Positions 1 through 64,000 of a DNA stretch of 64,000 nt are shown in pieces. A program made the position numbers and the translations under genes. The notes under the pieces are model-generated. The model did not search any database and had not been told where the DNA came from. It saw only the letters and a list, made by a program, of their open reading frames with translations. Origin of the DNA: Phycisphaerales bacterium (lineage in GTDB: Bacteria > Planctomycetota > Phycisphaerae > Phycisphaerales > UBA1924). The stretch is taken from assembly GCA_029260495.1 (NCBI GenBank), contig JAJDDD010000017.1:1-64000 (forward strand). Reading direction: 5' to 3'. Positions within the stretch are counted from its first letter, which is position 1, and each line of letters begins with the position of its first letter.

Positions 1-99
1 TTGGCCGTGCGCCGCCGGGTGTTGCTTTGGAGCGCCAAGTTGTTCGGCTCGCGCGATGGTGAAGGCAGGAAGAACGTGCGCGTTATTGAGCGAAGGTAG
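1..99 (+). CDS. C-terminal end of an unidentified protein (partial)
   Basis: Frame 1 is open from the first base to TAG at 97-99 and gives 32 residues ending KNVRVIERR. Third positions are mostly G or C, as in the confirmed genes of this window, which supports real coding sequence running in from the left. The tail is basic with no recognisable motif, so no function can be given. It converges on the minus-strand gene ending at 121, and the 21 bases between them contain no clear terminator. Confidence 0.5.
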   Translation: MAVRRRVLLWSAKLFGSRDGEGRKNVRVIERR

Positions 100-120
100 C
101 GCGATCCCGGCAGCGGCGTG

Positions 121-912
121 TTATTTGGTGGACTTCGCCAAGCTTTCTGCCTGACGATACTCATTCGCACGCTTTATCAAGGGTTCATTGTCGAACATCG
201 AATCTGGTTTAACCGAAGCGCTGAGGTTCTCATTGTTGACTTTATATTCAATCAAGTCGCCCGTGATAGCATCTACTATTTCCACAATTTCGTAGAAATG
301 GAATGGAACATCAATCTTGAATGTGACCTCTTGGGTTTCCTTGATGATAATTGTCACCGGGCCGCCTTCAAGCAGCGCCACGCTCGTCACATATGTAGTC
401 TTTCCGCCTGCCGTAGTTGGCTTGTCAGCGACAATCAAATAGACCGTGCCATCTGCGCCGGTCTGGATTTTTCTGCGCACGATGATGGGCCACAGGCCTA
501 CAAAGCCGGCGCCTCCTTCTGCTGGGTCGGCGCTCTCGGTCGCTGTCACCAGCGCGGCGGCGGATGTGTAGTTCGATCCGTCATACCCAAGATCAACACT
601 CAGGCTGCTCCACGGACTGCCTTGCTCTCGTTTCAGCGTGGCCTTTGCTGGATCGTTGTCTATTGCGCCCAAAATAACATCAACGTCGACGAATGCTTTT
701 GGGTCGCTGGGCGTTCTCTTCACAAGGCCTTCTATTGACTTGAACTGATTTTTCAAATTAACAGTAATCGTCTTCTCATGATCACTATCTGGAAGGCTGA
801 CCTCAATGTCCCTGACGCGCGTTGACGATTTCAATTCCTGCGCATTCGCAACCGAAAAACTGACAACAGCGCCGCCAAGCATCACGGCGATGGCGATCTT
901 CTTCAAGTTCAT
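121..912 (-). CDS. Secreted protein of unknown function downstream of a receptor kinase
   Basis: The protein has 263 residues. An N-terminal signal peptide (MNLKKIAIAVML then a hydrophobic core) has a likely cleavage site after SVANA, so it should be exported. The rest is predicted beta-rich with no family I recognise; it contains a stretch reading VTIIIKETQEVTFKIDVP. ATG at 912 was chosen because GGAG lies 8 bases upstream; a GTG at 927 would put five extra residues ahead of the signal peptide. The gene starts 37 bases after the stop of the kinase-CHASE2 gene in the same direction, so the two are probably co-transcribed. It could be a periplasmic partner or ligand of that receptor, but this is inference from position only. 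Confidence 0.8.
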   Translation of the reverse strand: MNLKKIAIAVMLGGAVVSFSVANAQELKSSTRVRDIEVSLPDSDHEKTITVNLKNQFKSIEGLVKRTPSDPKAFVDVDVILGAIDNDPAKATLKREQGSPWSSLSVDLGYDGSNYTSAAALVTATESADPAEGGAGFVGLWPIIVRRKIQTGADGTVYLIVADKPTTAGGKTTYVTSVALLEGGPVTIIIKETQEVTFKIDVPFHFYEIVEIVDAITGDLIEYKVNNENLSASVKPDSMFDNEPLIKRANEYRQAESLAKSTK

Positions 913-948
913 GGCAATTTGCTCCACCCCCGCTACATCATCGTTAAT

Positions 949-3402
949 CTAAGTTTCTATCCCGATTTCCGACGACGTAAATATACTCACAACCCTCGGG
1001 GCGCTCAACACGACGGCGCCCAACTCTGAACCCAAAAATACCGCTCCAATAATGAATATCGGGCTCAGCAGCGCGTCGGCGTAAACATATGCAACGATGC
1101 TGCAAATCACGCTCGCAGCCATAAGAACGGCGATCAAAGGCCAGCGCAGCTTGATAGTTTTTGCCCAATTTAACAGGATGACGGAGCCTATGCGATTCGC
1201 GTTGACGGGCCCGTGCCTGAGCTGGCGATGCAAACACAGGAATGCAATCACCGCCGCGAGTGCGCCAGCAAGGGACGCAAAAACGAGAGACAGTCGCTCC
1301 AGGTTCGGCGGCAGCGTCCGCTTCCCGTAGTCGCGTATCAATGCTTCGATATCGCATGCCACAATATGTGCGCCAGGAACATTCTGACGACCTGCGAATG
1401 TGTGGTGATCCACCAAACGAGATCGCATGTCGCCAACAACCACTACTTTGTCTGCGATGCGCTGAGCCAGGTCTGCAGTGGGCATGTTCAGCACATCGCT
1501 GTAGTCAAGCTCTATCTCATCGAGCGCAGACTCCGGCGCCATTTCAACAAGATTGAGCGCAAAATGATCGACATCCGACACCTCTGAGGGTCGAAAGAGT
1601 GATGGGCTGTACGCAATTTCAGCAGCGCTTCGAAAGGCGCCGGGGCTGAGCACGCGCTCGTACTTGCGCATGGTGCGAACGTCGGGCCTGCCCAGTGCGG
1701 GCAACCAGAAACGCAAAGTTATTTCCTGCGAGCCAGGATCGAATGAAACTTCGAAGAAATCTTCAGGAGATTGAGAGAGCGCGAAGGCTGTCAGCACAAT
1801 AGAGGGGAGCGCCGGCTTCCCCGCACGAAAGAGCGCCAGTGGCCTCCAATAATTTCCATCGGAGTCGTCTCCTACCGCGCTCGAAGGGTATATCTCTGAT
1901 GAGCCCCACAATGGCCCGGCCTGCCAAATCGTAGGGCTCAACCGCGGCGCGCTGCTCTCATCGACCCCCCAGCCAAACATGATCAACGCAACGCCAACTC
2001 CCGATTCGCGCAGCTCCCGAATGCTTGCTGCAAGTTTCTCATCAAAATCTGTCTCTGATTTAAATTGAATATCCCACACGACCACCCGGGGCTGTGCGCC
2101 AATGAGCTTGCGGTTCAAAGCCGCATGCAACAGGCGAAAGCTCTTCTTGTTGTCCGCAGATACTTCCTCGAGCCCAAGCTCATGTGCGAGCTCCACCAAT
2201 CGATCGGTGTCCCGCATCGCGATGACTCGAACGTGGTCAAGCTGCGCCAGTGCAGAGTCTGCGGGAGCGGGAGCGACCTGTTGAAGGAGGCTCCAATACG
2301 CGCCATGCGCCGCCTCCATGCGCACGATGCTGACGCCGACCACCGTTCGAATGAGCACGGCGCTGAGCGTGATCGCGAGGATGACGCCGACCACCTTGGC
2401 CGCGCCCCAGTGACGAGCCAGAACGCGCTGGTAGGCCCGCTTGTCGATAAACCTCCTAATCTGTTGCGCCAACTTCTCGACAGTTTCCGGCCGATCTTCT
2501 CGGTTAGTTGCGCAGGCGTCCGAAGCGATCGCGCCAAGCTCGCCGCCCAGTTTGGCTCCATCCGCTGTGTCAGATGTCGGCCGCTGGCCCGTGATGAGCT
2601 CGCGGAGGATGACGCCGAGCGCGTAGATGTCGGTCCGTTCGTCGATGTCAGCGCTGCTTTCTTCCTGCTCCGGGCTCATATAGGGAATCGTGCCGCCGCC
2701 CGAGTTGGCCAGGCCGAAATCAGTCACCTTCACGCGCCCTGACGAATCAACCAGCACATTGCTGGGCTTAAGATCACGGTGCAGCGATTGATGCTGATGA
2801 ATAAAGTGAACCGCCTGACACAACTCCAGGAACAAGTGAAGACGGCGAGCAGTTGATAAATTCTCCTGCGTCACATACTTCCGCAGCGTGCGCGCGCCTT
2901 CAACCAACTCCATCACCAGGTATCGGCGAGGACGACCCTCTGGATCGTTGAACTCCCCCGCATCGTAGACTCGCGCGATGTTGTCATGCTTCAGCGCCGC
3001 CATCGTGCGGATTTCTTGCACGAACTGCTCGGCGTTTGCGCCCGAATCAAAACGCGCTTTGGGAAACTTGATCGCAACCTGCTGCCCGGTTTCGATCTGC
3101 GTGGCTTCATACACGCTGCCCATTCCGCCATCCGCGATATGCCGGCCAACGACATAACGACCATCAAGCGTCTGTCCTGTGAACCTTTGCACAGCGCCGT
3201 GTGGCGCGGCGTCTGTCGGCGCCTGCGGAGACACATGCGTAGCGGTCGGCGCATCGGCGAGCAGTCGCTGCTCCACCGCCTGGCGCAGGGCGCTGTCCCC
3301 GCGACACAGAGACACCAATTTGGCGCCGCGCTCATCGGCTGGAGCCTGCTGAATAAGCTCCTCGACGCGGTCTACTTCGGCCTTGGAAGGAGTGTGTGCC
3401 AT
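949..3402 (-). CDS. Membrane serine/threonine protein kinase with CHASE2 sensor domain
   Basis: This 817-residue receptor should phosphorylate Ser/Thr on cytoplasmic targets. The kinase domain (about 82-330) has the glycine loop ADGGMG at 90-95, VAIK with K112, HRDLKPSN with D210, and DFG at 228-230; the usual APE reads SPE at 243-245. Residues 1-50 form the small helical segment often seen ahead of planctomycete kinases. One membrane helix follows near 340-360, then an extracytoplasmic CHASE2 domain (VVVWDIQFKSE near its start, KVVVVGD and PGAHIVA near its end), then three C-terminal membrane helices. CHASE2 normally senses an unknown external signal. All catalytic residues are present, so it should be active. 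The RBS is weak (AGAGG close to the ATG). A secreted-protein gene follows 36 bases downstream. Confidence 0.93.
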   Translation of the reverse strand: MAHTPSKAEVDRVEELIQQAPADERGAKLVSLCRGDSALRQAVEQRLLADAPTATHVSPQAPTDAAPHGAVQRFTGQTLDGRYVVGRHIADGGMGSVYEATQIETGQQVAIKFPKARFDSGANAEQFVQEIRTMAALKHDNIARVYDAGEFNDPEGRPRRYLVMELVEGARTLRKYVTQENLSTARRLHLFLELCQAVHFIHQHQSLHRDLKPSNVLVDSSGRVKVTDFGLANSGGGTIPYMSPEQEESSADIDERTDIYALGVILRELITGQRPTSDTADGAKLGGELGAIASDACATNREDRPETVEKLAQQIRRFIDKRAYQRVLARHWGAAKVVGVILAITLSAVLIRTVVGVSIVRMEAAHGAYWSLLQQVAPAPADSALAQLDHVRVIAMRDTDRLVELAHELGLEEVSADNKKSFRLLHAALNRKLIGAQPRVVVWDIQFKSETDFDEKLAASIRELRESGVGVALIMFGWGVDESSAPRLSPTIWQAGPLWGSSEIYPSSAVGDDSDGNYWRPLALFRAGKPALPSIVLTAFALSQSPEDFFEVSFDPGSQEITLRFWLPALGRPDVRTMRKYERVLSPGAFRSAAEIAYSPSLFRPSEVSDVDHFALNLVEMAPESALDEIELDYSDVLNMPTADLAQRIADKVVVVGDMRSRLVDHHTFAGRQNVPGAHIVACDIEALIRDYGKRTLPPNLERLSLVFASLAGALAAVIAFLCLHRQLRHGPVNANRIGSVILLNWAKTIKLRWPLIAVLMAASVICSIVAYVYADALLSPIFIIGAVFLGSELGAVVLSAPRVVSIFTSSEIGIET

Positions 3403-3504
3403 CGCCTCTATGACATTTTACTTGGATTGACAGCCTCTGGTTCCAGATTCCTTCAGGATCAGTGTTAATGCGGGCTCAACTTTCGCTGATAAACTTGTTG
3501 GATC

Positions 3505-4365
3505 GTGCCCGCTCGATTGCAAACATGTCGCCCGCGATGGCTCGCTGGAGCCAAAATCGTTGTTCTAACCTTTCTCAGTCCGGGGTGTACGTTTGGCCCC
3601 AGCCTGTCCGAGGAAGCTGCCAACTTACCCCGGGCGACCTACACTGCGCCGGGCCTCCCCGATTCGGAAATCAGCTACATCTACGCGGGTGATCCCGAGG
3701 CGCCCCGTGTGATTTACATTCATGGAACGCCGGGACAAGCGACCAACTTTGCAGATTATCTCATCAATCCGGCGCGGGGCCTTCATGCGATCTCGATTGA
3801 TCGACCTGGGTTCGGACAATCTTGTCCAAGCATCGCGGTTCCTCAGCTTGCGCAGCAGGCTGCTGCAATCGAGCCTTTGCTTGTCGAGCGCGACGGTCGG
3901 TGGCCTATTCTCATTGGGCATTCACTTGGAGCGCCGATCGCAGCTTGGGTCGCTGCTGAATATGCGGATCGGGTCGATGGTCTTGTGCTTGTCGCGGGGG
4001 CTCTGGACCCAGAGCTTGAAAAGGTCCATCCGATGCAATACGTCGGGAACTTTTTCTTTGTGCCTTATCTTTTGCCCAGATCGCTGCGCAACGCCAACCG
4101 CGAACTTATCCCATTGAAACGAGAACTGGAGCAGCTCGCCCTTTTGCTTGAGCGCGTCACCTGCCCGATTGTGATTGTGCACGGGCGAAAGGACGGGCTC
4201 GTGCCATTTGAGAATGTTGCGTATATGCAGGAGAAGTTTGCGGGAAACGGGCGTCGCGTCGAAATCATTGATCTTCCCGAGGGGAACCACTTCCTTCCCT
4301 GGAATGCAGCCAGCGAAATTCGAAATGCGATCGCCCTGCTCCAGGATGAAACGGAAGCGCGGTAG
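3505..4365 (+). CDS. Alpha/beta-hydrolase lipoprotein
   Basis: This is a 286-residue alpha/beta-hydrolase. The oxyanion-hole motif HGTPGQ is at 73-78, the nucleophile elbow GHSLG has S140, the acid is probably D230 (HGRKDG) and the histidine H262 (EGNHF). The N-terminus has a short hydrophobic stretch ending in SPGC, a lipobox-like site with C28, so the enzyme is probably a lipoprotein. The substrate is unknown; esterase, lactonase or C-C hydrolase are all possible. The start is GTG at 3505, with TTG at 3517 as an alternative in the same frame; neither has a good RBS. It is divergent from the kinase gene across about 100 bases that must hold both promoters. Confidence 0.82.
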   Translation: MPARLQTCRPRWLAGAKIVVLTFLSPGCTFGPSLSEEAANLPRATYTAPGLPDSEISYIYAGDPEAPRVIYIHGTPGQATNFADYLINPARGLHAISIDRPGFGQSCPSIAVPQLAQQAAAIEPLLVERDGRWPILIGHSLGAPIAAWVAAEYADRVDGLVLVAGALDPELEKVHPMQYVGNFFFVPYLLPRSLRNANRELIPLKRELEQLALLLERVTCPIVIVHGRKDGLVPFENVAYMQEKFAGNGRRVEIIDLPEGNHFLPWNAASEIRNAIALLQDETEAR

Positions 4366-4385
4366 GTTGCAAAACTCGCACCGCG

Positions 4386-4401
4386 CGCTTGGGAACAAGC
4401 G
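4386..4401. terminator. Stem-loop between convergent genes
   Basis: CGCTTG-GGAA-CAAGCG forms a perfect 6-bp stem with a 4-base loop between the convergent hydrolase and PilZ genes. No U-tract follows on either strand, so it may be a U-less bidirectional terminator or only an mRNA end-stabilising hairpin. Confidence 0.4.
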
Positions 4402-4419
4402 AACCGGTCGCCTTCCTCG

Positions 4420-4785
4420 TTATTCAAAAACGCCATTGAAAAACGAGGCGCCGATGCGATGCCCCCCGCGCCCTAGCGCACGACATCGCACGACGACGCA
4501 GCGCCAGACCTCCTCGTCGCGCCCGGGCATATTGATGCGCACCGCGAGATGCGTTCCCGCCTTGATCGCGCGAGTGGCAGTAAAGCCCATGCCAGAGAGG
4601 CTCATGTCCCGCACGACGATTTCCATCTCGTCATCTTGCGCGCCCGCGTCGCCGGCAAACTCAGCCGTCGCAACAAGATCGCGCAACGGGAAACGGACTG
4701 CCCGGCGGGAAACATCAGGATGATCGCCAAAGAGCGCCACCATCTGTGAAAGCCTGACCGACGAAACCGCCCGCTCATCACACAT
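4420..4785 (-). CDS. PilZ-domain protein
   Basis: This 121-residue cytoplasmic protein is a single PilZ domain, the family that binds cyclic di-GMP. Both ligand motifs are visible: R27-xxx-R31 (SRRAVRFPL) and D60-x-S62-xx-G65 (RDMSLSGMGF). The protein is therefore likely to bind c-di-GMP and act as a stand-alone effector, but no partner is encoded nearby and no cyclase or phosphodiesterase occurs in this window. ATG at 4785 was chosen because an upstream extension (to 4872) would add residues unlike the family and has no RBS. An A-rich run (AAGAAAAAAAC) precedes the start codon. Confidence 0.85.
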   Translation of the reverse strand: MCDERAVSSVRLSQMVALFGDHPDVSRRAVRFPLRDLVATAEFAGDAGAQDDEMEIVVRDMSLSGMGFTATRAIKAGTHLAVRINMPGRDEEVWRCVVVRCRALGRGGHRIGASFFNGVFE

Positions 4786-5021
4786 GTTTTTTTCTTGTAC
4801 CAAACCCAGACTCCCAATAGCCCCAAGCAAATGAATCTTCACAGTCCACCAAACAGCGGCGAATCCATCCACCCGTCTATCGGTTGCAGGGCTCCAAGCT
4901 ACTTACTTGTGCGCGCCCGCGCCGCCCAACCCTTCCAAACTCCAAACACAACTTTTGTTAAAGCCAATGCACACCGGCGACCCGCCCGACGCCATTCACA
5001 TTCTTCAGTTTCGCGCACGCT

Positions 5022-6806
5022 TCATCCGCCGTCGACCTTCGCGTGCAGCCAGCGCGTCATGATTTCAAGAGCGCGTGGCGAGAAGGTCTCTTCAATCCGG
5101 GCGTATTCGCTCAACGCCCCGGTCTCCGCAGTCTGGAAGAGATGATTCAACCCGGGCAGCTCAATTGTCGTCACATCGGCGTTCCCACCGGCGCGCAGCT
5201 CGCGCTCCATCGCAACGAGCATAGCTTTCGGCGGAACCTGCATGTCCAGCCCACCGTTGAGCGCGAGGACCGGCGCCTGCACCTGCCGAAGCGCCGGCGC
5301 GGGATCGAACGCCATCAGATGGCGGAACCAGGCTGAATCCATCTGGTTCAGCTGTTGCTCCAGAAGCGAATCATCAACGGTTCCAGCTTGAAGTTGGATT
5401 AAATCGCTGATCGGCGCCGCCAGCTCCTCGCGCGACGCGCCAGCCAGAATCGCATCCACAAGCCGCCTCTGCGCCGCTGACTGCATTTCAATCTGCTCTT
5501 CACTGACTCCCGCAGCCCGAAGGATTAACGGCAGTTGCACCAGGAGTGTGTCGCCTCCGGAAAGACTCATCCCCGCCAGCGTGACGATGAACGCCACATC
5601 TGATCGCGCCGCCGCTGTCACCGGGGCGACGGCGCCCCCTTCGCTGTGCCCGATCAAGCCGATCTTTTCAATGTCAACTTCATCGCGCCCTCGGAGAAAA
5701 TCCATCGCCGCCGATGCGTCACGGGCAAAGTCATCGACGGTCGAGTCAAGCGTCGATCCCGACGAGCCTCCCATGCCGCGATCGTCGAAGCGCAACACCG
5801 CGATGCCGTTGCGCGTGAGATGGTCCGCGATCACCAAGAACGGCTGATGCCCCGCGATCGTTTCATCACGATCCTGCGGACCCGACCCCGTCAGCAGAAT
5901 CGCAGCGGGGTGCGGGCCGGGGCCATCGGGGATTGTCAGTGTTCCAGCCAGCGTCACACCATCAGCTGTGTTTTCAAAAACAACTTCTTCTGCTGCGTAT
6001 GGAAATGGCGGCGCGGGGGTCTGCGGCCGCCTGGGTCCGACGTTGGCAGCTTCCTCAGCGCTCGATTCCTTCAGCGTCGCGGGAAAGGTCTGCCCGCCCT
6101 GCCCGACTGATCCAGCAAATCCGCCATGCACTTCGCGCGTGAAGGAAAAGTCTGCGCCCACCGGCGCGCCGGCCGGCTGGAACACAAACGTGATCGCGTC
6201 CTCTGAAATATCAATATCGCGCAGCGGGACGCCCACCATGTTCTGAAGCGGAACATCAATCGCCCCGACCCAGCTTCCATCGACACTCTGCGCAAACCGG
6301 GTGATGAACTCCAGCTTCAGCCCTGGAAACTCCGCAGCGCCTGTGTAGACCAGAGGGTTGTCGCCAAGGTCAACGGCCGGCCCCTCCCCTTCTCCTTCCT
6401 CAGCCCGACGAAGCGTGAAATCAAGCTCGAAACCCTGCTGCGACACCGTGCCTGTGACCTGCCCGCCTTCAGCCCACGCGCCGTCAAACGCAGCTCCGAC
6501 CTGCGCAAAGTGAAAAGACACACCCTCGTCGTCGAACTCCACATCGCTCAGCGCAAGATCAGCTACGCCCTGGGCCGGGATGTCCACCGAGCCGGACTGG
6601 GCGCCCTCTGCATCCGTCGAAACCGTGACGAAAAACTCAATATCACCCTGACCCGGAACAGTGAATGCGCCGCGATACCTGCCATCATAGACATGTGCAG
6701 CGTGCTCTCCGTCCGACTGCGCGAACGCGGATTGTGCTGCCCCCGGCGCCAGCGCGACGGTTGCAAACGAAACGATCATCGAAAGTGCGACGGTGCTGTT
6801 TCTCAT
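5022..6806 (-). CDS. Secreted alpha/beta-hydrolase (esterase/peptidase-like) with duplicated N-terminal beta module
   Basis: This is a 594-residue exported enzyme. A signal peptide covers about 1-30. Two similar beta-rich modules follow, at about 40-135 and 152-246; they share a pattern of Y-G, G-DIPxQ/DVPLQ, L-D-DI and D-F-F. A Pro-rich linker leads to an alpha/beta-hydrolase domain (about 275-594). This domain has LLTGSGPQDRD near the oxyanion hole, GHSEGG with nucleophile S388, D521 (NGGLDMQVP) and H555 (LPGLNHLF), which makes a complete triad. The layout matches secreted dienelactone-hydrolase/S9-like esterases often found in this phylum; the substrate is not determinable. It is the last gene before the convergent PilZ gene and follows the 6895-7500 gene in the same direction after about 90 bases. 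Confidence 0.88.
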   Translation of the reverse strand: MRNSTVALSMIVSFATVALAPGAAQSAFAQSDGEHAAHVYDGRYRGAFTVPGQGDIEFFVTVSTDAEGAQSGSVDIPAQGVADLALSDVEFDDEGVSFHFAQVGAAFDGAWAEGGQVTGTVSQQGFELDFTLRRAEEGEGEGPAVDLGDNPLVYTGAAEFPGLKLEFITRFAQSVDGSWVGAIDVPLQNMVGVPLRDIDISEDAITFVFQPAGAPVGADFSFTREVHGGFAGSVGQGGQTFPATLKESSAEEAANVGPRRPQTPAPPFPYAAEEVVFENTADGVTLAGTLTIPDGPGPHPAAILLTGSGPQDRDETIAGHQPFLVIADHLTRNGIAVLRFDDRGMGGSSGSTLDSTVDDFARDASAAMDFLRGRDEVDIEKIGLIGHSEGGAVAPVTAAARSDVAFIVTLAGMSLSGGDTLLVQLPLILRAAGVSEEQIEMQSAAQRRLVDAILAGASREELAAPISDLIQLQAGTVDDSLLEQQLNQMDSAWFRHLMAFDPAPALRQVQAPVLALNGGLDMQVPPKAMLVAMERELRAGGNADVTTIELPGLNHLFQTAETGALSEYARIEETFSPRALEIMTRWLHAKVDGG

Positions 6807-6894
6807 GCGTCATTCTCCTGCCAGGGAAGAAACCAATGTAAGGGCTCCGGTGAGCGATGCCTGCCGCGCCCAGGTGGGCGATCTCGCGCCGCAG

Positions 6895-7500
6895 TCACTC
6901 TCCGGCGGGTTCATTCTGGGCTGCGTCATCCTTTTCATCACTTTCGACATCATCCATGCCTAGAGGCATCCGATCTGTGATGTCGATCGCGGGCTTGCCT
7001 TCATCATTCATGTAGAGCTTGCTCATGGTTTGAATGTACCCGCCTTCGGTGGCGCCGCGTAGAATCGCGGAGTTGTAGCTCTTGCCGTCGCGCTGGGTGG
7101 CTTTCACTGTGACGGCGCCGCCATCGGGAGTGGAGTTAATGGTCACCATCGCCCGACCCTTCTCCAGCGTGGTGATCGAGCCTCCGCCGCGCAGAATCCC
7201 GCTGATGCGCACCAACTCCTGACCCCACTCATCATTCACGCGGATCAGCCCGAGATTGACCATCTCCCTGAGTTCGATCAGCGGATTGCCCCTGGCGTTG
7301 ATGATCGTCACGCGACGGGCTTTCATTTCATCGGTGATGAGCTTTTCCTTCACAATCATTTCGCGCACATGGAGTTGATCCACTTCAAGCACATCAAACT
7401 TCGCCTGCCGACGCCCCGGCCCCTGGCCACCCAGAATCATTCCGCCAAACGCGATCATCGCGCCCAGACTCATCCCATACAAAAGACTCTTCTTATCCAT
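6895..7500 (-). CDS. Membrane-anchored protein of unknown function
   Basis: The protein has 201 residues. One N-terminal hydrophobic helix (MSLGAMIAFGGMILGG) acts as an uncleaved anchor or signal. Beyond it lies a short charged helix (about 35-65), then a beta-rich section with repeating strands (VTIINARG, LIRVNDEWG, MVTINSTPDGGAVTV), and an acidic, probably disordered tail ending in NEPAGE. The strand pattern resembles repetitive beta-helix-like surface domains, but I recognise no family. It lies between gatA and the secreted hydrolase, all on the same strand, about 190 bases after gatA; co-transcription is possible. Confidence 0.72.
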   Translation of the reverse strand: MDKKSLLYGMSLGAMIAFGGMILGGQGPGRRQAKFDVLEVDQLHVREMIVKEKLITDEMKARRVTIINARGNPLIELREMVNLGLIRVNDEWGQELVRISGILRGGGSITTLEKGRAMVTINSTPDGGAVTVKATQRDGKSYNSAILRGATEGGYIQTMSKLYMNDEGKPAIDITDRMPLGMDDVESDEKDDAAQNEPAGE

Positions 7501-7687
7501 GTCGATGCACTCGCTTTACTCTTGTTCCGTAAACCTGATTCAATCTGCTTCCGTCACATACAAACAGCGCCTTCGCACGGGAGCCGGCGCTCACCATGTC
7601 CCCGCCACGGCGCGGGCGCTCTTAGTGCCCCCCCGCCTCTCGCCCGCTGTGGAAATACGATTCCTCCCGGATCCGCCCTCCCTTCTT

Positions 7688-9199
7688 TTACAGCGGTGGC
7701 CGCCTGTCGTTCCAGTCGAGTCCGGATTCCAACATGTTCGCTGCCCGCATGAGCCTTTCTTCTGAGAATGGCGGTGAAAAGAGCTGAACGCCCACCGGCG
7801 CCCGGACCCCATCATCCATGCTCGCAAGCCCCGCCGGAACCGACACCCCCGCGATCCCGGCCAGATTCGCTGTCACGGTGTAATAATCCTCCAGGTACAT
7901 CGCCAGGGGGTCATCCGCCTTCTCGCCAATCCGAAAAGCCGGCGTGGGTGTTGAGGGCGAGAGCACGACATCCACACCCGGACCGCCACCCTCCGTCGCA
8001 AAGACCCGGTCGAAATCCTCCTTGACCAGCCTTCGCGCCCTGAGGGCAGTTGTGTAATAGGCGTCGTAATACCCCGACGAAAGCGCGAATGTTCCCAACA
8101 TGATCCGCCGCTGGACTTCCTCGCCGAACCCCTCCGCCCGGCTTCTGGAATACAGCGAGATCAAATCTTCATGGGCGCCGATCTCCGCACGCCGTCCATA
8201 GCGCACGCCGTCAAACCGCGCGAGGTTCGACGACGCCTCCGCCGGCGCAATGATGTAATAGGCTGCGATCCCGTACTCGATCGTGGGTAGGTCAATATCC
8301 ACAATCTGTGCGCCCAGCGATTGATAGACACCGATAGCGCGCTCAAGCGCCTCCGCGACGGCTGGATGATTTTTTTCATTCCGCGCCTGCTTGGGCACAC
8401 CCACGCGCAGCTTGTTGATTGGCGCATCAACTGCTTGTGCGCACGCAGGCGCCGACGTGTTCACGCTGGTTGAGTCCAGCTCGTCAAACCCGCAGATGAC
8501 ATCAAGCGCCAGCGCCACATCACTGACCGTGCGCCCAAAAGGCCCGATCTGGTCCAGCGACGAAGCAAACGCGACCAGCCCCCACCGCGACACACGCCCA
8601 TACGTTGGCTTGCACCCGACCACCCCGGTGAGTCCCGCGGGCTGGCGAATCGACCCGCCCGTGTCCGAGCCCAGCGCGAGGGGCGCCATCCTCGCTGCGA
8701 CCGCTGCGGCGCTTCCGCCGGAGGAGCCCCCCGGCACGCGGGACCGATCCCAGGGGTTGCGCGTTGGGCCAAAATATGAATGTTCCGTGGATGAGCCCAT
8801 CGCGAACTCATCAAGATTGGTCTTGCCAAGAACGATCGCCCCCGCGTCGATCAGGCGCTGGACCGCCGTCGCGGTGAAGGGTGACTCGTAGTTTTCCAAC
8901 ATGCGCGAGCCGCACGTCGTGCGTCCGTGCGCCAGGCACATGTTGTCCTTGATTGCGACAGGAACCCCCGCGAGCGGGCCAACCGTCTCCGCACCCTCTT
9001 TTGCAACGCGCTCATCAATCTTCATCGCCTGCTCGAGCGCGCGCTCGGGAAAGGTCTGAATGAAGGCGTTCACCCCATTCTCGCCGGAATCAACTTCCTC
9101 GATGCGCGCCAAACAGGCGCGGGCAGCGTCCGCGGCGCTGGTCTCTCCAGAGCGGATCGCGTCGCGCAACTCGATAGCGGAAAAATCGGTGAGTTCCAC
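7688..9199 (-). CDS. gatA: Glutamyl-tRNA(Gln)/aspartyl-tRNA(Asn) amidotransferase subunit A
   Basis: GatA is the amidase subunit of GatCAB, which converts misacylated Glu-tRNA(Gln) or Asp-tRNA(Asn) to the amide using ammonia from glutamine. The amidase signature is complete: VAIKDN (K84), GGSSGGSAAA (S159 as cis-Ser) and GSDTGGSIRQPAG (nucleophile S183). With the GTG start at 9199 the spacing and numbering lie five residues from the K79/S154/S178 set I recall for Staphylococcus aureus GatA, so this start is preferred over a GTG at 9241. The length of 503 residues is normal. It stands alone; gatC is 30 kb away on the other strand and gatB is not in the window. Confidence 0.95.
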   Translation of the reverse strand: MELTDFSAIELRDAIRSGETSAADAARACLARIEEVDSGENGVNAFIQTFPERALEQAMKIDERVAKEGAETVGPLAGVPVAIKDNMCLAHGRTTCGSRMLENYESPFTATAVQRLIDAGAIVLGKTNLDEFAMGSSTEHSYFGPTRNPWDRSRVPGGSSGGSAAAVAARMAPLALGSDTGGSIRQPAGLTGVVGCKPTYGRVSRWGLVAFASSLDQIGPFGRTVSDVALALDVICGFDELDSTSVNTSAPACAQAVDAPINKLRVGVPKQARNEKNHPAVAEALERAIGVYQSLGAQIVDIDLPTIEYGIAAYYIIAPAEASSNLARFDGVRYGRRAEIGAHEDLISLYSRSRAEGFGEEVQRRIMLGTFALSSGYYDAYYTTALRARRLVKEDFDRVFATEGGGPGVDVVLSPSTPTPAFRIGEKADDPLAMYLEDYYTVTANLAGIAGVSVPAGLASMDDGVRAPVGVQLFSPPFSEERLMRAANMLESGLDWNDRRPPL

Positions 9200-9335
9200 A
9201 GCAAGAATAGTAGCGTTCTGACCGGGTGACGGCGGGGTCACATATTTTGTATTGGAAACATCGCGGGCGCGGTATCATGCCTTTAAGCGCCTCCAGAGTT
9301 GTTCCCCGCCGGGAGGGCGACCCGCACAAGAACTC

Positions 9336-9343
9336 AAAGGAGA
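9336..9343 (+). promoter_or_regulatory. Ribosome binding site fixing the start of the FG-GAP protein
   Basis: AAAGGAGA lies six bases before ATG 9350. It is one of the few strong Shine-Dalgarno sites in the window, and it decides against an upstream TTG at 9299. Confidence 0.75.
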
Positions 9344-9349
9344 TTTCCG

Positions 9350-11359
9350 ATGCTGACGCGCACAACACCTGCGATCACACGCGCCTTTTCGATTGCTGCC
9401 TGCTCCTGTGTTGCAGGCGCCCTCGGAGCCCACGCGCAACCCTGCGTATCACTTCTGTCCGCGCCGGCCGGCCTGACACCCGGCTATCAGCTGATGACCA
9501 ATCAACTCTCCATCCCCACCGATCTACGCCCGCTGGAAACCGTGCTTCCTCAAGGCGGGCACGGCGGCGGCCCCGGGGGCGTCTTTGCCGACCTCAACAA
9601 TGACGGCTATCCCGAACTCTATCTCATGCGCGGCGACCCCAACGGCTCGGGAACATACTCTGAAAACCAGCTCTTCATCAATATCCCGGATGGGCTCGGC
9701 GGTCGATTGCTCCAACAACTTCCAGAAACAAATGGCGCCGCCGATTCGGGTGAGTCCACCGGCGCTGTCGCGGCTGATTACGACAACGACGGCGACGTGG
9801 ATATCTTCGTCACCAACTACAATCAGCCGGATCGGTTGCTGCGAAATATGTTCATGGAGCTTGGCGCGCCGCCCGATCCGATGAACCTGGCCTTTACTGA
9901 TGTCACACTCGCTGCGGGTGTGAATGTTGAGAGTTTTGCGACGGGCGACGCTGCGTGTCCGATTGTGCCTTTGGATAACTCTCTGAGCGCCGCATGGTCT
10001 GATGTGAATCGCGACGGCTTTGTCGATCTGTATGTCGCGACGCATAACGGAGCGGTTGGCACAAACGAAGCCTTTGACTGCCCGGCGCGCGGACAGCGCG
10101 ACACGCTCTTTCTCAATAACGGCGACGGCTCTTTCACCGATGTTTCCGAGACGTACAACGTCACCGGCTATGAAACCGCAGCGGGGAGCCCAGTGAGCGG
10201 GTGCGGACACACTTACGCTTCTTCTATTTCCTGCACTTTTGCAGATTTTAATAATGATCGCTGGCCCGACCTGCTCGTCGCAAACATCACCCATGGCGCC
10301 TGTGACCGCGACATGATTTACATCAACAAAGGCGCTGACGAGTTCGGCGTGTGGCAGGGGTACGATCAGGTTTCGTATGACATCGGATTTGAGAACTTCA
10401 GCCAGCGCGCTATGGGCGTCGATGTGGGCGACATAGACAACGACGGCGACATCGATATCTACATCACCGACAGCACCACCTTCCAAAATGATTTGTGGAT
10501 CAATCAGCTCTCCCAATCGCCCGCAGGCGAGCTGTCCTTTGTGCATTGCACCAGCCTCGCCGCTGTCATGAGTTGGGGCACACAGATGGCGGACTTTGAC
10601 AACAACGGCTGGCTTGATATTTACGTCGCCACCCAGCGCGATCTGCGCGATCATCTCTATCTCAACATGGATGGCGCCAACTTCTTCGAAGCTGCAATCG
10701 AGCTGGGCGCCGCAGTTTGTGACGATGTCGATTGCACCGACACGCCCAACTCCCGCTCATGCATGGCCGGCGATCTTGATCAGGACGGCTGGGTGGAAAT
10801 CGTAGTTATCAACCGCAGCCGGATGCCTTCGATCATGATGAACGAACTGGCGAGCCAGTGCCCGCAGAACACTTACTTCGCGCTCAAACTCACCGGCGAC
10901 CCCAACGCCCCGGGCCTGTTTGCAAGCTCGCGCGACGCGATCGGCGCCCGCGCGCGCATCAGCGCTGACCTTGACGGGGACGGCGTCATCGGTGCGAATG
11001 AAACACAACTCCGTGAAGTTCGATCCGGCTCGTCAAATGCAGCGACAACCGCGCCGCTCGATCTTGAGTTCGGCGTGGGCGAGGCGGCCTCCCTCAGCGT
11101 CGAAATCCTCTGGCCCAGCGGCCGACGCAGCGCCTTCTTCGCGAGCGCCAGCCAGCGACTTACCATTGACGAATCCCAAATCATCAACGGTGACTTTGAC
11201 GCCAACGGATTCATCGGCAGCGCCGACCTCGGAACCCTCCTCGGCTCCTGGGGTCCGTGCCCAGCGGCGCCAACGGTCTGTCCGGCTGACCTCGACGGTG
11301 ACGGCATGGCTGGCTCAGCCGACCTCGCCCTCCTGCTGGGCGCCTGGAATGCAACCTAG
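9350..11359 (+). CDS. Secreted FG-GAP/ASPIC-UnbV protein with C-terminal dockerin-like repeats
   Basis: This is a 669-residue exported protein. A signal peptide ends near GAHAQ. Repeated FG-GAP/VCBS units with Ca-binding-type DxNxDG loops (DLNNDGYPEL, DYDNDGDVDI, DVNRDGFVDL, DIDNDGDIDI, DFDNNGWLDI, DLDQDGWVEI) should fold as a beta-propeller. An ASPIC/UnbV domain follows (IGARARI, REVRSGSS, ILWPSGRRS). The end carries two dockerin-like repeats, GDFDANGFIGSADLGTLLGSWG and ADLDGDGMAGSADLALLLGAW, of a kind typical of Phycisphaerae. The function is unknown; such proteins are usually cell-surface or periplasmic and may bind polysaccharide or protein partners. It is divergent from gatA across about 150 bases. 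Confidence 0.92.
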   Translation: MLTRTTPAITRAFSIAACSCVAGALGAHAQPCVSLLSAPAGLTPGYQLMTNQLSIPTDLRPLETVLPQGGHGGGPGGVFADLNNDGYPELYLMRGDPNGSGTYSENQLFINIPDGLGGRLLQQLPETNGAADSGESTGAVAADYDNDGDVDIFVTNYNQPDRLLRNMFMELGAPPDPMNLAFTDVTLAAGVNVESFATGDAACPIVPLDNSLSAAWSDVNRDGFVDLYVATHNGAVGTNEAFDCPARGQRDTLFLNNGDGSFTDVSETYNVTGYETAAGSPVSGCGHTYASSISCTFADFNNDRWPDLLVANITHGACDRDMIYINKGADEFGVWQGYDQVSYDIGFENFSQRAMGVDVGDIDNDGDIDIYITDSTTFQNDLWINQLSQSPAGELSFVHCTSLAAVMSWGTQMADFDNNGWLDIYVATQRDLRDHLYLNMDGANFFEAAIELGAAVCDDVDCTDTPNSRSCMAGDLDQDGWVEIVVINRSRMPSIMMNELASQCPQNTYFALKLTGDPNAPGLFASSRDAIGARARISADLDGDGVIGANETQLREVRSGSSNAATTAPLDLEFGVGEAASLSVEILWPSGRRSAFFASASQRLTIDESQIINGDFDANGFIGSADLGTLLGSWGPCPAAPTVCPADLDGDGMAGSADLALLLGAWNAT

Positions 11360-12976
<1,617 letters not shown>

Positions 12977-12997
12977 CCGATAGAAAAATACAGGCCC

Positions 12998-13017
12998 CGG
13001 GCTCCTCTTTGAGCCCG
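12998..13017 (+). terminator. Stem-loop after atpD
   Basis: CGGGCTC-CTCTTT-GAGCCCG is a perfect 7-bp stem with a 6-base loop, starting 21 bases after the atpD stop. No U-tract follows, so it is a plausible but unproven terminator or 3'-end stabiliser. Confidence 0.45.
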
Positions 13018-13180
13018 ACGCTGCACGAGCCCCCTAGCGCCGCGCCGCGTTCACACACCCCAGGCGTCGCACCCCCGCCACCCGCGATGCCTCGTGGACG
13101 CTGGCGCGGCGCCCGCGCGCACAGGCAACTCTTTGCGCCTGACCCCTTCGCGCGCCGGCGTATCCCTCTACACTATGCTC

Positions 13181-14446
13181 ATGGCTTCCATTGTCTTCTA
13201 CTTCCAGGTCCACCAGCCCTACCGCCTGCGCAAGTACACTGTCTTTGACGAGGACCACTTCTACTTCGCTGACGACGAGAACAAGCAAATCTGTCTCAAA
13301 GTCGCTGATAAGTGCTACCGCCCGACGACGCAGCTCATTCTTGATCTTGTCGAAAGGCATAAAGGCAACTTCCGCGTCAGCTACTCCATCACCGGGGTCG
13401 CTCTCGATCAGCTTGAAGCCTGGGCGCCGGACGTGCTCGACATTTTTAAACGACTGGCGGACTCCGGCTGCTGCGAGTTCCTGGGCGAGACGTACCACCA
13501 TTCGCTCTCGTTCCTCTACTCGCGCGAGGAGTTTCAAGAGCAGGTTGATCTGCACACCCAGCGGATTCAGGATCTCTTCGGCCAGACGCCTCGTGTCTTT
13601 CGCAACACTGAACTCATCTACAACAACGACCTTGCGCACTTTATCGCTTCGATGAACAATGACGATGGGTCGCGGCGCTTCGCGGGAATGCTCGCTGAGG
13701 GCGCGGACCACATCCTGGGGTACCGCTCGCCCAACTACCTCTACACCCCGCCCGGCGTCTCGACGCCCAAAGGTGAAGAGCCATTCAAGCTGCTGCTCAA
13801 GAACTACCGCCTTTCCGATGACATCGCCTTCCGCTTCTCAAACCGCGCCTGGGCGGAGTGGCCATTAACGGCTGAAAAATTCGCCGACTGGGCCAACCAG
13901 ATCAACGGCGATGGCTACATTTGCAACCTCTTCATGGACTACGAAACATTCGGCGAGCATCAGTGGCAGGAAACCGGCATCTTCAACTTCCTCAACGCCC
14001 TGCCGGAGAAGATTTTCGATATCAACCCCGGGCATAACCATTTCAACACACCCACCGAGGCGCTCGGTCGCTTTGAGCCCGTCGGCGTCTTCGATGCGCC
14101 CAATGTTGTCAGCTGGGCCGACACCGAACGCGATCTTTCCGCGTGGCTTGGCAACTCTATGCAGTCCAACTCACTCTATGAAATGTACAAACTGGAGCGC
14201 ACAATCAAGGAAAAAGTCCACGATCTGGAGCGAACCTCAGACTCGGACTCACTCATCGAAGCCAAACACCTGCTCAACGACTGGCGCAAGCTCACGACTT
14301 CCGACCACTTCTACTACATGTGTACGAAGTATTTCGCGGACGGCGACGTTCACAAGTACTTCAACCCGTATGACTCGCCCTACGATTCCTACATCAACTT
14401 CATGAATGTGCTGGACAACGTGCGATCGCGAATCGAAAAGCGGTAA
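13181..14446 (+). CDS. Glycoside hydrolase family 57 (alpha-amylase/glucanotransferase type)
   Basis: This is a 421-residue GH57 enzyme acting on alpha-glucans, and probably cytoplasmic as no signal peptide is seen. Family motifs occur in order: VHQPYR near the N-terminus, GETYHHS, FRNTELIY with the putative nucleophile E144, and MDYETFGEHQ with the putative acid/base D253. ATG at 13181 starts at the family N-terminus (MASIVFYFQVHQPYR); an ATG six bases earlier is equally possible. The length matches single-domain GH57 alpha-amylases linked to glycogen metabolism. No other glycogen gene is adjacent. It ends 18 bases from the convergent signal peptidase gene. Confidence 0.93.
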   Translation: MASIVFYFQVHQPYRLRKYTVFDEDHFYFADDENKQICLKVADKCYRPTTQLILDLVERHKGNFRVSYSITGVALDQLEAWAPDVLDIFKRLADSGCCEFLGETYHHSLSFLYSREEFQEQVDLHTQRIQDLFGQTPRVFRNTELIYNNDLAHFIASMNNDDGSRRFAGMLAEGADHILGYRSPNYLYTPPGVSTPKGEEPFKLLLKNYRLSDDIAFRFSNRAWAEWPLTAEKFADWANQINGDGYICNLFMDYETFGEHQWQETGIFNFLNALPEKIFDINPGHNHFNTPTEALGRFEPVGVFDAPNVVSWADTERDLSAWLGNSMQSNSLYEMYKLERTIKEKVHDLERTSDSDSLIEAKHLLNDWRKLTTSDHFYYMCTKYFADGDVHKYFNPYDSPYDSYINFMNVLDNVRSRIEKR

Positions 14447-14464
14447 ACGCGCCAGCGCAAACCC

Positions 14465-16129
14465 TCACCGAATCATGCGCATGCGCCCGAAATCCGGGAC
14501 CGGAAGCTCCCGAGCTGCAACAGCGCCGTGGGAGCCCGGAAAGAAGACGAAGAAGGCCTTGCCCATCATCAACTCACGGTTGACGACGCCAACCCGATCG
14601 TCAATCTGTGATTCAACCCAGGGATCGATAGAGTCCCAAAGGCGGGCGTCAAGACTCGCGCCGGAGTTGTCCCCGCACAAGAAAAACTGATCCTCGCCGA
14701 GCTCGAACGTGTTGTCCGGGCCAACGCCGCGCGCGGGCAATGTGTTGTTGTTGGGCTGAAGATAAAGATCACGATCAAGGCCCACGCGCTGGAGCGTCAC
14801 CGGCGCTCCCTCAACAATCCAGCGAATGCGAGTTTGCTTGTAAGCGCTCGGATTTGCGACATTGGCGCTCGCGCTGGCGCCGAGCTTAAGCGCATTGGCG
14901 AGGCGCTCCTCCGGGCTCCATTCGTACTCCGCCGTCGCCACCCGACGCCCGTTCATCCAGAGTTCAAGCCGTTGGTCGTAATGCCAGAGTTCAATGCTGG
15001 TTGCTTTTCCGATCGTCAGCGGCTGCGTGTTCGTGGTTGTCAGTGTATTCCACTCCAGCATCTGGCCGCGGCGCTCGGCGCGCATCTGGATACTCGCTTG
15101 ATCCCCATCGAGCAGCGCCCGGAACTCATACCCACGAGCTATAATTTCCGCGATTAGCTGCAATCCTTCTGCTTTGGGCGTCACAGACGCCCGCATGCGC
15201 ACATCTGAGATCGGAAACCGAAACGGCGGGCGAAATCGCCTGCCGTTCTGAAGTTCGATGTCGTTGTACGCGACCCAATCATCAATTTCCCGTGCGCCGG
15301 AGTTCCATGACAGCTCCGCTCGATCCTTGCTTTGGTGGGTGTAGGACCTGCCATCACCCTCCCAGCCCTGACCAGCCCAGCGATCGCGCCACCAGGCGCG
15401 CCCGTCGCGCTCCAGTGTCAATGGCCGAAGCTCACTCGAATACAGCGTGTACCACACATCCCGCTGAATGCGCCTCGGCTTGCGCTGGATGCGCCATTTC
15501 TTGTCCGCCTCGCTGGCGGCATTTGGCTTGCGCGTGAAAATGTCGCCGTCCGCGATCCAGAGCTCTTCGCCAGGCAGTCCGATGAGTCTCTTGATGTAGT
15601 TTTCGTGTGAAGCCCCCGGAAACTTGAAGACCACAACATCAAACCGACTTGGCTCAGAGAGTGTGTATAGATATTTGAGCACAAAAATCCGGTCGCCCGC
15701 GTGCACCGGAACATTCCTCTCATTGGAGGGAAGATTCGTGATGGGATCGCGCGCGAAGATCGGCCCCTTCTGCACAGGAACAGGCACGCCGCGCCCCGCG
15801 ACATTGGCATATTCCCACGGGTTCACCGGCCAGTTCACACCGGTGTCTTCGCTGTAAAAACGCATATGCGCGCCCATGAGCGTTGGCGCCATCGACCCCG
15901 TCGGGATCACATACGACGCAAACACAAATCGCGTGAACACAAACACCACCGCAAATGAAATGATGATGGACATCATCACCTCTTTGGGCGATTCATCGGG
16001 CTTGCGCTTTTTTGGCGTTGGCTCCGACGGCGGCGAGGGCGCCGACGGAAAGCTGGACTCCGGCGTCAGTCCTGCTTGTGGCGCCGGGCCTAGCTCACCC
16101 TTCTCAATATCAGATGAAAAACTGGACAT
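14465..16129 (-). CDS. lepB: Signal peptidase I paralogue with large beta-rich insert (downstream copy)
   Basis: This 554-residue protein should cut signal peptides on the outer face of the cytoplasmic membrane. A Pro/Ser-rich cytoplasmic region (1-45) precedes one membrane helix (about 51-72), then IPTGSMAPTL with catalytic S79, ENYIKRLIGLPGE with general base K180, and the conserved box CGDNSGASLDARLW near the C-terminus. Between the K180 region and the GDNS box lies an insert of roughly 250 residues. The insert contains a LamG/concanavalin-like pattern (IELWHYDQRLELWMNGRRV). The last box reads SLDAR rather than the usual SxDSR. It starts 63 bases after a same-strand paralogue, so the two are co-transcribed duplicates. 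Confidence 0.9.
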   Translation of the reverse strand: MSSFSSDIEKGELGPAPQAGLTPESSFPSAPSPPSEPTPKKRKPDESPKEVMMSIIISFAVVFVFTRFVFASYVIPTGSMAPTLMGAHMRFYSEDTGVNWPVNPWEYANVAGRGVPVPVQKGPIFARDPITNLPSNERNVPVHAGDRIFVLKYLYTLSEPSRFDVVVFKFPGASHENYIKRLIGLPGEELWIADGDIFTRKPNAASEADKKWRIQRKPRRIQRDVWYTLYSSELRPLTLERDGRAWWRDRWAGQGWEGDGRSYTHQSKDRAELSWNSGAREIDDWVAYNDIELQNGRRFRPPFRFPISDVRMRASVTPKAEGLQLIAEIIARGYEFRALLDGDQASIQMRAERRGQMLEWNTLTTTNTQPLTIGKATSIELWHYDQRLELWMNGRRVATAEYEWSPEERLANALKLGASASANVANPSAYKQTRIRWIVEGAPVTLQRVGLDRDLYLQPNNNTLPARGVGPDNTFELGEDQFFLCGDNSGASLDARLWDSIDPWVESQIDDRVGVVNRELMMGKAFFVFFPGSHGAVAARELPVPDFGRMRMIR

Positions 16130-16192
16130 GAAATGAATCGTAGCGGATCAGCGCGGACGCTCCATGAAAGCCCCGATGCTTCTCGCTGAAAA

Positions 16193-17848
16193 TCAGCGAA
16201 TGAATCGCATTCGCCCAGCGTCCGGGGCCGGCGGCAGCCCCTTTTCCCGATGAGGCCCCGGCAAATACACAAAAAACGCCCGCCCCACCAGCAGCTCCCG
16301 AGGCACGACATGCGCCTCCCCAGGAAAGCGCCACTCGACCCATGGATCGATCTCATCCCACGCGCGCGAATCCCGGCTGTTGGCGGAGTTGTCCCCCAGC
16401 GCAAAAAACTCGTCAGCCCCCAGAGCAAAGCTCGGGGCCGACCGCGCCGGCTGATGAAACAAATCCCGATCAAGCGCCACGCGATGCAGCGTCGCGCTCG
16501 CGCCGCCAAGCTCGATCCGAAGTTTGGGACGCTGGTACTGCTTCGCGTCAACGTGATTGAAGGTCAATCCTTCTGAAACATCTCGCCCCGCAGCGTAGGC
16601 GAGTCGCTTGAACGCATCCCACTCATATTCACCATACAGCATCCGCTGACCATCAATCCAAAGCTGCAACGATTGATCCACATGCCACAGCTCAATGTTC
16701 GTCACCCGCCCCGGCGCCAGCACGCGCGACGATGCTTCCGCCTCCGCCAGCACACTCCAATCCCCGTCGCCGAGGTTCGATTTCATACGCAGCGTTGCGC
16801 GCCCATCTTCGATGCGAGCCTCAAAAATATGATTACGCGCTTCAAGCACAACGCTGCACCGGAGTCCGTCACTCTCCGGCGCCACACCGGCGCGCAGTCG
16901 AATGTCAGACACCGGATATCGGCCCCGGCTGCGCACCAGCCCCGGATTGTCGTTGTACCAGACCCAGTCTTCAATCGGCCAGAGCAGTTCGCCATCCTCA
17001 TCGCGGGCTGCAACATCCCACACAAGCTGGATCGGCTCACTCGTCCCGGTGCGCAGCGCTTCGCCTTCGACTTCCCATCCCTGCGTAATCCACGGAATGG
17101 TCTGCGTCGCATCTGCTGCTTCGGGAAGGTGTGCTGGCGGGCTCATCTGATGCACAGTCTGCCAGGCTGCAAGCTGGATTCGCAAGGGTTTACGCTGCAC
17201 GCGAAAAGAATCTGTCGTCGAAGTTCGCCGGACAAAAATATCTCCATCCACAATCCGAATTTCTTCGTTTGGCAATCCAATCAGACGCTTAATCAAATTC
17301 CGCGATCCGACAAATGGACTCTCCGGATTGCGAAAAACAATCGTTTCCCATCGCCGAGGCTCACGCAGCGCGTACACATGCTTGAGAACCAGAATCCGAT
17401 CGCCGGCAGAGAGCGGCGCCTGTTCGCGCGACACCAGCCGCCGGGTCATCGGGTCTGTCACACGCAGCGCGCTGTACCCGGAGGCGGTATTGCCCTGAAT
17501 CGAAAATGGCCGGCGTTGGCGCATTCCATCAACATAATCGCGCGGCGCCACCGCCCATGTATAAGCGCTCTCGTCGCTGTGAAACCGCACGTGCGACCCC
17601 AGGAGCGTCGGCGCCATCGACCCTGTTGGAATGATGAACGGCTCAACCACAAACGCGCGAAATACAAACGCAATCGAAAACGCAACAATGATGGAGATCA
17701 GAATCTGCTTGATCGACTCGCCACCAACTGCATCCGTCGGCGCCGAACTCACGACAGACTCATCGCCAGTGACGCCCAGGCGCCCAACGTCAACGGGCAC
17801 GCCCGAATGAGGCGAAGCGGCGCCATGCTCAACAGAAAGATCATCCAT
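16193..17848 (-). CDS. lepB: Signal peptidase I paralogue with large beta-rich insert (upstream copy)
   Basis: This is a 551-residue twin of the downstream gene, with the same order: acidic cytoplasmic start, one membrane helix (about 49-69), IPTGSMAPTL with S77, NLIKRLIGLPNEE with K187, a ~250-residue insert, and a textbook ALGDNSANSRDSRAWDEIDPW box. The insert again has the LamG-like strand pattern (IELWHVDQSLQLWIDGQRM). Both catalytic residues are kept, so this copy should be active. The two proteins are similar throughout but clearly diverged, which points to an old duplication with possible substrate specialisation. It lies 85 bases downstream of the ricT-like gene on the same strand. 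Confidence 0.92.
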   Translation of the reverse strand: MDDLSVEHGAASPHSGVPVDVGRLGVTGDESVVSSAPTDAVGGESIKQILISIIVAFSIAFVFRAFVVEPFIIPTGSMAPTLLGSHVRFHSDESAYTWAVAPRDYVDGMRQRRPFSIQGNTASGYSALRVTDPMTRRLVSREQAPLSAGDRILVLKHVYALREPRRWETIVFRNPESPFVGSRNLIKRLIGLPNEEIRIVDGDIFVRRTSTTDSFRVQRKPLRIQLAAWQTVHQMSPPAHLPEAADATQTIPWITQGWEVEGEALRTGTSEPIQLVWDVAARDEDGELLWPIEDWVWYNDNPGLVRSRGRYPVSDIRLRAGVAPESDGLRCSVVLEARNHIFEARIEDGRATLRMKSNLGDGDWSVLAEAEASSRVLAPGRVTNIELWHVDQSLQLWIDGQRMLYGEYEWDAFKRLAYAAGRDVSEGLTFNHVDAKQYQRPKLRIELGGASATLHRVALDRDLFHQPARSAPSFALGADEFFALGDNSANSRDSRAWDEIDPWVEWRFPGEAHVVPRELLVGRAFFVYLPGPHREKGLPPAPDAGRMRFIR

Positions 17849-17933
17849 CGTGGTGACAAGATCGGCGCACAGCGCTCGTGACGTGGCAGAAAAACCGAAA
17901 CCCAGCCCGGCCCTACCCTATATTGTCCCCCGA

Positions 17934-19376
17934 TCAACCGCCCTCGCCACCCCCAGAGCCTCCTGATCCACCCCCATCGCCGCGAGGACCATCTCCGCGG
18001 CGCCCGCGTCCTTTTTTCCCACGTCTGCCGCCGCGCCCACGACGCCGCTTTTTCTTAGCTGGATCGCTCGACGCCGCATCTCCATTTTGTGCTGGCCTCT
18101 CGCCATCAGCGCGACCGCTGCCTGTCCGTTCGCCTTGCTGCCCGCCGCCACCTTGTCCTTCTCGTGCGGCCTGGCCCCCCGCAGAGCGCCCACGCTTCCC
18201 GCGGCGCCGGCGCTTCTTCTTCGGCGCCGCCTCAGCAGACCCCTCCGCTCCGTCGGCGCCCTCTGGCTGCGCCTTGGCTTGCTCGCGATACGCATCCTGC
18301 TGTTGATCCTTGGTCCGCGACTCGCCTTTCTTGCTCCCCCGGGATCGACGCCGGCGCCCACGATCATCCGTGCGCTCCTTCGCCTCCCGCTCGTCAATTC
18401 CGCGCAAAGGATCAGGCTCCGGCTTCTTCTTCGGGATGTTGTCCGGATCACACAAATCCTCAACCGCCACCGCGATCCGCTCGTTCACATCCTCAAGCGC
18501 CACAAGCACCAACTGCGTGAGGATCTGTGCGTCGATCACCTTCCCCGCGCCCTCCGGCGTCCCCACACGCTTCCCGCGCTTGGGCAGCTTTTTGCGCAGC
18601 GATTCGTACGTCTCATCCTCATATCGCAGGCAGCACATCAGCCTTCCGCATCGGCCGCTAATCTTCAGCGGGTCGAGCGTTGATTTCTGCACCTTCGCCG
18701 ACCGCATCGACACCGGCTTGAGCACCTTCAGAAACTGCTTGCAACAACAATGCTGCCCGCACCGCTCATAATCCGCAGTGATCCGAGCTTCATCCCGCGC
18801 CCCAACCTGCCGAAGCTCGATCCTCGTTTGGTAGTCCTCAGCCAGCGCCCGCACAAGATCACGAAAATCAACCCGATCCTCCGCCCGGAAGTAAAACGTC
18901 AGCGTCTCTCCGCCAAGAATCGGCTCCGCCTCGATGACCTTCATCTCCAGCCCGACCTCTTCAGCCCGCTCGTTCGCCTTCTTCACCATCGCCTGGCGCA
19001 GGCTTCCATTGGCGGATTCCCGCTGGATGTCCTCCACCGTCGCGATGCGAATAATCTTCCCGCGCGTAAAAAATGGGTATTCCCGCCCGCCTGAGTTCTC
19101 GATGTACTCGAGCATCTCCTGCCGGGTCACGCTCTTGGAACAGCCCGCATTCGCGCAGGTGCTCGTAAGCATCTCGCCCAGCTCAACCCCACGATGGGAG
19201 CGAAGCACAATCTTCGACCCGCACCCCGGCTTCGCGTCACCCTTGTATGGAAACTCACCCACCAGCTTCATCACGCCAAAGCGCACCACGATGCTCGTGG
19301 GTGGTTTGAGGGCTTTATAGGCTTCGCGGTCTGCTTTGAGATCTTTCTCAAACTGCGGAAGAGGCATGATCGACAT
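17934..19376 (-). CDS. ricT: PSP1/RicT-type protein with long basic RNA-binding-like tail
   Basis: This is a 480-residue protein. The first ~300 residues match the PSP1 C-terminal domain family (RicT/YaaT of Bacillus, which with RicA and RicF binds Fe-S clusters and adjusts RNase Y). The family hallmarks are clear: GCGSKIVLRS, a cysteine pair in STCANAGCSK, CGQHCCCKQFLK, SGRCGRLMCCLRYED and KRGKRVGTPEG. The remaining ~150 residues are low-complexity, rich in Arg, Lys, Gly and Gln (KKRRRRGKRGR, KKKRRRGRGGRRGKKGRGRRG), like RGG-type RNA-binding tails. ATG at 19376 is chosen; upstream residues are unlike the family. No ricA or ricF is seen nearby. The name is by homology; the role here is inferred. 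Confidence 0.85.
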   Translation of the reverse strand: MSIMPLPQFEKDLKADREAYKALKPPTSIVVRFGVMKLVGEFPYKGDAKPGCGSKIVLRSHRGVELGEMLTSTCANAGCSKSVTRQEMLEYIENSGGREYPFFTRGKIIRIATVEDIQRESANGSLRQAMVKKANERAEEVGLEMKVIEAEPILGGETLTFYFRAEDRVDFRDLVRALAEDYQTRIELRQVGARDEARITADYERCGQHCCCKQFLKVLKPVSMRSAKVQKSTLDPLKISGRCGRLMCCLRYEDETYESLRKKLPKRGKRVGTPEGAGKVIDAQILTQLVLVALEDVNERIAVAVEDLCDPDNIPKKKPEPDPLRGIDEREAKERTDDRGRRRRSRGSKKGESRTKDQQQDAYREQAKAQPEGADGAEGSAEAAPKKKRRRRGKRGRSAGGQAAREGQGGGGQQGERTGSGRADGERPAQNGDAASSDPAKKKRRRGRGGRRGKKGRGRRGDGPRGDGGGSGGSGGGEGG

Positions 19377-19618
19377 AACAGCGCCTGTTTCGTTTCGCGA
19401 TTTTTCAGGGTGATCCCTCTGCGCCCACGACAACCCCCTCGCTTCGTAAAAGCGAGCAGCCTGCATCGCAGCCAGGACACTGAACCTGAAATATCACTGA
19501 GCAAAGGTTGATAGCTCCAGGCGAAGGCTCAGCGGCAGCGCCTGGATTCAAACGCGAAACGAGACCTCATACTATCAAATTGACGCCGAAGAGTCTCTCA
19601 CCGGCGAAACCCGAGGCG

Positions 19619-20863
19619 TTATTCCGGGTCGATCAGCACCAGGGGCTTGCGCAAAAGAACCCGATCGTTGATCGGCCCAAACTCGCCCGGCAGGATCGCG
19701 ATCGTCAACAGACGAGCCCGTCCCTGCGGCGCGAGTTCCACTGAGAGCTCCGCAAGCCGCGTTTCCTGATTCAGCCGCTCGCGCACACGCTCGGCGCCGT
19801 CGATCGAAACCACAATCTCGCAATCTCCCCAAGGCAGCGCGTCGATCGGCATCTCCGCCAGCGCCGCAAACCGCCGCGCCGCCGCCGGAAGCTCCCACGA
19901 GACAACCAAAGGTCCATTGAGCGCCAGGTCCGGCGTGTTGAGGTCGATGGGTGAGCTCCGCCCAGCCAGGTTCGCAGCGCTCACCGGATCGAGAAGCCGA
20001 CGTCGATCAATCGCCCGCTGCTCTGCAGGCGCCAGCGTCGCCAGGGGAAGCAGCCGTCCCGCTTCAAATGCGACCGCTCGCACCGAGTCCAGCGGATATT
20101 CCGCGCTTTGGCCAGTAGGAAGCGTCACCGACACTTCGCCCAGCGCATTGCTCGCCATCGAAGAGACCACCGCGACCGTCCCGTCATCAAGCCAGACGAC
20201 CAGCCCGCCCAGACGATCCAGATTGTTCGCCAGTCGCGCCGCTGCGACACGCTCCGGGGCCACCGCGATCAACTCGTCAGCGACTTCAATCTCAACCGGA
20301 TTGCCCAGCGAAATCAAAAAACCGCTCAAGACATCGCCATTGACCAGCAGAACGGAATCATTGGTAGCCGGGAGAGGCGCTGAGCGCTCATCTTTCGCGC
20401 CGCGCAGCTCCCGGCGCATTCCCGCGTCAAGCACCACCTGCGCCACACGATCCATCTCAACGCTGATGCGCCCAAAGGCAGGATGTGTCCACACCACGAC
20501 ATCTTCATCGCCGCTCGCTGTCGCGTGCTCACCCGGAAAACGCTGACCATCAATCAGCTCAAGAAATCCTCGCTGCTCAGGCTGATTTTCATCGGCGCCA
20601 ACTGGAGTCTTTGTCGGGTCGGGCAGCATCGCGACAACTCCCCCCAAGGTCGCTTGCCGACGTCGACCATGTTCATCTTCATAAATGATAAAAGTGTCCG
20701 AGAGCGAAAGCAGCCGAATAAACGTCGGACGCAGCTCAAGATCGACAAGCACACGCCGATCATTCTGGGCGCCGGCAGGCTGAGCAATGACAACCAGCGC
20801 CAAAGCCGCTGCCATCAGCGCGCGCACAGCGTTTTGAGCGTATCGACATGTCAACTCAGTCAT
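19619..20863 (-). CDS. Secreted protein of unknown function at the end of the MoxR/vWA gene block
   Basis: The protein has 414 residues from ATG 20863. The N-terminal hydrophobic segment (ALMAAALALVVIAQPAGAQ) is a cleavable signal peptide. The mature part has several beta-strand blocks that repeat a 'substance or amount defined in LVNGDVLSGFL / LIDGQRFPGEH' style, together with TVAVVSSMASNALGEVSVTLPTG; this hints at repeated SH3-like or Sm-like beta barrels, as in other planctomycete proteins, but I cannot name the family. It lies 150 bases downstream of the terpene-cyclase-fold gene, in the same direction, and could be the last gene of that block. Confidence 0.72.
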   Translation of the reverse strand: MTELTCRYAQNAVRALMAAALALVVIAQPAGAQNDRRVLVDLELRPTFIRLLSLSDTFIIYEDEHGRRRQATLGGVVAMLPDPTKTPVGADENQPEQRGFLELIDGQRFPGEHATASGDEDVVVWTHPAFGRISVEMDRVAQVVLDAGMRRELRGAKDERSAPLPATNDSVLLVNGDVLSGFLISLGNPVEIEVADELIAVAPERVAAARLANNLDRLGGLVVWLDDGTVAVVSSMASNALGEVSVTLPTGQSAEYPLDSVRAVAFEAGRLLPLATLAPAEQRAIDRRRLLDPVSAANLAGRSSPIDLNTPDLALNGPLVVSWELPAAARRFAALAEMPIDALPWGDCEIVVSIDGAERVRERLNQETRLAELSVELAPQGRARLLTIAILPGEFGPINDRVLLRKPLVLIDPE

Positions 20864-21012
20864 CCGGTTCAAACGCACTGCCTTCACTTTAATAAGTCTA
20901 GCGCCGGAGCCCTGTTCTGCCACACATTCCGGCTGAATAATGAACAGGTTCGCTCGCTCCCCGCTCTCTTCCCTCTTCTCGGTCTTCCTCCGGGTTCTCT
21001 ACGCTCCTTTTT

Positions 21013-22107
21013 TCACTTCTGAAAGATCGGCAGATATCGCTTGGGCATCTGCAGGATGATCAGCGCCATCGCCGTTCCATAGGAAGAACCCGCGTGCTGA
21101 TCGTCCCAATAACCATCCGACACGCGCAGCCGCAACAGCTCCTCCCGAATCGCCGGCCACCACTCCGCCCAATACTCCCCGCCCGCGAGGTACATCGTCT
21201 GCACCGCGTAGTAATGCCCGTAGTAGTAATGCGCTCCCTGCCGGGTGTTGCGCCCGGGCTGGGCTCGCTGCATGAGATACCCAAGCCCAAGATCAATCGC
21301 CTGATCCTCATAGATGCCCGCGTAATACAGGCTCGCCACCCCCGCAGCAGAGCGAGGCCACGCCGACCCCCCGCTCGTCAGTTGATACTTGAACCCGCCA
21401 TCAACATTCTGACATCGGCGCACGTACTCAACCGCCTTGTCAATCGTCTGCTTGGGCACCTCAATGCCCGCGTTGCGCGCCGATCGCAGCGCCATGATCT
21501 GGCAGATCGTCACCGAAATATCCGCATCGTAAGGCACCGGGTTGTAGCGCCAGCCGCCGTCCGCGTTCTGCGTCTGCACAATCAAACGCACCGCCTTCAC
21601 CAGCGCCTCGTACAAGCGCTCCGCCTGCGCTACATCAGGGCCGCCCGCCGTCATGCCATACACTTCACCCAGAAACAGCGCCGCAAACCCGTGCCCATAC
21701 ATCGGCCCGTGCGAAGTGTCCGCAGCCAGGAGCCCCGTCTCCGCGACATTGCTGATGATGAAATCCAGCCCGCGCGAAATCACCTCCCCATATCCGCCGC
21801 GCCCCGGCATATGACCGTCGGCCATGAACGACAAGCACACCAGCGCTGTAATCCCAACATGCCTTCCATACCGCGTACCGCCGTTGAATGAGCCATCCTG
21901 GTTCTGCTGCGACGCAAGCCACGCCAAACCCTCAGTCACCGCACGATCAAGCTCCGGCGTAATCTCATTCTCAAGCGCGTTGTTCTGCGCCCCATCATCA
22001 GGCCGATCCTGACCAAAAGAGCCAGCGCTCGCAAAACAGAGCGCTATTGCACAAAAACTCGGCGTCAACACCCTTTTCAAACCGCAAACTGAAAATCGCG
22101 CCTTCAT
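21013..22107 (-). CDS. Secreted alpha/alpha-barrel protein of the prenyltransferase/squalene-oxidase repeat class
   Basis: This is a 364-residue protein with a signal peptide (to about SFGQ). Repeated units have the QW-like signature of terpene-cyclase-fold repeats: WLASQQNQDGSFNGG, QTQNADGGWRYNP, RCQNVDGGFKYQ and YYGHYYAVQTMY. The catalytic DxDD motif of squalene-hopene cyclases is not seen; the closest is DADIS. It is therefore probably a non-cyclase binding protein sharing the fold. The start overlaps the previous gene's stop as ATGA, so it is translationally coupled to the Q/S-rich protein. Such proteins are commonly encoded beside MoxR/vWA gene blocks in planctomycetes; their function is unproven. 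Confidence 0.85.
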   Translation of the reverse strand: MKARFSVCGLKRVLTPSFCAIALCFASAGSFGQDRPDDGAQNNALENEITPELDRAVTEGLAWLASQQNQDGSFNGGTRYGRHVGITALVCLSFMADGHMPGRGGYGEVISRGLDFIISNVAETGLLAADTSHGPMYGHGFAALFLGEVYGMTAGGPDVAQAERLYEALVKAVRLIVQTQNADGGWRYNPVPYDADISVTICQIMALRSARNAGIEVPKQTIDKAVEYVRRCQNVDGGFKYQLTSGGSAWPRSAAGVASLYYAGIYEDQAIDLGLGYLMQRAQPGRNTRQGAHYYYGHYYAVQTMYLAGGEYWAEWWPAIREELLRLRVSDGYWDDQHAGSSYGTAMALIILQMPKRYLPIFQK

Positions 22108-22859
22108 TGCTCGCCATCCTCCTCCGCAAGCCGCCTGTAATATTCCTCAGTCAGCCGCTTATACATCGAGCTGAACCGATCGCTGCGCCCCTGCAGGAGT
22201 GTCTCGCGCACGCGCTCCGGAAGTGATCCCCACGCCGCCGGCGCCGCGTCGATCGCGTCGTTCAAATCGCCTTCACGACCCGCCGGAAGATTCGCATTCT
22301 CACTCGAATCCCCCTGCTGCTCTTTGTTCTGACCCTGCTTCTGTGATTGAGGCTGCGATGGCTGCTGCTTGGATTGCGACTGTGACTGTGATTGCGACTG
22401 CGATGAAGAGCTGCTCTGGCTCTGCTGCTGCTCCGCCTGCTCGATCAGCACGTCCAGCTTCTTGATGATCTCTTCCTGCATCCGCTGCGTATTGAGCCCC
22501 GCATCCGCGCCGCGCTCAATGCGATCCGCAGCGTCGCCCATCTGCTTGATCGCCTGCACGAACATCTCCGAAACTTCCTGCGCCGAAAGCGCCCGCTCAA
22601 GCTCGCCTTCATTAGGATCAAGCTCTTCATCAAGCGCGTCGCTGTCCCCGTCGTCAACCCGCCGCGCCGGGCGATCCTCTTCCGGCATGCCAAGAAGATC
22701 ATCCAGGTCAGGCTCATCATTCGCCCTGGGCGCCGTCTCAGTTTCGCTCGCCGGCGCTTCATCAGCTTCCGAATCAGTCTGCGCGATCACCGGCGCCGCG
22801 AGAAACGTCGCGAACAAGGCGCCGCCCGCCCACAAACCCAACAACTGTTTCATATTCAT
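22104..22859 (-). CDS. Secreted, Q/S-rich coiled-coil protein
   Basis: The protein has 251 residues. A signal peptide (MNMKQLLGLWAGGALFATFLAAPVIAQ) is followed by an acidic region, a predicted helical segment (about 85-140), a serine/glutamine repeat (QQSQSSSSSQSQSQSQSQSK), and a C-terminal helical part with LPERVRETLLQGRSDRFSSMYKRLTEEYYRRLAEE. The C-terminal part resembles the ending common to planctomycete proteins next to DUF4175-like genes. It overlaps the upstream giant gene and the downstream barrel gene by ATGA at both ends. The neighbouring 1393-residue protein has a similar Q-rich stretch, so the two may interact. Confidence 0.75.
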   Translation of the reverse strand: MNMKQLLGLWAGGALFATFLAAPVIAQTDSEADEAPASETETAPRANDEPDLDDLLGMPEEDRPARRVDDGDSDALDEELDPNEGELERALSAQEVSEMFVQAIKQMGDAADRIERGADAGLNTQRMQEEIIKKLDVLIEQAEQQQSQSSSSSQSQSQSQSQSKQQPSQPQSQKQGQNKEQQGDSSENANLPAGREGDLNDAIDAAPAAWGSLPERVRETLLQGRSDRFSSMYKRLTEEYYRRLAEEDGEQ

Positions 22860-25800
22860 TGCGCGCCTCCGCTCATCCCTGGAATTTCCGGCTTCGATAG
22901 TTTTTCAATCAGCACCTCACCCAAACTCTGCAAGTCCCGCTGCGCTTCGCCAAGCTCGTTCATCTTCTCAGACGTAATCCCCGCGGTTTCGGAAGCTGCC
23001 CGCGTCCGCTGCGCCACATCCACCTGAATCTGCCGCAACAACTTGAGCTCCGCGATCGGCGGAATCAACGGCTGATCTCCACCCTGCGAGGACCCTCCCT
23101 CCCCGCCGCCCTGATTCCCCTTGTTGAAATCCTCCTCAGGCTTCTGACCCTCAGCCAGCGCCTCAATCAGCGCCCGCAACAGCCCCACCGCGCGCTCCTG
23201 AGGCGCAACCGCCTGATCAGGCGCCGCCGAACGCAGCGATTCCGCCGCCTGGCGTGTCACACGATCAAGCTGCTTGTGCGCATAATCAAAGACCGCCGCC
23301 TCCGTGAGCTCGCTAGTCTCCGCCACCAGATCCGCCAACTCGTTGGCGATGCCCTCCTGACCCTCCGCCAGCGAGCGCACCTTCGCCCGATCCCGTCGGG
23401 AGAGTTTTTCAATCTCAGCAAATGGAACTGTCTCGCTGGCAATCGCCACCTGCTGCTCCAATAGCTCACGATACTTCTGCTTGATCTCCTGAAGCTTACG
23501 ATCCTTCTGCTGCTGCGCAAGCTCCGCTGCGATCTCCTCCGCCTTCTCCTTCGCTTCGCGCAGCTTCTCAAGACTCACGTCTTCATCATCCTGCGCCTTC
23601 TCACTCTGGATCGGCTCTGACCGCAACGAAAGAATCGCCCGCGTCTGCGCCTCTGACGCCTGCCCCACCAGATTCGCGACTGGCGCCAGCGCACGGTCGG
23701 CTGTCTTCACCATGTCAAGCACCGCCAGCGTGTTCTGATTCAAACGAATCATCCCCTGATCGAGCCCGTCGAAGACAGCCAGATCAATCGCAGCTGTCAA
23801 CGCGCTGAGTTCAATCTCCTGCCTGCGGATGAGCGCTTCGAGCGATTCAATCACACTCGCGAGCATGCGCTGCAGCGCCTCTTCACGGGCTCGCTGGCCT
23901 CGCTCGATGTCCTCAAGCATTTCTTCAAGGTCTTCGATCGCCTCTTCCTGCTGTTCGCCCGCAGCCGCCATCTGGTTTTGGCCAGCATTCTTCGACGCCT
24001 GCTCCATCTTCTGCGCCGTCTGTTGTTCCTGAGCCCGTCGCGCCGCAGCGCTCATGCCAGCCGACGCCGAGGGGTCATTCTCACGAAGCTGCTGAGCCCG
24101 CTCCGCAAGATCGTTGGTGAGCTCCTCCGTCTTTTCCGCGAGTTCTCGCTGCCGCTGGGCGATGCGCTCAAGCTCGGAAAGCTCACGCTCCGAAAGCTCG
24201 TTCACATCCCGCCCCGCGTTGCGCGACGCCGCCTCCGCGGTGCGCTCGCGCAGCTCGCGCTGCTCTTCAAGCATCCCTTCAAGCTCACGCCGCATCACCC
24301 ATTCATCTTCACCCTGATCCAAAAGTGTGATGAGATTCTCAAGCTCCTCGCGCACGCGCTCCTGAGCGTTCTGAATCTCCTCGCGCTCCTGCTGACGCTG
24401 GGCTTCCTCCTGCTCGCCGCCTGGCTGCTGCTGTCCCTGCTGCTCGCCTTGCTGTCCTTGTTCACCTTGCTGACCTTGTTGCCCCTGCTGACCCTGACTC
24501 TGCTGCCCGCCTTGCTGTGACTGCTGACCCTCTTGCCCGCTTTCCTGCCCGCTTTGTTGACTCTGTCCATCTTGTTGTGACTGCTCGCCCTGTTGATCGC
24601 CCTGGGCGTTTTCACTGTTTTGTTCGCCACTGTTTTGTTCGCCTCTTTGGGCTTCATCAGACTGCTCGCCCTGCTCGCCCCCCTGCTGCTGGGAGCCACC
24701 TGGCGCCTGCGCACCCTGATTCCCCTGCTGGCCATTTTGGGAGCCCTGCTGATTTTGTGCGCGCTCTCCTTCCTCGCTGCGCTCTCCCTGCTCATCCGCG
24801 CGCTCGCCTTCTTCACCGTCGCCTTGTGCGACTGCCCGATCGAGTCGTTCCGCAGCCTGCTTTGAGCGGCGTCCCGCCTCTGTCAGCGCTTCGCCTGCCT
24901 CCTTCAAGAGCCCCTGCAGTTGCTCGTCATTCAGCCCGTTGGAAGAAACCCGATCTCCCAACTGCTCAACGCTCTCCGCCTGCCTCGCGACGCGCTCTGA
25001 TATCTGCGCCTGCTCGCGCTTCGCCTGCCCATCAGGCCCATATCGCTCCACCCGCTGCATCGTCGCAGCCTGCATTTCGTCAATCCGAATCGCCTGCTGG
25101 CGCACATCCGCCAAAGATCGGCGAATCTCCTCAATCAAGTCCGCCTCGGAAATCACATAAAGTCGCCTCGTCGCGGATCGCTCCGCATCGCGCAGCGCTC
25201 CGCCCGACGCAAACACATCCTGCGCCCCCGCTGTGAGCCACACCTGATCGCCAGGCTTCACCCCGAGGACCGACAAATCAATCTTCGCTGATGCGCTCGC
25301 CAGCGCGCCACCCTGTGCTTCAACCCGCGCAAGCTCCGTCACCTCGCCCGCTTCAACCGCTCCGCCCGGACCGCTTGGCTCTCCATCATTTCCGCCCGCA
25401 GGCTTCGCGATTTGCTGTTCGAGCCACACCGCCAACAAGCCGACATCATCGCGACCCTCGCCCACCGCATCGATCACAGCCGTCGCGAGCACATTTCGAT
25501 CCGATTCAGGCGCCGTCACCGTCACGCTGGGAGGCCGATCCTCGACCGCGTCAAACCGATACACCGCTTCATCAACCGATGCGATCCCGTGCTCATCCGT
25601 CAGTGAAATCGGAAAACGCATCGACTCATCGAGCGCAAACCGAAGCGTCCACACGTTTGAGTCAATAGACGCTTCAATCTCAATCCCTTCATCGCGACCA
25701 GCAGCCCCAAACACTGCCTCGCGCCAACCGGCATCCTCAGTCGCAACCGGAATCGCTTTATTCAAAGTCAGCTTCAGCTCGACTTCGCTCCCGCTCAGTG

Positions 25801-27037
25801 AACGCGGCGCAATCGCGCGCTCATCGCGCCCGGTTCCCATATCCCGATCAACAATCTCTCGCCCCGCTGTCTCAATATTCACCCCAAGCGCCGACGCATA
25901 CGCAGGAGGCATGATCGTCGCGCTCGCAGTGACAACCTCAGGAGGAGGAACCAGACGCACCCGGCGCCATTCCGTCGTGTCGTCAACTGTCTCAAATCGA
26001 TATTCAACAAACTCCGCGTCCGCTTCGATCAACCTCTCAAAAAGCTCGCCTTCGCCGCGAACCGCAACATCTCCAGCGACGCCCTCAACCTCGCCCGCCA
26101 CAGACGCCTGCACCCGACGCTCTTGCCAGTTCATCAGCATGCGATTGGTGGAAATCGTCTGTCCACCGCTGATAAATCGATACCGGGCTGCGACGTTTGT
26201 GCGCTCAACCGTTGTATTTGTGCGCATCAGAGCGGCGCGTAAGGGCAGCGCCTGCCCGAGTGGATGCACCCGCGCCGTCGTCGCGTCAACCACCAGTGTG
26301 CGCTTGGGCCACTCCGCCCCCACCCAGGGCGCCGCGAGCCTGGTCGCGCCGATCGTCGTCAGCGCCGGCTGCCAGACAAACACCCCCGCCGCCATCAACA
26401 GCGCCAGCGCAAACACACCCCCCGCGCGCGCCAGACGGTCCTTCCGGATCAGCCCGCGCGTCGCGCCAGCGCGAAACCTTGCGCCCGCTTCCTTCACCAC
26501 GCGCGATGCGAGATTTCCTGAAACACTCTCACCGTCCGCCCACTGGCGCACGGCGTCTTCCGGGTGAGCGCCGGGAACAGGCTGCATCGCGCCCGAGGCG
26601 TCGCCCGAGGTCGCCAACTCAACCCCGCTCGCCAGCCAACCCGAAAGCTCCGGGTGATGCTCCTCCACGCGCAACGCCATCGCGGTCGTCGATGGTCGAA
26701 ACCGGATCGCAGGCCCAACAAATCGCCACAGAACAAATACAGCGCCGACAGCCAGCACACTCAGATGCACCGCGCGCAGCGGGGTCGGAAAACGGAGAAA
26801 GTAATCCGCGAACCCCATCACCACCGCGATCGCAATCAAGGCTGCGCCCAGCATGGCGCTGCGCTGAGCGATCAGCGTCGCCCGTGCGCGGGCTGCGAGC
26901 GACCGCAGCGCCGACCGCACGGACTCCATCCGATCCACACTGTTGCTGATCAACTCAAGATCAGGCGTGAGCGCCGGCGCTAAGTCATCTTCATTCGGAA
27001 CGTTCATATCATCGCGGGGAAGGCTGCCATCGCTCAT
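22856..27037 (-). CDS. Giant membrane-anchored protein, DUF4175-like, with Q/G-rich stretch and coiled coils
   Basis: This is a protein of 1393 residues. After a short cytoplasmic start there are two membrane helices (about 45-105) and a third near 210-230, in the order seen in DUF4175-type proteins. A large extracytoplasmic beta-rich part carries IASVDEAVYRFDAVEDRPPSVTV-like blocks. Next come long charged coiled coils (QQAIRIDEMQAATMQ onward), a Gln/Gly/Glu/Ser low-complexity stretch (24390-24760), and more coiled coil, ending with KPEIPGMSGGAQ. ATG 27037 is preferred over an earlier codon at 27073. It heads the four-gene segment joined by ATGA overlaps. The role is unknown; the family is usually found with vWA and MoxR genes. 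Confidence 0.78.
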   Translation of the reverse strand: MSDGSLPRDDMNVPNEDDLAPALTPDLELISNSVDRMESVRSALRSLAARARATLIAQRSAMLGAALIAIAVVMGFADYFLRFPTPLRAVHLSVLAVGAVFVLWRFVGPAIRFRPSTTAMALRVEEHHPELSGWLASGVELATSGDASGAMQPVPGAHPEDAVRQWADGESVSGNLASRVVKEAGARFRAGATRGLIRKDRLARAGGVFALALLMAAGVFVWQPALTTIGATRLAAPWVGAEWPKRTLVVDATTARVHPLGQALPLRAALMRTNTTVERTNVAARYRFISGGQTISTNRMLMNWQERRVQASVAGEVEGVAGDVAVRGEGELFERLIEADAEFVEYRFETVDDTTEWRRVRLVPPPEVVTASATIMPPAYASALGVNIETAGREIVDRDMGTGRDERAIAPRSLSGSEVELKLTLNKAIPVATEDAGWREAVFGAAGRDEGIEIEASIDSNVWTLRFALDESMRFPISLTDEHGIASVDEAVYRFDAVEDRPPSVTVTAPESDRNVLATAVIDAVGEGRDDVGLLAVWLEQQIAKPAGGNDGEPSGPGGAVEAGEVTELARVEAQGGALASASAKIDLSVLGVKPGDQVWLTAGAQDVFASGGALRDAERSATRRLYVISEADLIEEIRRSLADVRQQAIRIDEMQAATMQRVERYGPDGQAKREQAQISERVARQAESVEQLGDRVSSNGLNDEQLQGLLKEAGEALTEAGRRSKQAAERLDRAVAQGDGEEGERADEQGERSEEGERAQNQQGSQNGQQGNQGAQAPGGSQQQGGEQGEQSDEAQRGEQNSGEQNSENAQGDQQGEQSQQDGQSQQSGQESGQEGQQSQQGGQQSQGQQGQQGQQGEQGQQGEQQGQQQPGGEQEEAQRQQEREEIQNAQERVREELENLITLLDQGEDEWVMRRELEGMLEEQRELRERTAEAASRNAGRDVNELSERELSELERIAQRQRELAEKTEELTNDLAERAQQLRENDPSASAGMSAAARRAQEQQTAQKMEQASKNAGQNQMAAAGEQQEEAIEDLEEMLEDIERGQRAREEALQRMLASVIESLEALIRRQEIELSALTAAIDLAVFDGLDQGMIRLNQNTLAVLDMVKTADRALAPVANLVGQASEAQTRAILSLRSEPIQSEKAQDDEDVSLEKLREAKEKAEEIAAELAQQQKDRKLQEIKQKYRELLEQQVAIASETVPFAEIEKLSRRDRAKVRSLAEGQEGIANELADLVAETSELTEAAVFDYAHKQLDRVTRQAAESLRSAAPDQAVAPQERAVGLLRALIEALAEGQKPEEDFNKGNQGGGEGGSSQGGDQPLIPPIAELKLLRQIQVDVAQRTRAASETAGITSEKMNELGEAQRDLQSLGEVLIEKLSKPEIPGMSGGAQ
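24390..24760. repeat. Low-complexity repeat encoding a Gln/Gly/Glu/Ser-rich region
   Basis: About 370 bases inside the giant gene encode runs built from QQG, GQQ, QSQQ and EQ units. On the plus strand they appear as repeated CTGCTG, CTGCCC and TTGTTG words. The stretch is in frame and looks like an expandable linker. Confidence 0.75.
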
Positions 27038-27237
27038 AAAACTCACTGCCCTTTCCGTCGCCTGACCAATCACGGGCGTTCAACGACGCCGCACGTCATC
27101 CTCTTTAGACGCCCTTACCAACCCGTGGATCACCATTTTCGCCCATTTTTCCATCTGCTGGCCGACAATCTCCTCAACTCTTATCGGCCGACAGCGCGGG
27201 CGCGGCGCCCAGTCCCCCTAAAAAACCCAACTGAACT

Positions 27238-29607
27238 CTACACCAGCCGCACCGCTCGACGACCAACCCATTCCAGCGTCAACAGCAAAATCACCACCAA
27301 GAGCGCCAGAGGGGTGTCCCACAGGGCTTCCGTCGTCTCATTGACCAGCCGAACCCGCCGATTCGGGAGCTTGGGGGGCAATCCCGCCAGCTCGTCAGCG
27401 GGCACCACTTCCCCACCTGTCTCCGACGCGATGGCTGCGAGCAGGGCGTGATTCGTCTCAGGGCGGCGCAGCTCATCATCGGGGAGCGTCACCTCGACCT
27501 GCTCGCTCAGTCCCAATCCCGCCAGCGCCGCCTCGGCGCCTTCGATGCGCCACTCGCCAGCTTCGGAAGCTGCCCACGTCGTGCCGAATCGTCTGCCATC
27601 CTGGCCTTCTGAAGTCAGTCGCAGTTCGATTGGCGCGGGCGCTTCGGCTTCACCTGCCCGGCGCTCGCGCTCCAGGCGCACCGTCACACTCGAAAGTCCA
27701 AGCTCAAGCAACGCCTGATCGAGGATCTCCACACTCACATACACCGATTGATCCACCACAGCGCGGCGGGGCTCTGCGGTCAGGATCGCTGACTTCCCGC
27801 TTTTGGTCAGTGAGACGCGCCCGAGCATGCGCACAAGCTGCAACCAGAATCGCTCAAAGAGTTGCTCGCCGCGCCCGTAGCGCCAGCGCCAGATTTCATC
27901 CGTCGCGACATACAAAATCGTTCCGGCGCCAAACCGCATGGAAAGCACGAGGGGCGTCGAGTTTGCGCTCATCTGCGCAGACTCGGCAACTGTGACATCA
28001 TCCACCGCGAGCGCGAGCGCCTCAGCGGTCGGCTTCATTGCGCTGGGATCAATCCGTTGAATCCAGCGCAACATCGACCATCCCGACGCCCGATCGGCCA
28101 GCTTCGCGGGCCACGGCTCGCTTGCGTCTTCAGAAAGCTGCAACACGCCGAACCGGTCAGCCAGAATCGTGGGCTGGACCAGCGCGTTGCGGTTGGGGTC
28201 TGACACCGCGCCCCCGCGCGAAAATGGCAGCAAGTCCGCGAGCGCCGTCCCCCACCATGCGTCAGGCGTCGAGCCCTCGCCGCCGATCCACAGCAATCCG
28301 CCGCCCCGAATCGAAACATGCTCGCGCAGGTCTTCAAGCTGCTTCGTTGAAAAGACATTTGGGGAAACATCCCCGAGAATCACTACGTCGTACTCAGCCC
28401 ACTCCTCGGGAGAGCCGGGCAGCGCGTCAATCTCGATATCCCCTTCCTGACTCGATCTTTTCGTCGGCGAGAAGAGCAAGTTGCTCGACATCACCGATTT
28501 CTCTCGAATCAGCAGATTCTTCAGATAGCGCTGCTCCCAGCGCGGGTATCCATCCACATAGAGCGCGCGCAGCGGACGGTCGATCAGCTCTACGCCGACC
28601 TCCACCTGATTGTTCCCAGCGATCAGATCAGGTGAATCGGGCTCAAGCTCGACGATCCATGTGCGCATGCCCGCTTCTTCCGGGCGATGTGTCAGTGTGA
28701 CGGTCGTGTCGCTGGCGCCTGGTTCGATTCGCTGTTCATCGAGCGTGAGTCCGGTCGCTTCATCAATGAGTCGGACGGTGGCGCCGCTCGCTGCGGTCGC
28801 GCCGAGTGATTCAACATCAACGGTGACAGGCGCGATGTCATTGACGAATGCGACGCCGGGACCTTCGGCGCGCCGGATCGCAAGATCGCCCACGGGATCG
28901 GCGCTTCCAAGCGGAACAACATGCACCGGCGTCGCTTCTGCTTGCAGCCGGCGAATCGCTGCCCGCGATGGCTCATCAATGGATCGTCCATCGGAAAAAA
29001 TCACAACTGACGAGAGCGGCCGGGCCGCTGCCCGGCGCAGGGCCTGATCAAGCGCCCGCGACAAGCTCGTCCTTCGGCCGGCCGGCTCGCCGAGATCGAG
29101 CGCTCCATCCACGCCCGGCGTTCCGGACACCGGAAGGTCATAGGCCCCGGCGTCAAACCCGAGCCAGACGACTGTTCGTTGTTCCGCGAGGGTTGACCAC
29201 ATCGGCCATGACCTGCCGATCGCGTCGCGCAGTTGCTCTTCGCGTGTGATGCCGAGTCCTTCCACTCTTCCCTGACCTGGCGCGTCTGCAATCGTCATTG
29301 ACTCTGAACGATCGACCAGCGCAATCACCCAGTCGCGCTCGACGGATTCATCCGTCTTGACAAGTTGCGGCCCGGTGATGAGCGCCACAATCGCAATGAG
29401 AAGCAGCGCCCGCGTGATCGCCAGCAACACGCGGGCGGCGCCAGGGGCTGCGAGCCGGGAATAGCTCCACACTGCGAACGCGATCGCCGCCGCCCCCACG
29501 CCCGGCCACGCCCACACGGGGAGCGGTCGTTCAAACCCGATTCGTACGCTCTCTGCGCCAAATCGCAGCGTGTCGAGGTCCAAGGCCCAGGTGAGAAAAT
29601 CGTTCAT
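27238..29607 (-). CDS. vWA-domain membrane protein with glutamine-amidotransferase-like module
   Basis: This is a 789-residue protein. Two N-terminal membrane helices (about 31-80) precede a von Willebrand A domain whose metal site is intact: DRSESM with D99, S101 and S103. Further on, VILGDVSPNVFSTKQL and VSIRGGGLLWIGGEGS mark a class-I glutamine-amidotransferase-like fold, common in this family and probably non-catalytic. A last membrane helix (LALLVVILLLTLEW) anchors the C-terminus. The start ATG overlaps the upstream stop (ATGA at 29604-29607). The protein pairs with the adjacent BatA-like protein, whose own metal site is degraded. By analogy it would help assemble or protect an envelope complex; this is inference. 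Confidence 0.87.
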   Translation of the reverse strand: MNDFLTWALDLDTLRFGAESVRIGFERPLPVWAWPGVGAAAIAFAVWSYSRLAAPGAARVLLAITRALLLIAIVALITGPQLVKTDESVERDWVIALVDRSESMTIADAPGQGRVEGLGITREEQLRDAIGRSWPMWSTLAEQRTVVWLGFDAGAYDLPVSGTPGVDGALDLGEPAGRRTSLSRALDQALRRAAARPLSSVVIFSDGRSIDEPSRAAIRRLQAEATPVHVVPLGSADPVGDLAIRRAEGPGVAFVNDIAPVTVDVESLGATAASGATVRLIDEATGLTLDEQRIEPGASDTTVTLTHRPEEAGMRTWIVELEPDSPDLIAGNNQVEVGVELIDRPLRALYVDGYPRWEQRYLKNLLIREKSVMSSNLLFSPTKRSSQEGDIEIDALPGSPEEWAEYDVVILGDVSPNVFSTKQLEDLREHVSIRGGGLLWIGGEGSTPDAWWGTALADLLPFSRGGAVSDPNRNALVQPTILADRFGVLQLSEDASEPWPAKLADRASGWSMLRWIQRIDPSAMKPTAEALALAVDDVTVAESAQMSANSTPLVLSMRFGAGTILYVATDEIWRWRYGRGEQLFERFWLQLVRMLGRVSLTKSGKSAILTAEPRRAVVDQSVYVSVEILDQALLELGLSSVTVRLERERRAGEAEAPAPIELRLTSEGQDGRRFGTTWAASEAGEWRIEGAEAALAGLGLSEQVEVTLPDDELRRPETNHALLAAIASETGGEVVPADELAGLPPKLPNRRVRLVNETTEALWDTPLALLVVILLLTLEWVGRRAVRLV

Positions 29608-31967
29608 GCGCTCACCCCGGGCGCCCGCAGCCGGGAAAAGAGCCGCCGACGCGACGGGCTGGATGTAATCGCGTGGCTGAAGAATCGCGCCATCACTGTT
29701 TCCATCAGCGCGACAACAAGAGCAGCGAGCAAGAGCGGGAAGCTCACCGGCGAGCGCTCTTCATCCGCGATGGAAGCAAGCCCGCGCGAGGCTTCTGACT
29801 CGTCATCAATCCACTCGATTGAGCCGGCTGACGCGCCGCTGGTTGCGAGCCATGCTTGAATGGTGGCTTCGGCCTGCACGTCTGTACGTCCGGCGTCTGC
29901 ATCTGCATTGACCGCGACAAGCCCGCGCGCAGCGCCCGAGCCATCCACGGCGCGATAAAGCCCGGCGAGTCTCGCGGCTGTCTCCGCTCTGCCGCCGGCG
30001 TCAATCAGGATGGACTCAAGATTCGCGCCGGTTTCAGCGGTCGGCAACAGCTCAGCGGACCGAGACGGAGCTGTGGGAAAGGCGCCTGCCCGCGTTGTCC
30101 ATCCCCCCTGCGCGCTGCCCACACCCTGCCTGAGCAACTCCTGCATCAAAGGCACCATTAATGGTTTGGCTGGGAGGTTCGTCCACGAAAGCGTCGGGGC
30201 GGATGCGACATAGACCACCAACCCGCGACTTTCAGCCTGAAGACGAGCGCTCGCGCCAGGCTCTGCGCCTTGTTGCGAGTCCTGATCACTCGGTTGGTTC
30301 ACTCGCGCTGCGCTATCTTCTTTTACGCGCGGCTCAACTCCACCTGCGATGATCCAGGCGGACCCGTCAGCCAACCGCACCAGTTCGCTCGCGCCGGTTG
30401 CTTCGCCATCAATCGCGAGCGTCTTGAAGACGCGGACCGGACCGGCGAGATCTTTAAGCTCCTCACGAATATGCGCCAGCGCCAAACTGAGTGGCTGATC
30501 GGCAGCGAGTGTGATCGGGGCTTCAAACTCACTCGCTTCGCGCGCGAGGCGCCAGGAGAGGCCAAAGGCTCGCGCCATTTCATCGGGCCATAAATGCACT
30601 GTCGGCTCTGTCGGTGGAAAGACAACCACAAGCCCGCCGCCTTCAACAAACCGCCCCAGCCGATCCCAGCCGGAACCATCGACCAAATCAGGGCGAATCA
30701 CAAAGACTGCGCTCACTGCGCTCAATGAAGGCGCATCAATCGAAGCGGGATCGATCGAGATCGGCTCGACTGCCGCCGAACGTGTTGGATCAAGCGCCAG
30801 GCGAAGCCAGTCGGCGGGGTCGAGTCGATCCACACTAGGCGCCGCCCCGAAGCGACGCCGGGCGATAATCCCAACGCGCAGCGACTCGCGCACAGTGACA
30901 GGCGCTCTTCGGATGTTGTCCCCAATCACCGCGTCGCGATCAATCGTCGCTTCAATCGCTACAGATGATCCACTCTCCGTCGCTGACGTCGCAGCGGCGC
31001 CCATGTCCACGATCATCGACGTTGTCGCTTCGGACTGTCCCGGCGCCCAGCGCACAACCGTCTCGGTGGCGGGCCAGACGACACCCGCTCGTCCTGAAAC
31101 AGCCCGAGCCTGCACGGTGGTCGCATCGGGCTGCGCCACAGCGGCGCCGGTGCGCCGAAGCGCAACGCGCACGGTTTGCGGCGCCCTTCCATTGCCGCCT
31201 GTTTCACCCGTCACTACGACGCTGCGCAACGGCGTGACGTCGACCACCTGCACATTCCCAGGCGCCGACTGCCTCGGACGAGGCGCGAGAACTCGAACCT
31301 CGGACAACTCGCCAAAAACGGGCGGGAGCGGTGCGCCGGCGTCAGCAGAGCCAGTTAGAAAATCAGAGAGAATCGCAACCACCGCTCCTGAACCTGCATC
31401 CTCATCTTCGCTGCCAAGCTCCGCCCGCAGACGATCCAGAGCGCCGTTGAGATCCATCGCGGCGTCGGTGGCGTCAATGTCATCAACCAGTTGCCGAACT
31501 GCTGCAAGGTCTGTTGAAGCGGGAACCACCGTGGCGCTCGCCGGGGCGCCGAGCGTGACCAACCCAACGCGATCCGAAGCGCCGAGGGATGCGATGATCT
31601 GCCGCGCTGCGTTTTTGTGACGCTCAAGTGCGGATTGACCGGATTCATCCGTCACGGTCGAAGCGAGCCCATTATCAACAAGCAGGTAAACAGTGCGAGC
31701 CGATCCACCCCCGAGCGCGCCGGCGCGTTCGAGGATAGGACGTGCGATCGCAAGCGCCAAGAGTAAGACAACCAAGCATCGCGCTGCGAGCAGAAGAAGC
31801 TGTTCAAGAGTCAGTCGCCGGCGCTGTTTGCGGTACGCTTCGATGACAAAGCGCATCGCGCCCCACATGATTGGCTTGCGCTTCCTGCGAAAGAGCAGAT
31901 GAATGATGATGGGAATCGCCACGCACGCGATCCCCGCGATCCCAAGCCCAAGGTGCAGCAGCGTCAT
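29604..31967 (-). CDS. BatA-like membrane protein with degenerate vWA domain
   Basis: This is a 787-residue protein. The N-terminus is the BatA motif region: a first membrane helix, then IHLLFRRKRKPIMWGAMRF, the helical RRLTLEQLLLLAARC segment and a second helix (to about 80). A vWA-like domain follows with VDNG at D98; the residues expected to complete the metal site (normally DxSxS) read DNGLAS, so metal binding is probably lost. The C-terminus has another membrane helix (VSFPLLLAALVVALMETVM). ATG 31967 was chosen because it overlaps the DUF58 stop as ATGA, and an extension to 32036 would overlap that gene much further. Confidence 0.88.
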   Translation of the reverse strand: MTLLHLGLGIAGIACVAIPIIIHLLFRRKRKPIMWGAMRFVIEAYRKQRRRLTLEQLLLLAARCLVVLLLALAIARPILERAGALGGGSARTVYLLVDNGLASTVTDESGQSALERHKNAARQIIASLGASDRVGLVTLGAPASATVVPASTDLAAVRQLVDDIDATDAAMDLNGALDRLRAELGSEDEDAGSGAVVAILSDFLTGSADAGAPLPPVFGELSEVRVLAPRPRQSAPGNVQVVDVTPLRSVVVTGETGGNGRAPQTVRVALRRTGAAVAQPDATTVQARAVSGRAGVVWPATETVVRWAPGQSEATTSMIVDMGAAATSATESGSSVAIEATIDRDAVIGDNIRRAPVTVRESLRVGIIARRRFGAAPSVDRLDPADWLRLALDPTRSAAVEPISIDPASIDAPSLSAVSAVFVIRPDLVDGSGWDRLGRFVEGGGLVVVFPPTEPTVHLWPDEMARAFGLSWRLAREASEFEAPITLAADQPLSLALAHIREELKDLAGPVRVFKTLAIDGEATGASELVRLADGSAWIIAGGVEPRVKEDSAARVNQPSDQDSQQGAEPGASARLQAESRGLVVYVASAPTLSWTNLPAKPLMVPLMQELLRQGVGSAQGGWTTRAGAFPTAPSRSAELLPTAETGANLESILIDAGGRAETAARLAGLYRAVDGSGAARGLVAVNADADAGRTDVQAEATIQAWLATSGASAGSIEWIDDESEASRGLASIADEERSPVSFPLLLAALVVALMETVMARFFSHAITSSPSRRRLFSRLRAPGVSA

Positions 31968-32956
31968 CCGGTTTTGCTCCGTTTGATGCGCGCATTGCGC
32001 TTGGCGACAAAGGCTGCGAGCGTTGGCCCGAGCCAATCATGCGTACAGACGCGCATATCATCAAAGCTGAAGCTGCGCGAAATTTTTCTCACCTGAGCGG
32101 CGTGCTCTTGGAATGCTTCGAGGTAATCCTTGCGAATCGCCCGCGGATCAAGCTGAATCCGCCCTTCGCCTTCGAGCCCTTCGAATGGGGCTGCATCGCG
32201 GAAGTCGAACTCCTCTTCCTGTTTGTCCACCACTCTGCACACGATCACATCATGGCGCCGATGTTTGCACCGCGCCAGGGCTGTGCGAATTTGCTCCGGG
32301 TCTGTGTAAAAATCGCTGATGATCGTAATCAAGCATCGATTGTTCAGTTTCGCCAATGTCAGATCGACAACGCGGGGCAGGTCTGTCTCCGCTTCCACCG
32401 GATGCGCTGAGAGCGCTTCGACGATTTGGCGCCACTGTCCCTGCTGGCTCGATCGCCGGACCATGGCGCGGACGGAGTCGGCAAAGACCGTCACACCGAC
32501 GCGATCGCCCTGTCTTAATGACAGATGGCTGAACGCCGCTGCGAGCGCTGTCGCGTGGTCAAACTTTGTCCACTCCAGCTCTCCGCGCGGGCCGACCTTG
32601 CGCCCCGCTCCCGAGGCTTCCTGAAACATGCGCGAGCCGAACGCCATCGAGCCGGATGAATCCACCAGAATCACCTGATCAAGGTTTGTCTCCTGCTGAT
32701 ACTGCTTCAGATGCAGCTTGTCCGAGCGTCCGAAGACTTTCCAATCAAGATGGCGAATGTCATCGCCCGCGACGTAAGGCCGATGCTGAGCAAACTCGAC
32801 AGAGAACCCCTGATAAGGCGAGCGATGCATCCCGCTCATCACGCCTTCAACAATATGCTTGGCGCGCAGCTCAAAGGAGCCCAGCCGGGCCAGCGTCCGG
32901 GGATGCAGGTACGTCGTCGCGTCGATGCGATCTGCTTGTGTCGAAGCGTCAGCCAC
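31964..32956 (-). CDS. DUF58 family protein with vWA-like domain
   Basis: This is a 330-residue cytoplasmic protein. The DUF58 signature VEFAQHRPYVAGDDIRHLDW (52-71) is complete, followed by KVFGRSDKLHLKQY and a vWA metal site D99-S101-S103 (LVDSSGSMAFGS). DUF58 proteins are encoded next to MoxR ATPases and are thought to be their partners in maturing target complexes. The start is GTG at 32956, 39 bases after the moxR stop. The stop overlaps the BatA-like start by ATGA. Confidence 0.93.
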   Translation of the reverse strand: MADASTQADRIDATTYLHPRTLARLGSFELRAKHIVEGVMSGMHRSPYQGFSVEFAQHRPYVAGDDIRHLDWKVFGRSDKLHLKQYQQETNLDQVILVDSSGSMAFGSRMFQEASGAGRKVGPRGELEWTKFDHATALAAAFSHLSLRQGDRVGVTVFADSVRAMVRRSSQQGQWRQIVEALSAHPVEAETDLPRVVDLTLAKLNNRCLITIISDFYTDPEQIRTALARCKHRRHDVIVCRVVDKQEEEFDFRDAAPFEGLEGEGRIQLDPRAIRKDYLEAFQEHAAQVRKISRSFSFDDMRVCTHDWLGPTLAAFVAKRNARIKRSKTG

Positions 32957-32995
32957 AAAGATTCGCCTGGAGAGGTTGGTCAGCAGCAGAAGAAC

Positions 32996-34066
32996 TCACC
33001 GCATCACCGCGTCCAGATCACGGGCGCTCCCGTCCACCTTAATTTCCTCGAGCAAGCGATCCACAACATCATCCGTGGTCACGTTGTCCGCTTCCGCATT
33101 GAAGTTTGTGATGATCCGATGCCGCAGCACTGGCGGAGTCACCGCGCGAACATCTTCAGGGGTCACATGAAAACGCCCGTTCAAGACTGCGTGGGCCTTG
33201 GCGCCGAGGATTAAGTACTGGCTCGCCCGCGGGCCGGCGCCCCAGCCAAGGTAATCCTGCACAATCTGGGGCTTGGGTGTTTCCGCGGTGTGCTCCTTGA
33301 TCCGCGTCGCGCGCACAATCCGCAGCGCGTAGCGAATCACATGATCCGCAGCCGGCGTCTGACGAATCAACTCCTGCACGCGAAGAACATCTTGTCCGGT
33401 CAGCGCTGAAGTGACCTCCGCCTCATGCGCGCCCGTCGTCCGCCGGATGATTTCCAGCTCCTCTTCTTCGTTCGGATAGCTGATCAGAACATTGAACATG
33501 AAGCGATCAAGCTGCGCCTCAGGCAACGGATACGTTCCCTCCTGCTCGATCGGGTTCTGCGTCGCGAGCACAAAGAAGGGAACAGGCAGCACATGCCGAA
33601 CACCGCCCGCGGTCACCTGACGCTCCTGCATTGCTTCAAGGAGCGCCGCCTGCGTCTTTGGCGGCGTCCGGTTGATCTCATCGGCCAGAATCACATTCGA
33701 AAAGATCGGACCCTTCACGAACCGAAGCTCCCGCGCGCCCGTCGTCTTGTCTTCTTCAATCACCTCTGTGCCGGTGATGTCACTCGGCATCAGATCCGGC
33801 GTGAACTGAATCCGAGAGAATCCCAGACTGAGTGTTCGCGCGATCGTCGAGATGAGCAGCGTCTTGGCGAGCCCGGGCACGCCGACCACCAACGCATGCC
33901 CGCCGCAGAACATCGTGATGAGCAGTTGCTCGACGACCTCATCCTGCCCGACGATCACCTTGCGAATTTCTTCGCGCAGCTTCTCGAAGGCCTGACGGAC
34001 CTCGTCCACCGCCTGTTCGGGTTCGACGGCCTTGACCTGGGACTTGGAAGTAAGCGGATCGGGCAT
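32996..34066 (-). CDS. MoxR-family AAA ATPase
   Basis: This 356-residue AAA+ ATPase has Walker A GVPGLAKT (62-69) and Walker B VILADE with D129 and E130, followed by INRTPPKTQ (sensor region) and ATQNPIEQEGTYPLPEAQLDRF. MoxR proteins act as chaperones in maturation of metal-cofactor or membrane complexes, usually together with a DUF58/vWA protein as here. ATG 34066 has a strong GAGGAGAT eight bases upstream, which rules out the longer frame to 34147. It is the first gene of the leftward block that extends to 19619. Confidence 0.95.
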   Translation of the reverse strand: MPDPLTSKSQVKAVEPEQAVDEVRQAFEKLREEIRKVIVGQDEVVEQLLITMFCGGHALVVGVPGLAKTLLISTIARTLSLGFSRIQFTPDLMPSDITGTEVIEEDKTTGARELRFVKGPIFSNVILADEINRTPPKTQAALLEAMQERQVTAGGVRHVLPVPFFVLATQNPIEQEGTYPLPEAQLDRFMFNVLISYPNEEEELEIIRRTTGAHEAEVTSALTGQDVLRVQELIRQTPAADHVIRYALRIVRATRIKEHTAETPKPQIVQDYLGWGAGPRASQYLILGAKAHAVLNGRFHVTPEDVRAVTPPVLRHRIITNFNAEADNVTTDDVVDRLLEEIKVDGSARDLDAVMR

Positions 34067-34402
34067 CGGTTCTATCTCCTCGCCGGAAGTGTCGTCATCT
34101 GTTGATCTGTCGTAGCGGTGCGAAACGTTGCACGATCGCGGGAACATTCTTCATCGGGTCAAAACGCTCTTTTGTGTATCGGTTTACGCATCATTGAACG
34201 TTTCAGACCGGCCTCAAACGATGCGCGGGCAGCCTCCGATCGCTGCCACGCCTCGCCCGAGTTGGATCATACCGCCCGACCCTCCCGGAGATTCTCCATT
34301 CCTGCTCACAAGCTGCATCGGAGGCGTCAATCTTCACAAATGCAGCAAGGGATTGTGTCCGCAGGGGATCAATATGAGACTCCCAGCGTATTCTTGATGC
34401 TC
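34067..34402. other. Divergent intergenic region between moxR and mutM
   Basis: These 336 bases should contain promoters in both directions. An 8-bp inverted repeat is visible: GAAACGTT at 34122-34129 and AACGTTTC at 34197-34204, separated by 67 bases; the half-site core AACGTT is itself palindromic, so it could bind a regulator. I see no clear -35/-10 pair with good spacing and no gene here. Confidence 0.5.
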
Positions 34403-35257
34403 ATGCCCGAACTTCCCGAAGTCGAAACCGTCCGCCGCTCGCTTGAGCGCTCGCTAGTCAATCTGGCAGTTGCGTCCGTCTCCATTCGCCGGCCTGACAT
34501 CATCACCGGCAAACAAACCCCCCGCGCCCTCCTCTCCGGGGCGCGTCTCACAGACTTCCGCCGGCACGGCAAGCAACTCGCCATCACCGCTGACAATGGC
34601 AGAACCCTCTGCGTTCACCTTGGCATGACCGGCCAGCTCATCCACCTCGCCGCCGGCGATCGCGCCCCACGTCCTGACCACATTCACATGATCTGGCGGC
34701 TGAGCCAGCCTGGCGCCGCCCGATCATCCGCCGGCCGGCTCATATTTCGTGATCCCAGACGTTTTGGCGGAATCTGGACCTTTGACTCGCTCGACGAGCT
34801 CCTTGAAACACGCTGGAGCAAGCTCGGGCCCGACGCCGCCCGAATCACCGCACCCCAGCTCCGGTCACGCCTCGCCCATGCGAATCGACCCCTCAAAGCA
34901 GCTCTCCTCGATCAAACCCTGATCGCAGGACTCGGAAATATTTACGTTGATGAAGCCCTCCACAGCGCCCGCCTCGCCCCCCAGACGCCCGCCAGAGATT
35001 TCATCACGCATGATCCAGACGCTCCTGTGCTGCTCGCTCGCGCCATCCGGGCCACACTCGCACATGCTCTCAAAGCTGGCGGCTCCACCATCCGCGACTA
35101 CACCAGCGCCGACGGCGAGGAGGGCAGCTTCCAGACCCAGCACGCCGTGTACGGCAGAGGTGAGGCCCCCTGTTTCTCCTGCGCCACGCCCCTCGTGAAA
35201 ACCACGATCGCCCAGCGAACCACCGTCTACTGCCCGATATGCCAACCTGGAGGATGA
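34403..35257 (+). CDS. mutM: Formamidopyrimidine-DNA glycosylase
   Basis: MutM removes oxidised purines (8-oxoG, Fapy) from DNA and nicks the backbone. All hallmarks are present in 284 residues: N-terminal MPELPEVE (catalytic Pro and Glu after Met removal), HLGMTGQL, FRDPRRFG, LIAGLGNIYVDEAL, and a C-terminal zinc finger with CFSC and CPIC. ATG 34403 puts the catalytic proline at position 2, which fixes the start; an ATG six bases earlier would bury it. The gene stands alone with promoter space on its left and the RNA-like gap on its right. Confidence 0.96.
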   Translation: MPELPEVETVRRSLERSLVNLAVASVSIRRPDIITGKQTPRALLSGARLTDFRRHGKQLAITADNGRTLCVHLGMTGQLIHLAAGDRAPRPDHIHMIWRLSQPGAARSSAGRLIFRDPRRFGGIWTFDSLDELLETRWSKLGPDAARITAPQLRSRLAHANRPLKAALLDQTLIAGLGNIYVDEALHSARLAPQTPARDFITHDPDAPVLLARAIRATLAHALKAGGSTIRDYTSADGEEGSFQTQHAVYGRGEAPCFSCATPLVKTTIAQRTTVYCPICQPGG

Positions 35258-35830
35258 AGCGGGGTGTTCACCACACGGAGAGTGTCTTCCGCCATACTTG
35301 TTCACACTGCGTCTGTGCGCTCACGCAAAGGAGACGCCAGTGATTCCGCGATTGGTCTTACACCCTTTCGTTAAGAAGAGTTAAAGGAATATGTTGTAGT
35401 AGTATGCCCTGTCGATTCGTGGATATGTATTGGCGACAGCTCTAACTACAGACATCAAAGGGTGTTAGAACAACCCATCTTCGGGGGGCACCTGTTAATA
35501 GCGGGTCGGCCGCTAGCCGCGAATGTCGGCTGGGGCGCACAAATCAGGTGGTCCCCGGAAAATCCACCATGATTTACGACCAGCGGCCGAGCGTGCCAGC
35601 TTGGTTTTCCACATCGAGTCCACGGACCGGGAGACAGGCAGTCGAATACCCGAACAAAACCCTTTCTTATTCTTTCATACGCCAATCAGGGGAACATGTG
35701 CGGGTCGCGCGGGTCTGATTCAGGAGCCGATTCGTTTCTCGGCTCCCGCCGCCCAACGCGGAGTATGCTTGGGACAGGCGGAGCGCCACACGCCGACGCC
35801 TGATAATCCACAGAGGGATGCTGACTCATT
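35258..35830. other. 573-base intergenic region with strong RNA-like structure
   Basis: No credible coding frame fills this gap. Several nested inverted repeats lie between 35359 and 35597 (annotated separately). A perfect 8-bp hairpin, GGAGCCGA/TCGGCTCC with an 8-base loop, lies at 35723-35746, about 85 bases before the next start codon. Between about 35640 and 35690 there is a pyrimidine-rich stretch (CCCTTTCTTATTCTTTC) that could end a transcript. The remaining ~100 bases on the left show nothing. Confidence 0.6.
35359..35597 (+). ncRNA. Candidate structured RNA with an enclosed three-way junction (family unknown)
   Basis: Two domains can be folded by eye. Domain 1: ACACCCTTT (35360-35368) pairs with AAAGGGTGT (35457-35465), enclosing CTGTCG/CGACAG (35409-35414 with 35434-35439). 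Domain 2: GGCAC (35487-35491) pairs with GTGCC (35593-35597); inside it TCGGCCGCT (35506-35514) pairs with AGCGGCCGA (35582-35590); inside that, hairpin AGCCG/CGGCT (35515-35519 with 35527-35531) and an 11-bp hairpin (35541-35551 with 35564-35575, one bulged A at 35569) form a three-way junction. No match to tmRNA, RNase P, SRP RNA, 5S, 6S or a riboswitch I know. The strand is uncertain; plus is assumed because both flanking genes are plus. Confidence 0.5.
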
Positions 35831-38800
35831 ATGACCCGGACGTTGTTGGTCTCCATCGCGGGAATCGTGCTGGGCGTCGCCCTGTTCATGCTCATGCTGC
35901 GCAGCTGCTCAACTGAGAGTGTGGAGACCTCCCGCAACACCAACTTCACCTCCGAGGTGGAATCCAGCGGTCGTCAGCGTCCCAGCGTCCAGCCATTCAC
36001 CTTCAGCGCCCGGCGCCAGAGTCTGCTTGGATCTGACCGACGCGGACCATCCGTTTCCGAACAACTTGAACATCAAGCGACCGGCTACCGCGCAGACACC
36101 ACACAGTTCGCATCCCGATCGAGAGCGGAGGAATCCCGCCAGCTTGAGCAGGATGAACGCAGAGCGCGGATCGATGCTCTTCGAGCTGAACGAATCGCTG
36201 AACGTGAACGCAGAGCTGAGCAGCGCCGTGAGGAAGTCGCCAAGCTCACTGAGCGAAATAAGGAGCGCGTCGCCCGGCGCGCCGCCCAGCGATCACCGAC
36301 ACAGGGCAGCAACATCGGCGTGCGCACGCCGCAGCTCGCGAGCACGTCGCGCCAGCCAGGGGATGCCGTCACGGATCCAGATATTTACGAGATCCGCAAT
36401 CGCTTTCAGGAGCATCTTGCAGATCAGATTGTTTCTTCTTCATCTCGATCACGCTCTCGCTCTGATTCGGGCGCCGCTGAGGGCGACGCCAACAACGCAG
36501 ACAGCAATGGACAAGGTCAGGAGTCTGATTCCGCTGGCCCGGGCAGCTCCGCCGGCGCGGCGTCGGGTGCTCAAGGCAATGGGTCCGGCTCGACTCGGGG
36601 CCCCGAGCTTCCGGGTCAGTCCGGCGGCGGTGGCGGCAGCGGCGGCGGCAACTCCGGCCCCGCGGCTGGGAATGTCGCTCCACCTGCCAACAACATTCCC
36701 GATCCAACCTTTGCGTCCGGACTGGGCTCAACTGGTTTCGGGAGCGGCGGCCTCTTCGATCCCTCCCCGTTCGAGGACAACCCCATCGACAACGGATTTC
36801 CTCCAGGCACAGGCCAGCCGCCCGTCGACACCGGAGGCGGCGGTCTTGACGCCCCCGACGACCTTCCGCCTGACATTGAAATCCCCATCGATCCCGATCC
36901 CGCGGTCATCGCGCGCTGGGCGCCTGTTGAGGTTGACGGGTGTGCCGATCTTCAGGACTTTCGCACCGCGGACCTCTACCTCGGCTTCAATGATCCCGCA
37001 CTTGTTCTCGTCGTCACCGCGGACCCTGCACTGGGCGGCCTGCGCATCGACGGCGGAACATTCTTCCAAGACACTTCCGACTTCGGATCCAACGGGCCGG
37101 CGAATCCGGGGCTCCTTGCCTTTGCTCCATGTCTCGCTGCTGACAGCTTCCTGACGCTTGGCGACGCGACGCCCAACTTTACTCCCGGATTCACTCCGGA
37201 CCCCAACGACTGGGGCGAGACGCTTTCAGCCATCTGGTTCACTATCGAAGGCGCCGCTGCGATTCCTGAGCCAACACTTTTTGATGACGGCAGGCTTTAC
37301 GTCCGCGTCGCGCGCATCACCACCGGCGGCGACAATGTCACTGTGCAGGGCGCGCTGCTCGTCAACTTCATCAACCTCGCCAACGGCGGCAACGGCGCCG
37401 AGTTTGTTCCGATTGAAAACTGCGATGATTGCTGGGATGGCGCGACCGGCGGCTCAACGCTGGCTGAGCTTGAGTCCATCGGCACACTTTCCTCGCCTCG
37501 CATTCCGGGCGGCGCGACGACCACCGGCGTCGTCACACTTTCCGCCCCGGCGCCCCCTGCCGGCGCTCGCATCGTGCTTCGATCCAGCGACCCCGACATC
37601 GCGCAGGTTCCACCCAGCGTGAACATTCCCGGCGGGCGCGACAGCGTCACCTTCCAGATCACAACCTTCGAAGTCGATTCGCGCCGCGCTGTCACCATCA
37701 CCGCTTTTGCAGACGCTGCGCAGGAATCGTTCGAGCTCATCGTCCTCCCTCGCGGCGTCGCGACGCTCACCTTCAATCCGCCAACGGTCCTCGCCGGCGC
37801 CGTCACCACAGGCACAATCACGCTTGACGGCCCCGCTCCTGAAACCGGCCTGGTTGTCAATCTCATCCGCAACGCCAACAGCGCCCCAGTTGCCGCGCCT
37901 GCAACGCTTGCGTTTGCGCCGGGGCAGATCTCGAAGATGTTCCAAGTGAAGACAACCGCTGCACAAGTTGCGGGCGATGTGACACTCCTCGTCGGGCCCG
38001 CAAGCTCCGCCGGCGCTACTGCGTTCGGCAGCTTCGTGATCGAGTCCGCACGCATCGGCGATCTCAACGGCGACGGTGTTGTCAACGGCGCTGACCTCGC
38101 CAGCCTGCTCGGCTCATGGGGACCGTGCCCACCGGCGCCCACACCATGCCCAGCCGACTTCAACGGCGACGGCGTCGTCAACGCGCGCGATCAAGCCTAC
38201 CTGCTCGGCTCATGGGGCGAGCCTCCAGCTGATGACGACCCTGATGATCCCGACGATGACGACGACACCGGCGCGCTCGCCATCGCGCGATGGATTGAAA
38301 TAGACAACTCCTCGTGCGAAGACCTCCAGAGCTTCCGCACCGCTGACCTCTATCTCGGCTTCGTCAATGAAAACGCAGCGCCTGTCATCAACTCCAGCCT
38401 TGAAGCGGGAATCACTGTCGTCAATGGCGCCTTCTTCCAGGCGCCAACATTGGAGCTTGGCGGCAATCGTCCGCCCCCGCCGGGCACAGCAAGCTTCTTC
38501 CCCTGCACGCCTTTCGATAGTTTCCTGACCATCTCCGGACTCAACCCACTCTTCACACCAGGCGGCGCGCCGGACGTCAATGACTGGGGCCCGACACTCA
38601 TGGCTGAGTGGACCACGTTCGACATCGGTGGAATCCAGTCTATTCAGGATCCCGCCAGGTTCGGCGACGATCGCTTCTATCTCTGGATCGGCCGCTTTAC
38701 CGCAGAATCCGCTGCCACCATCTCAGGCCAGCTCACCGTCTTCGCTGGGATCAACGCGGGAGTCATCAATGTTCCAGCCTGGACGCAGGTCTTCAGCCGG

Positions 38801-38959
38801 GGCATGGATGTGAACGGCGACGGTGCGATCGACTCCTCCGATGTCGGCGTCGTCGCGGGCATGGTTGGCACTGAAAATGCGCGAGGCGATCTCAACTCAG
38901 ACGGCGTCGTCACCGGCCTTGATCTGCGCATGATTCTTGACGCCGCCCGCAGCTTGTAG
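35831..38959 (+). CDS. Anchored/secreted 1042-residue protein with duplicated domain and dockerin-like repeats
   Basis: An N-terminal membrane helix (about 4-24) is followed by a basic coiled segment (RAERIAERERRAEQRREE), a Gly/Ser-rich linker (about 215-290), then a ~150-residue domain that starts with ARWAPVEVDGCADLQDFRTADLYLGF. Beta-sandwich-like repeats lie in the middle. A dockerin-like pair (GDLNGDGVVNGADLASLLGSWG and ADFNGDGVVNARDQAYLLGSWG) follows at about 740-800. The first domain type recurs at about 815-965 (ARWIEIDNSSCEDLQSFRTADLYLGF), and the protein ends with a second dockerin-like pair (MDVNGDGAIDSSDVGVVAG, GDLNSDGVVTGLDLRMILDAAR). It is probably a surface protein; the function is unknown. 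The RNA-like region lies immediately upstream. Confidence 0.85.
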   Translation: MTRTLLVSIAGIVLGVALFMLMLRSCSTESVETSRNTNFTSEVESSGRQRPSVQPFTFSARRQSLLGSDRRGPSVSEQLEHQATGYRADTTQFASRSRAEESRQLEQDERRARIDALRAERIAERERRAEQRREEVAKLTERNKERVARRAAQRSPTQGSNIGVRTPQLASTSRQPGDAVTDPDIYEIRNRFQEHLADQIVSSSSRSRSRSDSGAAEGDANNADSNGQGQESDSAGPGSSAGAASGAQGNGSGSTRGPELPGQSGGGGGSGGGNSGPAAGNVAPPANNIPDPTFASGLGSTGFGSGGLFDPSPFEDNPIDNGFPPGTGQPPVDTGGGGLDAPDDLPPDIEIPIDPDPAVIARWAPVEVDGCADLQDFRTADLYLGFNDPALVLVVTADPALGGLRIDGGTFFQDTSDFGSNGPANPGLLAFAPCLAADSFLTLGDATPNFTPGFTPDPNDWGETLSAIWFTIEGAAAIPEPTLFDDGRLYVRVARITTGGDNVTVQGALLVNFINLANGGNGAEFVPIENCDDCWDGATGGSTLAELESIGTLSSPRIPGGATTTGVVTLSAPAPPAGARIVLRSSDPDIAQVPPSVNIPGGRDSVTFQITTFEVDSRRAVTITAFADAAQESFELIVLPRGVATLTFNPPTVLAGAVTTGTITLDGPAPETGLVVNLIRNANSAPVAAPATLAFAPGQISKMFQVKTTAAQVAGDVTLLVGPASSAGATAFGSFVIESARIGDLNGDGVVNGADLASLLGSWGPCPPAPTPCPADFNGDGVVNARDQAYLLGSWGEPPADDDPDDPDDDDDTGALAIARWIEIDNSSCEDLQSFRTADLYLGFVNENAAPVINSSLEAGITVVNGAFFQAPTLELGGNRPPPPGTASFFPCTPFDSFLTISGLNPLFTPGGAPDVNDWGPTLMAEWTTFDIGGIQSIQDPARFGDDRFYLWIGRFTAESAATISGQLTVFAGINAGVINVPAWTQVFSRGMDVNGDGAIDSSDVGVVAGMVGTENARGDLNSDGVVTGLDLRMILDAARSL

Positions 38960-39041
38960 CGTCTTGCCGCTCTCCAATCTTCCTGGGCCGTTTCTTAAAG
39001 TGCATGTTCGCTCGCGGATCTGTTGTGTAGAATCATACCCC

Positions 39042-39350
39042 ATGGCAGACCCACTCACACCCGATCAGGTTCGGAAGGTCGCGCTGCTCTCGCGGCTTGA
39101 GCTTTCCGATGAACAGATCACCCAGCGCGCCGAGCAGCTTGACGCGGTGCTCGGGTACATCGAGCGCCTCGGTGAACTCGATCTTGCTGGCGTGGAGCCG
39201 ATGGCGCATCCCCTTGATGTCACCAATCGCTTTGACGAAGACGAGCCGCGCGACGGGCTCCCGACCAGCGCGCTGATGAAGATGGCGCCGGATGCCCACG
39301 AACCTTTCATCAAGGTTCCCAAGGTTCTTGGTGACGGCGGAGGCGCCTAG
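39042..39350 (+). CDS. gatC: Glutamyl-tRNA(Gln)/aspartyl-tRNA(Asn) amidotransferase subunit C
   Basis: This 102-residue protein is the small subunit that stabilises GatA-GatB in tRNA-dependent amidation. It matches the family throughout: VRKVALLSRLELSDEQI near the N-terminus, AVLGYIERLGELDLAGVEPMAHPLD in the middle and RDGLPTSALMKMAPDAHEPFIKVPKVL at the end. ATG 39042 gives exactly the family N-terminus. It is separated from gatA (30 kb away, other strand), and gatB is not in the window. It is followed 31 bases later by a glycosyltransferase gene on the same strand. Confidence 0.94.
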   Translation: MADPLTPDQVRKVALLSRLELSDEQITQRAEQLDAVLGYIERLGELDLAGVEPMAHPLDVTNRFDEDEPRDGLPTSALMKMAPDAHEPFIKVPKVLGDGGGA

Positions 39351-39381
39351 CTCATACCAAATCATCAACGTCAACTGCGCG

Positions 39382-41016
39382 ATGAAGACCCTCACGAACA
39401 CCATTCCCGCTGTGCCTGCCAAGCTCTCGCTTGACGGAGAATGTCATTCAGCCCGCTGGACTTGCGCTGCTTTTGGTGTGACGATTTTTCTTCTCGCGCT
39501 CAGGCTCATGTATATCGGTTTGCCCGAACTCATCCCGGAAGAGGCCTACTACTGGAACTACGCTCAGCATCCAGCGCTTGGGTATCTGGATCATCCGCCC
39601 ATGATCGCGTGGGTGATCGCTGGATGCACCAATCTATTTGGACAAACAGAGTTTGGCGTGCGCGTCGGCGCGGTCGCAGCGTGGACAGTGATGGCGGCGT
39701 TCACATTTGGTCTGACTCGAAATATGTTCGGGCGCGCTGTCGCGATGCGCGCTCTGATGCTTGTTTCCGTCTTTCCAGCCTACTTTATATTCGGTTTTCT
39801 GATGACGCCCGATGTGCTCGTTGCCGCCTGCTGGGCAGGCGCACTCTACTTTCTCGAACGCGCTCTTCTCGGGGAAAAAAGAGTTGCATGGCTTGGCGTC
39901 GGCGTTTGTATCGGTCTGGGGATGCTCTCGAAGTACACCATCGCGCTGCTCGGCCCCGCCACGCTCGGGCTGCTTCTTCTCGACCCCAAGCTGCGCCGCT
40001 GGTTCCTTCGTCCGGAACCCTATTTCGCAGTGATCATCATGATTTTGGTCATGTTCCCAGTCCTCGTGTGGAACTTCCAACACGATTGGGCTTCTTTTAA
40101 TTTCCAGGGTCCGCGCCGGCTTCGTGAATCGCCTCAGTTCGGCTTTCATCTACTGCTCGGCGGGGCAGCGCTGCTGCTGACCCCCCTTGGGCTTATCGCA
40201 GCTATCAAAGCAGCATTGCCAGTGAAGTTTGCGCGCCATAGCGAAAGCAATGATGAATCTATGAGGCGCAAACACCACTTTACAGCGTGTCTTGTTTTCA
40301 TTCCGCTGAGCGTCTTTATCGTCTTCAGCCTCCGCCATGAACCCAAGCTCAACTGGACAGGACCCATCTGGCTTGCCGCCATTCCACTCATCGCCCACCG
40401 GATGGTTCTCCATCCCGGCGAGGTGACAAGCCGTCTTGATGCGTGGGGAAGACGCGCCTGGCCTGGCGTCATTGTTGTCGTCATCTTGATTTTCGCAGGC
40501 GCACTGCACTACTTCGCTGTCGGAATCCCAGGTCTCAGCTACGCCAGCGATCCCGCTCGCCTAGGTTGGCGAGATTTGGGCAAACAAATCGAACGTCTCG
40601 AGGACGACATCGAAGCCGCCGACGGGGACGAACCTCTCGTCGTTGGCATGGATAAATATTGGATGTCCAGCGAACTCGCCTTCTATCGCGAGTCAGACGT
40701 TCCAGAGCCATATCACTATCGCGGTGGTGAGGGCGTTGAAGGCACGGCCGGGCGAAATCTCTTCGATGACAGCAGCCTGATGTATAGCTACTGGTTCGAC
40801 AAGAGCGAATACGCTGGCCAAACCGTAATTCTCGTTTCAAGTCGTCGGTATAAGCTTGACGACAGTCGGGTCGCGTCGTTCTTTCGATCCATGTCACCAA
40901 CACGCAATATGCCTGTGCAACTCAATGACAAGCCGGCGGGGCAGTACTTCTACCGAATTGGCTATGTATATCAACCGTCCGCTGTCGCCAAGAGCGAGCA
41001 GCACTCCAGGCGTTGA
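39382..41016 (+). CDS. GT39/ArnT-type membrane glycosyltransferase
   Basis: This is a 544-residue polytopic protein of the PMT_2 class, which transfers sugars from polyprenyl-phosphate donors to lipids or proteins outside the membrane. The hallmark acidic-loop motif is present: PELIPEEAYYWNYAQHPALGYLDHPPMIAW with paired acidic residues. About ten hydrophobic helices follow, then a soluble C-terminal part (YWMSSELAFY, NLFDDSSLMYSYWF). The acceptor is unknown. The start was placed at ATG 39382, just after the gatC stop; an earlier alternative start would overlap gatC. Confidence 0.88.
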   Translation: MKTLTNTIPAVPAKLSLDGECHSARWTCAAFGVTIFLLALRLMYIGLPELIPEEAYYWNYAQHPALGYLDHPPMIAWVIAGCTNLFGQTEFGVRVGAVAAWTVMAAFTFGLTRNMFGRAVAMRALMLVSVFPAYFIFGFLMTPDVLVAACWAGALYFLERALLGEKRVAWLGVGVCIGLGMLSKYTIALLGPATLGLLLLDPKLRRWFLRPEPYFAVIIMILVMFPVLVWNFQHDWASFNFQGPRRLRESPQFGFHLLLGGAALLLTPLGLIAAIKAALPVKFARHSESNDESMRRKHHFTACLVFIPLSVFIVFSLRHEPKLNWTGPIWLAAIPLIAHRMVLHPGEVTSRLDAWGRRAWPGVIVVVILIFAGALHYFAVGIPGLSYASDPARLGWRDLGKQIERLEDDIEAADGDEPLVVGMDKYWMSSELAFYRESDVPEPYHYRGGEGVEGTAGRNLFDDSSLMYSYWFDKSEYAGQTVILVSSRRYKLDDSRVASFFRSMSPTRNMPVQLNDKPAGQYFYRIGYVYQPSAVAKSEQHSRR

Positions 41017-41029
41017 GCGCCCAGTTCTC

Positions 41030-41482
41030 TTACGCTGCTTCCTGGCTCTCGATGGTGCGAACGTTGGCTGGCGCGTCCGGCTTCTCCTGCCAATCTTCAG
41101 CGTTCGGCAATTGCACGGCGCTCTCCTGCGTCTTGCGATATCCGAGCAGGCGCACGACCTCCAGCACATCCGTCCATGTCGGGAAGGTCATGTTGTTTGC
41201 TCGTTTGAAAGCGTCGATGGCGCTGAGGAACAGAAACTGCTCCTGCGTCATCTCACCTTCTTCAGCTGCCTTGGTGAAATCTGACAGCCGCCGACCCACA
41301 CCGCGCCGACGATCAAAGCTCTCCGGCGCCTTGATCCCACTTCCAGAATCGCGCCGGTTGGCCCCGACTCTGCGATCAACAACAGAGCGCCGGCTCCCTT
41401 CCTGCGGCGCAGCAGACTCCCCGCTGTCGCCGTCAGTAGCTTTGGATTGCTTCTTGTTTTCGTTGTTGGCGGCGCTGCTCAT
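41030..41482 (-). CDS. Conserved small protein with RRxxxDRR motif (unknown function)
   Basis: The protein has 150 residues. The N-terminal half is charged and disordered, with basic repeats (SRRSVVDRRVGANRRDSG and DRRRGVGRRLSDFT). The C-terminal half has a compact conserved-looking segment (FLFLSAIDAFKRANNMTFPTWTDVLEVVRLLGYRKT), typical of a helix-turn-helix-sized domain. I do not recognise a family. It is convergent with the glycosyltransferase (13 bases apart) and follows the acidic protein gene (41569-41856) on the same strand. Confidence 0.7.
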   Translation of the reverse strand: MSSAANNENKKQSKATDGDSGESAAPQEGSRRSVVDRRVGANRRDSGSGIKAPESFDRRRGVGRRLSDFTKAAEEGEMTQEQFLFLSAIDAFKRANNMTFPTWTDVLEVVRLLGYRKTQESAVQLPNAEDWQEKPDAPANVRTIESQEAA

Positions 41483-41568
41483 CGCTTCGGCTCCCCTCAG
41501 GCGCCGAAAAGCCCGCCCGGCTTCAGCTTGTCCAAGCTCAATCAGGCATGCGCCGGTCGGCGCCGGCG

Positions 41569-41856
41569 TTACAGATCATCGTCATCATCTTCGAGGTCGT
41601 ACTCGAAGTCGTCCTCTTCGTCGTCATCATCCTCGAGGTCGTCGTCCAAATCCTCATCATCGAAATCAGCATCGAGGTCGTCCTCTTCATCGTCCAGAAA
41701 ATCATCGTCATCCACTTCGTCATCTTCGTCGAGACAAATCACCCGTGACGCGCGATAACTATCATCCTCAAGCAACCAGGAAGACGAACGTTCTTTCAGA
41801 TCAGATTCGATAACCATGGCGTTCATCCCAAACAAGACAAGCGAACTCGTGGACAT
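41569..41856 (-). CDS. Extremely acidic small protein
   Basis: The protein has 95 residues, and the last ~50 are almost entirely Asp and Glu with scattered Leu, Phe and Tyr (DEDDEVDDDDFLDDEEDD). The first ~45 residues look globular (MVIESDLKERSSSWLLEDDSYRASRVICL). Internal ATGs at codons 11 and 14 are equally good starts. Such a tail could bind basic proteins, metal ions or ribosomes, but nothing shows which. It may share a transcript with the 41030-41482 gene 86 bases downstream. Confidence 0.65.
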   Translation of the reverse strand: MSTSSLVLFGMNAMVIESDLKERSSSWLLEDDSYRASRVICLDEDDEVDDDDFLDDEEDDLDADFDDEDLDDDLEDDDDEEDDFEYDLEDDDDDL

Positions 41857-42027
41857 GGGCTCAATAGCAGCAACCGGGAGACTCCTCCAACCCTATTGGC
41901 GCCTCGAGGCGCCCCGGCGCCTCTCCCGAGCGGTACACTACTGCTGAGCTTCGTTCTGTCAATCCGTTTCCCGGCTTCCAGACACAACTTTTTTCAGACC
42001 CTCCAAACACCCCCCACACGCCTGCGC

Positions 42028-42504
42028 ATGACCCACGACCATCCGCCAGCACGCGAAACCCTCCAGATGCCTGCGGGCGTCCTCGCATTCCTTCTTCCTG
42101 GCGCCGGCCACCTCTACCTCGGGGAGAAAAAACGAGCCATCGCGATTATGGTCGGCGTCCTCAGTCTCTTCTTCGGGGGCATCCTCATCGGCGGCGTCGA
42201 TGTCGTGGATCGTGAAGAGGACTTCTGGTGGTTCCTCCCGCAAGCTGCAGTTGGGCCCATCGCCTTCACAGTCGATTTCGTTCACCAGCGACACCTCAAG
42301 CTCAACGATCCCCCCGCCAACGAGACCGCGGAGTGGTTTATTGACAATCCCCCGCGCAGGATCAAGAGCCTCGGGCACCTCAACGAGATCGGCTCCCTCT
42401 ACGCCACCATCGCCGGCATGCTCAACGCGATCTGCATTATCGACGCCCTCTGGCATGCCCCCCCGCGCCGAAGACGCACGGGCGTCGTGCAAGGGAGGCT
42501 GTGA
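42028..42504 (+). CDS. Small membrane protein (TM2/DUF6677-like)
   Basis: This is a 158-residue protein. A segment MPAGVLAFLLPGAGHLYLGEKKRAIAIMVGV has the PGxGHxYLG-KxRA pattern seen in TM2-like membrane proteins, followed by a second hydrophobic part (LSLFFGGILIGGVDVV) and a C-terminal helix (IGSLYATIAGMLNAICIIDALW). ATG 42028 is chosen because it begins right before this conserved part. The stop overlaps the next start as TGATG, so the two small membrane proteins are translationally coupled. Confidence 0.78.
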   Translation: MTHDHPPARETLQMPAGVLAFLLPGAGHLYLGEKKRAIAIMVGVLSLFFGGILIGGVDVVDREEDFWWFLPQAAVGPIAFTVDFVHQRHLKLNDPPANETAEWFIDNPPRRIKSLGHLNEIGSLYATIAGMLNAICIIDALWHAPPRRRRTGVVQGRL

Positions 42505-42773
42505 TGCTCTTCACACTCGCATACCGCCCATTCCTCGACCCCCTCCCGCTGACCGGCCCCGCGTGGTGGCTCCTGCTCATCCCCCTCGCGGTGGGCATCG
42601 CGGTCGTCTACAAAGCGGTGCGCGTCTATGACATGCGCCACTACACGCGCAATGTCTTCATGCTCAGCGCCCAGATTATTTTCGGCATGGTCGGCGCCGT
42701 CGTCGGCATCCATGTTCTCGTCGAGTGGATCATCCCCTTCTACGACACGTTTCTTTGGCCGAGAATGATGTAG
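42504..42773 (+). CDS. Small membrane protein coupled to the TM2-like protein
   Basis: This is an 89-residue protein with two hydrophobic helices (WWLLLIPLAVGIAVVYKAV and MLSAQIIFGMVGAVVGIHVLVEWIIPF) and a cytoplasmic loop between (VYDMRHYTRN). GGGAGG at 42493-42498 lies five bases upstream of ATG 42504, and TGATG coupling with the previous stop supports this start over the GTG at 42501. No family is recognised; it may form a complex with the preceding protein. Confidence 0.75.
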   Translation: MLFTLAYRPFLDPLPLTGPAWWLLLIPLAVGIAVVYKAVRVYDMRHYTRNVFMLSAQIIFGMVGAVVGIHVLVEWIIPFYDTFLWPRMM

Positions 42774-42829
42774 AAGGCTCAGAGCGCTCACACAATAGCG
42801 CAGCCCAACAGTCGCGCGTGCGTTCGCCG

Positions 42830-43522
42830 TCATTTTCTATGGATGGACTGCCCACACTCTGGGCATCGGTCAGCGATTAGGTCGCTGATGTCATACCCAC
42901 AGGCGCCGCACAGACCGCATTTGCGCCGCAGCGCTGCTCGACCTATTCCAAAGAGCAATGGAGTTGTGAAAAATATCCCGCCATAGAAGAACGAGTTGGC
43001 GACAAGTCCCGGCCAGATCGGTCGAAGCGGCAGCACGTGATCAAGGGGATACCACACAAAGCTGCCTCTTTGTCGTTTCCGCCACTGAAATCCGCCTCGA
43101 AGCTCAAACTGACCCGGTACGTCCATGTCATGTCCCCGCAGTTGATACCAGGACATCAAGCATCGCATGGGCCAGCCTCTCGCATCTTCAACAATTGCCC
43201 GCGTGCGCCGCCAATCACATCGCCGCATAAGACTCCAATACGGCGCGTCGCTTGGCTTAAAGAAGCTTACTTGCTCCGGTTTCACAAGCGCACGAATGAC
43301 TCGTTCGTAAGCGATTGTTCTACTGACCATGCAATAGCTCGGATCCGAGCGACATGTCACTTCGTCCGCAGACACTCCGAAGTGTGTTGGATATAAAATC
43401 GCAACTGACCACGCGACCAACAAACTCACGATCAAACCACTAAGAAAACACAACACAGCACGTTTAATCAATCGTCGCTGGATGATGAAACCCTCATCAG
43501 TGAAGTCGTGCAGAACGCACAC
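42830..43522 (-). CDS. Membrane protein with C-terminal zinc ribbon
   Basis: This is a 230-residue protein. A hydrophobic helix lies near 21-46 (VLCFLSGLIVSLLVAWSVAIL) and another near 180 (GLVANSFFYGGIFFTTPLLFG). The tail has a CxxCGYD...CPECG zinc ribbon (CGLCGACGYDISDLIADRCPECGQSI), a pattern very common in planctomycete proteins. The region between the helices has several Cys and Trp residues. Function unknown. The start is GTG at 43522. A second, smaller protein with the same tail lies at 57410-57661. Confidence 0.72.
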   Translation of the reverse strand: MCVLHDFTDEGFIIQRRLIKRAVLCFLSGLIVSLLVAWSVAILYPTHFGVSADEVTCRSDPSYCMVSRTIAYERVIRALVKPEQVSFFKPSDAPYWSLMRRCDWRRTRAIVEDARGWPMRCLMSWYQLRGHDMDVPGQFELRGGFQWRKRQRGSFVWYPLDHVLPLRPIWPGLVANSFFYGGIFFTTPLLFGIGRAALRRKCGLCGACGYDISDLIADRCPECGQSIHRK

Positions 43523-43543
43523 GGATGATGATAGGCCGTAATC

Positions 43544-44512
43544 TTAAAACCGAACCACCACAGACAAAAACAACCCTGACAGCGAGCCGTCCAGCGAAAA
43601 CTCATCATCCCCGTCGCCATCCTCAAGGTTCGTAAACTGATGGCGAAACCCAAACTGCACCCCCGCGTTGTCCATGAAGCGCCACTGCGCCCCCGCTGTC
43701 GCGCTCCATGATGTGGAAGAGTGATCGCCCAAGGGCATCGCCCCAGCCGTCGCTGCGATATCAATCGTCAGTTGTTCCGCCAGCTCAATGCCGAACCGTG
43801 CGCCGATGACAGGCTCGATCCAGAACTCATCCCCGCGCGCGGTGGCGCCGCCCGAAGAAACCTCAAGATCAACGTCATAGGTGCGCACGCCGCCCATGAC
43901 TTCCGCAAACATCCGGGCTGCGATCCCGTCGTCTTCACCCGCGAAATCGCGCTCGTAAAACTGATACGCCGCCGTCACTTGCAGGGAAATATAGTCAAGG
44001 TCTGTATCCACACTTTCGCCCGCAGCCCCCGAAACCGCGCCGATCGAGAAGCTCTCCTGCGCTGACCGCGTCTCATCCACAAGAAACGCAAACCCCGCCA
44101 GCGTGACGCGCCAATCACCGGTGCGGATATGAATCTCCCCATACGGCGCCGCCTCTGGCTCATCAATATCCAGCGCCTGCGACCGCGCAACCCCAGATGA
44201 GCCCGGCGTCTTCAGGTCCGCCTCAAGTGCAGGAAACCACACGCCCGGCTCAAACTGCACCACCCAGTCCAGCCTCTCCACCCACGGCGCCTCCTCGTCC
44301 GCATCGATGATGTCCAGCGCCTTGGCGCCATCCAGTTCCAATGAAGCTGTCGTTGCGAGATCAAGCGTCAGTTCATCACGCTCCATTCCGGCGCCGAACA
44401 CCGATGGCGCCCCGCCCAGAGATGAGATGATGACCATCCCCGCGATCCAGCGGCCTCGCGCCATTCGCCTGTGAGACCCGCATCTTCCATTTCGATTCGC
44501 ATAGTTATTCAT
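43544..44512 (-). CDS. Putative outer-membrane beta-barrel protein
   Basis: This is a 322-residue protein with a signal peptide (MARGRWIAGMVIISSLGGAPSVFGAG within its first 45 residues). Amphipathic strands alternate through the mature part, and the last residues are LSGLFLSVVVRF, with the terminal phenylalanine typical of outer-membrane barrels. WFPALEADLKTPGSSG, ITVGGV-like strands and a FGFRHQFTNLEDGDGDD loop fit the same picture. ATG 44512 is used; ATG 44464 would give a tidier signal peptide. It should sit in the outer membrane; no substrate can be inferred. Confidence 0.7.
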   Translation of the reverse strand: MNNYANRNGRCGSHRRMARGRWIAGMVIISSLGGAPSVFGAGMERDELTLDLATTASLELDGAKALDIIDADEEAPWVERLDWVVQFEPGVWFPALEADLKTPGSSGVARSQALDIDEPEAAPYGEIHIRTGDWRVTLAGFAFLVDETRSAQESFSIGAVSGAAGESVDTDLDYISLQVTAAYQFYERDFAGEDDGIAARMFAEVMGGVRTYDVDLEVSSGGATARGDEFWIEPVIGARFGIELAEQLTIDIAATAGAMPLGDHSSTSWSATAGAQWRFMDNAGVQFGFRHQFTNLEDGDGDDEFSLDGSLSGLFLSVVVRF

Positions 44513-44622
44513 GGAGCGAGAAAGCCTATCGCCTGACGCACATTTCAGCGAACAGGTTTCTGGCCACTTTCACCATCTTTGCGCGCGCCCACAGCCCATC
44601 ATTTGACATATCGTCTCGCATC

Positions 44623-45147
44623 ATGGCTTCGCCGCCCGGCCAATACGAACTCGCGCCCGGCGTCCTCGCGCCGCGCTCCATTCTGCGCTTCCGCGCCTCG
44701 CGCAGCTCCGGGCCTGGCGGCCAGAACGTCAACAAACGCTCGACCAAAGTCGAACTCCGCGTCAATGTCGATGATCTTCCCATCTCAAAGCCCGCTCGCA
44801 AGCGATTGGTCCGCCTGGCGGGCCGGCGCGCCATCGTCCTTGATCCATCGCCTCCTGTGGATGATTCAACCCCCCAGCCCGACTCTTCCGGCGCCGGCGA
44901 CCAACCCGCGCCAGCACAACCACCCGAGTTGCATTACGAAGTGCTCATCGTCTCCGACGAGCGCCGCACCCAGCATCTGAACAAGCAAGCCTGCCTGGAC
45001 CGCCTGCGCGAGCTGCTCATTCGCGCTCTCGCCCCGCCCAAACGCAGAAAAAAAACCCGCCCCACGCGCGGCTCCAAAGAGCGCCGCCTGCAAACCAAAC
45101 GCGAGCACAGCCAGAAAAAAGACCGCCGTCGCCGACCGGAAGATTGA
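44623..45147 (+). CDS. arfB: Peptide chain release factor-like protein (ArfB type)
   Basis: This 174-residue protein should rescue stalled ribosomes by peptidyl-tRNA hydrolysis. The GGQ motif lies in SSGPGGQNVNKRSTKVELR (about 27-46), and the C-terminal tail is strongly basic (KKTRPTRGSKERRLQTKREHSQKK), matching the ArfB tail that fills the mRNA channel. Unlike the Escherichia coli protein (about 140 residues), it has a Pro/Ser/Asp-rich insert of about 30 residues in the middle of the catalytic domain (near 84-113). ATG 44623 is chosen because it begins the family-like segment. Confidence 0.87.
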   Translation: MASPPGQYELAPGVLAPRSILRFRASRSSGPGGQNVNKRSTKVELRVNVDDLPISKPARKRLVRLAGRRAIVLDPSPPVDDSTPQPDSSGAGDQPAPAQPPELHYEVLIVSDERRTQHLNKQACLDRLRELLIRALAPPKRRKKTRPTRGSKERRLQTKREHSQKKDRRRRPED

Positions 45148-45169
45148 AGCGCCGCACTTCGACCGAGCC

Positions 45170-45535
45170 TCAAAAAAACTCCCCCAGCCGATCGTCCAGC
45201 TCCGGAAACCGCCTGCGGACCGTCGAAGCGTCAAAGGTCTCCGGCAGCGTCCCCTCGGGATCACGATCGATCAAGAACCGAACGACCGCCCCCGCCACCC
45301 GTTCCGGCGCCAGCCTGCCGTGGCTCCAGTGGTCGTAGTCCACCCAGCTCAGCAGCACACTGTGATGGGTTGTCACCGCCTGCCTGGGGGCTCGGGTTCC
45401 CGCTTCCTCGCCAGCCTCCGATGCGGGGCCGGCCGTCACCTCGATCGCAAAGGCCCAGCCGCCCTCTCGCTCCTCCTCTCGAATCACCGTCACCACTGCC
45501 ACTTGCCGTATCCTCTCAGGTAAGAATGAGTGCAT
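45170..45535 (-). CDS. Small conserved protein of unknown function
   Basis: The protein has 121 residues from ATG 45535. The C-terminal half has an HSVLLSWVDYDHWSHGRLAPERVAGAVVRFLIDRDPEG segment followed by FDASTVRRRFPELDDRLGEFF. The middle has alternating beta and alternating charge (VAVVTVIREEEREGGWAFAIEVTA). I do not recognise the family. The start was chosen so that the gene does not overlap the divergent permease at 45609; longer frames are antisense to it. It is convergent with the ArfB gene (22 bases apart). Confidence 0.6.
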   Translation of the reverse strand: MHSFLPERIRQVAVVTVIREEEREGGWAFAIEVTAGPASEAGEEAGTRAPRQAVTTHHSVLLSWVDYDHWSHGRLAPERVAGAVVRFLIDRDPEGTLPETFDASTVRRRFPELDDRLGEFF

Positions 45536-45608
45536 TCTAGGTTCCGATCCCTGCCGGTAGATGGCCAAGCGGGCGAACTCCACCCTTTCGACCTTCCGCG
45601 AGACGCAG

Positions 45609-46940
45609 ATGACCTTCCTTCTTGAAACCATGCGCCTCGGCTTGACAAACCTCAGGCTCCACATGCTCCGCTCGACGCTCACAGCGCTCGGCATCATTCT
45701 CGGTGTCGCTGCGGTCATCGCGATGGTTGCGATCGGCGAAGGCTCCAAACGCGAAGCCCTCGAACAGCTCGAACGCCTGGGCGCCACCAACATCATCGTT
45801 CGCTCCATCAAGCCCCCGGAGGAATCACAAGTCCAGGGCGGGCAGAGCACAGGGTGGGTCAGCAAGTACGGCATCACACGCGAAGATTACGCTGCGATCG
45901 AAACAAACTTCCCCGGCGCAGAAGCTCTCGTCGCGATCAAAAGTGTCGGCGGGGAAATTCTTCGCAATGACCTGCGCATCACAAGCCAGGCGTTCGGCGT
46001 GTCGCCCGACCTCCCCGCGGTCGCCAAGCTCATGGTCGCGCGAGGACGCTATATCACGCAAAACGATATGGACGAGAGCGCGCTCGTCGCCGTCATCGGT
46101 CATGAAGTCGCCCGCGCTCTTTTTCCCTTTGATGATCCGCTTGGAGCGACGATGCGCATTGATGACAAGGTGGTGCGCATTGTCGGCGTGTTGCGCCCGG
46201 TCGGTTTGGCTGGCGGCGCCGGGGGGCTTCTCATCGGGCGCGACCTCAACTTTGACACACACATTCCCATAACCACTGCGCGCAGTGTGTTCGGCGACAC
46301 CGTCTTTCGCAGGGAATCCGGCACATTCAGCGCTTCGGAAGTGCAGATACAGGAGGTTTATCTCACCAGCACCCGCCGCGAGTATGTGCTGGCCGACGCT
46401 GACCGCCTGAAACTTCTCATGAACTCCAAACACGGATCCAAGCGCGATATCGAATATGTCATTCCCTATGAGCTCCTCGAAAGCGCTCGCAAGAGCGCCT
46501 TGACATGGAACATCGTGCTCGGATTTATCGCGAGCATCTCGCTTATTGTCGGCGGCATCGGCATCATGAACATCATGCTCGCCTCCGTCACCGAGCGCAC
46601 ACGCGAGATCGGCATCCGCCGCGCCCTGGGCGCAACGCGCAAACACATTATCTGGCAGTTCCTTGTCGAAACCAGCGTGCTCTCCATGATCGGCGGGTTC
46701 ATCGGGATCGGGATCGGCGTAGGCGGAAGCATGCTCGCCGAGTTTGTTGTCCCGCTCATGCACCAGGCGCCATTCATCGGCAGGTTCCTCTCCCCGGACA
46801 CACAGCTGCCCACGCAGGTCACGCCCTGGTCCATCGCCGTGAGCTTCGCGGTCGCGACGATTACAGGTCTGGTCTTCGGGCTCTACCCCGCGATGGTCGC
46901 CGCCCGGCAGGATCCGATTGTCGCGCTGCGCCACGATTGA
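45609..46940 (+). CDS. ABC transporter permease (MacB/FtsX type)
   Basis: This is a 443-residue permease with MacB-type architecture. The first membrane helix (STLTALGIILGVAAVIAMVAIGEG) is followed by a large periplasmic domain (MacB_PCD, about 50-280), and FtsX-type helices lie at about 300-440 (GIGIMNIMLASVTERTREIGIRRALGATRKH, then VLSMIGGFIGIGIGVGG). ATG 45609 begins right at the family N-terminus. No ATPase or membrane fusion gene is adjacent, so the partner ATPase must be elsewhere. It could export peptides, antibiotics or lipoproteins. The AcpS gene follows 53 bases later. Confidence 0.9.
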   Translation: MTFLLETMRLGLTNLRLHMLRSTLTALGIILGVAAVIAMVAIGEGSKREALEQLERLGATNIIVRSIKPPEESQVQGGQSTGWVSKYGITREDYAAIETNFPGAEALVAIKSVGGEILRNDLRITSQAFGVSPDLPAVAKLMVARGRYITQNDMDESALVAVIGHEVARALFPFDDPLGATMRIDDKVVRIVGVLRPVGLAGGAGGLLIGRDLNFDTHIPITTARSVFGDTVFRRESGTFSASEVQIQEVYLTSTRREYVLADADRLKLLMNSKHGSKRDIEYVIPYELLESARKSALTWNIVLGFIASISLIVGGIGIMNIMLASVTERTREIGIRRALGATRKHIIWQFLVETSVLSMIGGFIGIGIGVGGSMLAEFVVPLMHQAPFIGRFLSPDTQLPTQVTPWSIAVSFAVATITGLVFGLYPAMVAARQDPIVALRHD

Positions 46941-46993
46941 AGCGAAACAGAGCGTCGCCGCCCTCATATCCTCATGACAAGTATCATCATGGC

Positions 46994-47404
46994 GTGTCAA
47001 TCGTAGGTCTTGGCGTCGATATCACGCCCGTTTCGCGCATCCGCGAGATGGTCGAGCACCATGGGGATCGCTTTCTTGAGCGATGCTTCACCCCTGGCGA
47101 ACGCGCGTATTGTGACACACAGGCTCGCCGGCGCTTTGAATGCCTCGCTGCCCGTTTCGCTGCCAAGGAAGCTGCCCTCAAGGCGCTGGGCACAGGGTGG
47201 CGGTCCGGCATCGCATGGACAGATGTTGAAGTCGTCCACCAGCCCTCCGGCGCGCCTTCGCTCAACGTCACCGGTGAAGCTGGCGCCATCGCACAGACGC
47301 GCAGCATGACCGCCTGGATGGTTTCCATCAGCCACACCGCTGAATACGCTGTGGCAAGTGTTCTTGCGCTGCGTGAAGAGCCGCCGTCAGCAAGCGACAC
47401 ATGA
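46994..47404 (+). CDS. acpS: Holo-[acyl-carrier-protein] synthase
   Basis: AcpS transfers the phosphopantetheine arm from CoA to acyl carrier protein. The 136-residue product has the metal-binding aspartate D9 in VGLGVDITPV and the conserved RFAAKEAALKALGTG with E59 and K63, and its length fits the family (about 125 residues). The start is GTG at 46994, directly before SIVGLGVDI; the ATG at 46989 is in another frame. The stop is three bases from the convergent RND gene. It is a single-gene unit, as is common for acpS. Confidence 0.93.
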   Translation: MSIVGLGVDITPVSRIREMVEHHGDRFLERCFTPGERAYCDTQARRRFECLAARFAAKEAALKALGTGWRSGIAWTDVEVVHQPSGAPSLNVTGEAGAIAQTRSMTAWMVSISHTAEYAVASVLALREEPPSASDT

Positions 47405-47407
47405 TCG

Positions 47408-50400
47408 CTACCCCACCGGCTGAAGCGCAGGCTCGATCGCGGGCGCTTCTGCTTCACCTTCAAACTCTGCTTCGTGCTCGAGTGTTGCGCCTTCTTTCCG
47501 CACGTCGCCGGCTTTGGCAAAGGCTGCGGTCAGTCCCCGCCGCATATCGAGCACAAGACTGAACGTCAGCGGCACGAGCACGAGTGTAAAGATTGTCGAA
47601 ACCAGCAGCCCGCCAATCACCACCGACCCAAGCCCGCGATACAGCTCAGAGCCCGCGCCGGGAAAGAGCGCCAAAGGCGCCATCCCGCCGACACTGGTCA
47701 GCGTTCCCATGAAGATCGGGCGAAATCGCGTGCGCACACTCTGTGTGATCGCATCAATCGGCGCCAAACGCTCGGAGCGGGCGCCATCTCCAAACTCCAT
47801 GCCCCGCATGAAGTTCAACGACTGATGCACAATCAAAATCGCGTTGTTCACCACAACGCCAATAAGTATGACAAACCCGAGCATTGTCAGCACATCAAGC
47901 TGCTGCGGCGCGATGACAGGGTTGGCGAGTGTTATTTCGTGGACAATCTTGAGCCCCGCGAATCCGCCGACAATCGCAAGCGGAACCGTAAACATAATCA
48001 CCAGCGGATACAGGAAACTCTCAAACAGCGCCGCCATCAATAAATAGGTCACGACGAGCGCCCAGATCAGTCGCGCGCCTGCAAGTTGCGGCGCGATCGA
48101 CACCGCCAGAATCATCGCTGCGAGGGTTCCCCCGAGGAAGAGCGCGCCAGCGGCGCCATAGGCGATCCGAGCGCTGCTTCGGCGAAAAGCGCGCATCGCA
48201 ATGAAGACCGACAGCAGGGCGGTGATCAGAAAAAATACACCCGCTGCTCCCTTGCCCACGGTTTGCCACCCGCTGGTTTTCTCCGCAGACGTCGCGGCGC
48301 CAACAAGCGAACGCTTCACCTCATCAAGCTTCGCCGCCGTCCCCTCTAGGCGCACGCGCATGGTGTGATCAATCAGCCCCGCTTGCTCCACCGGCGCAAT
48401 GATCTCCTCCTGCACCTCGCGCATCACATCTTCAAGTGCGCTCCCTTTCGGAGGTGTGATGCGCAACGTCACGCTCGGCAACTCTTCGATTCTCTGAATC
48501 TGCTGTGGCGCCAGCGCAGGCTCGATCGAAACCACCGAATCAAGCGGCACAACTCGCCCCGCCGGCGTATAGATCGGCACCGACGCCAACTGCTCCTTGT
48601 AAAGCAGCCTTCCGCCCTTCGGAATCAACACAAGATCAATCGTGTCGTCATTCAGACTAAAATCACCAACAAAGGCCCCATCGAAGAGCGCGCGCATAGA
48701 CTCGCCAACATCGCGCGTGCGCAGTCCCAACTCGCGCCCGAGATTGGTCAGGCGCAGTTGCCATTCCTGGCGATCAAGATTGAAGTTGGAAGGATCCGGC
48801 CGCACATCCTCATGCCCATACCGAGCGCTGGCGAGGCTGTTCATGCGGTCAGCCGCCGCGCGAACCCTGTCGAGTCGCGGGCCAGATATTTCAAGATCAA
48901 TCGTGTTCCCGCCGCCCGCGCCGCGCCCGAAGAGCGACGACTGCCTCGCCCCGCCAAACGCATCCGGAATGTCATTCATCGCGTTGGTCAGAAGCTGGCC
49001 CACAGGCAAAACAACTTGCTCAATCTGACTCCGCGCCCCGATGAACATCCCCCCGCCAAAGGAGCCAATGAAGTAGTTCTTGATCGGCACAGGATCGAAT
49101 GGCGCACCATTGCGCTGCGGGATCGGCGCGAGCCTGGCGGCCGCCTGCGCATCATTGACATCCGTTTGGATGTAGGGCTTCAAGTCATTTTCAATCCGGT
49201 TGGCAATCTCCAGCCGTTGATCCACCGAATATCCCGGCGGAATCAGAAGTCCCCCAAAGACAAGGTTGCGATTGCCCGCAGGGAGGTAATCGAGGGGCGG
49301 CATAAGCATCTTCGCGCCGAGTAGTGAAAGCGCCATCATTCCGACAATCACCGCCGGACGCAGCGTCCACCCGCGCCAACCCGTCATCAGCCAGCGCACA
49401 CCCAGCGCAGCGCTCTCAACCAGCCGGCTGAACATCGGCGCGACGCCAAACAACTTATCCCACGCCCGACGAATCGGCCCATCATCCTCAGGCGAATGAT
49501 GCGAAAGCCAGCGCGAGCACGCCGCAGGAATCACAGTGATCGAAACAATGAGCGAAAGCGCAACCGCGGCGATAATCGCAATAGATATATCGGAAAAGAG
49601 CTGACCCGCTTCCTCTTGAATCGTGAGCACAGGAACAAAAACCGCAACTGTCGTCAGTGTCGAAGCAAGAATCGCGCCCCAGACCTCCCGCCCACCTCGA
49701 TACGCCGCCTGCTTGGGGGAATCACCCGATTGAAGCCTGCGGTAAATGTTCTCAAGCACAACAATCGCGTTGTCCACCACCATCCCCACCGCGAACGCAA
49801 GCCCAGCAAGCGAAATAACATTCAGCGTGCGATGCAGCGCCAACATAATCAAAAACGAACCGATCACCGAAATCGGAATCGCCAGCGCCACAACACCCGT
49901 CGAAACAAACGATCGCAGGAACAAGAGCAACACCGCCATCGCGATCAACCCGCCAACCCACAGATTCTGCTTGACCAGATTAATCGCAGAATCAATGTAA
50001 ACCGTCTCGTCATACACCTGCCGCATGCGCAGGTCCGGCCCAACCTCGGGATGAATATTTGGAAGTATGTCAGCCCGAATATCATCCAGGCGTGCCCGAA
50101 ACTCCGCCATCAGGTTCAGCACGTTGGCGTTTGACTGCCGAATGCAGTTCATCGCGACCGCAGCGTTCCCGTTCCCGCGCACAAACCCGCGAATCTTCTG
50201 GTGCCCAATATCAACATCGGCCACGTCGCGCACAAAAATCGGGGCGCCGTTCACATACTTGATAATCGTGTCCAGCACGTCGTTGGCTTTTTCAAACCGA
50301 CCAATCACACGGATCGAGTAGTCGCGCTTCCCCTCAGCGATCTCCCCTGCAGAAATATTGTTGTTCTCCGCCCGCAGCGCATCGAGCAAATCCGTATACG

Positions 50401-51019
50401 TCACCTGATACTGAACCAATGCTCCGGGATCGACCAGCACCCGCACCTCGCGCTCGCGCCCGCCGTAAATGTTGATCTCCGCCACACCGTCAATGCGTTC
50501 AAGATAAGGCTTCACCTCTTTCTCAAGCGCATCAAAGATCGTTGTGATGTCAAAATCCGGATGCAGGTGAAGCCGATCAGGCTCCACCTCGATAATGATC
50601 CACGCGATCGCATTCTCACTCGCGCCGTCTGCCGCCTTAATCGTCGGCTCGTCCGCATCGTCAGGATAATCAGGCACCTGGCGCAGCGCGTCGGAAACCT
50701 CCTGCAACGCGCGATTAATATCTGAGCCAATATTAAACTCAAGCGTTATCTGCGACTGCCCCTGGCTCGACACCGAGCGCATCGATCGCAGATTCGCAAC
50801 GTTCTTGAGTTGCTCCTCCTGCTCCTTGGTGATTTCATCAACAATCTCTTCGGGGTTGCGTCCGGTCCAGTTCGTCTGCACCGTCACTATCGGGCGATCA
50901 ACATTTGGCACAAGCTGCACCGGGATCTGCGTTACGCCGATCAACCCGAACATCACAAGCAAGATCACACCCACCGCCACTGCGACAGGCTTCTGAATGA
51001 CGAACCGAACAATATCCAT
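47408..51019 (-). CDS. RND efflux transporter (HAE1 type) with two extra membrane helices
   Basis: This is a 1203-residue proton-driven exporter of the AcrB/MexB class. The N-terminal helix (VAVAVGVILLVMFGLIGV), IPVQLVPNVDRPIVTVQTNWTGRNPEE and the following porter region are typical, and the central helices include the expected charged sites (VGMVVDNAIVVLEN). It is about 170 residues longer than usual. After the second periplasmic loop (ending near SAEKTSGWQT) and before the standard helix (LIWALVVTYLLMAALFESF), two additional hydrophobic helices occur (AAGVFFLITALLSVFIAM and IAYGAAGALFLGGTLAAMILAVS). The start overlaps the adaptor stop by one base (TGATG). Confidence 0.92.
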   Translation of the reverse strand: MDIVRFVIQKPVAVAVGVILLVMFGLIGVTQIPVQLVPNVDRPIVTVQTNWTGRNPEEIVDEITKEQEEQLKNVANLRSMRSVSSQGQSQITLEFNIGSDINRALQEVSDALRQVPDYPDDADEPTIKAADGASENAIAWIIIEVEPDRLHLHPDFDITTIFDALEKEVKPYLERIDGVAEINIYGGREREVRVLVDPGALVQYQVTYTDLLDALRAENNNISAGEIAEGKRDYSIRVIGRFEKANDVLDTIIKYVNGAPIFVRDVADVDIGHQKIRGFVRGNGNAAVAMNCIRQSNANVLNLMAEFRARLDDIRADILPNIHPEVGPDLRMRQVYDETVYIDSAINLVKQNLWVGGLIAMAVLLLFLRSFVSTGVVALAIPISVIGSFLIMLALHRTLNVISLAGLAFAVGMVVDNAIVVLENIYRRLQSGDSPKQAAYRGGREVWGAILASTLTTVAVFVPVLTIQEEAGQLFSDISIAIIAAVALSLIVSITVIPAACSRWLSHHSPEDDGPIRRAWDKLFGVAPMFSRLVESAALGVRWLMTGWRGWTLRPAVIVGMMALSLLGAKMLMPPLDYLPAGNRNLVFGGLLIPPGYSVDQRLEIANRIENDLKPYIQTDVNDAQAAARLAPIPQRNGAPFDPVPIKNYFIGSFGGGMFIGARSQIEQVVLPVGQLLTNAMNDIPDAFGGARQSSLFGRGAGGGNTIDLEISGPRLDRVRAAADRMNSLASARYGHEDVRPDPSNFNLDRQEWQLRLTNLGRELGLRTRDVGESMRALFDGAFVGDFSLNDDTIDLVLIPKGGRLLYKEQLASVPIYTPAGRVVPLDSVVSIEPALAPQQIQRIEELPSVTLRITPPKGSALEDVMREVQEEIIAPVEQAGLIDHTMRVRLEGTAAKLDEVKRSLVGAATSAEKTSGWQTVGKGAAGVFFLITALLSVFIAMRAFRRSSARIAYGAAGALFLGGTLAAMILAVSIAPQLAGARLIWALVVTYLLMAALFESFLYPLVIMFTVPLAIVGGFAGLKIVHEITLANPVIAPQQLDVLTMLGFVILIGVVVNNAILIVHQSLNFMRGMEFGDGARSERLAPIDAITQSVRTRFRPIFMGTLTSVGGMAPLALFPGAGSELYRGLGSVVIGGLLVSTIFTLVLVPLTFSLVLDMRRGLTAAFAKAGDVRKEGATLEHEAEFEGEAEAPAIEPALQPVG

Positions 51020-52236
51020 CAGCCGGCCGATCCTTGTTCTGATTCGCCCGTCTCCGCCCGCGGCGGAATCATTTCCGCACCGCCATTCCCCCCGTTCTTC
51101 TTAGGCGCGCCGGGCACAATTTTAATTGGCTGCGTGGGATACAGCCGTTCATTGCCTTCTACGATCAGCAACATCCCGGGTTTCACACGCTCTGAACGAA
51201 TAACAACCCGATCCCCCCCAACCGCGTACTGCGGCTCAATCCGCGCCGCCATCGCCATTCCGCCCATATCAAAGTACACATACGCCCCCGCGTCGTCGCG
51301 CAAAATCGAATCCTTATGAATCGTCAGCATTTCTTCACGGCCGCCCGTCGGGATCAGCCCGCTCAGGCTCATGCCCGGCGAAAGCTTCCTGTCCGTATTG
51401 TCCAGACTGATGCGCACCGGAATCATCCGGCTCACCGGATCCGCATCAGGCACAATCCCCGCGATCGGAGCCTCGATCAACTCCCCCGTCGCCGTGATCT
51501 TCAACTGCACCGTCACATCAGGCCCGCCAAGTAGCGCCGCAAACCGATCAGGCGTCGCCAGCCAGGCGTCAATCTCATCCAGCGAAACAATCTCAACCAC
51601 CGCTTCCCCGTCAGCAACCCACTGCCCCACCTCCGTGCGCTTGTCCACAACAGCCCCCGCGAAAGGGGCTCGAATCAACATATTGTCCTTACGCTCCGCC
51701 ATCCGTTCGATACTGAGTGATGCAACATCGCGCTCAGCCTCCGCCTGATCCAGCCTCGCTTTCGTTTCATCCAAAAGCGACACCGCGTCATCAAACTCCG
51801 ATTGCGTCGCAGAGCCGCGCTCAAGAAGCTGCTTCAGCCGCCCCAAATCGCGAGTCGCAATCTCCACCTGCACCTTCCGCTCCCGCGCCACCCCCTCACG
51901 CCGACGCAGCTCAGCCGCCGCTTCACGCAAGTCAATATCAAGCAGCGTCGAATCAAGACGCGCGATCGACTGATTCGCCTCAATCACATCACCCCGCTCG
52001 ACAATCAACTCCACAACACGCCCCGACTCCTCCGACGCCACAAGCGATCGCCGACGCGCACGCAACTCACCCGTCACGCTGCGCATCGCGCCAATCTTCT
52101 CCAGCCGCGCAGCGTCCACCACCACCCGCGCCGCCGGCGGCCCCGAAGATTCACCCGCCTGCGCAAGCAATACAGATGAACCGACCATGGCGCCAACAAT
52201 CGACGCAAGCGCTCCAACCAACAAGACTCTTTTCAC
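51019..52236 (-). CDS. Periplasmic adaptor (membrane fusion) subunit of the RND pump
   Basis: This is a 405-residue adaptor that should link the RND pump to an outer-membrane channel. A signal/anchor segment lies at 1-25 (VLLVGALASIVGAMVGSSVLLAQAG). It is followed by the lipoyl-like half ESGRVVELIVERGDVIEANQSIARLD, a helical hairpin (about 80-160, DLRE...SIERMAERKD), then IRAPFAGAVVDKRTEVGQWVADGEAVVEIVSLDEI and the beta-barrel part. GTG 52236 was chosen because it gives a short signal peptide; the upstream extension to 52374 looks unlike family members. No outer-membrane factor gene is in the window, so one must come from elsewhere. Confidence 0.9.
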   Translation of the reverse strand: MKRVLLVGALASIVGAMVGSSVLLAQAGESSGPPAARVVVDAARLEKIGAMRSVTGELRARRRSLVASEESGRVVELIVERGDVIEANQSIARLDSTLLDIDLREAAAELRRREGVARERKVQVEIATRDLGRLKQLLERGSATQSEFDDAVSLLDETKARLDQAEAERDVASLSIERMAERKDNMLIRAPFAGAVVDKRTEVGQWVADGEAVVEIVSLDEIDAWLATPDRFAALLGGPDVTVQLKITATGELIEAPIAGIVPDADPVSRMIPVRISLDNTDRKLSPGMSLSGLIPTGGREEMLTIHKDSILRDDAGAYVYFDMGGMAMAARIEPQYAVGGDRVVIRSERVKPGMLLIVEGNERLYPTQPIKIVPGAPKKNGGNGGAEMIPPRAETGESEQGSAG

Positions 52237-52550
52237 AGGTGCAACTCTTTTTGTAAGAAGGCCGGCGCCCGAGGGCCGGTGAACATGAGACTTCCAGACG
52301 GACGCGCCAATCCGTTCCGGCCAGCAGAGGACATAGTGGAACGCACGATCCAGTTTCCAGCAAGCGCAGGTCAAAGCCTAGGCGCTCACGCCAACGCCTG
52401 CCTCCTGCCTCCTGCCTCCTGTCACCCGTGCCCGATAACCCCCTTGCCACCCTTTTAAGAGCCACCCACGGATATGCCTCCGCCCCGCATGGCGCCTTTT
52501 CGTCTCTTCAAAGGCCATATCCGCGCCGGCGCCCCCCCGAGCTCACTGCG
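52237..52550. other. Intergenic region upstream of the RND operon
   Basis: This stretch of 314 bases has no credible gene. A short tandem repeat, CCTCCTG x3, occupies 52401-52421, with a partial fourth unit on its left. Promoter elements for the RND operon on the minus strand should lie here, but I see no convincing -35/-10 pair. Confidence 0.5.
52401..52421. repeat. Short tandem repeat (7-base unit CCTCCTG x3)
   Basis: Three perfect copies of CCTCCTG, with a partial CCTG before them. It lies in the intergenic region upstream of the efflux operon. Confidence 0.85.
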
Positions 52551-53262
52551 TCAACCGGGCCGAACACCGCGACGCCGCCGGGCGATGAAAGGCGCGCTGG
52601 CTGTGAGAAGAACAGCGGCGCTTCCAGGGGCGGGGATGACTGTGATGGGAGCGTCGATCTCTGACTCGTAGGCCCAGCGTGTGGCGTAAAGATCATGACC
52701 GCCATTGGGAAGCTGAAAGAGCTCAAAGCCAATCCAGCCGTAATGCCAGTTGGTGGCCTCAAGCCCGTCGAATGCGCCGGCGAATCGCACGCCGATGAAA
52801 CTCTCGCCGAGCGGAGCGATGGCGCCAGTTGAGATGAGCGAGCCGCCTCCAGTGAAGGTGCTGCTGAAGACTCCCCCCCCCCCCAGTTGGAATGACGCCG
52901 CCGGGACCGATCAATTCCCTAGGGTCTGATGGAATAACAAGGCCATTTGAAGAGTTCAGATTGCCGCCAAAGCCAGATCCTATACCGCCATTCACTGTTA
53001 AAATGTTGTTGAACACGTCGAAGGTTTCGGTAACGAAGAAATCAAAGGTGCCAATAATTTCAAATCCGTTTGATCTTCCGGGCTGGTCCGTCGAGGGGCG
53101 CGTGATGTCGAGCAGCCCTAACTCTTCCCAATCCGCATGACCCGGCTCGCCCGGCGGCGGGTTGGTGAAAATGAACGGGTCAGCAAGTGCGACGGCGCTG
53201 TAAAAAAAGAGCGCCATCCCACCAGCGAATAAACGCACTATCAATGTATTGAAACCTCTCAT
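52551..53262 (-). pseudogene. PEP-CTERM-like secreted protein, frameshifted in a poly-G tract
   Basis: This second copy of the neighbouring gene (53285-54010) starts at ATG 53262 with a signal peptide (RLFAGGMALFFYSAVALAD). It follows the intact copy closely up to VIPTGGGG, where a run of 12 G (coding strand) shifts the frame. Downstream, the correct frame resumes in another phase (VFSSTFTGGGS, APLGESFIGVRFAGA, FELFQLPNGGHDLYATRWAYES), ending with VIPAPGSAAVLLTAS and RRRRG, a PEP-CTERM-like tail. With 11 or 14 G the frame is open over its full length. It is therefore either a phase-variable gene caught in the off state, a pseudogene, or a sequencing error in the homopolymer. Confidence 0.75.
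52873..52884. repeat. Poly-C/poly-G homopolymer (12 bases) inside a coding region
   Basis: Twelve C on the plus strand (G on the coding strand) interrupt the PEP-CTERM-like gene. The intact paralogue has G8 followed by TGG at the same place (53625-53632), preceded by an A that breaks the run. Long G runs are prone to slippage, so length changes would switch the frame. Confidence 0.9.
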
Positions 53263-53284
53263 TGATTCACTCAGCCTCTCTGTC

Positions 53285-54010
53285 TCATGGTCCTGTGCAG
53301 CTCGGCGCCGCGCTTCTTCTCCGCCGGCGCGCGATGAAAGACGCGCTTGCAGCGAGAAAAACAACAGCTGTTCCGGGGGTGGGGATGACGGCGATAGCGG
53401 TGTCGAGCTCAGTTTCATACGCCCAGCGTGTGGCGTAAAGATCGTGGCCACCATTGGGAAGTTGGAAGAGCTCGAAACCAATCCAGCCATATTTCCAGTT
53501 GGTTATCTCGATCCCGTCGTGCGCGCCGGCGAAGCGCACTGCGATGAAACTCTCGCCGAGCGGTGCGAATCTTTCGGCTTTGATGAGGGCGCCACCTCCG
53601 GTGAAGGTGTCAAAGAACACACCACCCCCCCCTCCCGTTGGTATAACGCCGCCGGGTCCGATGATGTCGCCGGGTTCGGACGGGATCAGTACGTTCCCTG
53701 AATTCATCCGACCACCAAAGCCGGTGTCGAGGACGCCATTTACGGTCAAGGTGTTGTTGAATACGTCGAACTCCTCGCGAATGAAGAGTTCAAAAGTTCC
53801 GATTATTTCAAATCCATTCGACAGCCCCGGTTGATCCGTTGATGGGCGCGTGATGTCAAGAAGCTCAAGGGCTTCCCAATCCGCATGACCAGGCTCGCCC
53901 GGCGGCGGGTTGGTGAACAAAATTGGTTCAGCATGTGCGACAGCGCCTAACAGGGGCATCGCCATTGCTCCTGCCAGCAAGCGATATATCAAGTGGGCGT
54001 CTTTCATCAT
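53285..54010 (-). CDS. PEP-CTERM-like secreted protein (intact paralogue)
   Basis: This is a 241-residue protein with a signal peptide (LIYRLLAGAMAMPLLGAVAHAE). The mature part has a beta-rich body with GFEIIGTFELFIREEFDVFNNTLTV and FELFQLPNGGHDLYATRWAYETEL, like lectin- or Ig-type sheets. The end is VIPTPGTAVVFLAASASFIARRRRR, a PEP-CTERM-like sorting tail (Pro, hydrophobic stretch, Arg cluster). Proteins with this tail are cut and anchored or exported by exosortase systems; none is seen in this window. The tandem paralogue follows 22 bases downstream. Confidence 0.75.
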   Translation of the reverse strand: MMKDAHLIYRLLAGAMAMPLLGAVAHAEPILFTNPPPGEPGHADWEALELLDITRPSTDQPGLSNGFEIIGTFELFIREEFDVFNNTLTVNGVLDTGFGGRMNSGNVLIPSEPGDIIGPGGVIPTGGGGGVFFDTFTGGGALIKAERFAPLGESFIAVRFAGAHDGIEITNWKYGWIGFELFQLPNGGHDLYATRWAYETELDTAIAVIPTPGTAVVFLAASASFIARRRRRSAAPSCTGP

Positions 54011-54540
54011 CTCACTCCGTCTCTATGCGTCATGGCGTGCAGTTCAATGCTGCGCTTCTTCCTCGCCTGCCCACCATGAAGAGGCAACCGCCTCCACTCG
54101 GCGAATCTCCGAGCACTTCGTTGAAGTGATGCGCGGCTTGTGCATCGCCGCGTGACTCCAGCGACAATCCTAACCATCACTCTGTGGACATCGCAAGAAA
54201 AAAACACAAACTTCGCAAGAGAAGAATGCCCTTCGAACCAAAACCGCTCTCGCCCCGCGACGCCGGCTCCCGTCGCCAGCGGTTGCCTGCCTGATGACTG
54301 GTTTGCCGTCGACCATCCCAAACCCCGCCTCACGCTCCAATAATTTAGATCATTGGGGTGAAATACGGGGGGTAATTGGCCTTGTCAAAATGGGCAGGCA
54401 TGGTAAGCTTTATCCGGACGCACCTGATTTGCAGGTCGATGGAACGGCTCAGAATCGGGTTCGTAGTGGTTTGCAGGACGCGCAAACGGGTTGGAGAACC
54501 CGTGTGCAGCGAATGGCGCTCCGGCGCAAGGAGAGATGAG
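54011..54540. other. Intergenic region with a possible promoter and folded leader
   Basis: Of these 530 bases, the left 350 show nothing beyond a probable promoter area for the minus-strand gene at 54010. On the right, TTGTCA (54382-54387) and TAAGCT (54404-54409) are spaced by 16 bases and could drive the plus-strand gene at 54541. The resulting leader would contain ACCTG/CAGGT near 54422-54437 and ACGGGTT/AACCCGT with a GGAG loop at 54486-54503. Confidence 0.45.
54528..54535 (+). promoter_or_regulatory. Ribosome binding site of the 54541 gene
   Basis: AAGGAGAG lies five bases before ATG 54541 and fixes that start over the upstream in-frame codon at 54376. Confidence 0.75.
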
Positions 54541-55287
54541 ATGTTGACCGGTGCTTGTGAATGCCGCCCTGCCGGGGCAATCGCTGTCCTGACGGCTGCC
54601 TTCCTTTCCTCCGCAGCAATCGCTGGAACTTCAAACCTCACCTACGTCCTCTCAAACCATCCCGATGCCCAGGAAGATCCGCCCCCCTACGGCCTGCGCA
54701 GCGACAACATGTTCACCAGCGCCGGAGGCTCCGGTGGAGTCACCACCTTCAGCTTTGACACCATTCAGGGCGTCACACTCACCGTCGCTGAAACCATGAC
54801 GTCGCGCACCATCACCATTCAGGGCGTCATTGAAGGCGGCGAAAGAGATTCAGGATTCGGCGTCGGATTCTTCGATCTCAACTTCACATACAAGGAAAAC
54901 GTCAACGAGTCCGGCACTGGCTGGTTCGTCTCGCCAACCTCACTCGAAAACAAAGGCTCCATCACCGCTCTCGCGGGCAACACTGACATCGCCCAGGGCA
55001 CAGTCTTTGACTTCTTCGAAGACCCCACCGCAGAAAACCCCTTCGCATTCTTTCAGGATGATCACCGCCTGCTCCAATCCACCGGCGGCAAACAGGACTT
55101 CCCCGAAGCTGGCATGGGCTACTTCGTCGGCAGAGGCTGGACCGCACTCCAGGCCGACGGCAGAAACTCCGAAGGCACACAAGACTGGCTCTTCATCGGC
55201 CAGCTCATCCCCCTCCCCAACGCCGCCGGCCTCACCATGCTCGGCCTCTCCGCCGTCGCCATCCGACGCCGCCGCGCTATTCAGTAA
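54541..55287 (+). CDS. PEP-CTERM-like secreted protein
   Basis: This is a 248-residue protein with a signal peptide (to about AAIAG). The mature part is beta-rich (SNLTYVLSNHPDAQEDPPPYGLRS, GVTLTVAETMTSRTITIQGVIEGG) with several Gly/Asp turns. The C-terminus has the sorting tail LPNAAGLTMLGLSAVAIRRRRAIQ, in which PLPN replaces PEP and a hydrophobic stretch precedes the Arg cluster. Exosortase handling is likely but the enzyme is not in this window. It ends at a strong terminator shared with the convergent 55374-57281 gene. Confidence 0.78.
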   Translation: MLTGACECRPAGAIAVLTAAFLSSAAIAGTSNLTYVLSNHPDAQEDPPPYGLRSDNMFTSAGGSGGVTTFSFDTIQGVTLTVAETMTSRTITIQGVIEGGERDSGFGVGFFDLNFTYKENVNESGTGWFVSPTSLENKGSITALAGNTDIAQGTVFDFFEDPTAENPFAFFQDDHRLLQSTGGKQDFPEAGMGYFVGRGWTALQADGRNSEGTQDWLFIGQLIPLPNAAGLTMLGLSAVAIRRRRAIQ

Positions 55288-55315
55288 TCCACTGAACTTA
55301 AAAAACAATCAAAAC

Positions 55316-55344
55316 AAAAAGCCCGACACGCGCCGGGCTTTTTT
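55316..55344. terminator. Bidirectional rho-independent terminator
   Basis: AAAAAGCCCG, eight bases of loop, then CGGGCTTTTTT forms a stem with A and T runs on both sides, so it works in both directions between the convergent PEP-CTERM-like gene (ends 55287) and the gene ending at 55374. It is the clearest intrinsic terminator in the window. Confidence 0.9.
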
Positions 55345-55373
55345 GTTCGCTCTACACAACGGTTTGATTGTTC

Positions 55374-57281
55374 TCAGTTCGACGCCGGCGCGAGCACGTG
55401 CGTGACCATCTCATAGCCGCCGTCGTTCGATCGTATCACCGACACAACATCGCCCAGATACTTCAAAAACACTTCCGCAGGCGGCGCCTTCGCGAGCATT
55501 TTGCTCCACTCATCCTCCTCAGCGTCATCCTCAAACTGATCTTCAAACTGCTCGCGCATCTCCGGATCAAGTTGGTCAAGCCATTCCTGCATCTGCTGCC
55601 GCCGAATCTCCTTCGCGTTCTTGACGGTCCACAGCGCGTACTCAATCTGCGTTCGCATGTCGGCGTAGCTGTATCCGATCGCCTTATCATCAACCGCATG
55701 CTTGGCGATCTTGAATCGCGGCTCGCCATCAAGCCGTGGCGCATCGTCGGCTCCCGCCAATCGCATCGCATTTTCCACGTTTTCTATTTCGCCAATAAAG
55801 ACATTTCCAAAGCCAATGCCCAACGATATCGGAATAGCGCCCTGCGCCGACTCCCAAATCTCGTTCCCGTCAAAATCACGAGGCGCCAACCCGATAAACG
55901 GCGCAAGCTGCTGCAATGACATCCGCATCGCGTCGGCATCCTTCAGACGAATCGCAAAAAGCTGTTTCTGACTCGTCGCGCTAAACGGCCGCTCGTGCCA
56001 GCTCGCGATGTGAACGTCCGGCCCGATCGCATCAAACAACGCGCCCAGGGGACCGCCCAACATCCCCGCCATCATCCCCGCCTGCCCTTGCTGATCCTGC
56101 GGCAGCGCCGCGATGAAATCTTGCACCGTGGCCATAATTCCGGAAAAATCCACCTGCACCATCGTGTACGAGGAAGCATCGGCGCCAACAAAGGCCGGCG
56201 CGCGGAAGGCGACCGGATCAAGATCCGTCAGCCCCATGATTCCCTTCTTTTCCGCCAACCGACTGATCACCCGGTATTCATACATCGATTTCCCGGTGTC
56301 AAACCGCCCCGTCACGCTGAGTGACCGCAGCGCCATCACGCCCAACGCCTCGAACATCGCCTCCATGTCGGGCGCCTCGATGCCGACAGGCAGCATCTCC
56401 ATCGCTTCATCTATTAAGTCCTTCAAGGGCTCCGCCAAACCCACCGCATACATCTCCGCACCAATCTCATCCAGCTGCGCCCGCGCCGCTGCATAGTCCG
56501 CCTGCTCACTCGCCAGCGACTTCATCTTCTCCCCCGCCAGCGCGTCCAGCGCCCGATCCGCGCCGCGAAGTCCGCTGGAAAAAATCACCGTCGAGCCCGA
56601 CATCGCGTAATACACGCGCTGCGGATCAAAGGGCCCCGGCGGCGGAGGATCGCCAATCTCCCAGTCTTCGTCGTCCAGGAACTGCGCCTCTTCCTCATCC
56701 ATGTCCTCGCGCCACTCGCGCTGCCACTGCTCCATCTGATCGCGCCATTCCTTCGCCTGCTCCGCGAGTTCCTCATCCGTGGCAAACTCGATCGTGTACA
56801 CCTTCACGCCATCGCGCTTCTCATCAAAGAGCCCAAACTCTTCATCCTCAGCCCCCTGCTCCAGCGCCTCAACGATGATCTCATTAAACCGCTCCGCCCG
56901 GCCGCCAAAATCAGCTGCGAACACCCAGCGCCAGTCCGGCCCGCGCTCTGGATCAAGCTCCTCCACCCACAGCGCCGCTCCCGCCATCCCCTCAGGAAAA
57001 CCCAGATCATCCATGTCAGCGTCAACGCGCTCCAGCGCCTTCTCGATCTCTTCCAAGGGCTCCTTCTTCATCTCATCAATCCACGCCTTGATCGCAGGAT
57101 CCTTGAGCATCGCTGAAAGCGGTGTCTGATCAAACGATTTACGCATCGACGCAAAGTCATCCATACCAACCACAACCACCGCGTCCGGCGGCGCGATATC
57201 CGCAATAGTCAGCCCGCCAAACGAAACAGGCGCAGCCAGAGCCAGTGAAAATATCGAGGAGGCAGTCAAAGTCATACGCAT
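55374..57281 (-). CDS. Secreted protein of unknown function
   Basis: This is a 635-residue protein. The signal peptide is followed by IADIAPPDAVVVVGMDDFASMRKSFDQTPLSAMLKDPAIKAW, a beta/alpha opening seen in several large planctomycete secreted proteins (possibly a DUF3352-like family, which I cannot confirm). The rest alternates helical, acidic parts (EQWQREWREDMDEEEAQFLDDE) with hydrophobic strands (MAGAALWVEEL, VDFSGIMATVQDFIAAL). The C-terminus (SVIRSNDGGYEMVTHVLAP) is beta-like. No catalytic motif is seen. It shares its terminator region with the convergent PEP-CTERM-like gene. Confidence 0.75.
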   Translation of the reverse strand: MRMTLTASSIFSLALAAPVSFGGLTIADIAPPDAVVVVGMDDFASMRKSFDQTPLSAMLKDPAIKAWIDEMKKEPLEEIEKALERVDADMDDLGFPEGMAGAALWVEELDPERGPDWRWVFAADFGGRAERFNEIIVEALEQGAEDEEFGLFDEKRDGVKVYTIEFATDEELAEQAKEWRDQMEQWQREWREDMDEEEAQFLDDEDWEIGDPPPPGPFDPQRVYYAMSGSTVIFSSGLRGADRALDALAGEKMKSLASEQADYAAARAQLDEIGAEMYAVGLAEPLKDLIDEAMEMLPVGIEAPDMEAMFEALGVMALRSLSVTGRFDTGKSMYEYRVISRLAEKKGIMGLTDLDPVAFRAPAFVGADASSYTMVQVDFSGIMATVQDFIAALPQDQQGQAGMMAGMLGGPLGALFDAIGPDVHIASWHERPFSATSQKQLFAIRLKDADAMRMSLQQLAPFIGLAPRDFDGNEIWESAQGAIPISLGIGFGNVFIGEIENVENAMRLAGADDAPRLDGEPRFKIAKHAVDDKAIGYSYADMRTQIEYALWTVKNAKEIRRQQMQEWLDQLDPEMREQFEDQFEDDAEEDEWSKMLAKAPPAEVFLKYLGDVVSVIRSNDGGYEMVTHVLAPASN

Positions 57282-57409
57282 CGTGAGAATCCTTTGGTCT
57301 ATTCAATAAGAAACGAGACGTTCAATTTGGGACGGAACGGTTGTCGCAAGCACGGCGCCTATGACCTCGAGTCCACATGGTGTGCCATTTTTTCGTGTTC
57401 AAAACTGAT

Positions 57410-57661
57410 TCATTTACTCTTTTCGCCTCTGTGCCAACCGCATTCAGGACATCTATCTGTATTCAATCCACTCAGATCGTATTCACACGCGCCACATAAA
57501 TGAGATCCACCGTTTCCGCCGTAGCGCTTCAAGCCAGCGCCAAGCATCATTGCGAAAAGCACGGCGCCGGCGGTCGTAAACGCGAGTGAAGCAAGACATA
57601 TTCGCGCCGCCTCAATGCCAACCTCGTCATCAAGATACGTAACCAAAACGAGGATCATCAT
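57410..57661 (-). CDS. Small membrane protein with C-terminal zinc ribbon
   Basis: This is an 83-residue protein. One hydrophobic helix (ICLASLAFTTAGAVLFAMMLGAGL) is followed by a CxxC...CPECG zinc ribbon (CGACEYDLSGLNTDRCPECGWHRG). The tail closely resembles that of the 42830-43522 protein, so the two belong to one tail family; this one could be a shortened relative. No RBS is visible, and the flanking spacers (129 bases upstream on the right, 123 downstream on the left) show nothing. Function unknown. Confidence 0.55.
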   Translation of the reverse strand: MMILVLVTYLDDEVGIEAARICLASLAFTTAGAVLFAMMLGAGLKRYGGNGGSHLCGACEYDLSGLNTDRCPECGWHRGEKSK

Positions 57662-57784
57662 GGAGCCCTAGGCGGCGCTCAATGCTAGGCCAAGCGTTGA
57701 ATATAAAATGACTGGCCGGCGCACTGTCGTATTCTCTCGCGCTCCAAGTTGAAATAGTTCCTAAAAAATAAGCAACGTTCGCAA

Positions 57785-58780
57785 TCAGTTGTCCTCGCCC
57801 TCTGTCTCATCATCCAAAATCGTCGGCGGCGTAAACTCAATCCGAGGCGGCGCCTCGTTATAGCTGTACCCGCTGTTCGGGTTCTCCTTGTCATACGCAA
57901 ACGCCTCACGATTCCGAATAAAATCACGCACATACCGCGCCGGAATCGCAAAGTTCAAACCTTCCCCAAACGGAATCCCCATGTTCGTCACGCCGATCAC
58001 TTCGCCCTGCATATTAAAGAGCGGCCCGCCAGAGTTGCCGGGATTAATCTGCGTATCCGTCTGAATGTACGTCATCCCCTCAAAGTTCCGCTGTGTTGTG
58101 GAAACCACCCCCCGCGAAAGCGTCCGCTCAAGCCCCAAAGGCGCGCCAATCGCAAAAACCTCTTCGCCCGCCCCCAGCTTCTCGGCGCCCTGAATATAAA
58201 TCGCCGAAAACTTCTTCCCCTCCGGGTGTTCCATCTTGATGAGCGCAAGATCAAGATGATTGTTCACGGAGATAATCTCAATGTCATCAATAATCCGCCG
58301 GCGAAAATCCAGCTCCCCTTGCTCATACACCGTGCACTTGAGCTTCGTCTCGCCCTGCACAACATGCGCATTGGTGATCGCGTACCCATCAGGATGAATA
58401 ATGAACCCCGAGCCAAGCCCCGAAGGCGTCGAAACCTTGATGACCGACTCACCAAACTGTTTGGAAAGCTGTTCCGGCGACCGCTGCGGCAAATCCTTCG
58501 ACGTGCGAAAAAGCTGATCCGCAAGCTCATCCGAAACACCCTCGTCTCCCTGTGACTCCCCCCGCACAATCCCTTCAATCTGATCCCGAGGAACCTTCAG
58601 AACATCGTGCCCAAGGTCAAGCCACACCGCCTCCTTCGTCTCCTTCATGATCGGCGACGTGATCGTCCTCCCGTCGCGCAGCGTGATCGTGTCCGACGCG
58701 ATTCCCAAGGGCGCAAGCGCCGTCACTCCGGCTATGAAAACAAGCGGACAAATGATGGTTCGTGGACGAATACTCGACAT
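57785..58780 (-). CDS. Deg/HtrA-type trypsin-like serine protease without PDZ domain
   Basis: This is a 331-residue secreted or anchored protease. The signal/anchor segment is PLVFIAGVTALAPLGIAS. A protease domain (about 105-290) has the complete triad H139 (TNAHVV), D177 (NNHLDLALIKM) and S250 (GNSGGPLF). Unlike DegP or HtrA it lacks a PDZ domain. Between the signal peptide and the protease is a short beta part (TITLRDGRTITSPIM). The start ATG 58780 has GGAGG about nine bases upstream. It should degrade damaged or specific envelope proteins. Confidence 0.92.
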   Translation of the reverse strand: MSSIRPRTIICPLVFIAGVTALAPLGIASDTITLRDGRTITSPIMKETKEAVWLDLGHDVLKVPRDQIEGIVRGESQGDEGVSDELADQLFRTSKDLPQRSPEQLSKQFGESVIKVSTPSGLGSGFIIHPDGYAITNAHVVQGETKLKCTVYEQGELDFRRRIIDDIEIISVNNHLDLALIKMEHPEGKKFSAIYIQGAEKLGAGEEVFAIGAPLGLERTLSRGVVSTTQRNFEGMTYIQTDTQINPGNSGGPLFNMQGEVIGVTNMGIPFGEGLNFAIPARYVRDFIRNREAFAYDKENPNSGYSYNEAPPRIEFTPPTILDDETEGEDN

Positions 58781-58946
58781 AACCTGCAGCCTCCAGCGAT
58801 TCCGGCGGTTCAACGCGACGCACCACGATACAGTACCGCCAAAGAGGCCCAATAGTTCCATTCACCGCAATTCCATCGCTCCAGCAGCCCCTTCCAGTCA
58901 ACCCGACATCGAACGCGACCCCAAATCCCCGGAGAGGCCCAAGGCA

Positions 58947-61331
58947 ATGTCCACTTCCATACATCAAACAACGAACACAACCTCGCGCGCCGCACACATC
59001 AGTCTTCCCGCCCGGAGCGCTCTCGCCGTCGCAGCCTGCGGCGCCTTCGCGATCGTCGCCTCCGCCCAGCCCGCCGCCAGCCTCGCCCGCCACTTCGGAT
59101 TCGACCCCCCGCGCATGATCGTCGTCGACGACAACGCCGGCCCATTCATCACCGCAGACTTCAACGCCGACGGCCTCACCGACATCGCAATCATCAACAA
59201 CCGCAAAAGCCGCGTCGAGCTCCACCTCCAGCGCTCACGCGAACGCACCGAAGTCGAGATCGAACGCACCTACAAAATCAACGAGCTCCCACCCTCACCC
59301 TGGTACGACAAGATCGAAATCTCCGTCGCCCACCGCGTCCTCGCGATCGCCGCCCACGATGTCGACGAAGACGGCGCCCCCGACCTCATCTACGCCGGCG
59401 ATCCCGGTGAACTCGTCATCATGAAGCAGGTCTCCACCGACACATTCGAGATCATGTCCCGCCGTCGCGCCCGCGGGCTCGGCGCCACACGCTCCGCCTT
59501 CTCCATCGCCAACGTCAAAGGCGACTCTCGACCCGAACTCCTCACAGTCGTCGGCGGGCGCATTCACATCTTCGATCTCTCCCGCGCCGGCGCCATCGGC
59601 GAACCAACACAACTCGGCTCCGGTGAATCAAACGAGCAAATCGTCGCCTTCTTCACCGACGACTTCGACGGCGACGGCCGCACCGACATTCTCGGCGCCA
59701 TCCCCGACAACGACGCCCCACTCCGACTCTGGCTCCAAATCGAGTCATCAAATGTCGCCGGGGGCGTCATCGGCCCGGAGCTCCGCTTCGAATCACCCGC
59801 ACTCCGCGAAGTCGAACCCATCCACTTCCAGGATCGCCTCGCCGCATCCGTCGCCGTCATCGAACGCGCCACCAAACGCATCGTGTTCTACGACTTCAAG
59901 TTCGAAGACCAACCCCGCGCCGCAGTCACCGGCGAACGCGAAGCACAAGCCAAAGTCTATTCCCTCACCGGCGGCGCCGGCGCCACCGTCATCGCTGACA
60001 TCAACGCCGACAGCATGCCCGACATCCTCGCCGCAGACCAGGCGGGAAACCGCGTCGAACTCCGACTCCAATCAAGCGCCGTCGGGCTCGGCCACTCCCA
60101 ACTCTTCTCCGCACTCTCATCACCCAAAGCCCTCGCCGCCGGCCAGTGGGACTCCGATCCCGAGCTTGAAGTCTTCGTCCTCTCAGAAGAAGAAAAAACC
60201 GTCGGCGTCAGCCAGTTCGATCCCCAATCCAACCGACTCGACTTCCCCCAACCCGTGCAGATCGCCACCGGCGGCGCCGAACCCGTCGCACTCGCCCACG
60301 CTTCACTCGAAGACGGCCCCGCGCTCGCCATCGTTGTCAAAAAACGCCGCGATCTCATCCTCGAACTCCACCGCCCAGGCAACTCCCCTCCCGACATCAT
60401 CGAACTCGAAGATGTCAAACGCGCCCCCGAATCAATCCTCCCCACCGACATCGACGGTGACGGCGCCGTAGACCTCCTCCTCTTCACCGCCGGCGAGCCC
60501 ATGGTCGTCATCCTCCGCTCTTCCGACGACGACGCCGAAGTCCTCACCGATGAAACCATGCCCCAGTTCGGCCTCGTCCAGGCGGCCAGCGCCTCAAACA
60601 CCGCCCTCCTCGATATCGACGGCGACAACCGCCCCGAACTCCTCCTCGCTGACAAAAACTTCGTCCGCGCCACCGCCTTCGATCGCGAGCGCGGCTGGCG
60701 CGTCATCGAACAAGTCACCGTCCAGGACGCCTCCACCAGCTTCGCCGCCATGACCGTCCGCCCCGCGACCAACGCCAACCCCGCCGTCGTCTACGCCGCC
60801 GACAGCGCCAACAAACGCATCGTCGTCATGACTCCCGAGTTCGGCGCCTGGAGCGTCAAAGAAAGACTCACCCTCCCCGGCTACAACATCAAAGGCCTCC
60901 GCGCCGGAGCCTTCGCCGGCGATCGCGTCCCGGGCCTCCTCGCGCTCGGCGACGGAAGTTTCGGCGTCATCCGCCTCCAGGGCCAGCGCGCCCACCTCGC
61001 ACCCTTCGCCGCACACCGAACCAACCAGGAGTCACGCTTCGAGCACGAACTCACATCCGGCGACCTCAACGGCGACGGCCACACCGATGTCGTCGCGCTT
61101 GACGCCTCCGAACAAATGGCCGAAATCTTCACCTTCTCAGACCGCCGCCGCTTCTACGAAGGACCAGAGTTCAAAGTCTTCGAAACCCGCCTCTTCATGC
61201 GCGGCGACTCACGCGAATACGAACCCTCCGACGCACGCATCACAGACGTCACCGGCGACGGCGCCAGCGATCTCGTCCTCATGGCACACGACCGCGTCAT
61301 CATCTACCCCCAAATGACAACACCCCGCTAA
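58947..61331 (+). CDS. Secreted FG-GAP/VCBS repeat protein
   Basis: This is a 794-residue protein with a signal peptide (SALAVAACGAFAIVASAQP). FG-GAP/VCBS repeats with DxNxDG or DxDGDG loops run through nearly the whole mature part (DFNADGLTDIAI, DVDEDGAPDLIY, DDFDGDGRTDIL, DINADSMPDILA, DIDGDGAVDLLL, DIDGDNRPELLL, DLNGDGHTDVVA, DVTGDGASDLVL), so a seven-bladed propeller or two smaller ones are expected. There is no dockerin tail. ATG 58947 has GGAGAGG 9 bases upstream and is preferred over a long frame from 58647, which would overlap the divergent protease start. Role unknown. Confidence 0.9.
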   Translation: MSTSIHQTTNTTSRAAHISLPARSALAVAACGAFAIVASAQPAASLARHFGFDPPRMIVVDDNAGPFITADFNADGLTDIAIINNRKSRVELHLQRSRERTEVEIERTYKINELPPSPWYDKIEISVAHRVLAIAAHDVDEDGAPDLIYAGDPGELVIMKQVSTDTFEIMSRRRARGLGATRSAFSIANVKGDSRPELLTVVGGRIHIFDLSRAGAIGEPTQLGSGESNEQIVAFFTDDFDGDGRTDILGAIPDNDAPLRLWLQIESSNVAGGVIGPELRFESPALREVEPIHFQDRLAASVAVIERATKRIVFYDFKFEDQPRAAVTGEREAQAKVYSLTGGAGATVIADINADSMPDILAADQAGNRVELRLQSSAVGLGHSQLFSALSSPKALAAGQWDSDPELEVFVLSEEEKTVGVSQFDPQSNRLDFPQPVQIATGGAEPVALAHASLEDGPALAIVVKKRRDLILELHRPGNSPPDIIELEDVKRAPESILPTDIDGDGAVDLLLFTAGEPMVVILRSSDDDAEVLTDETMPQFGLVQAASASNTALLDIDGDNRPELLLADKNFVRATAFDRERGWRVIEQVTVQDASTSFAAMTVRPATNANPAVVYAADSANKRIVVMTPEFGAWSVKERLTLPGYNIKGLRAGAFAGDRVPGLLALGDGSFGVIRLQGQRAHLAPFAAHRTNQESRFEHELTSGDLNGDGHTDVVALDASEQMAEIFTFSDRRRFYEGPEFKVFETRLFMRGDSREYEPSDARITDVTGDGASDLVLMAHDRVIIYPQMTTPR

Positions 61332-61376
61332 ATTTCACGGTTGGACGCCGCCAGGGCTTTTTTTGGCAGATATAGA

Positions 61377-61405
61377 TTGACCCATTGGACTTAGTTTGAT
61401 AAACT
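61377..61405 (+). promoter_or_regulatory. Promoter of the vapBC operon (leaderless)
   Basis: TTGACC at 61377-61382 and TAAACT at 61400-61405, separated by 17 bases, form a good sigma-70-type promoter. Transcription should start about 61412, which is the first base of the antitoxin ATG, so the mRNA would have no leader; no Shine-Dalgarno site is present. Confidence 0.65.
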
Positions 61406-61406
61406 A
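61392..61406. promoter_or_regulatory. Probable operator (palindrome over the -10 element)
   Basis: TAGTTT-GAT-AAACTA is a perfect 6-bp inverted repeat overlapping the -10 box. This is where an antitoxin usually binds to repress its own operon. Confidence 0.6.
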
Positions 61407-61411
61407 GATGT

Positions 61412-61654
61412 ATGGAAATAATCAACACACACCAAGCCAAAACCCATCTCTCGAAACTGCTCGAACGAGCAGCCCGCGGTGAGGAGTTCATCATCGCCAA
61501 AGCAGGCAAGCCGATCGCCCGGCTAATCGGTTTCCGCGAAGACGATCGCACGCGCACCGGCGGCCAGTGGAAGGGCCTCGTCCGTATTGGAGATGATTTC
61601 GACGCGCCGCTGCCTGATGAGATTGATCAGGCCTTCCGGGCTCCGTCGCAATGA
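61412..61654 (+). CDS. Type II antitoxin, Phd/YefM family
   Basis: This is an 80-residue antitoxin. The N-terminal IINTHQAKTHLSKLLERAARGEEFIIAKAGKPIARL matches the Phd/YefM DNA-binding domain (about 1-40); the C-terminal part (about 45-80) should wrap the toxin. It would neutralise the following PIN toxin and repress the operon through the palindrome at 61392-61406. Its stop overlaps the toxin start as ATGA at 61651-61654. Confidence 0.92.
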   Translation: MEIINTHQAKTHLSKLLERAARGEEFIIAKAGKPIARLIGFREDDRTRTGGQWKGLVRIGDDFDAPLPDEIDQAFRAPSQ

Positions 61655-62031
61655 ATGGCTATCTGCTCGATACGCACGTCTTGCTCTGGTGGCTTTCAGA
61701 ACCGTCCCAACTCTCAGCTCAAGCGAAGGACGCAATCGCCGAGGGCGCGCATGCGGTCTACATGAGCACGGCCGCAGCGTGGGAGATGGCGATCAAGAAG
61801 GCGCTCGGTCGCCTTGAGTTCCCAGGCAATCTCGAAGAGGTGCTGCGCAAGGACCACATCGAGGCGCTGCCGATCACGCTCCCGCACGCGCTCGCCGTCG
61901 CCGATCTGCCAGTGCATCATCAGGATCCGTTCGATCGGATGCAGATCGCTCAGGCCCGGATCGAGAACCTGACTCTCATTACACGCGACGCCAGGATCGC
62001 CGAGTACGACGTAAAGGTGCTGAGGACATGA
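61651..62031 (+). CDS. vapC: Type II toxin, PIN-domain (VapC) ribonuclease
   Basis: This 126-residue PIN-domain protein is expected to cut specific RNAs, often tRNA or 23S rRNA, when freed from the antitoxin. Acidic residues of the metal site are D7 (LLDTHVLLWW), E45 (AAAWEMAIKK), D95 (HHQDPFDRMQIAQA) and D113 (LITRDARI). The start ATG overlaps the antitoxin stop; the stop overlaps the next gene's ATG as ATGA. This is the only part of the window that looks mobile-type, though its base composition is not strikingly different. Confidence 0.93.
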   Translation: MNGYLLDTHVLLWWLSEPSQLSAQAKDAIAEGAHAVYMSTAAAWEMAIKKALGRLEFPGNLEEVLRKDHIEALPITLPHALAVADLPVHHQDPFDRMQIAQARIENLTLITRDARIAEYDVKVLRT

Positions 62032-63881
62032 AAAAGCAGAATCACAATATCTTCCGGTTTGTAAAAATCACTCAACTACTTTCACCACGGCGCACCGCGG
62101 CGCTCGTCGCGATGTTCACAGTTCTCGTGTCAGCCATATCTTCGCCCGCGCACGGCGCTCCGGACGACGCCCCTCCCGCCCCTCCCGCCCCCCCCGCTCC
62201 CCAATCCCAACTCCACGCTGGGGAAGCGATCTTTCAAATCACAAACCACATCAAAGTCCCCGCCGCCCCGCACGGCGTCGCCTTCTCTTCCGACGGCGCC
62301 ACCGCATACGTCGCTGGGTCCGGCGCCAACAAAATCGCTGTCATTGACCTCCGTGCCCACAAAATCATCCGCGAACTCGACGCCGGTGAAGTTCCCCTTG
62401 ATGTCATCCTCGCAGCAGACCAGCGCAGCCTCATCGCCACCCAGTTTCGCAAAGGCGAACTTCTCCGCATCCCCCTCGACCCGGGCGCCAAACCAACACC
62501 GCTCTCTATAGAAACAATCAAAGAGGGCGCCTCCCTCTTCTCGCCCGAAGTGCAGGGAAAACGCTACCTCGTCTGCGAATACGAAGACACCATCGTTGAG
62601 TTGCACGCGCCCATCGCATCACATGCGCACAACAGCGCCCCCCGGTCCTGGAAGACGCCCGACGCGCCATATCCCGCCGATCTCACCGCCGACGGCGTCC
62701 TCCTCTTCGTCCCCTGTCGCGGCGCCAACTCAGTGCAGGTCATCGACACGCTCAACAACACCATCGCCGCCGAAGTCCCCGTTGGCGAGCACCCCGAAGG
62801 CGGCGCCGTCACACACGACAACACCTCCTACATCGTCGCCTCCGGCGCCGCCAACGAAATCAACTACATCAACACCGCATCCTTCGAAGTCATAAACACC
62901 ATCACCGAAGGTGTCGGCGAGCGACCCTTCTCTGTCACACTCACGACCGACGGCGCCTTCGGCGTCATCAACAACTCCGGCGCCAACACCATCTCCATCC
63001 TCGACGTGAAAGCCAAAAAAATCGTCGGCGATCTCACCGTCGGAGCCCAGCCCATCGTCGTCCGCGCCCATCCCGATGGACATCGCCTCTACATCTCCTG
63101 CGAAGGCGACGACACCTTCCATGAGCTGCGCTACACGCCAGCCCCGACACCGCCCGTCGATCCCAACGTCAAAACAGAAGTCGTCGTGCTCGGCATGATC
63201 CACTCCGGACACCTCACCAGCGAGAAATACAGCGTCGCAGCCATCCAAAACATCGTCCGTCTCATCGACCCCGACGCCATCCTCACAGAGATCCCCCCCA
63301 ACCGTCTCGAACGCGCCATGCACCAGCTCAAAGAGCTCGGCGCCGTCACCGAACCACGCGTCAGCCGGTTTCCCGAATACATCGACGCCATCTTCCCCAT
63401 GCTCAGCGACAAAACGTTCCGCATCATCCCCTGCGCCGGCTGGACCGCTGAGATGAACAACTACCGCAACGCCCAGCTCAAACGCCTCGCAGAAGATGAT
63501 GCCTCCCGCAAAGAGTGGGCGGAATACGAGCAAGCCGTCGAGGCGATGGATCGTCAACTCAAAGAACTTGGCCCCGAAGACGACCCGCGCACCATCCACA
63601 CCGATGAATACGACCAGATCATCAAGGAAGGGCTCGAACCCTACAACCGCCACTTCAACGACATCCTCGCCGACGGCGGGTGGGACAACATCAACGCCAA
63701 GCACTTCGCCCTCATCGAATCCTACTTAAACCAGGCCCGCGGCAAAGGCGAGCGCATCCTCATCACCTTCGGCGCCGCCCACAAATACTGGTTCCTCGAA
63801 CAGCTCCGCGCCCGCTACGACGTCACACTCCTCGAAGTCGCCCCCTTCCTCGACGCCCTCACGCCCCAGCGCATCGACTGA
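62028..63881 (+). CDS. Secreted beta-propeller with C-terminal TraB/GumN-like domain
   Basis: This is a 617-residue protein. After a signal peptide (to about AHGAP) and a short Pro/Ala linker comes a YVTN-type beta-propeller (about 60-375) with repeated blades (VPAAPHGVAFSSDGATAYVAGSGANKIAVID, DTLNNTIAAEVPVGEHPEGG, DVKAKKIVGDLTVGAQPIVVRAHPDGHRLY). A second domain (about 380-617) starts VVVLGMIHSGHL and has IVRLIDPDAILTEIPPNR, a helical part and GERILITFGAAHKYWFLEQL, which resembles the TraB/GumN group of putative metal-dependent hydrolases (a conserved Gly-His near each end). It overlaps vapC by ATGA. The combination is unusual. Confidence 0.78.
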   Translation: MKKQNHNIFRFVKITQLLSPRRTAALVAMFTVLVSAISSPAHGAPDDAPPAPPAPPAPQSQLHAGEAIFQITNHIKVPAAPHGVAFSSDGATAYVAGSGANKIAVIDLRAHKIIRELDAGEVPLDVILAADQRSLIATQFRKGELLRIPLDPGAKPTPLSIETIKEGASLFSPEVQGKRYLVCEYEDTIVELHAPIASHAHNSAPRSWKTPDAPYPADLTADGVLLFVPCRGANSVQVIDTLNNTIAAEVPVGEHPEGGAVTHDNTSYIVASGAANEINYINTASFEVINTITEGVGERPFSVTLTTDGAFGVINNSGANTISILDVKAKKIVGDLTVGAQPIVVRAHPDGHRLYISCEGDDTFHELRYTPAPTPPVDPNVKTEVVVLGMIHSGHLTSEKYSVAAIQNIVRLIDPDAILTEIPPNRLERAMHQLKELGAVTEPRVSRFPEYIDAIFPMLSDKTFRIIPCAGWTAEMNNYRNAQLKRLAEDDASRKEWAEYEQAVEAMDRQLKELGPEDDPRTIHTDEYDQIIKEGLEPYNRHFNDILADGGWDNINAKHFALIESYLNQARGKGERILITFGAAHKYWFLEQLRARYDVTLLEVAPFLDALTPQRID

Positions 63882-63887
63882 CTCGCG

Positions 63888-64000
63888 TCACCCCCGATAC
63901 GCCCGCGCCCCCGCCTGCCCGACAACCCGCGCCGTTGTGCGCACGCGCAACACCGCAGGCAACAGGAACACCGTCGCCAGCCATACAAAAACCAATCCCA
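63888..64000 (-). CDS. C-terminal end of a membrane protein (partial)
   Basis: On the minus strand, TGA at 63888-63890 closes a frame open to the window end. The 37 residues read as one hydrophobic helix (GLVFVWLATVFLLPAVL) followed by a basic tail (RVRTTARVVGQAG). It converges on the propeller gene, 6 bases apart. The protein family cannot be told from this tail. Confidence 0.55.
   Translation of the reverse strand, partial: GLVFVWLATVFLLPAVLRVRTTARVVGQAGARAYRG

Follow-up and report, generated by a model that had tools for sequence, protein, structure and literature searches.

A 12-G tract in a tandem gene pair of a Phycisphaerales bacterium is a candidate phase-variation switch on a putatively anchored secreted protein family

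Is a gene that is broken at a run of identical bases dead, misassembled or merely switched off? The question arises in a 64,000-nucleotide stretch of a Phycisphaerales bacterium genome (GenBank assembly GCA_029260495.1, contig JAJDDD010000017.1, positions 1 to 64,000; hereafter the window), in which one of two tandem genes loses its frame at a run of 12 G. Phase variation driven by slippage is best known from host-associated bacteria, and a sequence-only reading of the window had proposed that the tract belongs to a phase-variable surface protein. The answer that we favour, at somewhat better than an even chance, is that the tract is a phase-variable (contingency) locus, sitting in the downstream member of a pair of genes for secreted proteins that are probably anchored at the C terminus.

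Both genes lie on the reverse strand. Copy a (53285..54010) is an intact ORF of 241 aa, and its paralogue copy b (52551..53262), which would encode a secreted, C-terminally anchored protein of the same family, begins 22 bases downstream on the same strand, such that the two probably form one operon. The sole frame break of copy b is a run of exactly 12 G (12 C on the forward strand; 52873..52884), the longest homopolymer of the window, which codes for a glycine run; the parts before and behind it are each open, in differing frames. As assembled, copy b reads to a stop at 52759–52761 and yields a product of 167 aa with a basic end (13 K/R and 5 H in the last 37 aa). The C-terminal half encoded behind the tract (52554..52872, reverse strand) is a module common to the proteins of two related genomes, SJ192 and G127, and with it the truncated product lacks the YGWI and WAYE motifs, the Pro-x-Pro motif, the predicted membrane helix and the arginines. 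At the equivalent site of copy a, the coding strand reads GGGA and then 8 G (53625..53632, reverse strand). All of this agrees with the earlier description of two neighbouring paralogues, one intact and one frameshifted, with a single break at 12 G and an A interrupting the run of the intact copy; its further statement, that copy b would be in frame with 11 or 14 G, also holds. Downstream of the pair (47408–52374, reverse strand) lie two ORFs that we take to encode an RND-type efflux transporter and its membrane-fusion partner. A divergent neighbour on the other side (54541–55287, forward strand) begins with a stretch like a signal peptide and matches PEP-CTERM weakly (13.4 bits, E 0.5).

In the proposed mechanism, slipped-strand mispairing during replication would change the number of G: a length of 11 or 14 would give a complete, anchored copy b; 13, or the assembled 12, would cost it the conserved C-terminal module and the anchor; and copy a, with its short interrupted run, would stay on. 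Tract length in residues would matter little, because the encoded glycines belong to a predicted flexible loop; in a structure model taken as indicative (mean pLDDT 65), the glycine run falls within the low-confidence residues 126–149. Contingency loci of this type have a mononucleotide tract of at least about 8 in coding sequence or a promoter, here 12 G in copy b; a change in tract length would toggle the copy b product, and the off-state frame is otherwise intact. On this reading, copy b would be expressed and displayed at the surface, and the tract would switch.

An alternative account is that copy b is a recent pseudogene: a G run present by chance slipped once and destroyed the frame, the spare paralogue next door suffices, and there is no reversible switching. 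We consider this unlikely, although it is the strongest of the alternatives. The two copies share 71% identity before the tract and 76% behind it. Compared with each other, they give a dN/dS of 0.159 for the part before the tract and a similar 0.229 for the part behind it, and changes at third positions prevail in both; the frame behind the tract was thus kept by selection over most of the period since the duplication. Since copy b also shows no other lesion, a pseudogenizing break would have to be very young. The open frame downstream was set aside as proof of selection and dN/dS used in its place: in neutral simulations at 0.2–0.4 changes per site, 11–27% of sequences were likewise stop-free behind the tract.

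A pseudogene account also gains from the ordinary number of long runs in the window's genome, which is not above chance. The assembly (3.197 Mb, 22 contigs) holds just two G/C runs of at least 10; in a 451-kb sample of it, a G/C run is lengthened by one base with a probability of about 0.25, from which about 6 runs of at least 10 and 0.4 runs of at least 12 would be expected in 3.197 Mb. The place of the tract, unlike the number, counts in favour of a switch: that one of the two runs falls within the 1,463-bp locus of the pair has a probability of about 0.0009. The other, a run of 11 C (contig 6, 66349–66359), was set aside as a second switch: it is in frame in the N-terminal stretch, near the 5′ end, of a gene that we take to be thiC-like, whose upstream sequence is similar to a TPP riboswitch.

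Might the break be an error of sequencing or assembly, with a true length that is in frame and both copies intact? Homopolymers of about 12 are error-prone in sequencing, and long G runs can be unreliable in assemblies of this sort: among the 14 long tracts inspected in two relatives (G012 and G017), 9 lay at contig ends or N gaps, and assembly artefacts are common in these metagenome-assembled genomes (MAGs). Their loci (L083–L111) include very long G/C runs, with up to 59 C in those inspected, at contig ends and N gaps. The window tract, by contrast, is single, lies about 36 kb from the contig end and is not at an N gap; the 451-kb sample is about 74% long ORFs (at least 250 aa), a coverage at odds with widespread frame errors; and a corrected length of 11 or 14 would still leave a long G tract in a coding gene. 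We therefore regard an error as distinctly unlikely, less probable than a young pseudogene.

For the same reason, tract counts in relatives at large are not used as evidence. G11 matches occur in 55 of 61 relatives, and we had considered long G tracts as a lineage-wide feature of the family; this was rejected given the 9 of 14 at contig ends or N gaps in G012 and G017, and is countered too by three relatives (G060, G144 and G197) whose tracts of at least 11 lie away from family matches, none being found near them. Among the relatives searched there was no further genome of the window's genus (g1). G129, of the same genus as SJ192, has one tract of at least 11, away from family genes; that the family genes of these four genomes lack a tract of this length nearby counts against a switch in the window. 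Upstream of a family gene in G129 (contig 10, 25428–26098; locus L249), at the distance at which the SJ192 tracts lie, there is an N gap flanked by G; a long G tract may be what interrupted the assembly at that point.

What kind of protein would be switched? Copies a and b gave no Pfam or NCBIfam match at E ≤ 5, only insignificant matches in the PDB and no plasmid match, and a protein scan of one genome per species (84,980 species) returned no relative of the pair. Relatives were found in 8 of 100 other genomes in one search and in 23 of 162 other genomes of the taxonomic family in another, often as tandem arrays (G060, G011 and G025). The common plan comprises a signal peptide, LDIT and Q motifs, a YGWI/WAYETE module, Pro-x-Pro, a membrane helix and arginines. 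The sequence-only reading had called the tail PEP-CTERM-like, a label that is only partly borne out. The tail has the structural make-up of a PEP-CTERM anchor (Pro-x-Pro, a predicted helix at residues 213–232 of copy a, and a basic end of arginines), and the window's genome carries two exosortase genes (PF09721 matches over the cut-off), but the pair is not among the 28 places listed for the PEP-CTERM profile PF07589 at E ≤ 1. The likeness is thus one of structure and not a profile match.

The family link to relatives was drawn with a profile built from SJ192 and G127 sequences only, without those of the window. It aligned with the window protein at E 1.1e-11 (hhalign), with strong similarity limited to the C-terminal half, and matched copy a at E 1.4e-10 and the copy b fragment at E 3e-12 (hmmsearch); among the ORFs of the 451-kb sample, the pair gave the only matches at E ≤ 1. 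On the family tree, the window protein forms a long branch, and the tract-bearing genes of SJ192 are scattered over several branches. Both the long branch and the limited reach of the similarity count against the switch reading.

SJ192 (G128 in our set), a Phycisphaerales MAG of the same family as the window's genome and of a sister genus, holds 15 family genes by profile search. Shortly before 11 of these lies a run of 7–16 G, starting 62–79 bases ahead of the profile match; those without a run are on contigs 51, 107 and 16, together with the second gene of contig 32. One of the 11 tract-bearing genes, on contig 66, is broken by two in-frame stops, and this broken member elsewhere in the family lends the pseudogene account for copy b some weight. 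In ten cases (loci L174, L175, L176, L177, L179, L184, L242, L243, L245 and L251), all before paralogous surface-protein genes, the run sits between the boxes TTG[CA]AA and T[AG]GCGT, in fuller form TTG[CA]AACC, G7 to G16, T[AG]GCGTA. The boxes and a GGGAG are conserved in the alignment, and the remainder varies. The total spacers are 20, 18, 19, 17, 17, 14, 17, 18, 18 and 17, mostly 17–18: longer runs pair with shorter flanks, and the summed spacer varies less than expected (permutation p 0.0015; p 0.002 without the element of 7 G). Such a spacing rule is hard to explain without function.

A scan for the element with at least 8 G, in one genome per species (84,980 species), gave 9 matches, all in SJ192; three of them (contigs 101, 102 and 117) are identical in sequence, two of these three being at contig ends, and the elements make up at least 8 separate loci within a single gene family. 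Without the G requirement, SJ192 has 11 copies of the box pair, every one filled with 7–15 G, against 3 among the remaining 162 genomes of the taxonomic family; for a backward control of the box pair, the 163 genomes together yielded 12 matches, of which none was in SJ192. In the window's genome the box pair was not found, and the window gene has no such element. With two contig-end copies left out, 8 of 24 SJ192 tracts of at least 11 are followed by a family gene within 200 nt. A tract between two conserved boxes with a spacing optimum is the make-up of a phase-variable promoter, and we read the boxes, from their sequence and spacing, as a likely promoter whose spacer would be the G tract. 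A sigma-70 reading was discarded, as a scan of one locus gave no sigma-70-type site; the boxes may resemble those of the ECF type. Two 11-G tracts elsewhere in SJ192 (L182:5692 and L185:5522), in frame in a very long ORF and in an ORF that we take by eye to be carboxypeptidase-like, are possible further contingency loci.

In SJ192 a partner gene, dockerin-like at its product's end, follows the family gene, being nearby in at least 7 of the 15 family loci, and it is the partner that carries the tracts in G127, a member of the same genus. There, three of six tracts of at least 11 lie in cassettes with this protein family (p about 1e-5), each directly behind a signal peptide (SFA[VA]LASPARAVGG) and ahead of a protein that is about 470 aa long and dockerin-like at its end (L166:4390–4401, L167:4636–4647 and L168:7633–7643; that of L167 is preceded by GGT and GT repeats). 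A tract is present in all three full-length dockerin-like genes (12, 12 and 11 G), none of which is in frame in the assembly; the other two dockerin-like matches cover C-terminal pieces only. The Pfam dockerin profile scored 24.0 bits on an SJ192 copy, over the cut-off, and 16.7 bits, below it, on the G127 copy tested. A search of the window's genome for the dockerin-like partner gene gave no match.

With G tracts at family or partner genes in three genomes of two genera, and a spacing rule in SJ192, a switch is the best account of the window tract, which is probably one member of a group of phase-variation switches that this family bears at different positions. That relatives of the family carry G tracts at switch positions also weighs against a pseudogene. 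At only just better than an even chance, we further propose that environmental Phycisphaerales have a set of poly-G contingency switches on an anchored surface family and its secreted, dockerin-bearing partners, with three independent placements: a promoter spacer (SJ192, at least 8 loci), the position just behind the partner's signal peptide (G127, 3 loci) and the interior of the anchored protein (the window). The placement in the window, mid-gene as opposed to upstream in SJ192 or behind a signal peptide in G127, speaks against a switch. Nor did related genes bear out a tract at the equivalent site: the run of copy a is 8 G, and of 44 homologue loci, taken with 1.5-kb flanks that in part overlap, 43 carry no G/C run longer than 8, the exception being an SJ192 locus. 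A same-site tract is not strictly defining, and the tracts of SJ192 and G127 lie elsewhere; its absence nevertheless lowers the claim, and a pseudogene account fits a family in which most homologues are tractless. The earlier proposal of a phase-variable surface protein thus gains from the tracts at family and partner genes in SJ192 and G127 and loses by the lack of conservation of its own tract.

The same lack of conservation bears on a last alternative, programmed slippage at the tract by RNA polymerase or by the ribosome, through which one DNA sequence would give both products. Homopolymers of at least 8 are described as slip-prone in programmed transcriptional realignment, but the characteristic motifs are A or T runs, at least in the available part of that paper (PMC3711429). 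A programmed site should moreover be conserved in homologues, as this tract is not, and the SJ192 tracts lie outside coding sequence. We consider programmed slippage very improbable.

Were a switch confirmed, a single protein family would have gained one kind of switch in three separate positions, and, as the planctomycetes concerned are presumably free-living, selection for cell-to-cell surface diversity would come from phages, predators or substrates rather than from host immunity. In practical terms, a break at a G tract is no ground for writing off a gene in such genomes, and not every long G tract in them should be trusted. The sequence-only reading had known of no such system in Phycisphaerae, and our searches of the literature on Phycisphaerae, Planctomycetes and PEP-CTERM concur: no such switch is reported for Planctomycetota or Phycisphaerae in the literature searched, beyond which most subscription journals and preprints lie. 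A Tuwongella paper that surfaced with the phase-variable and repeat literature uses the word for microscopy, and neither PMC3711429 nor PMC4060949, as far as their accessible portions go, reports a planctomycete switch.

Each of the three placements has a counterpart among known systems. The SJ192 elements resemble the promoter-spacer phase variation of fetA and porA in Neisseria, where, in the parts of the report available, a mononucleotide tract lies in a promoter spacer and has similar lengths (C10–C14 in the gonococcal fetA promoter; PMC5320596). They differ in that the one SJ192 locus scanned gave no sigma-70-type boxes and in that the elements occur at 8 or more distinct loci of one gene family; the window gene has no such element. 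The G127 tracts, 11–12 G after the signal peptide and out of frame in all three genes, recall translational phase variation near the 5′ end of coding sequences, although the G127 proteins are secreted and dockerin-like and known from a MAG assembly, and the window tract is mid-gene. The window tract would work like the C-terminal phase variation of Helicobacter canadensis, in which, by the excerpted account, a tract late in the ORF alters the C terminus, translation is not abolished and variation is reported at the level of reads (PMC2823697). In the window, the alternative product would lose a putative anchor, and the tract is known from one assembly. A relative of the Planctomycetota, the phylum Verrucomicrobia, includes Akkermansia muciniphila. 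For this species, the portion of the report available describes putative mononucleotide phase variation, with long G repeats in genes for surface structures, and the presence of PEP-CTERM proteins (PMC3048395). There, on the same partial account, single tracts lie in capsule genes, whereas here tracts recur on an anchored family and its partner.
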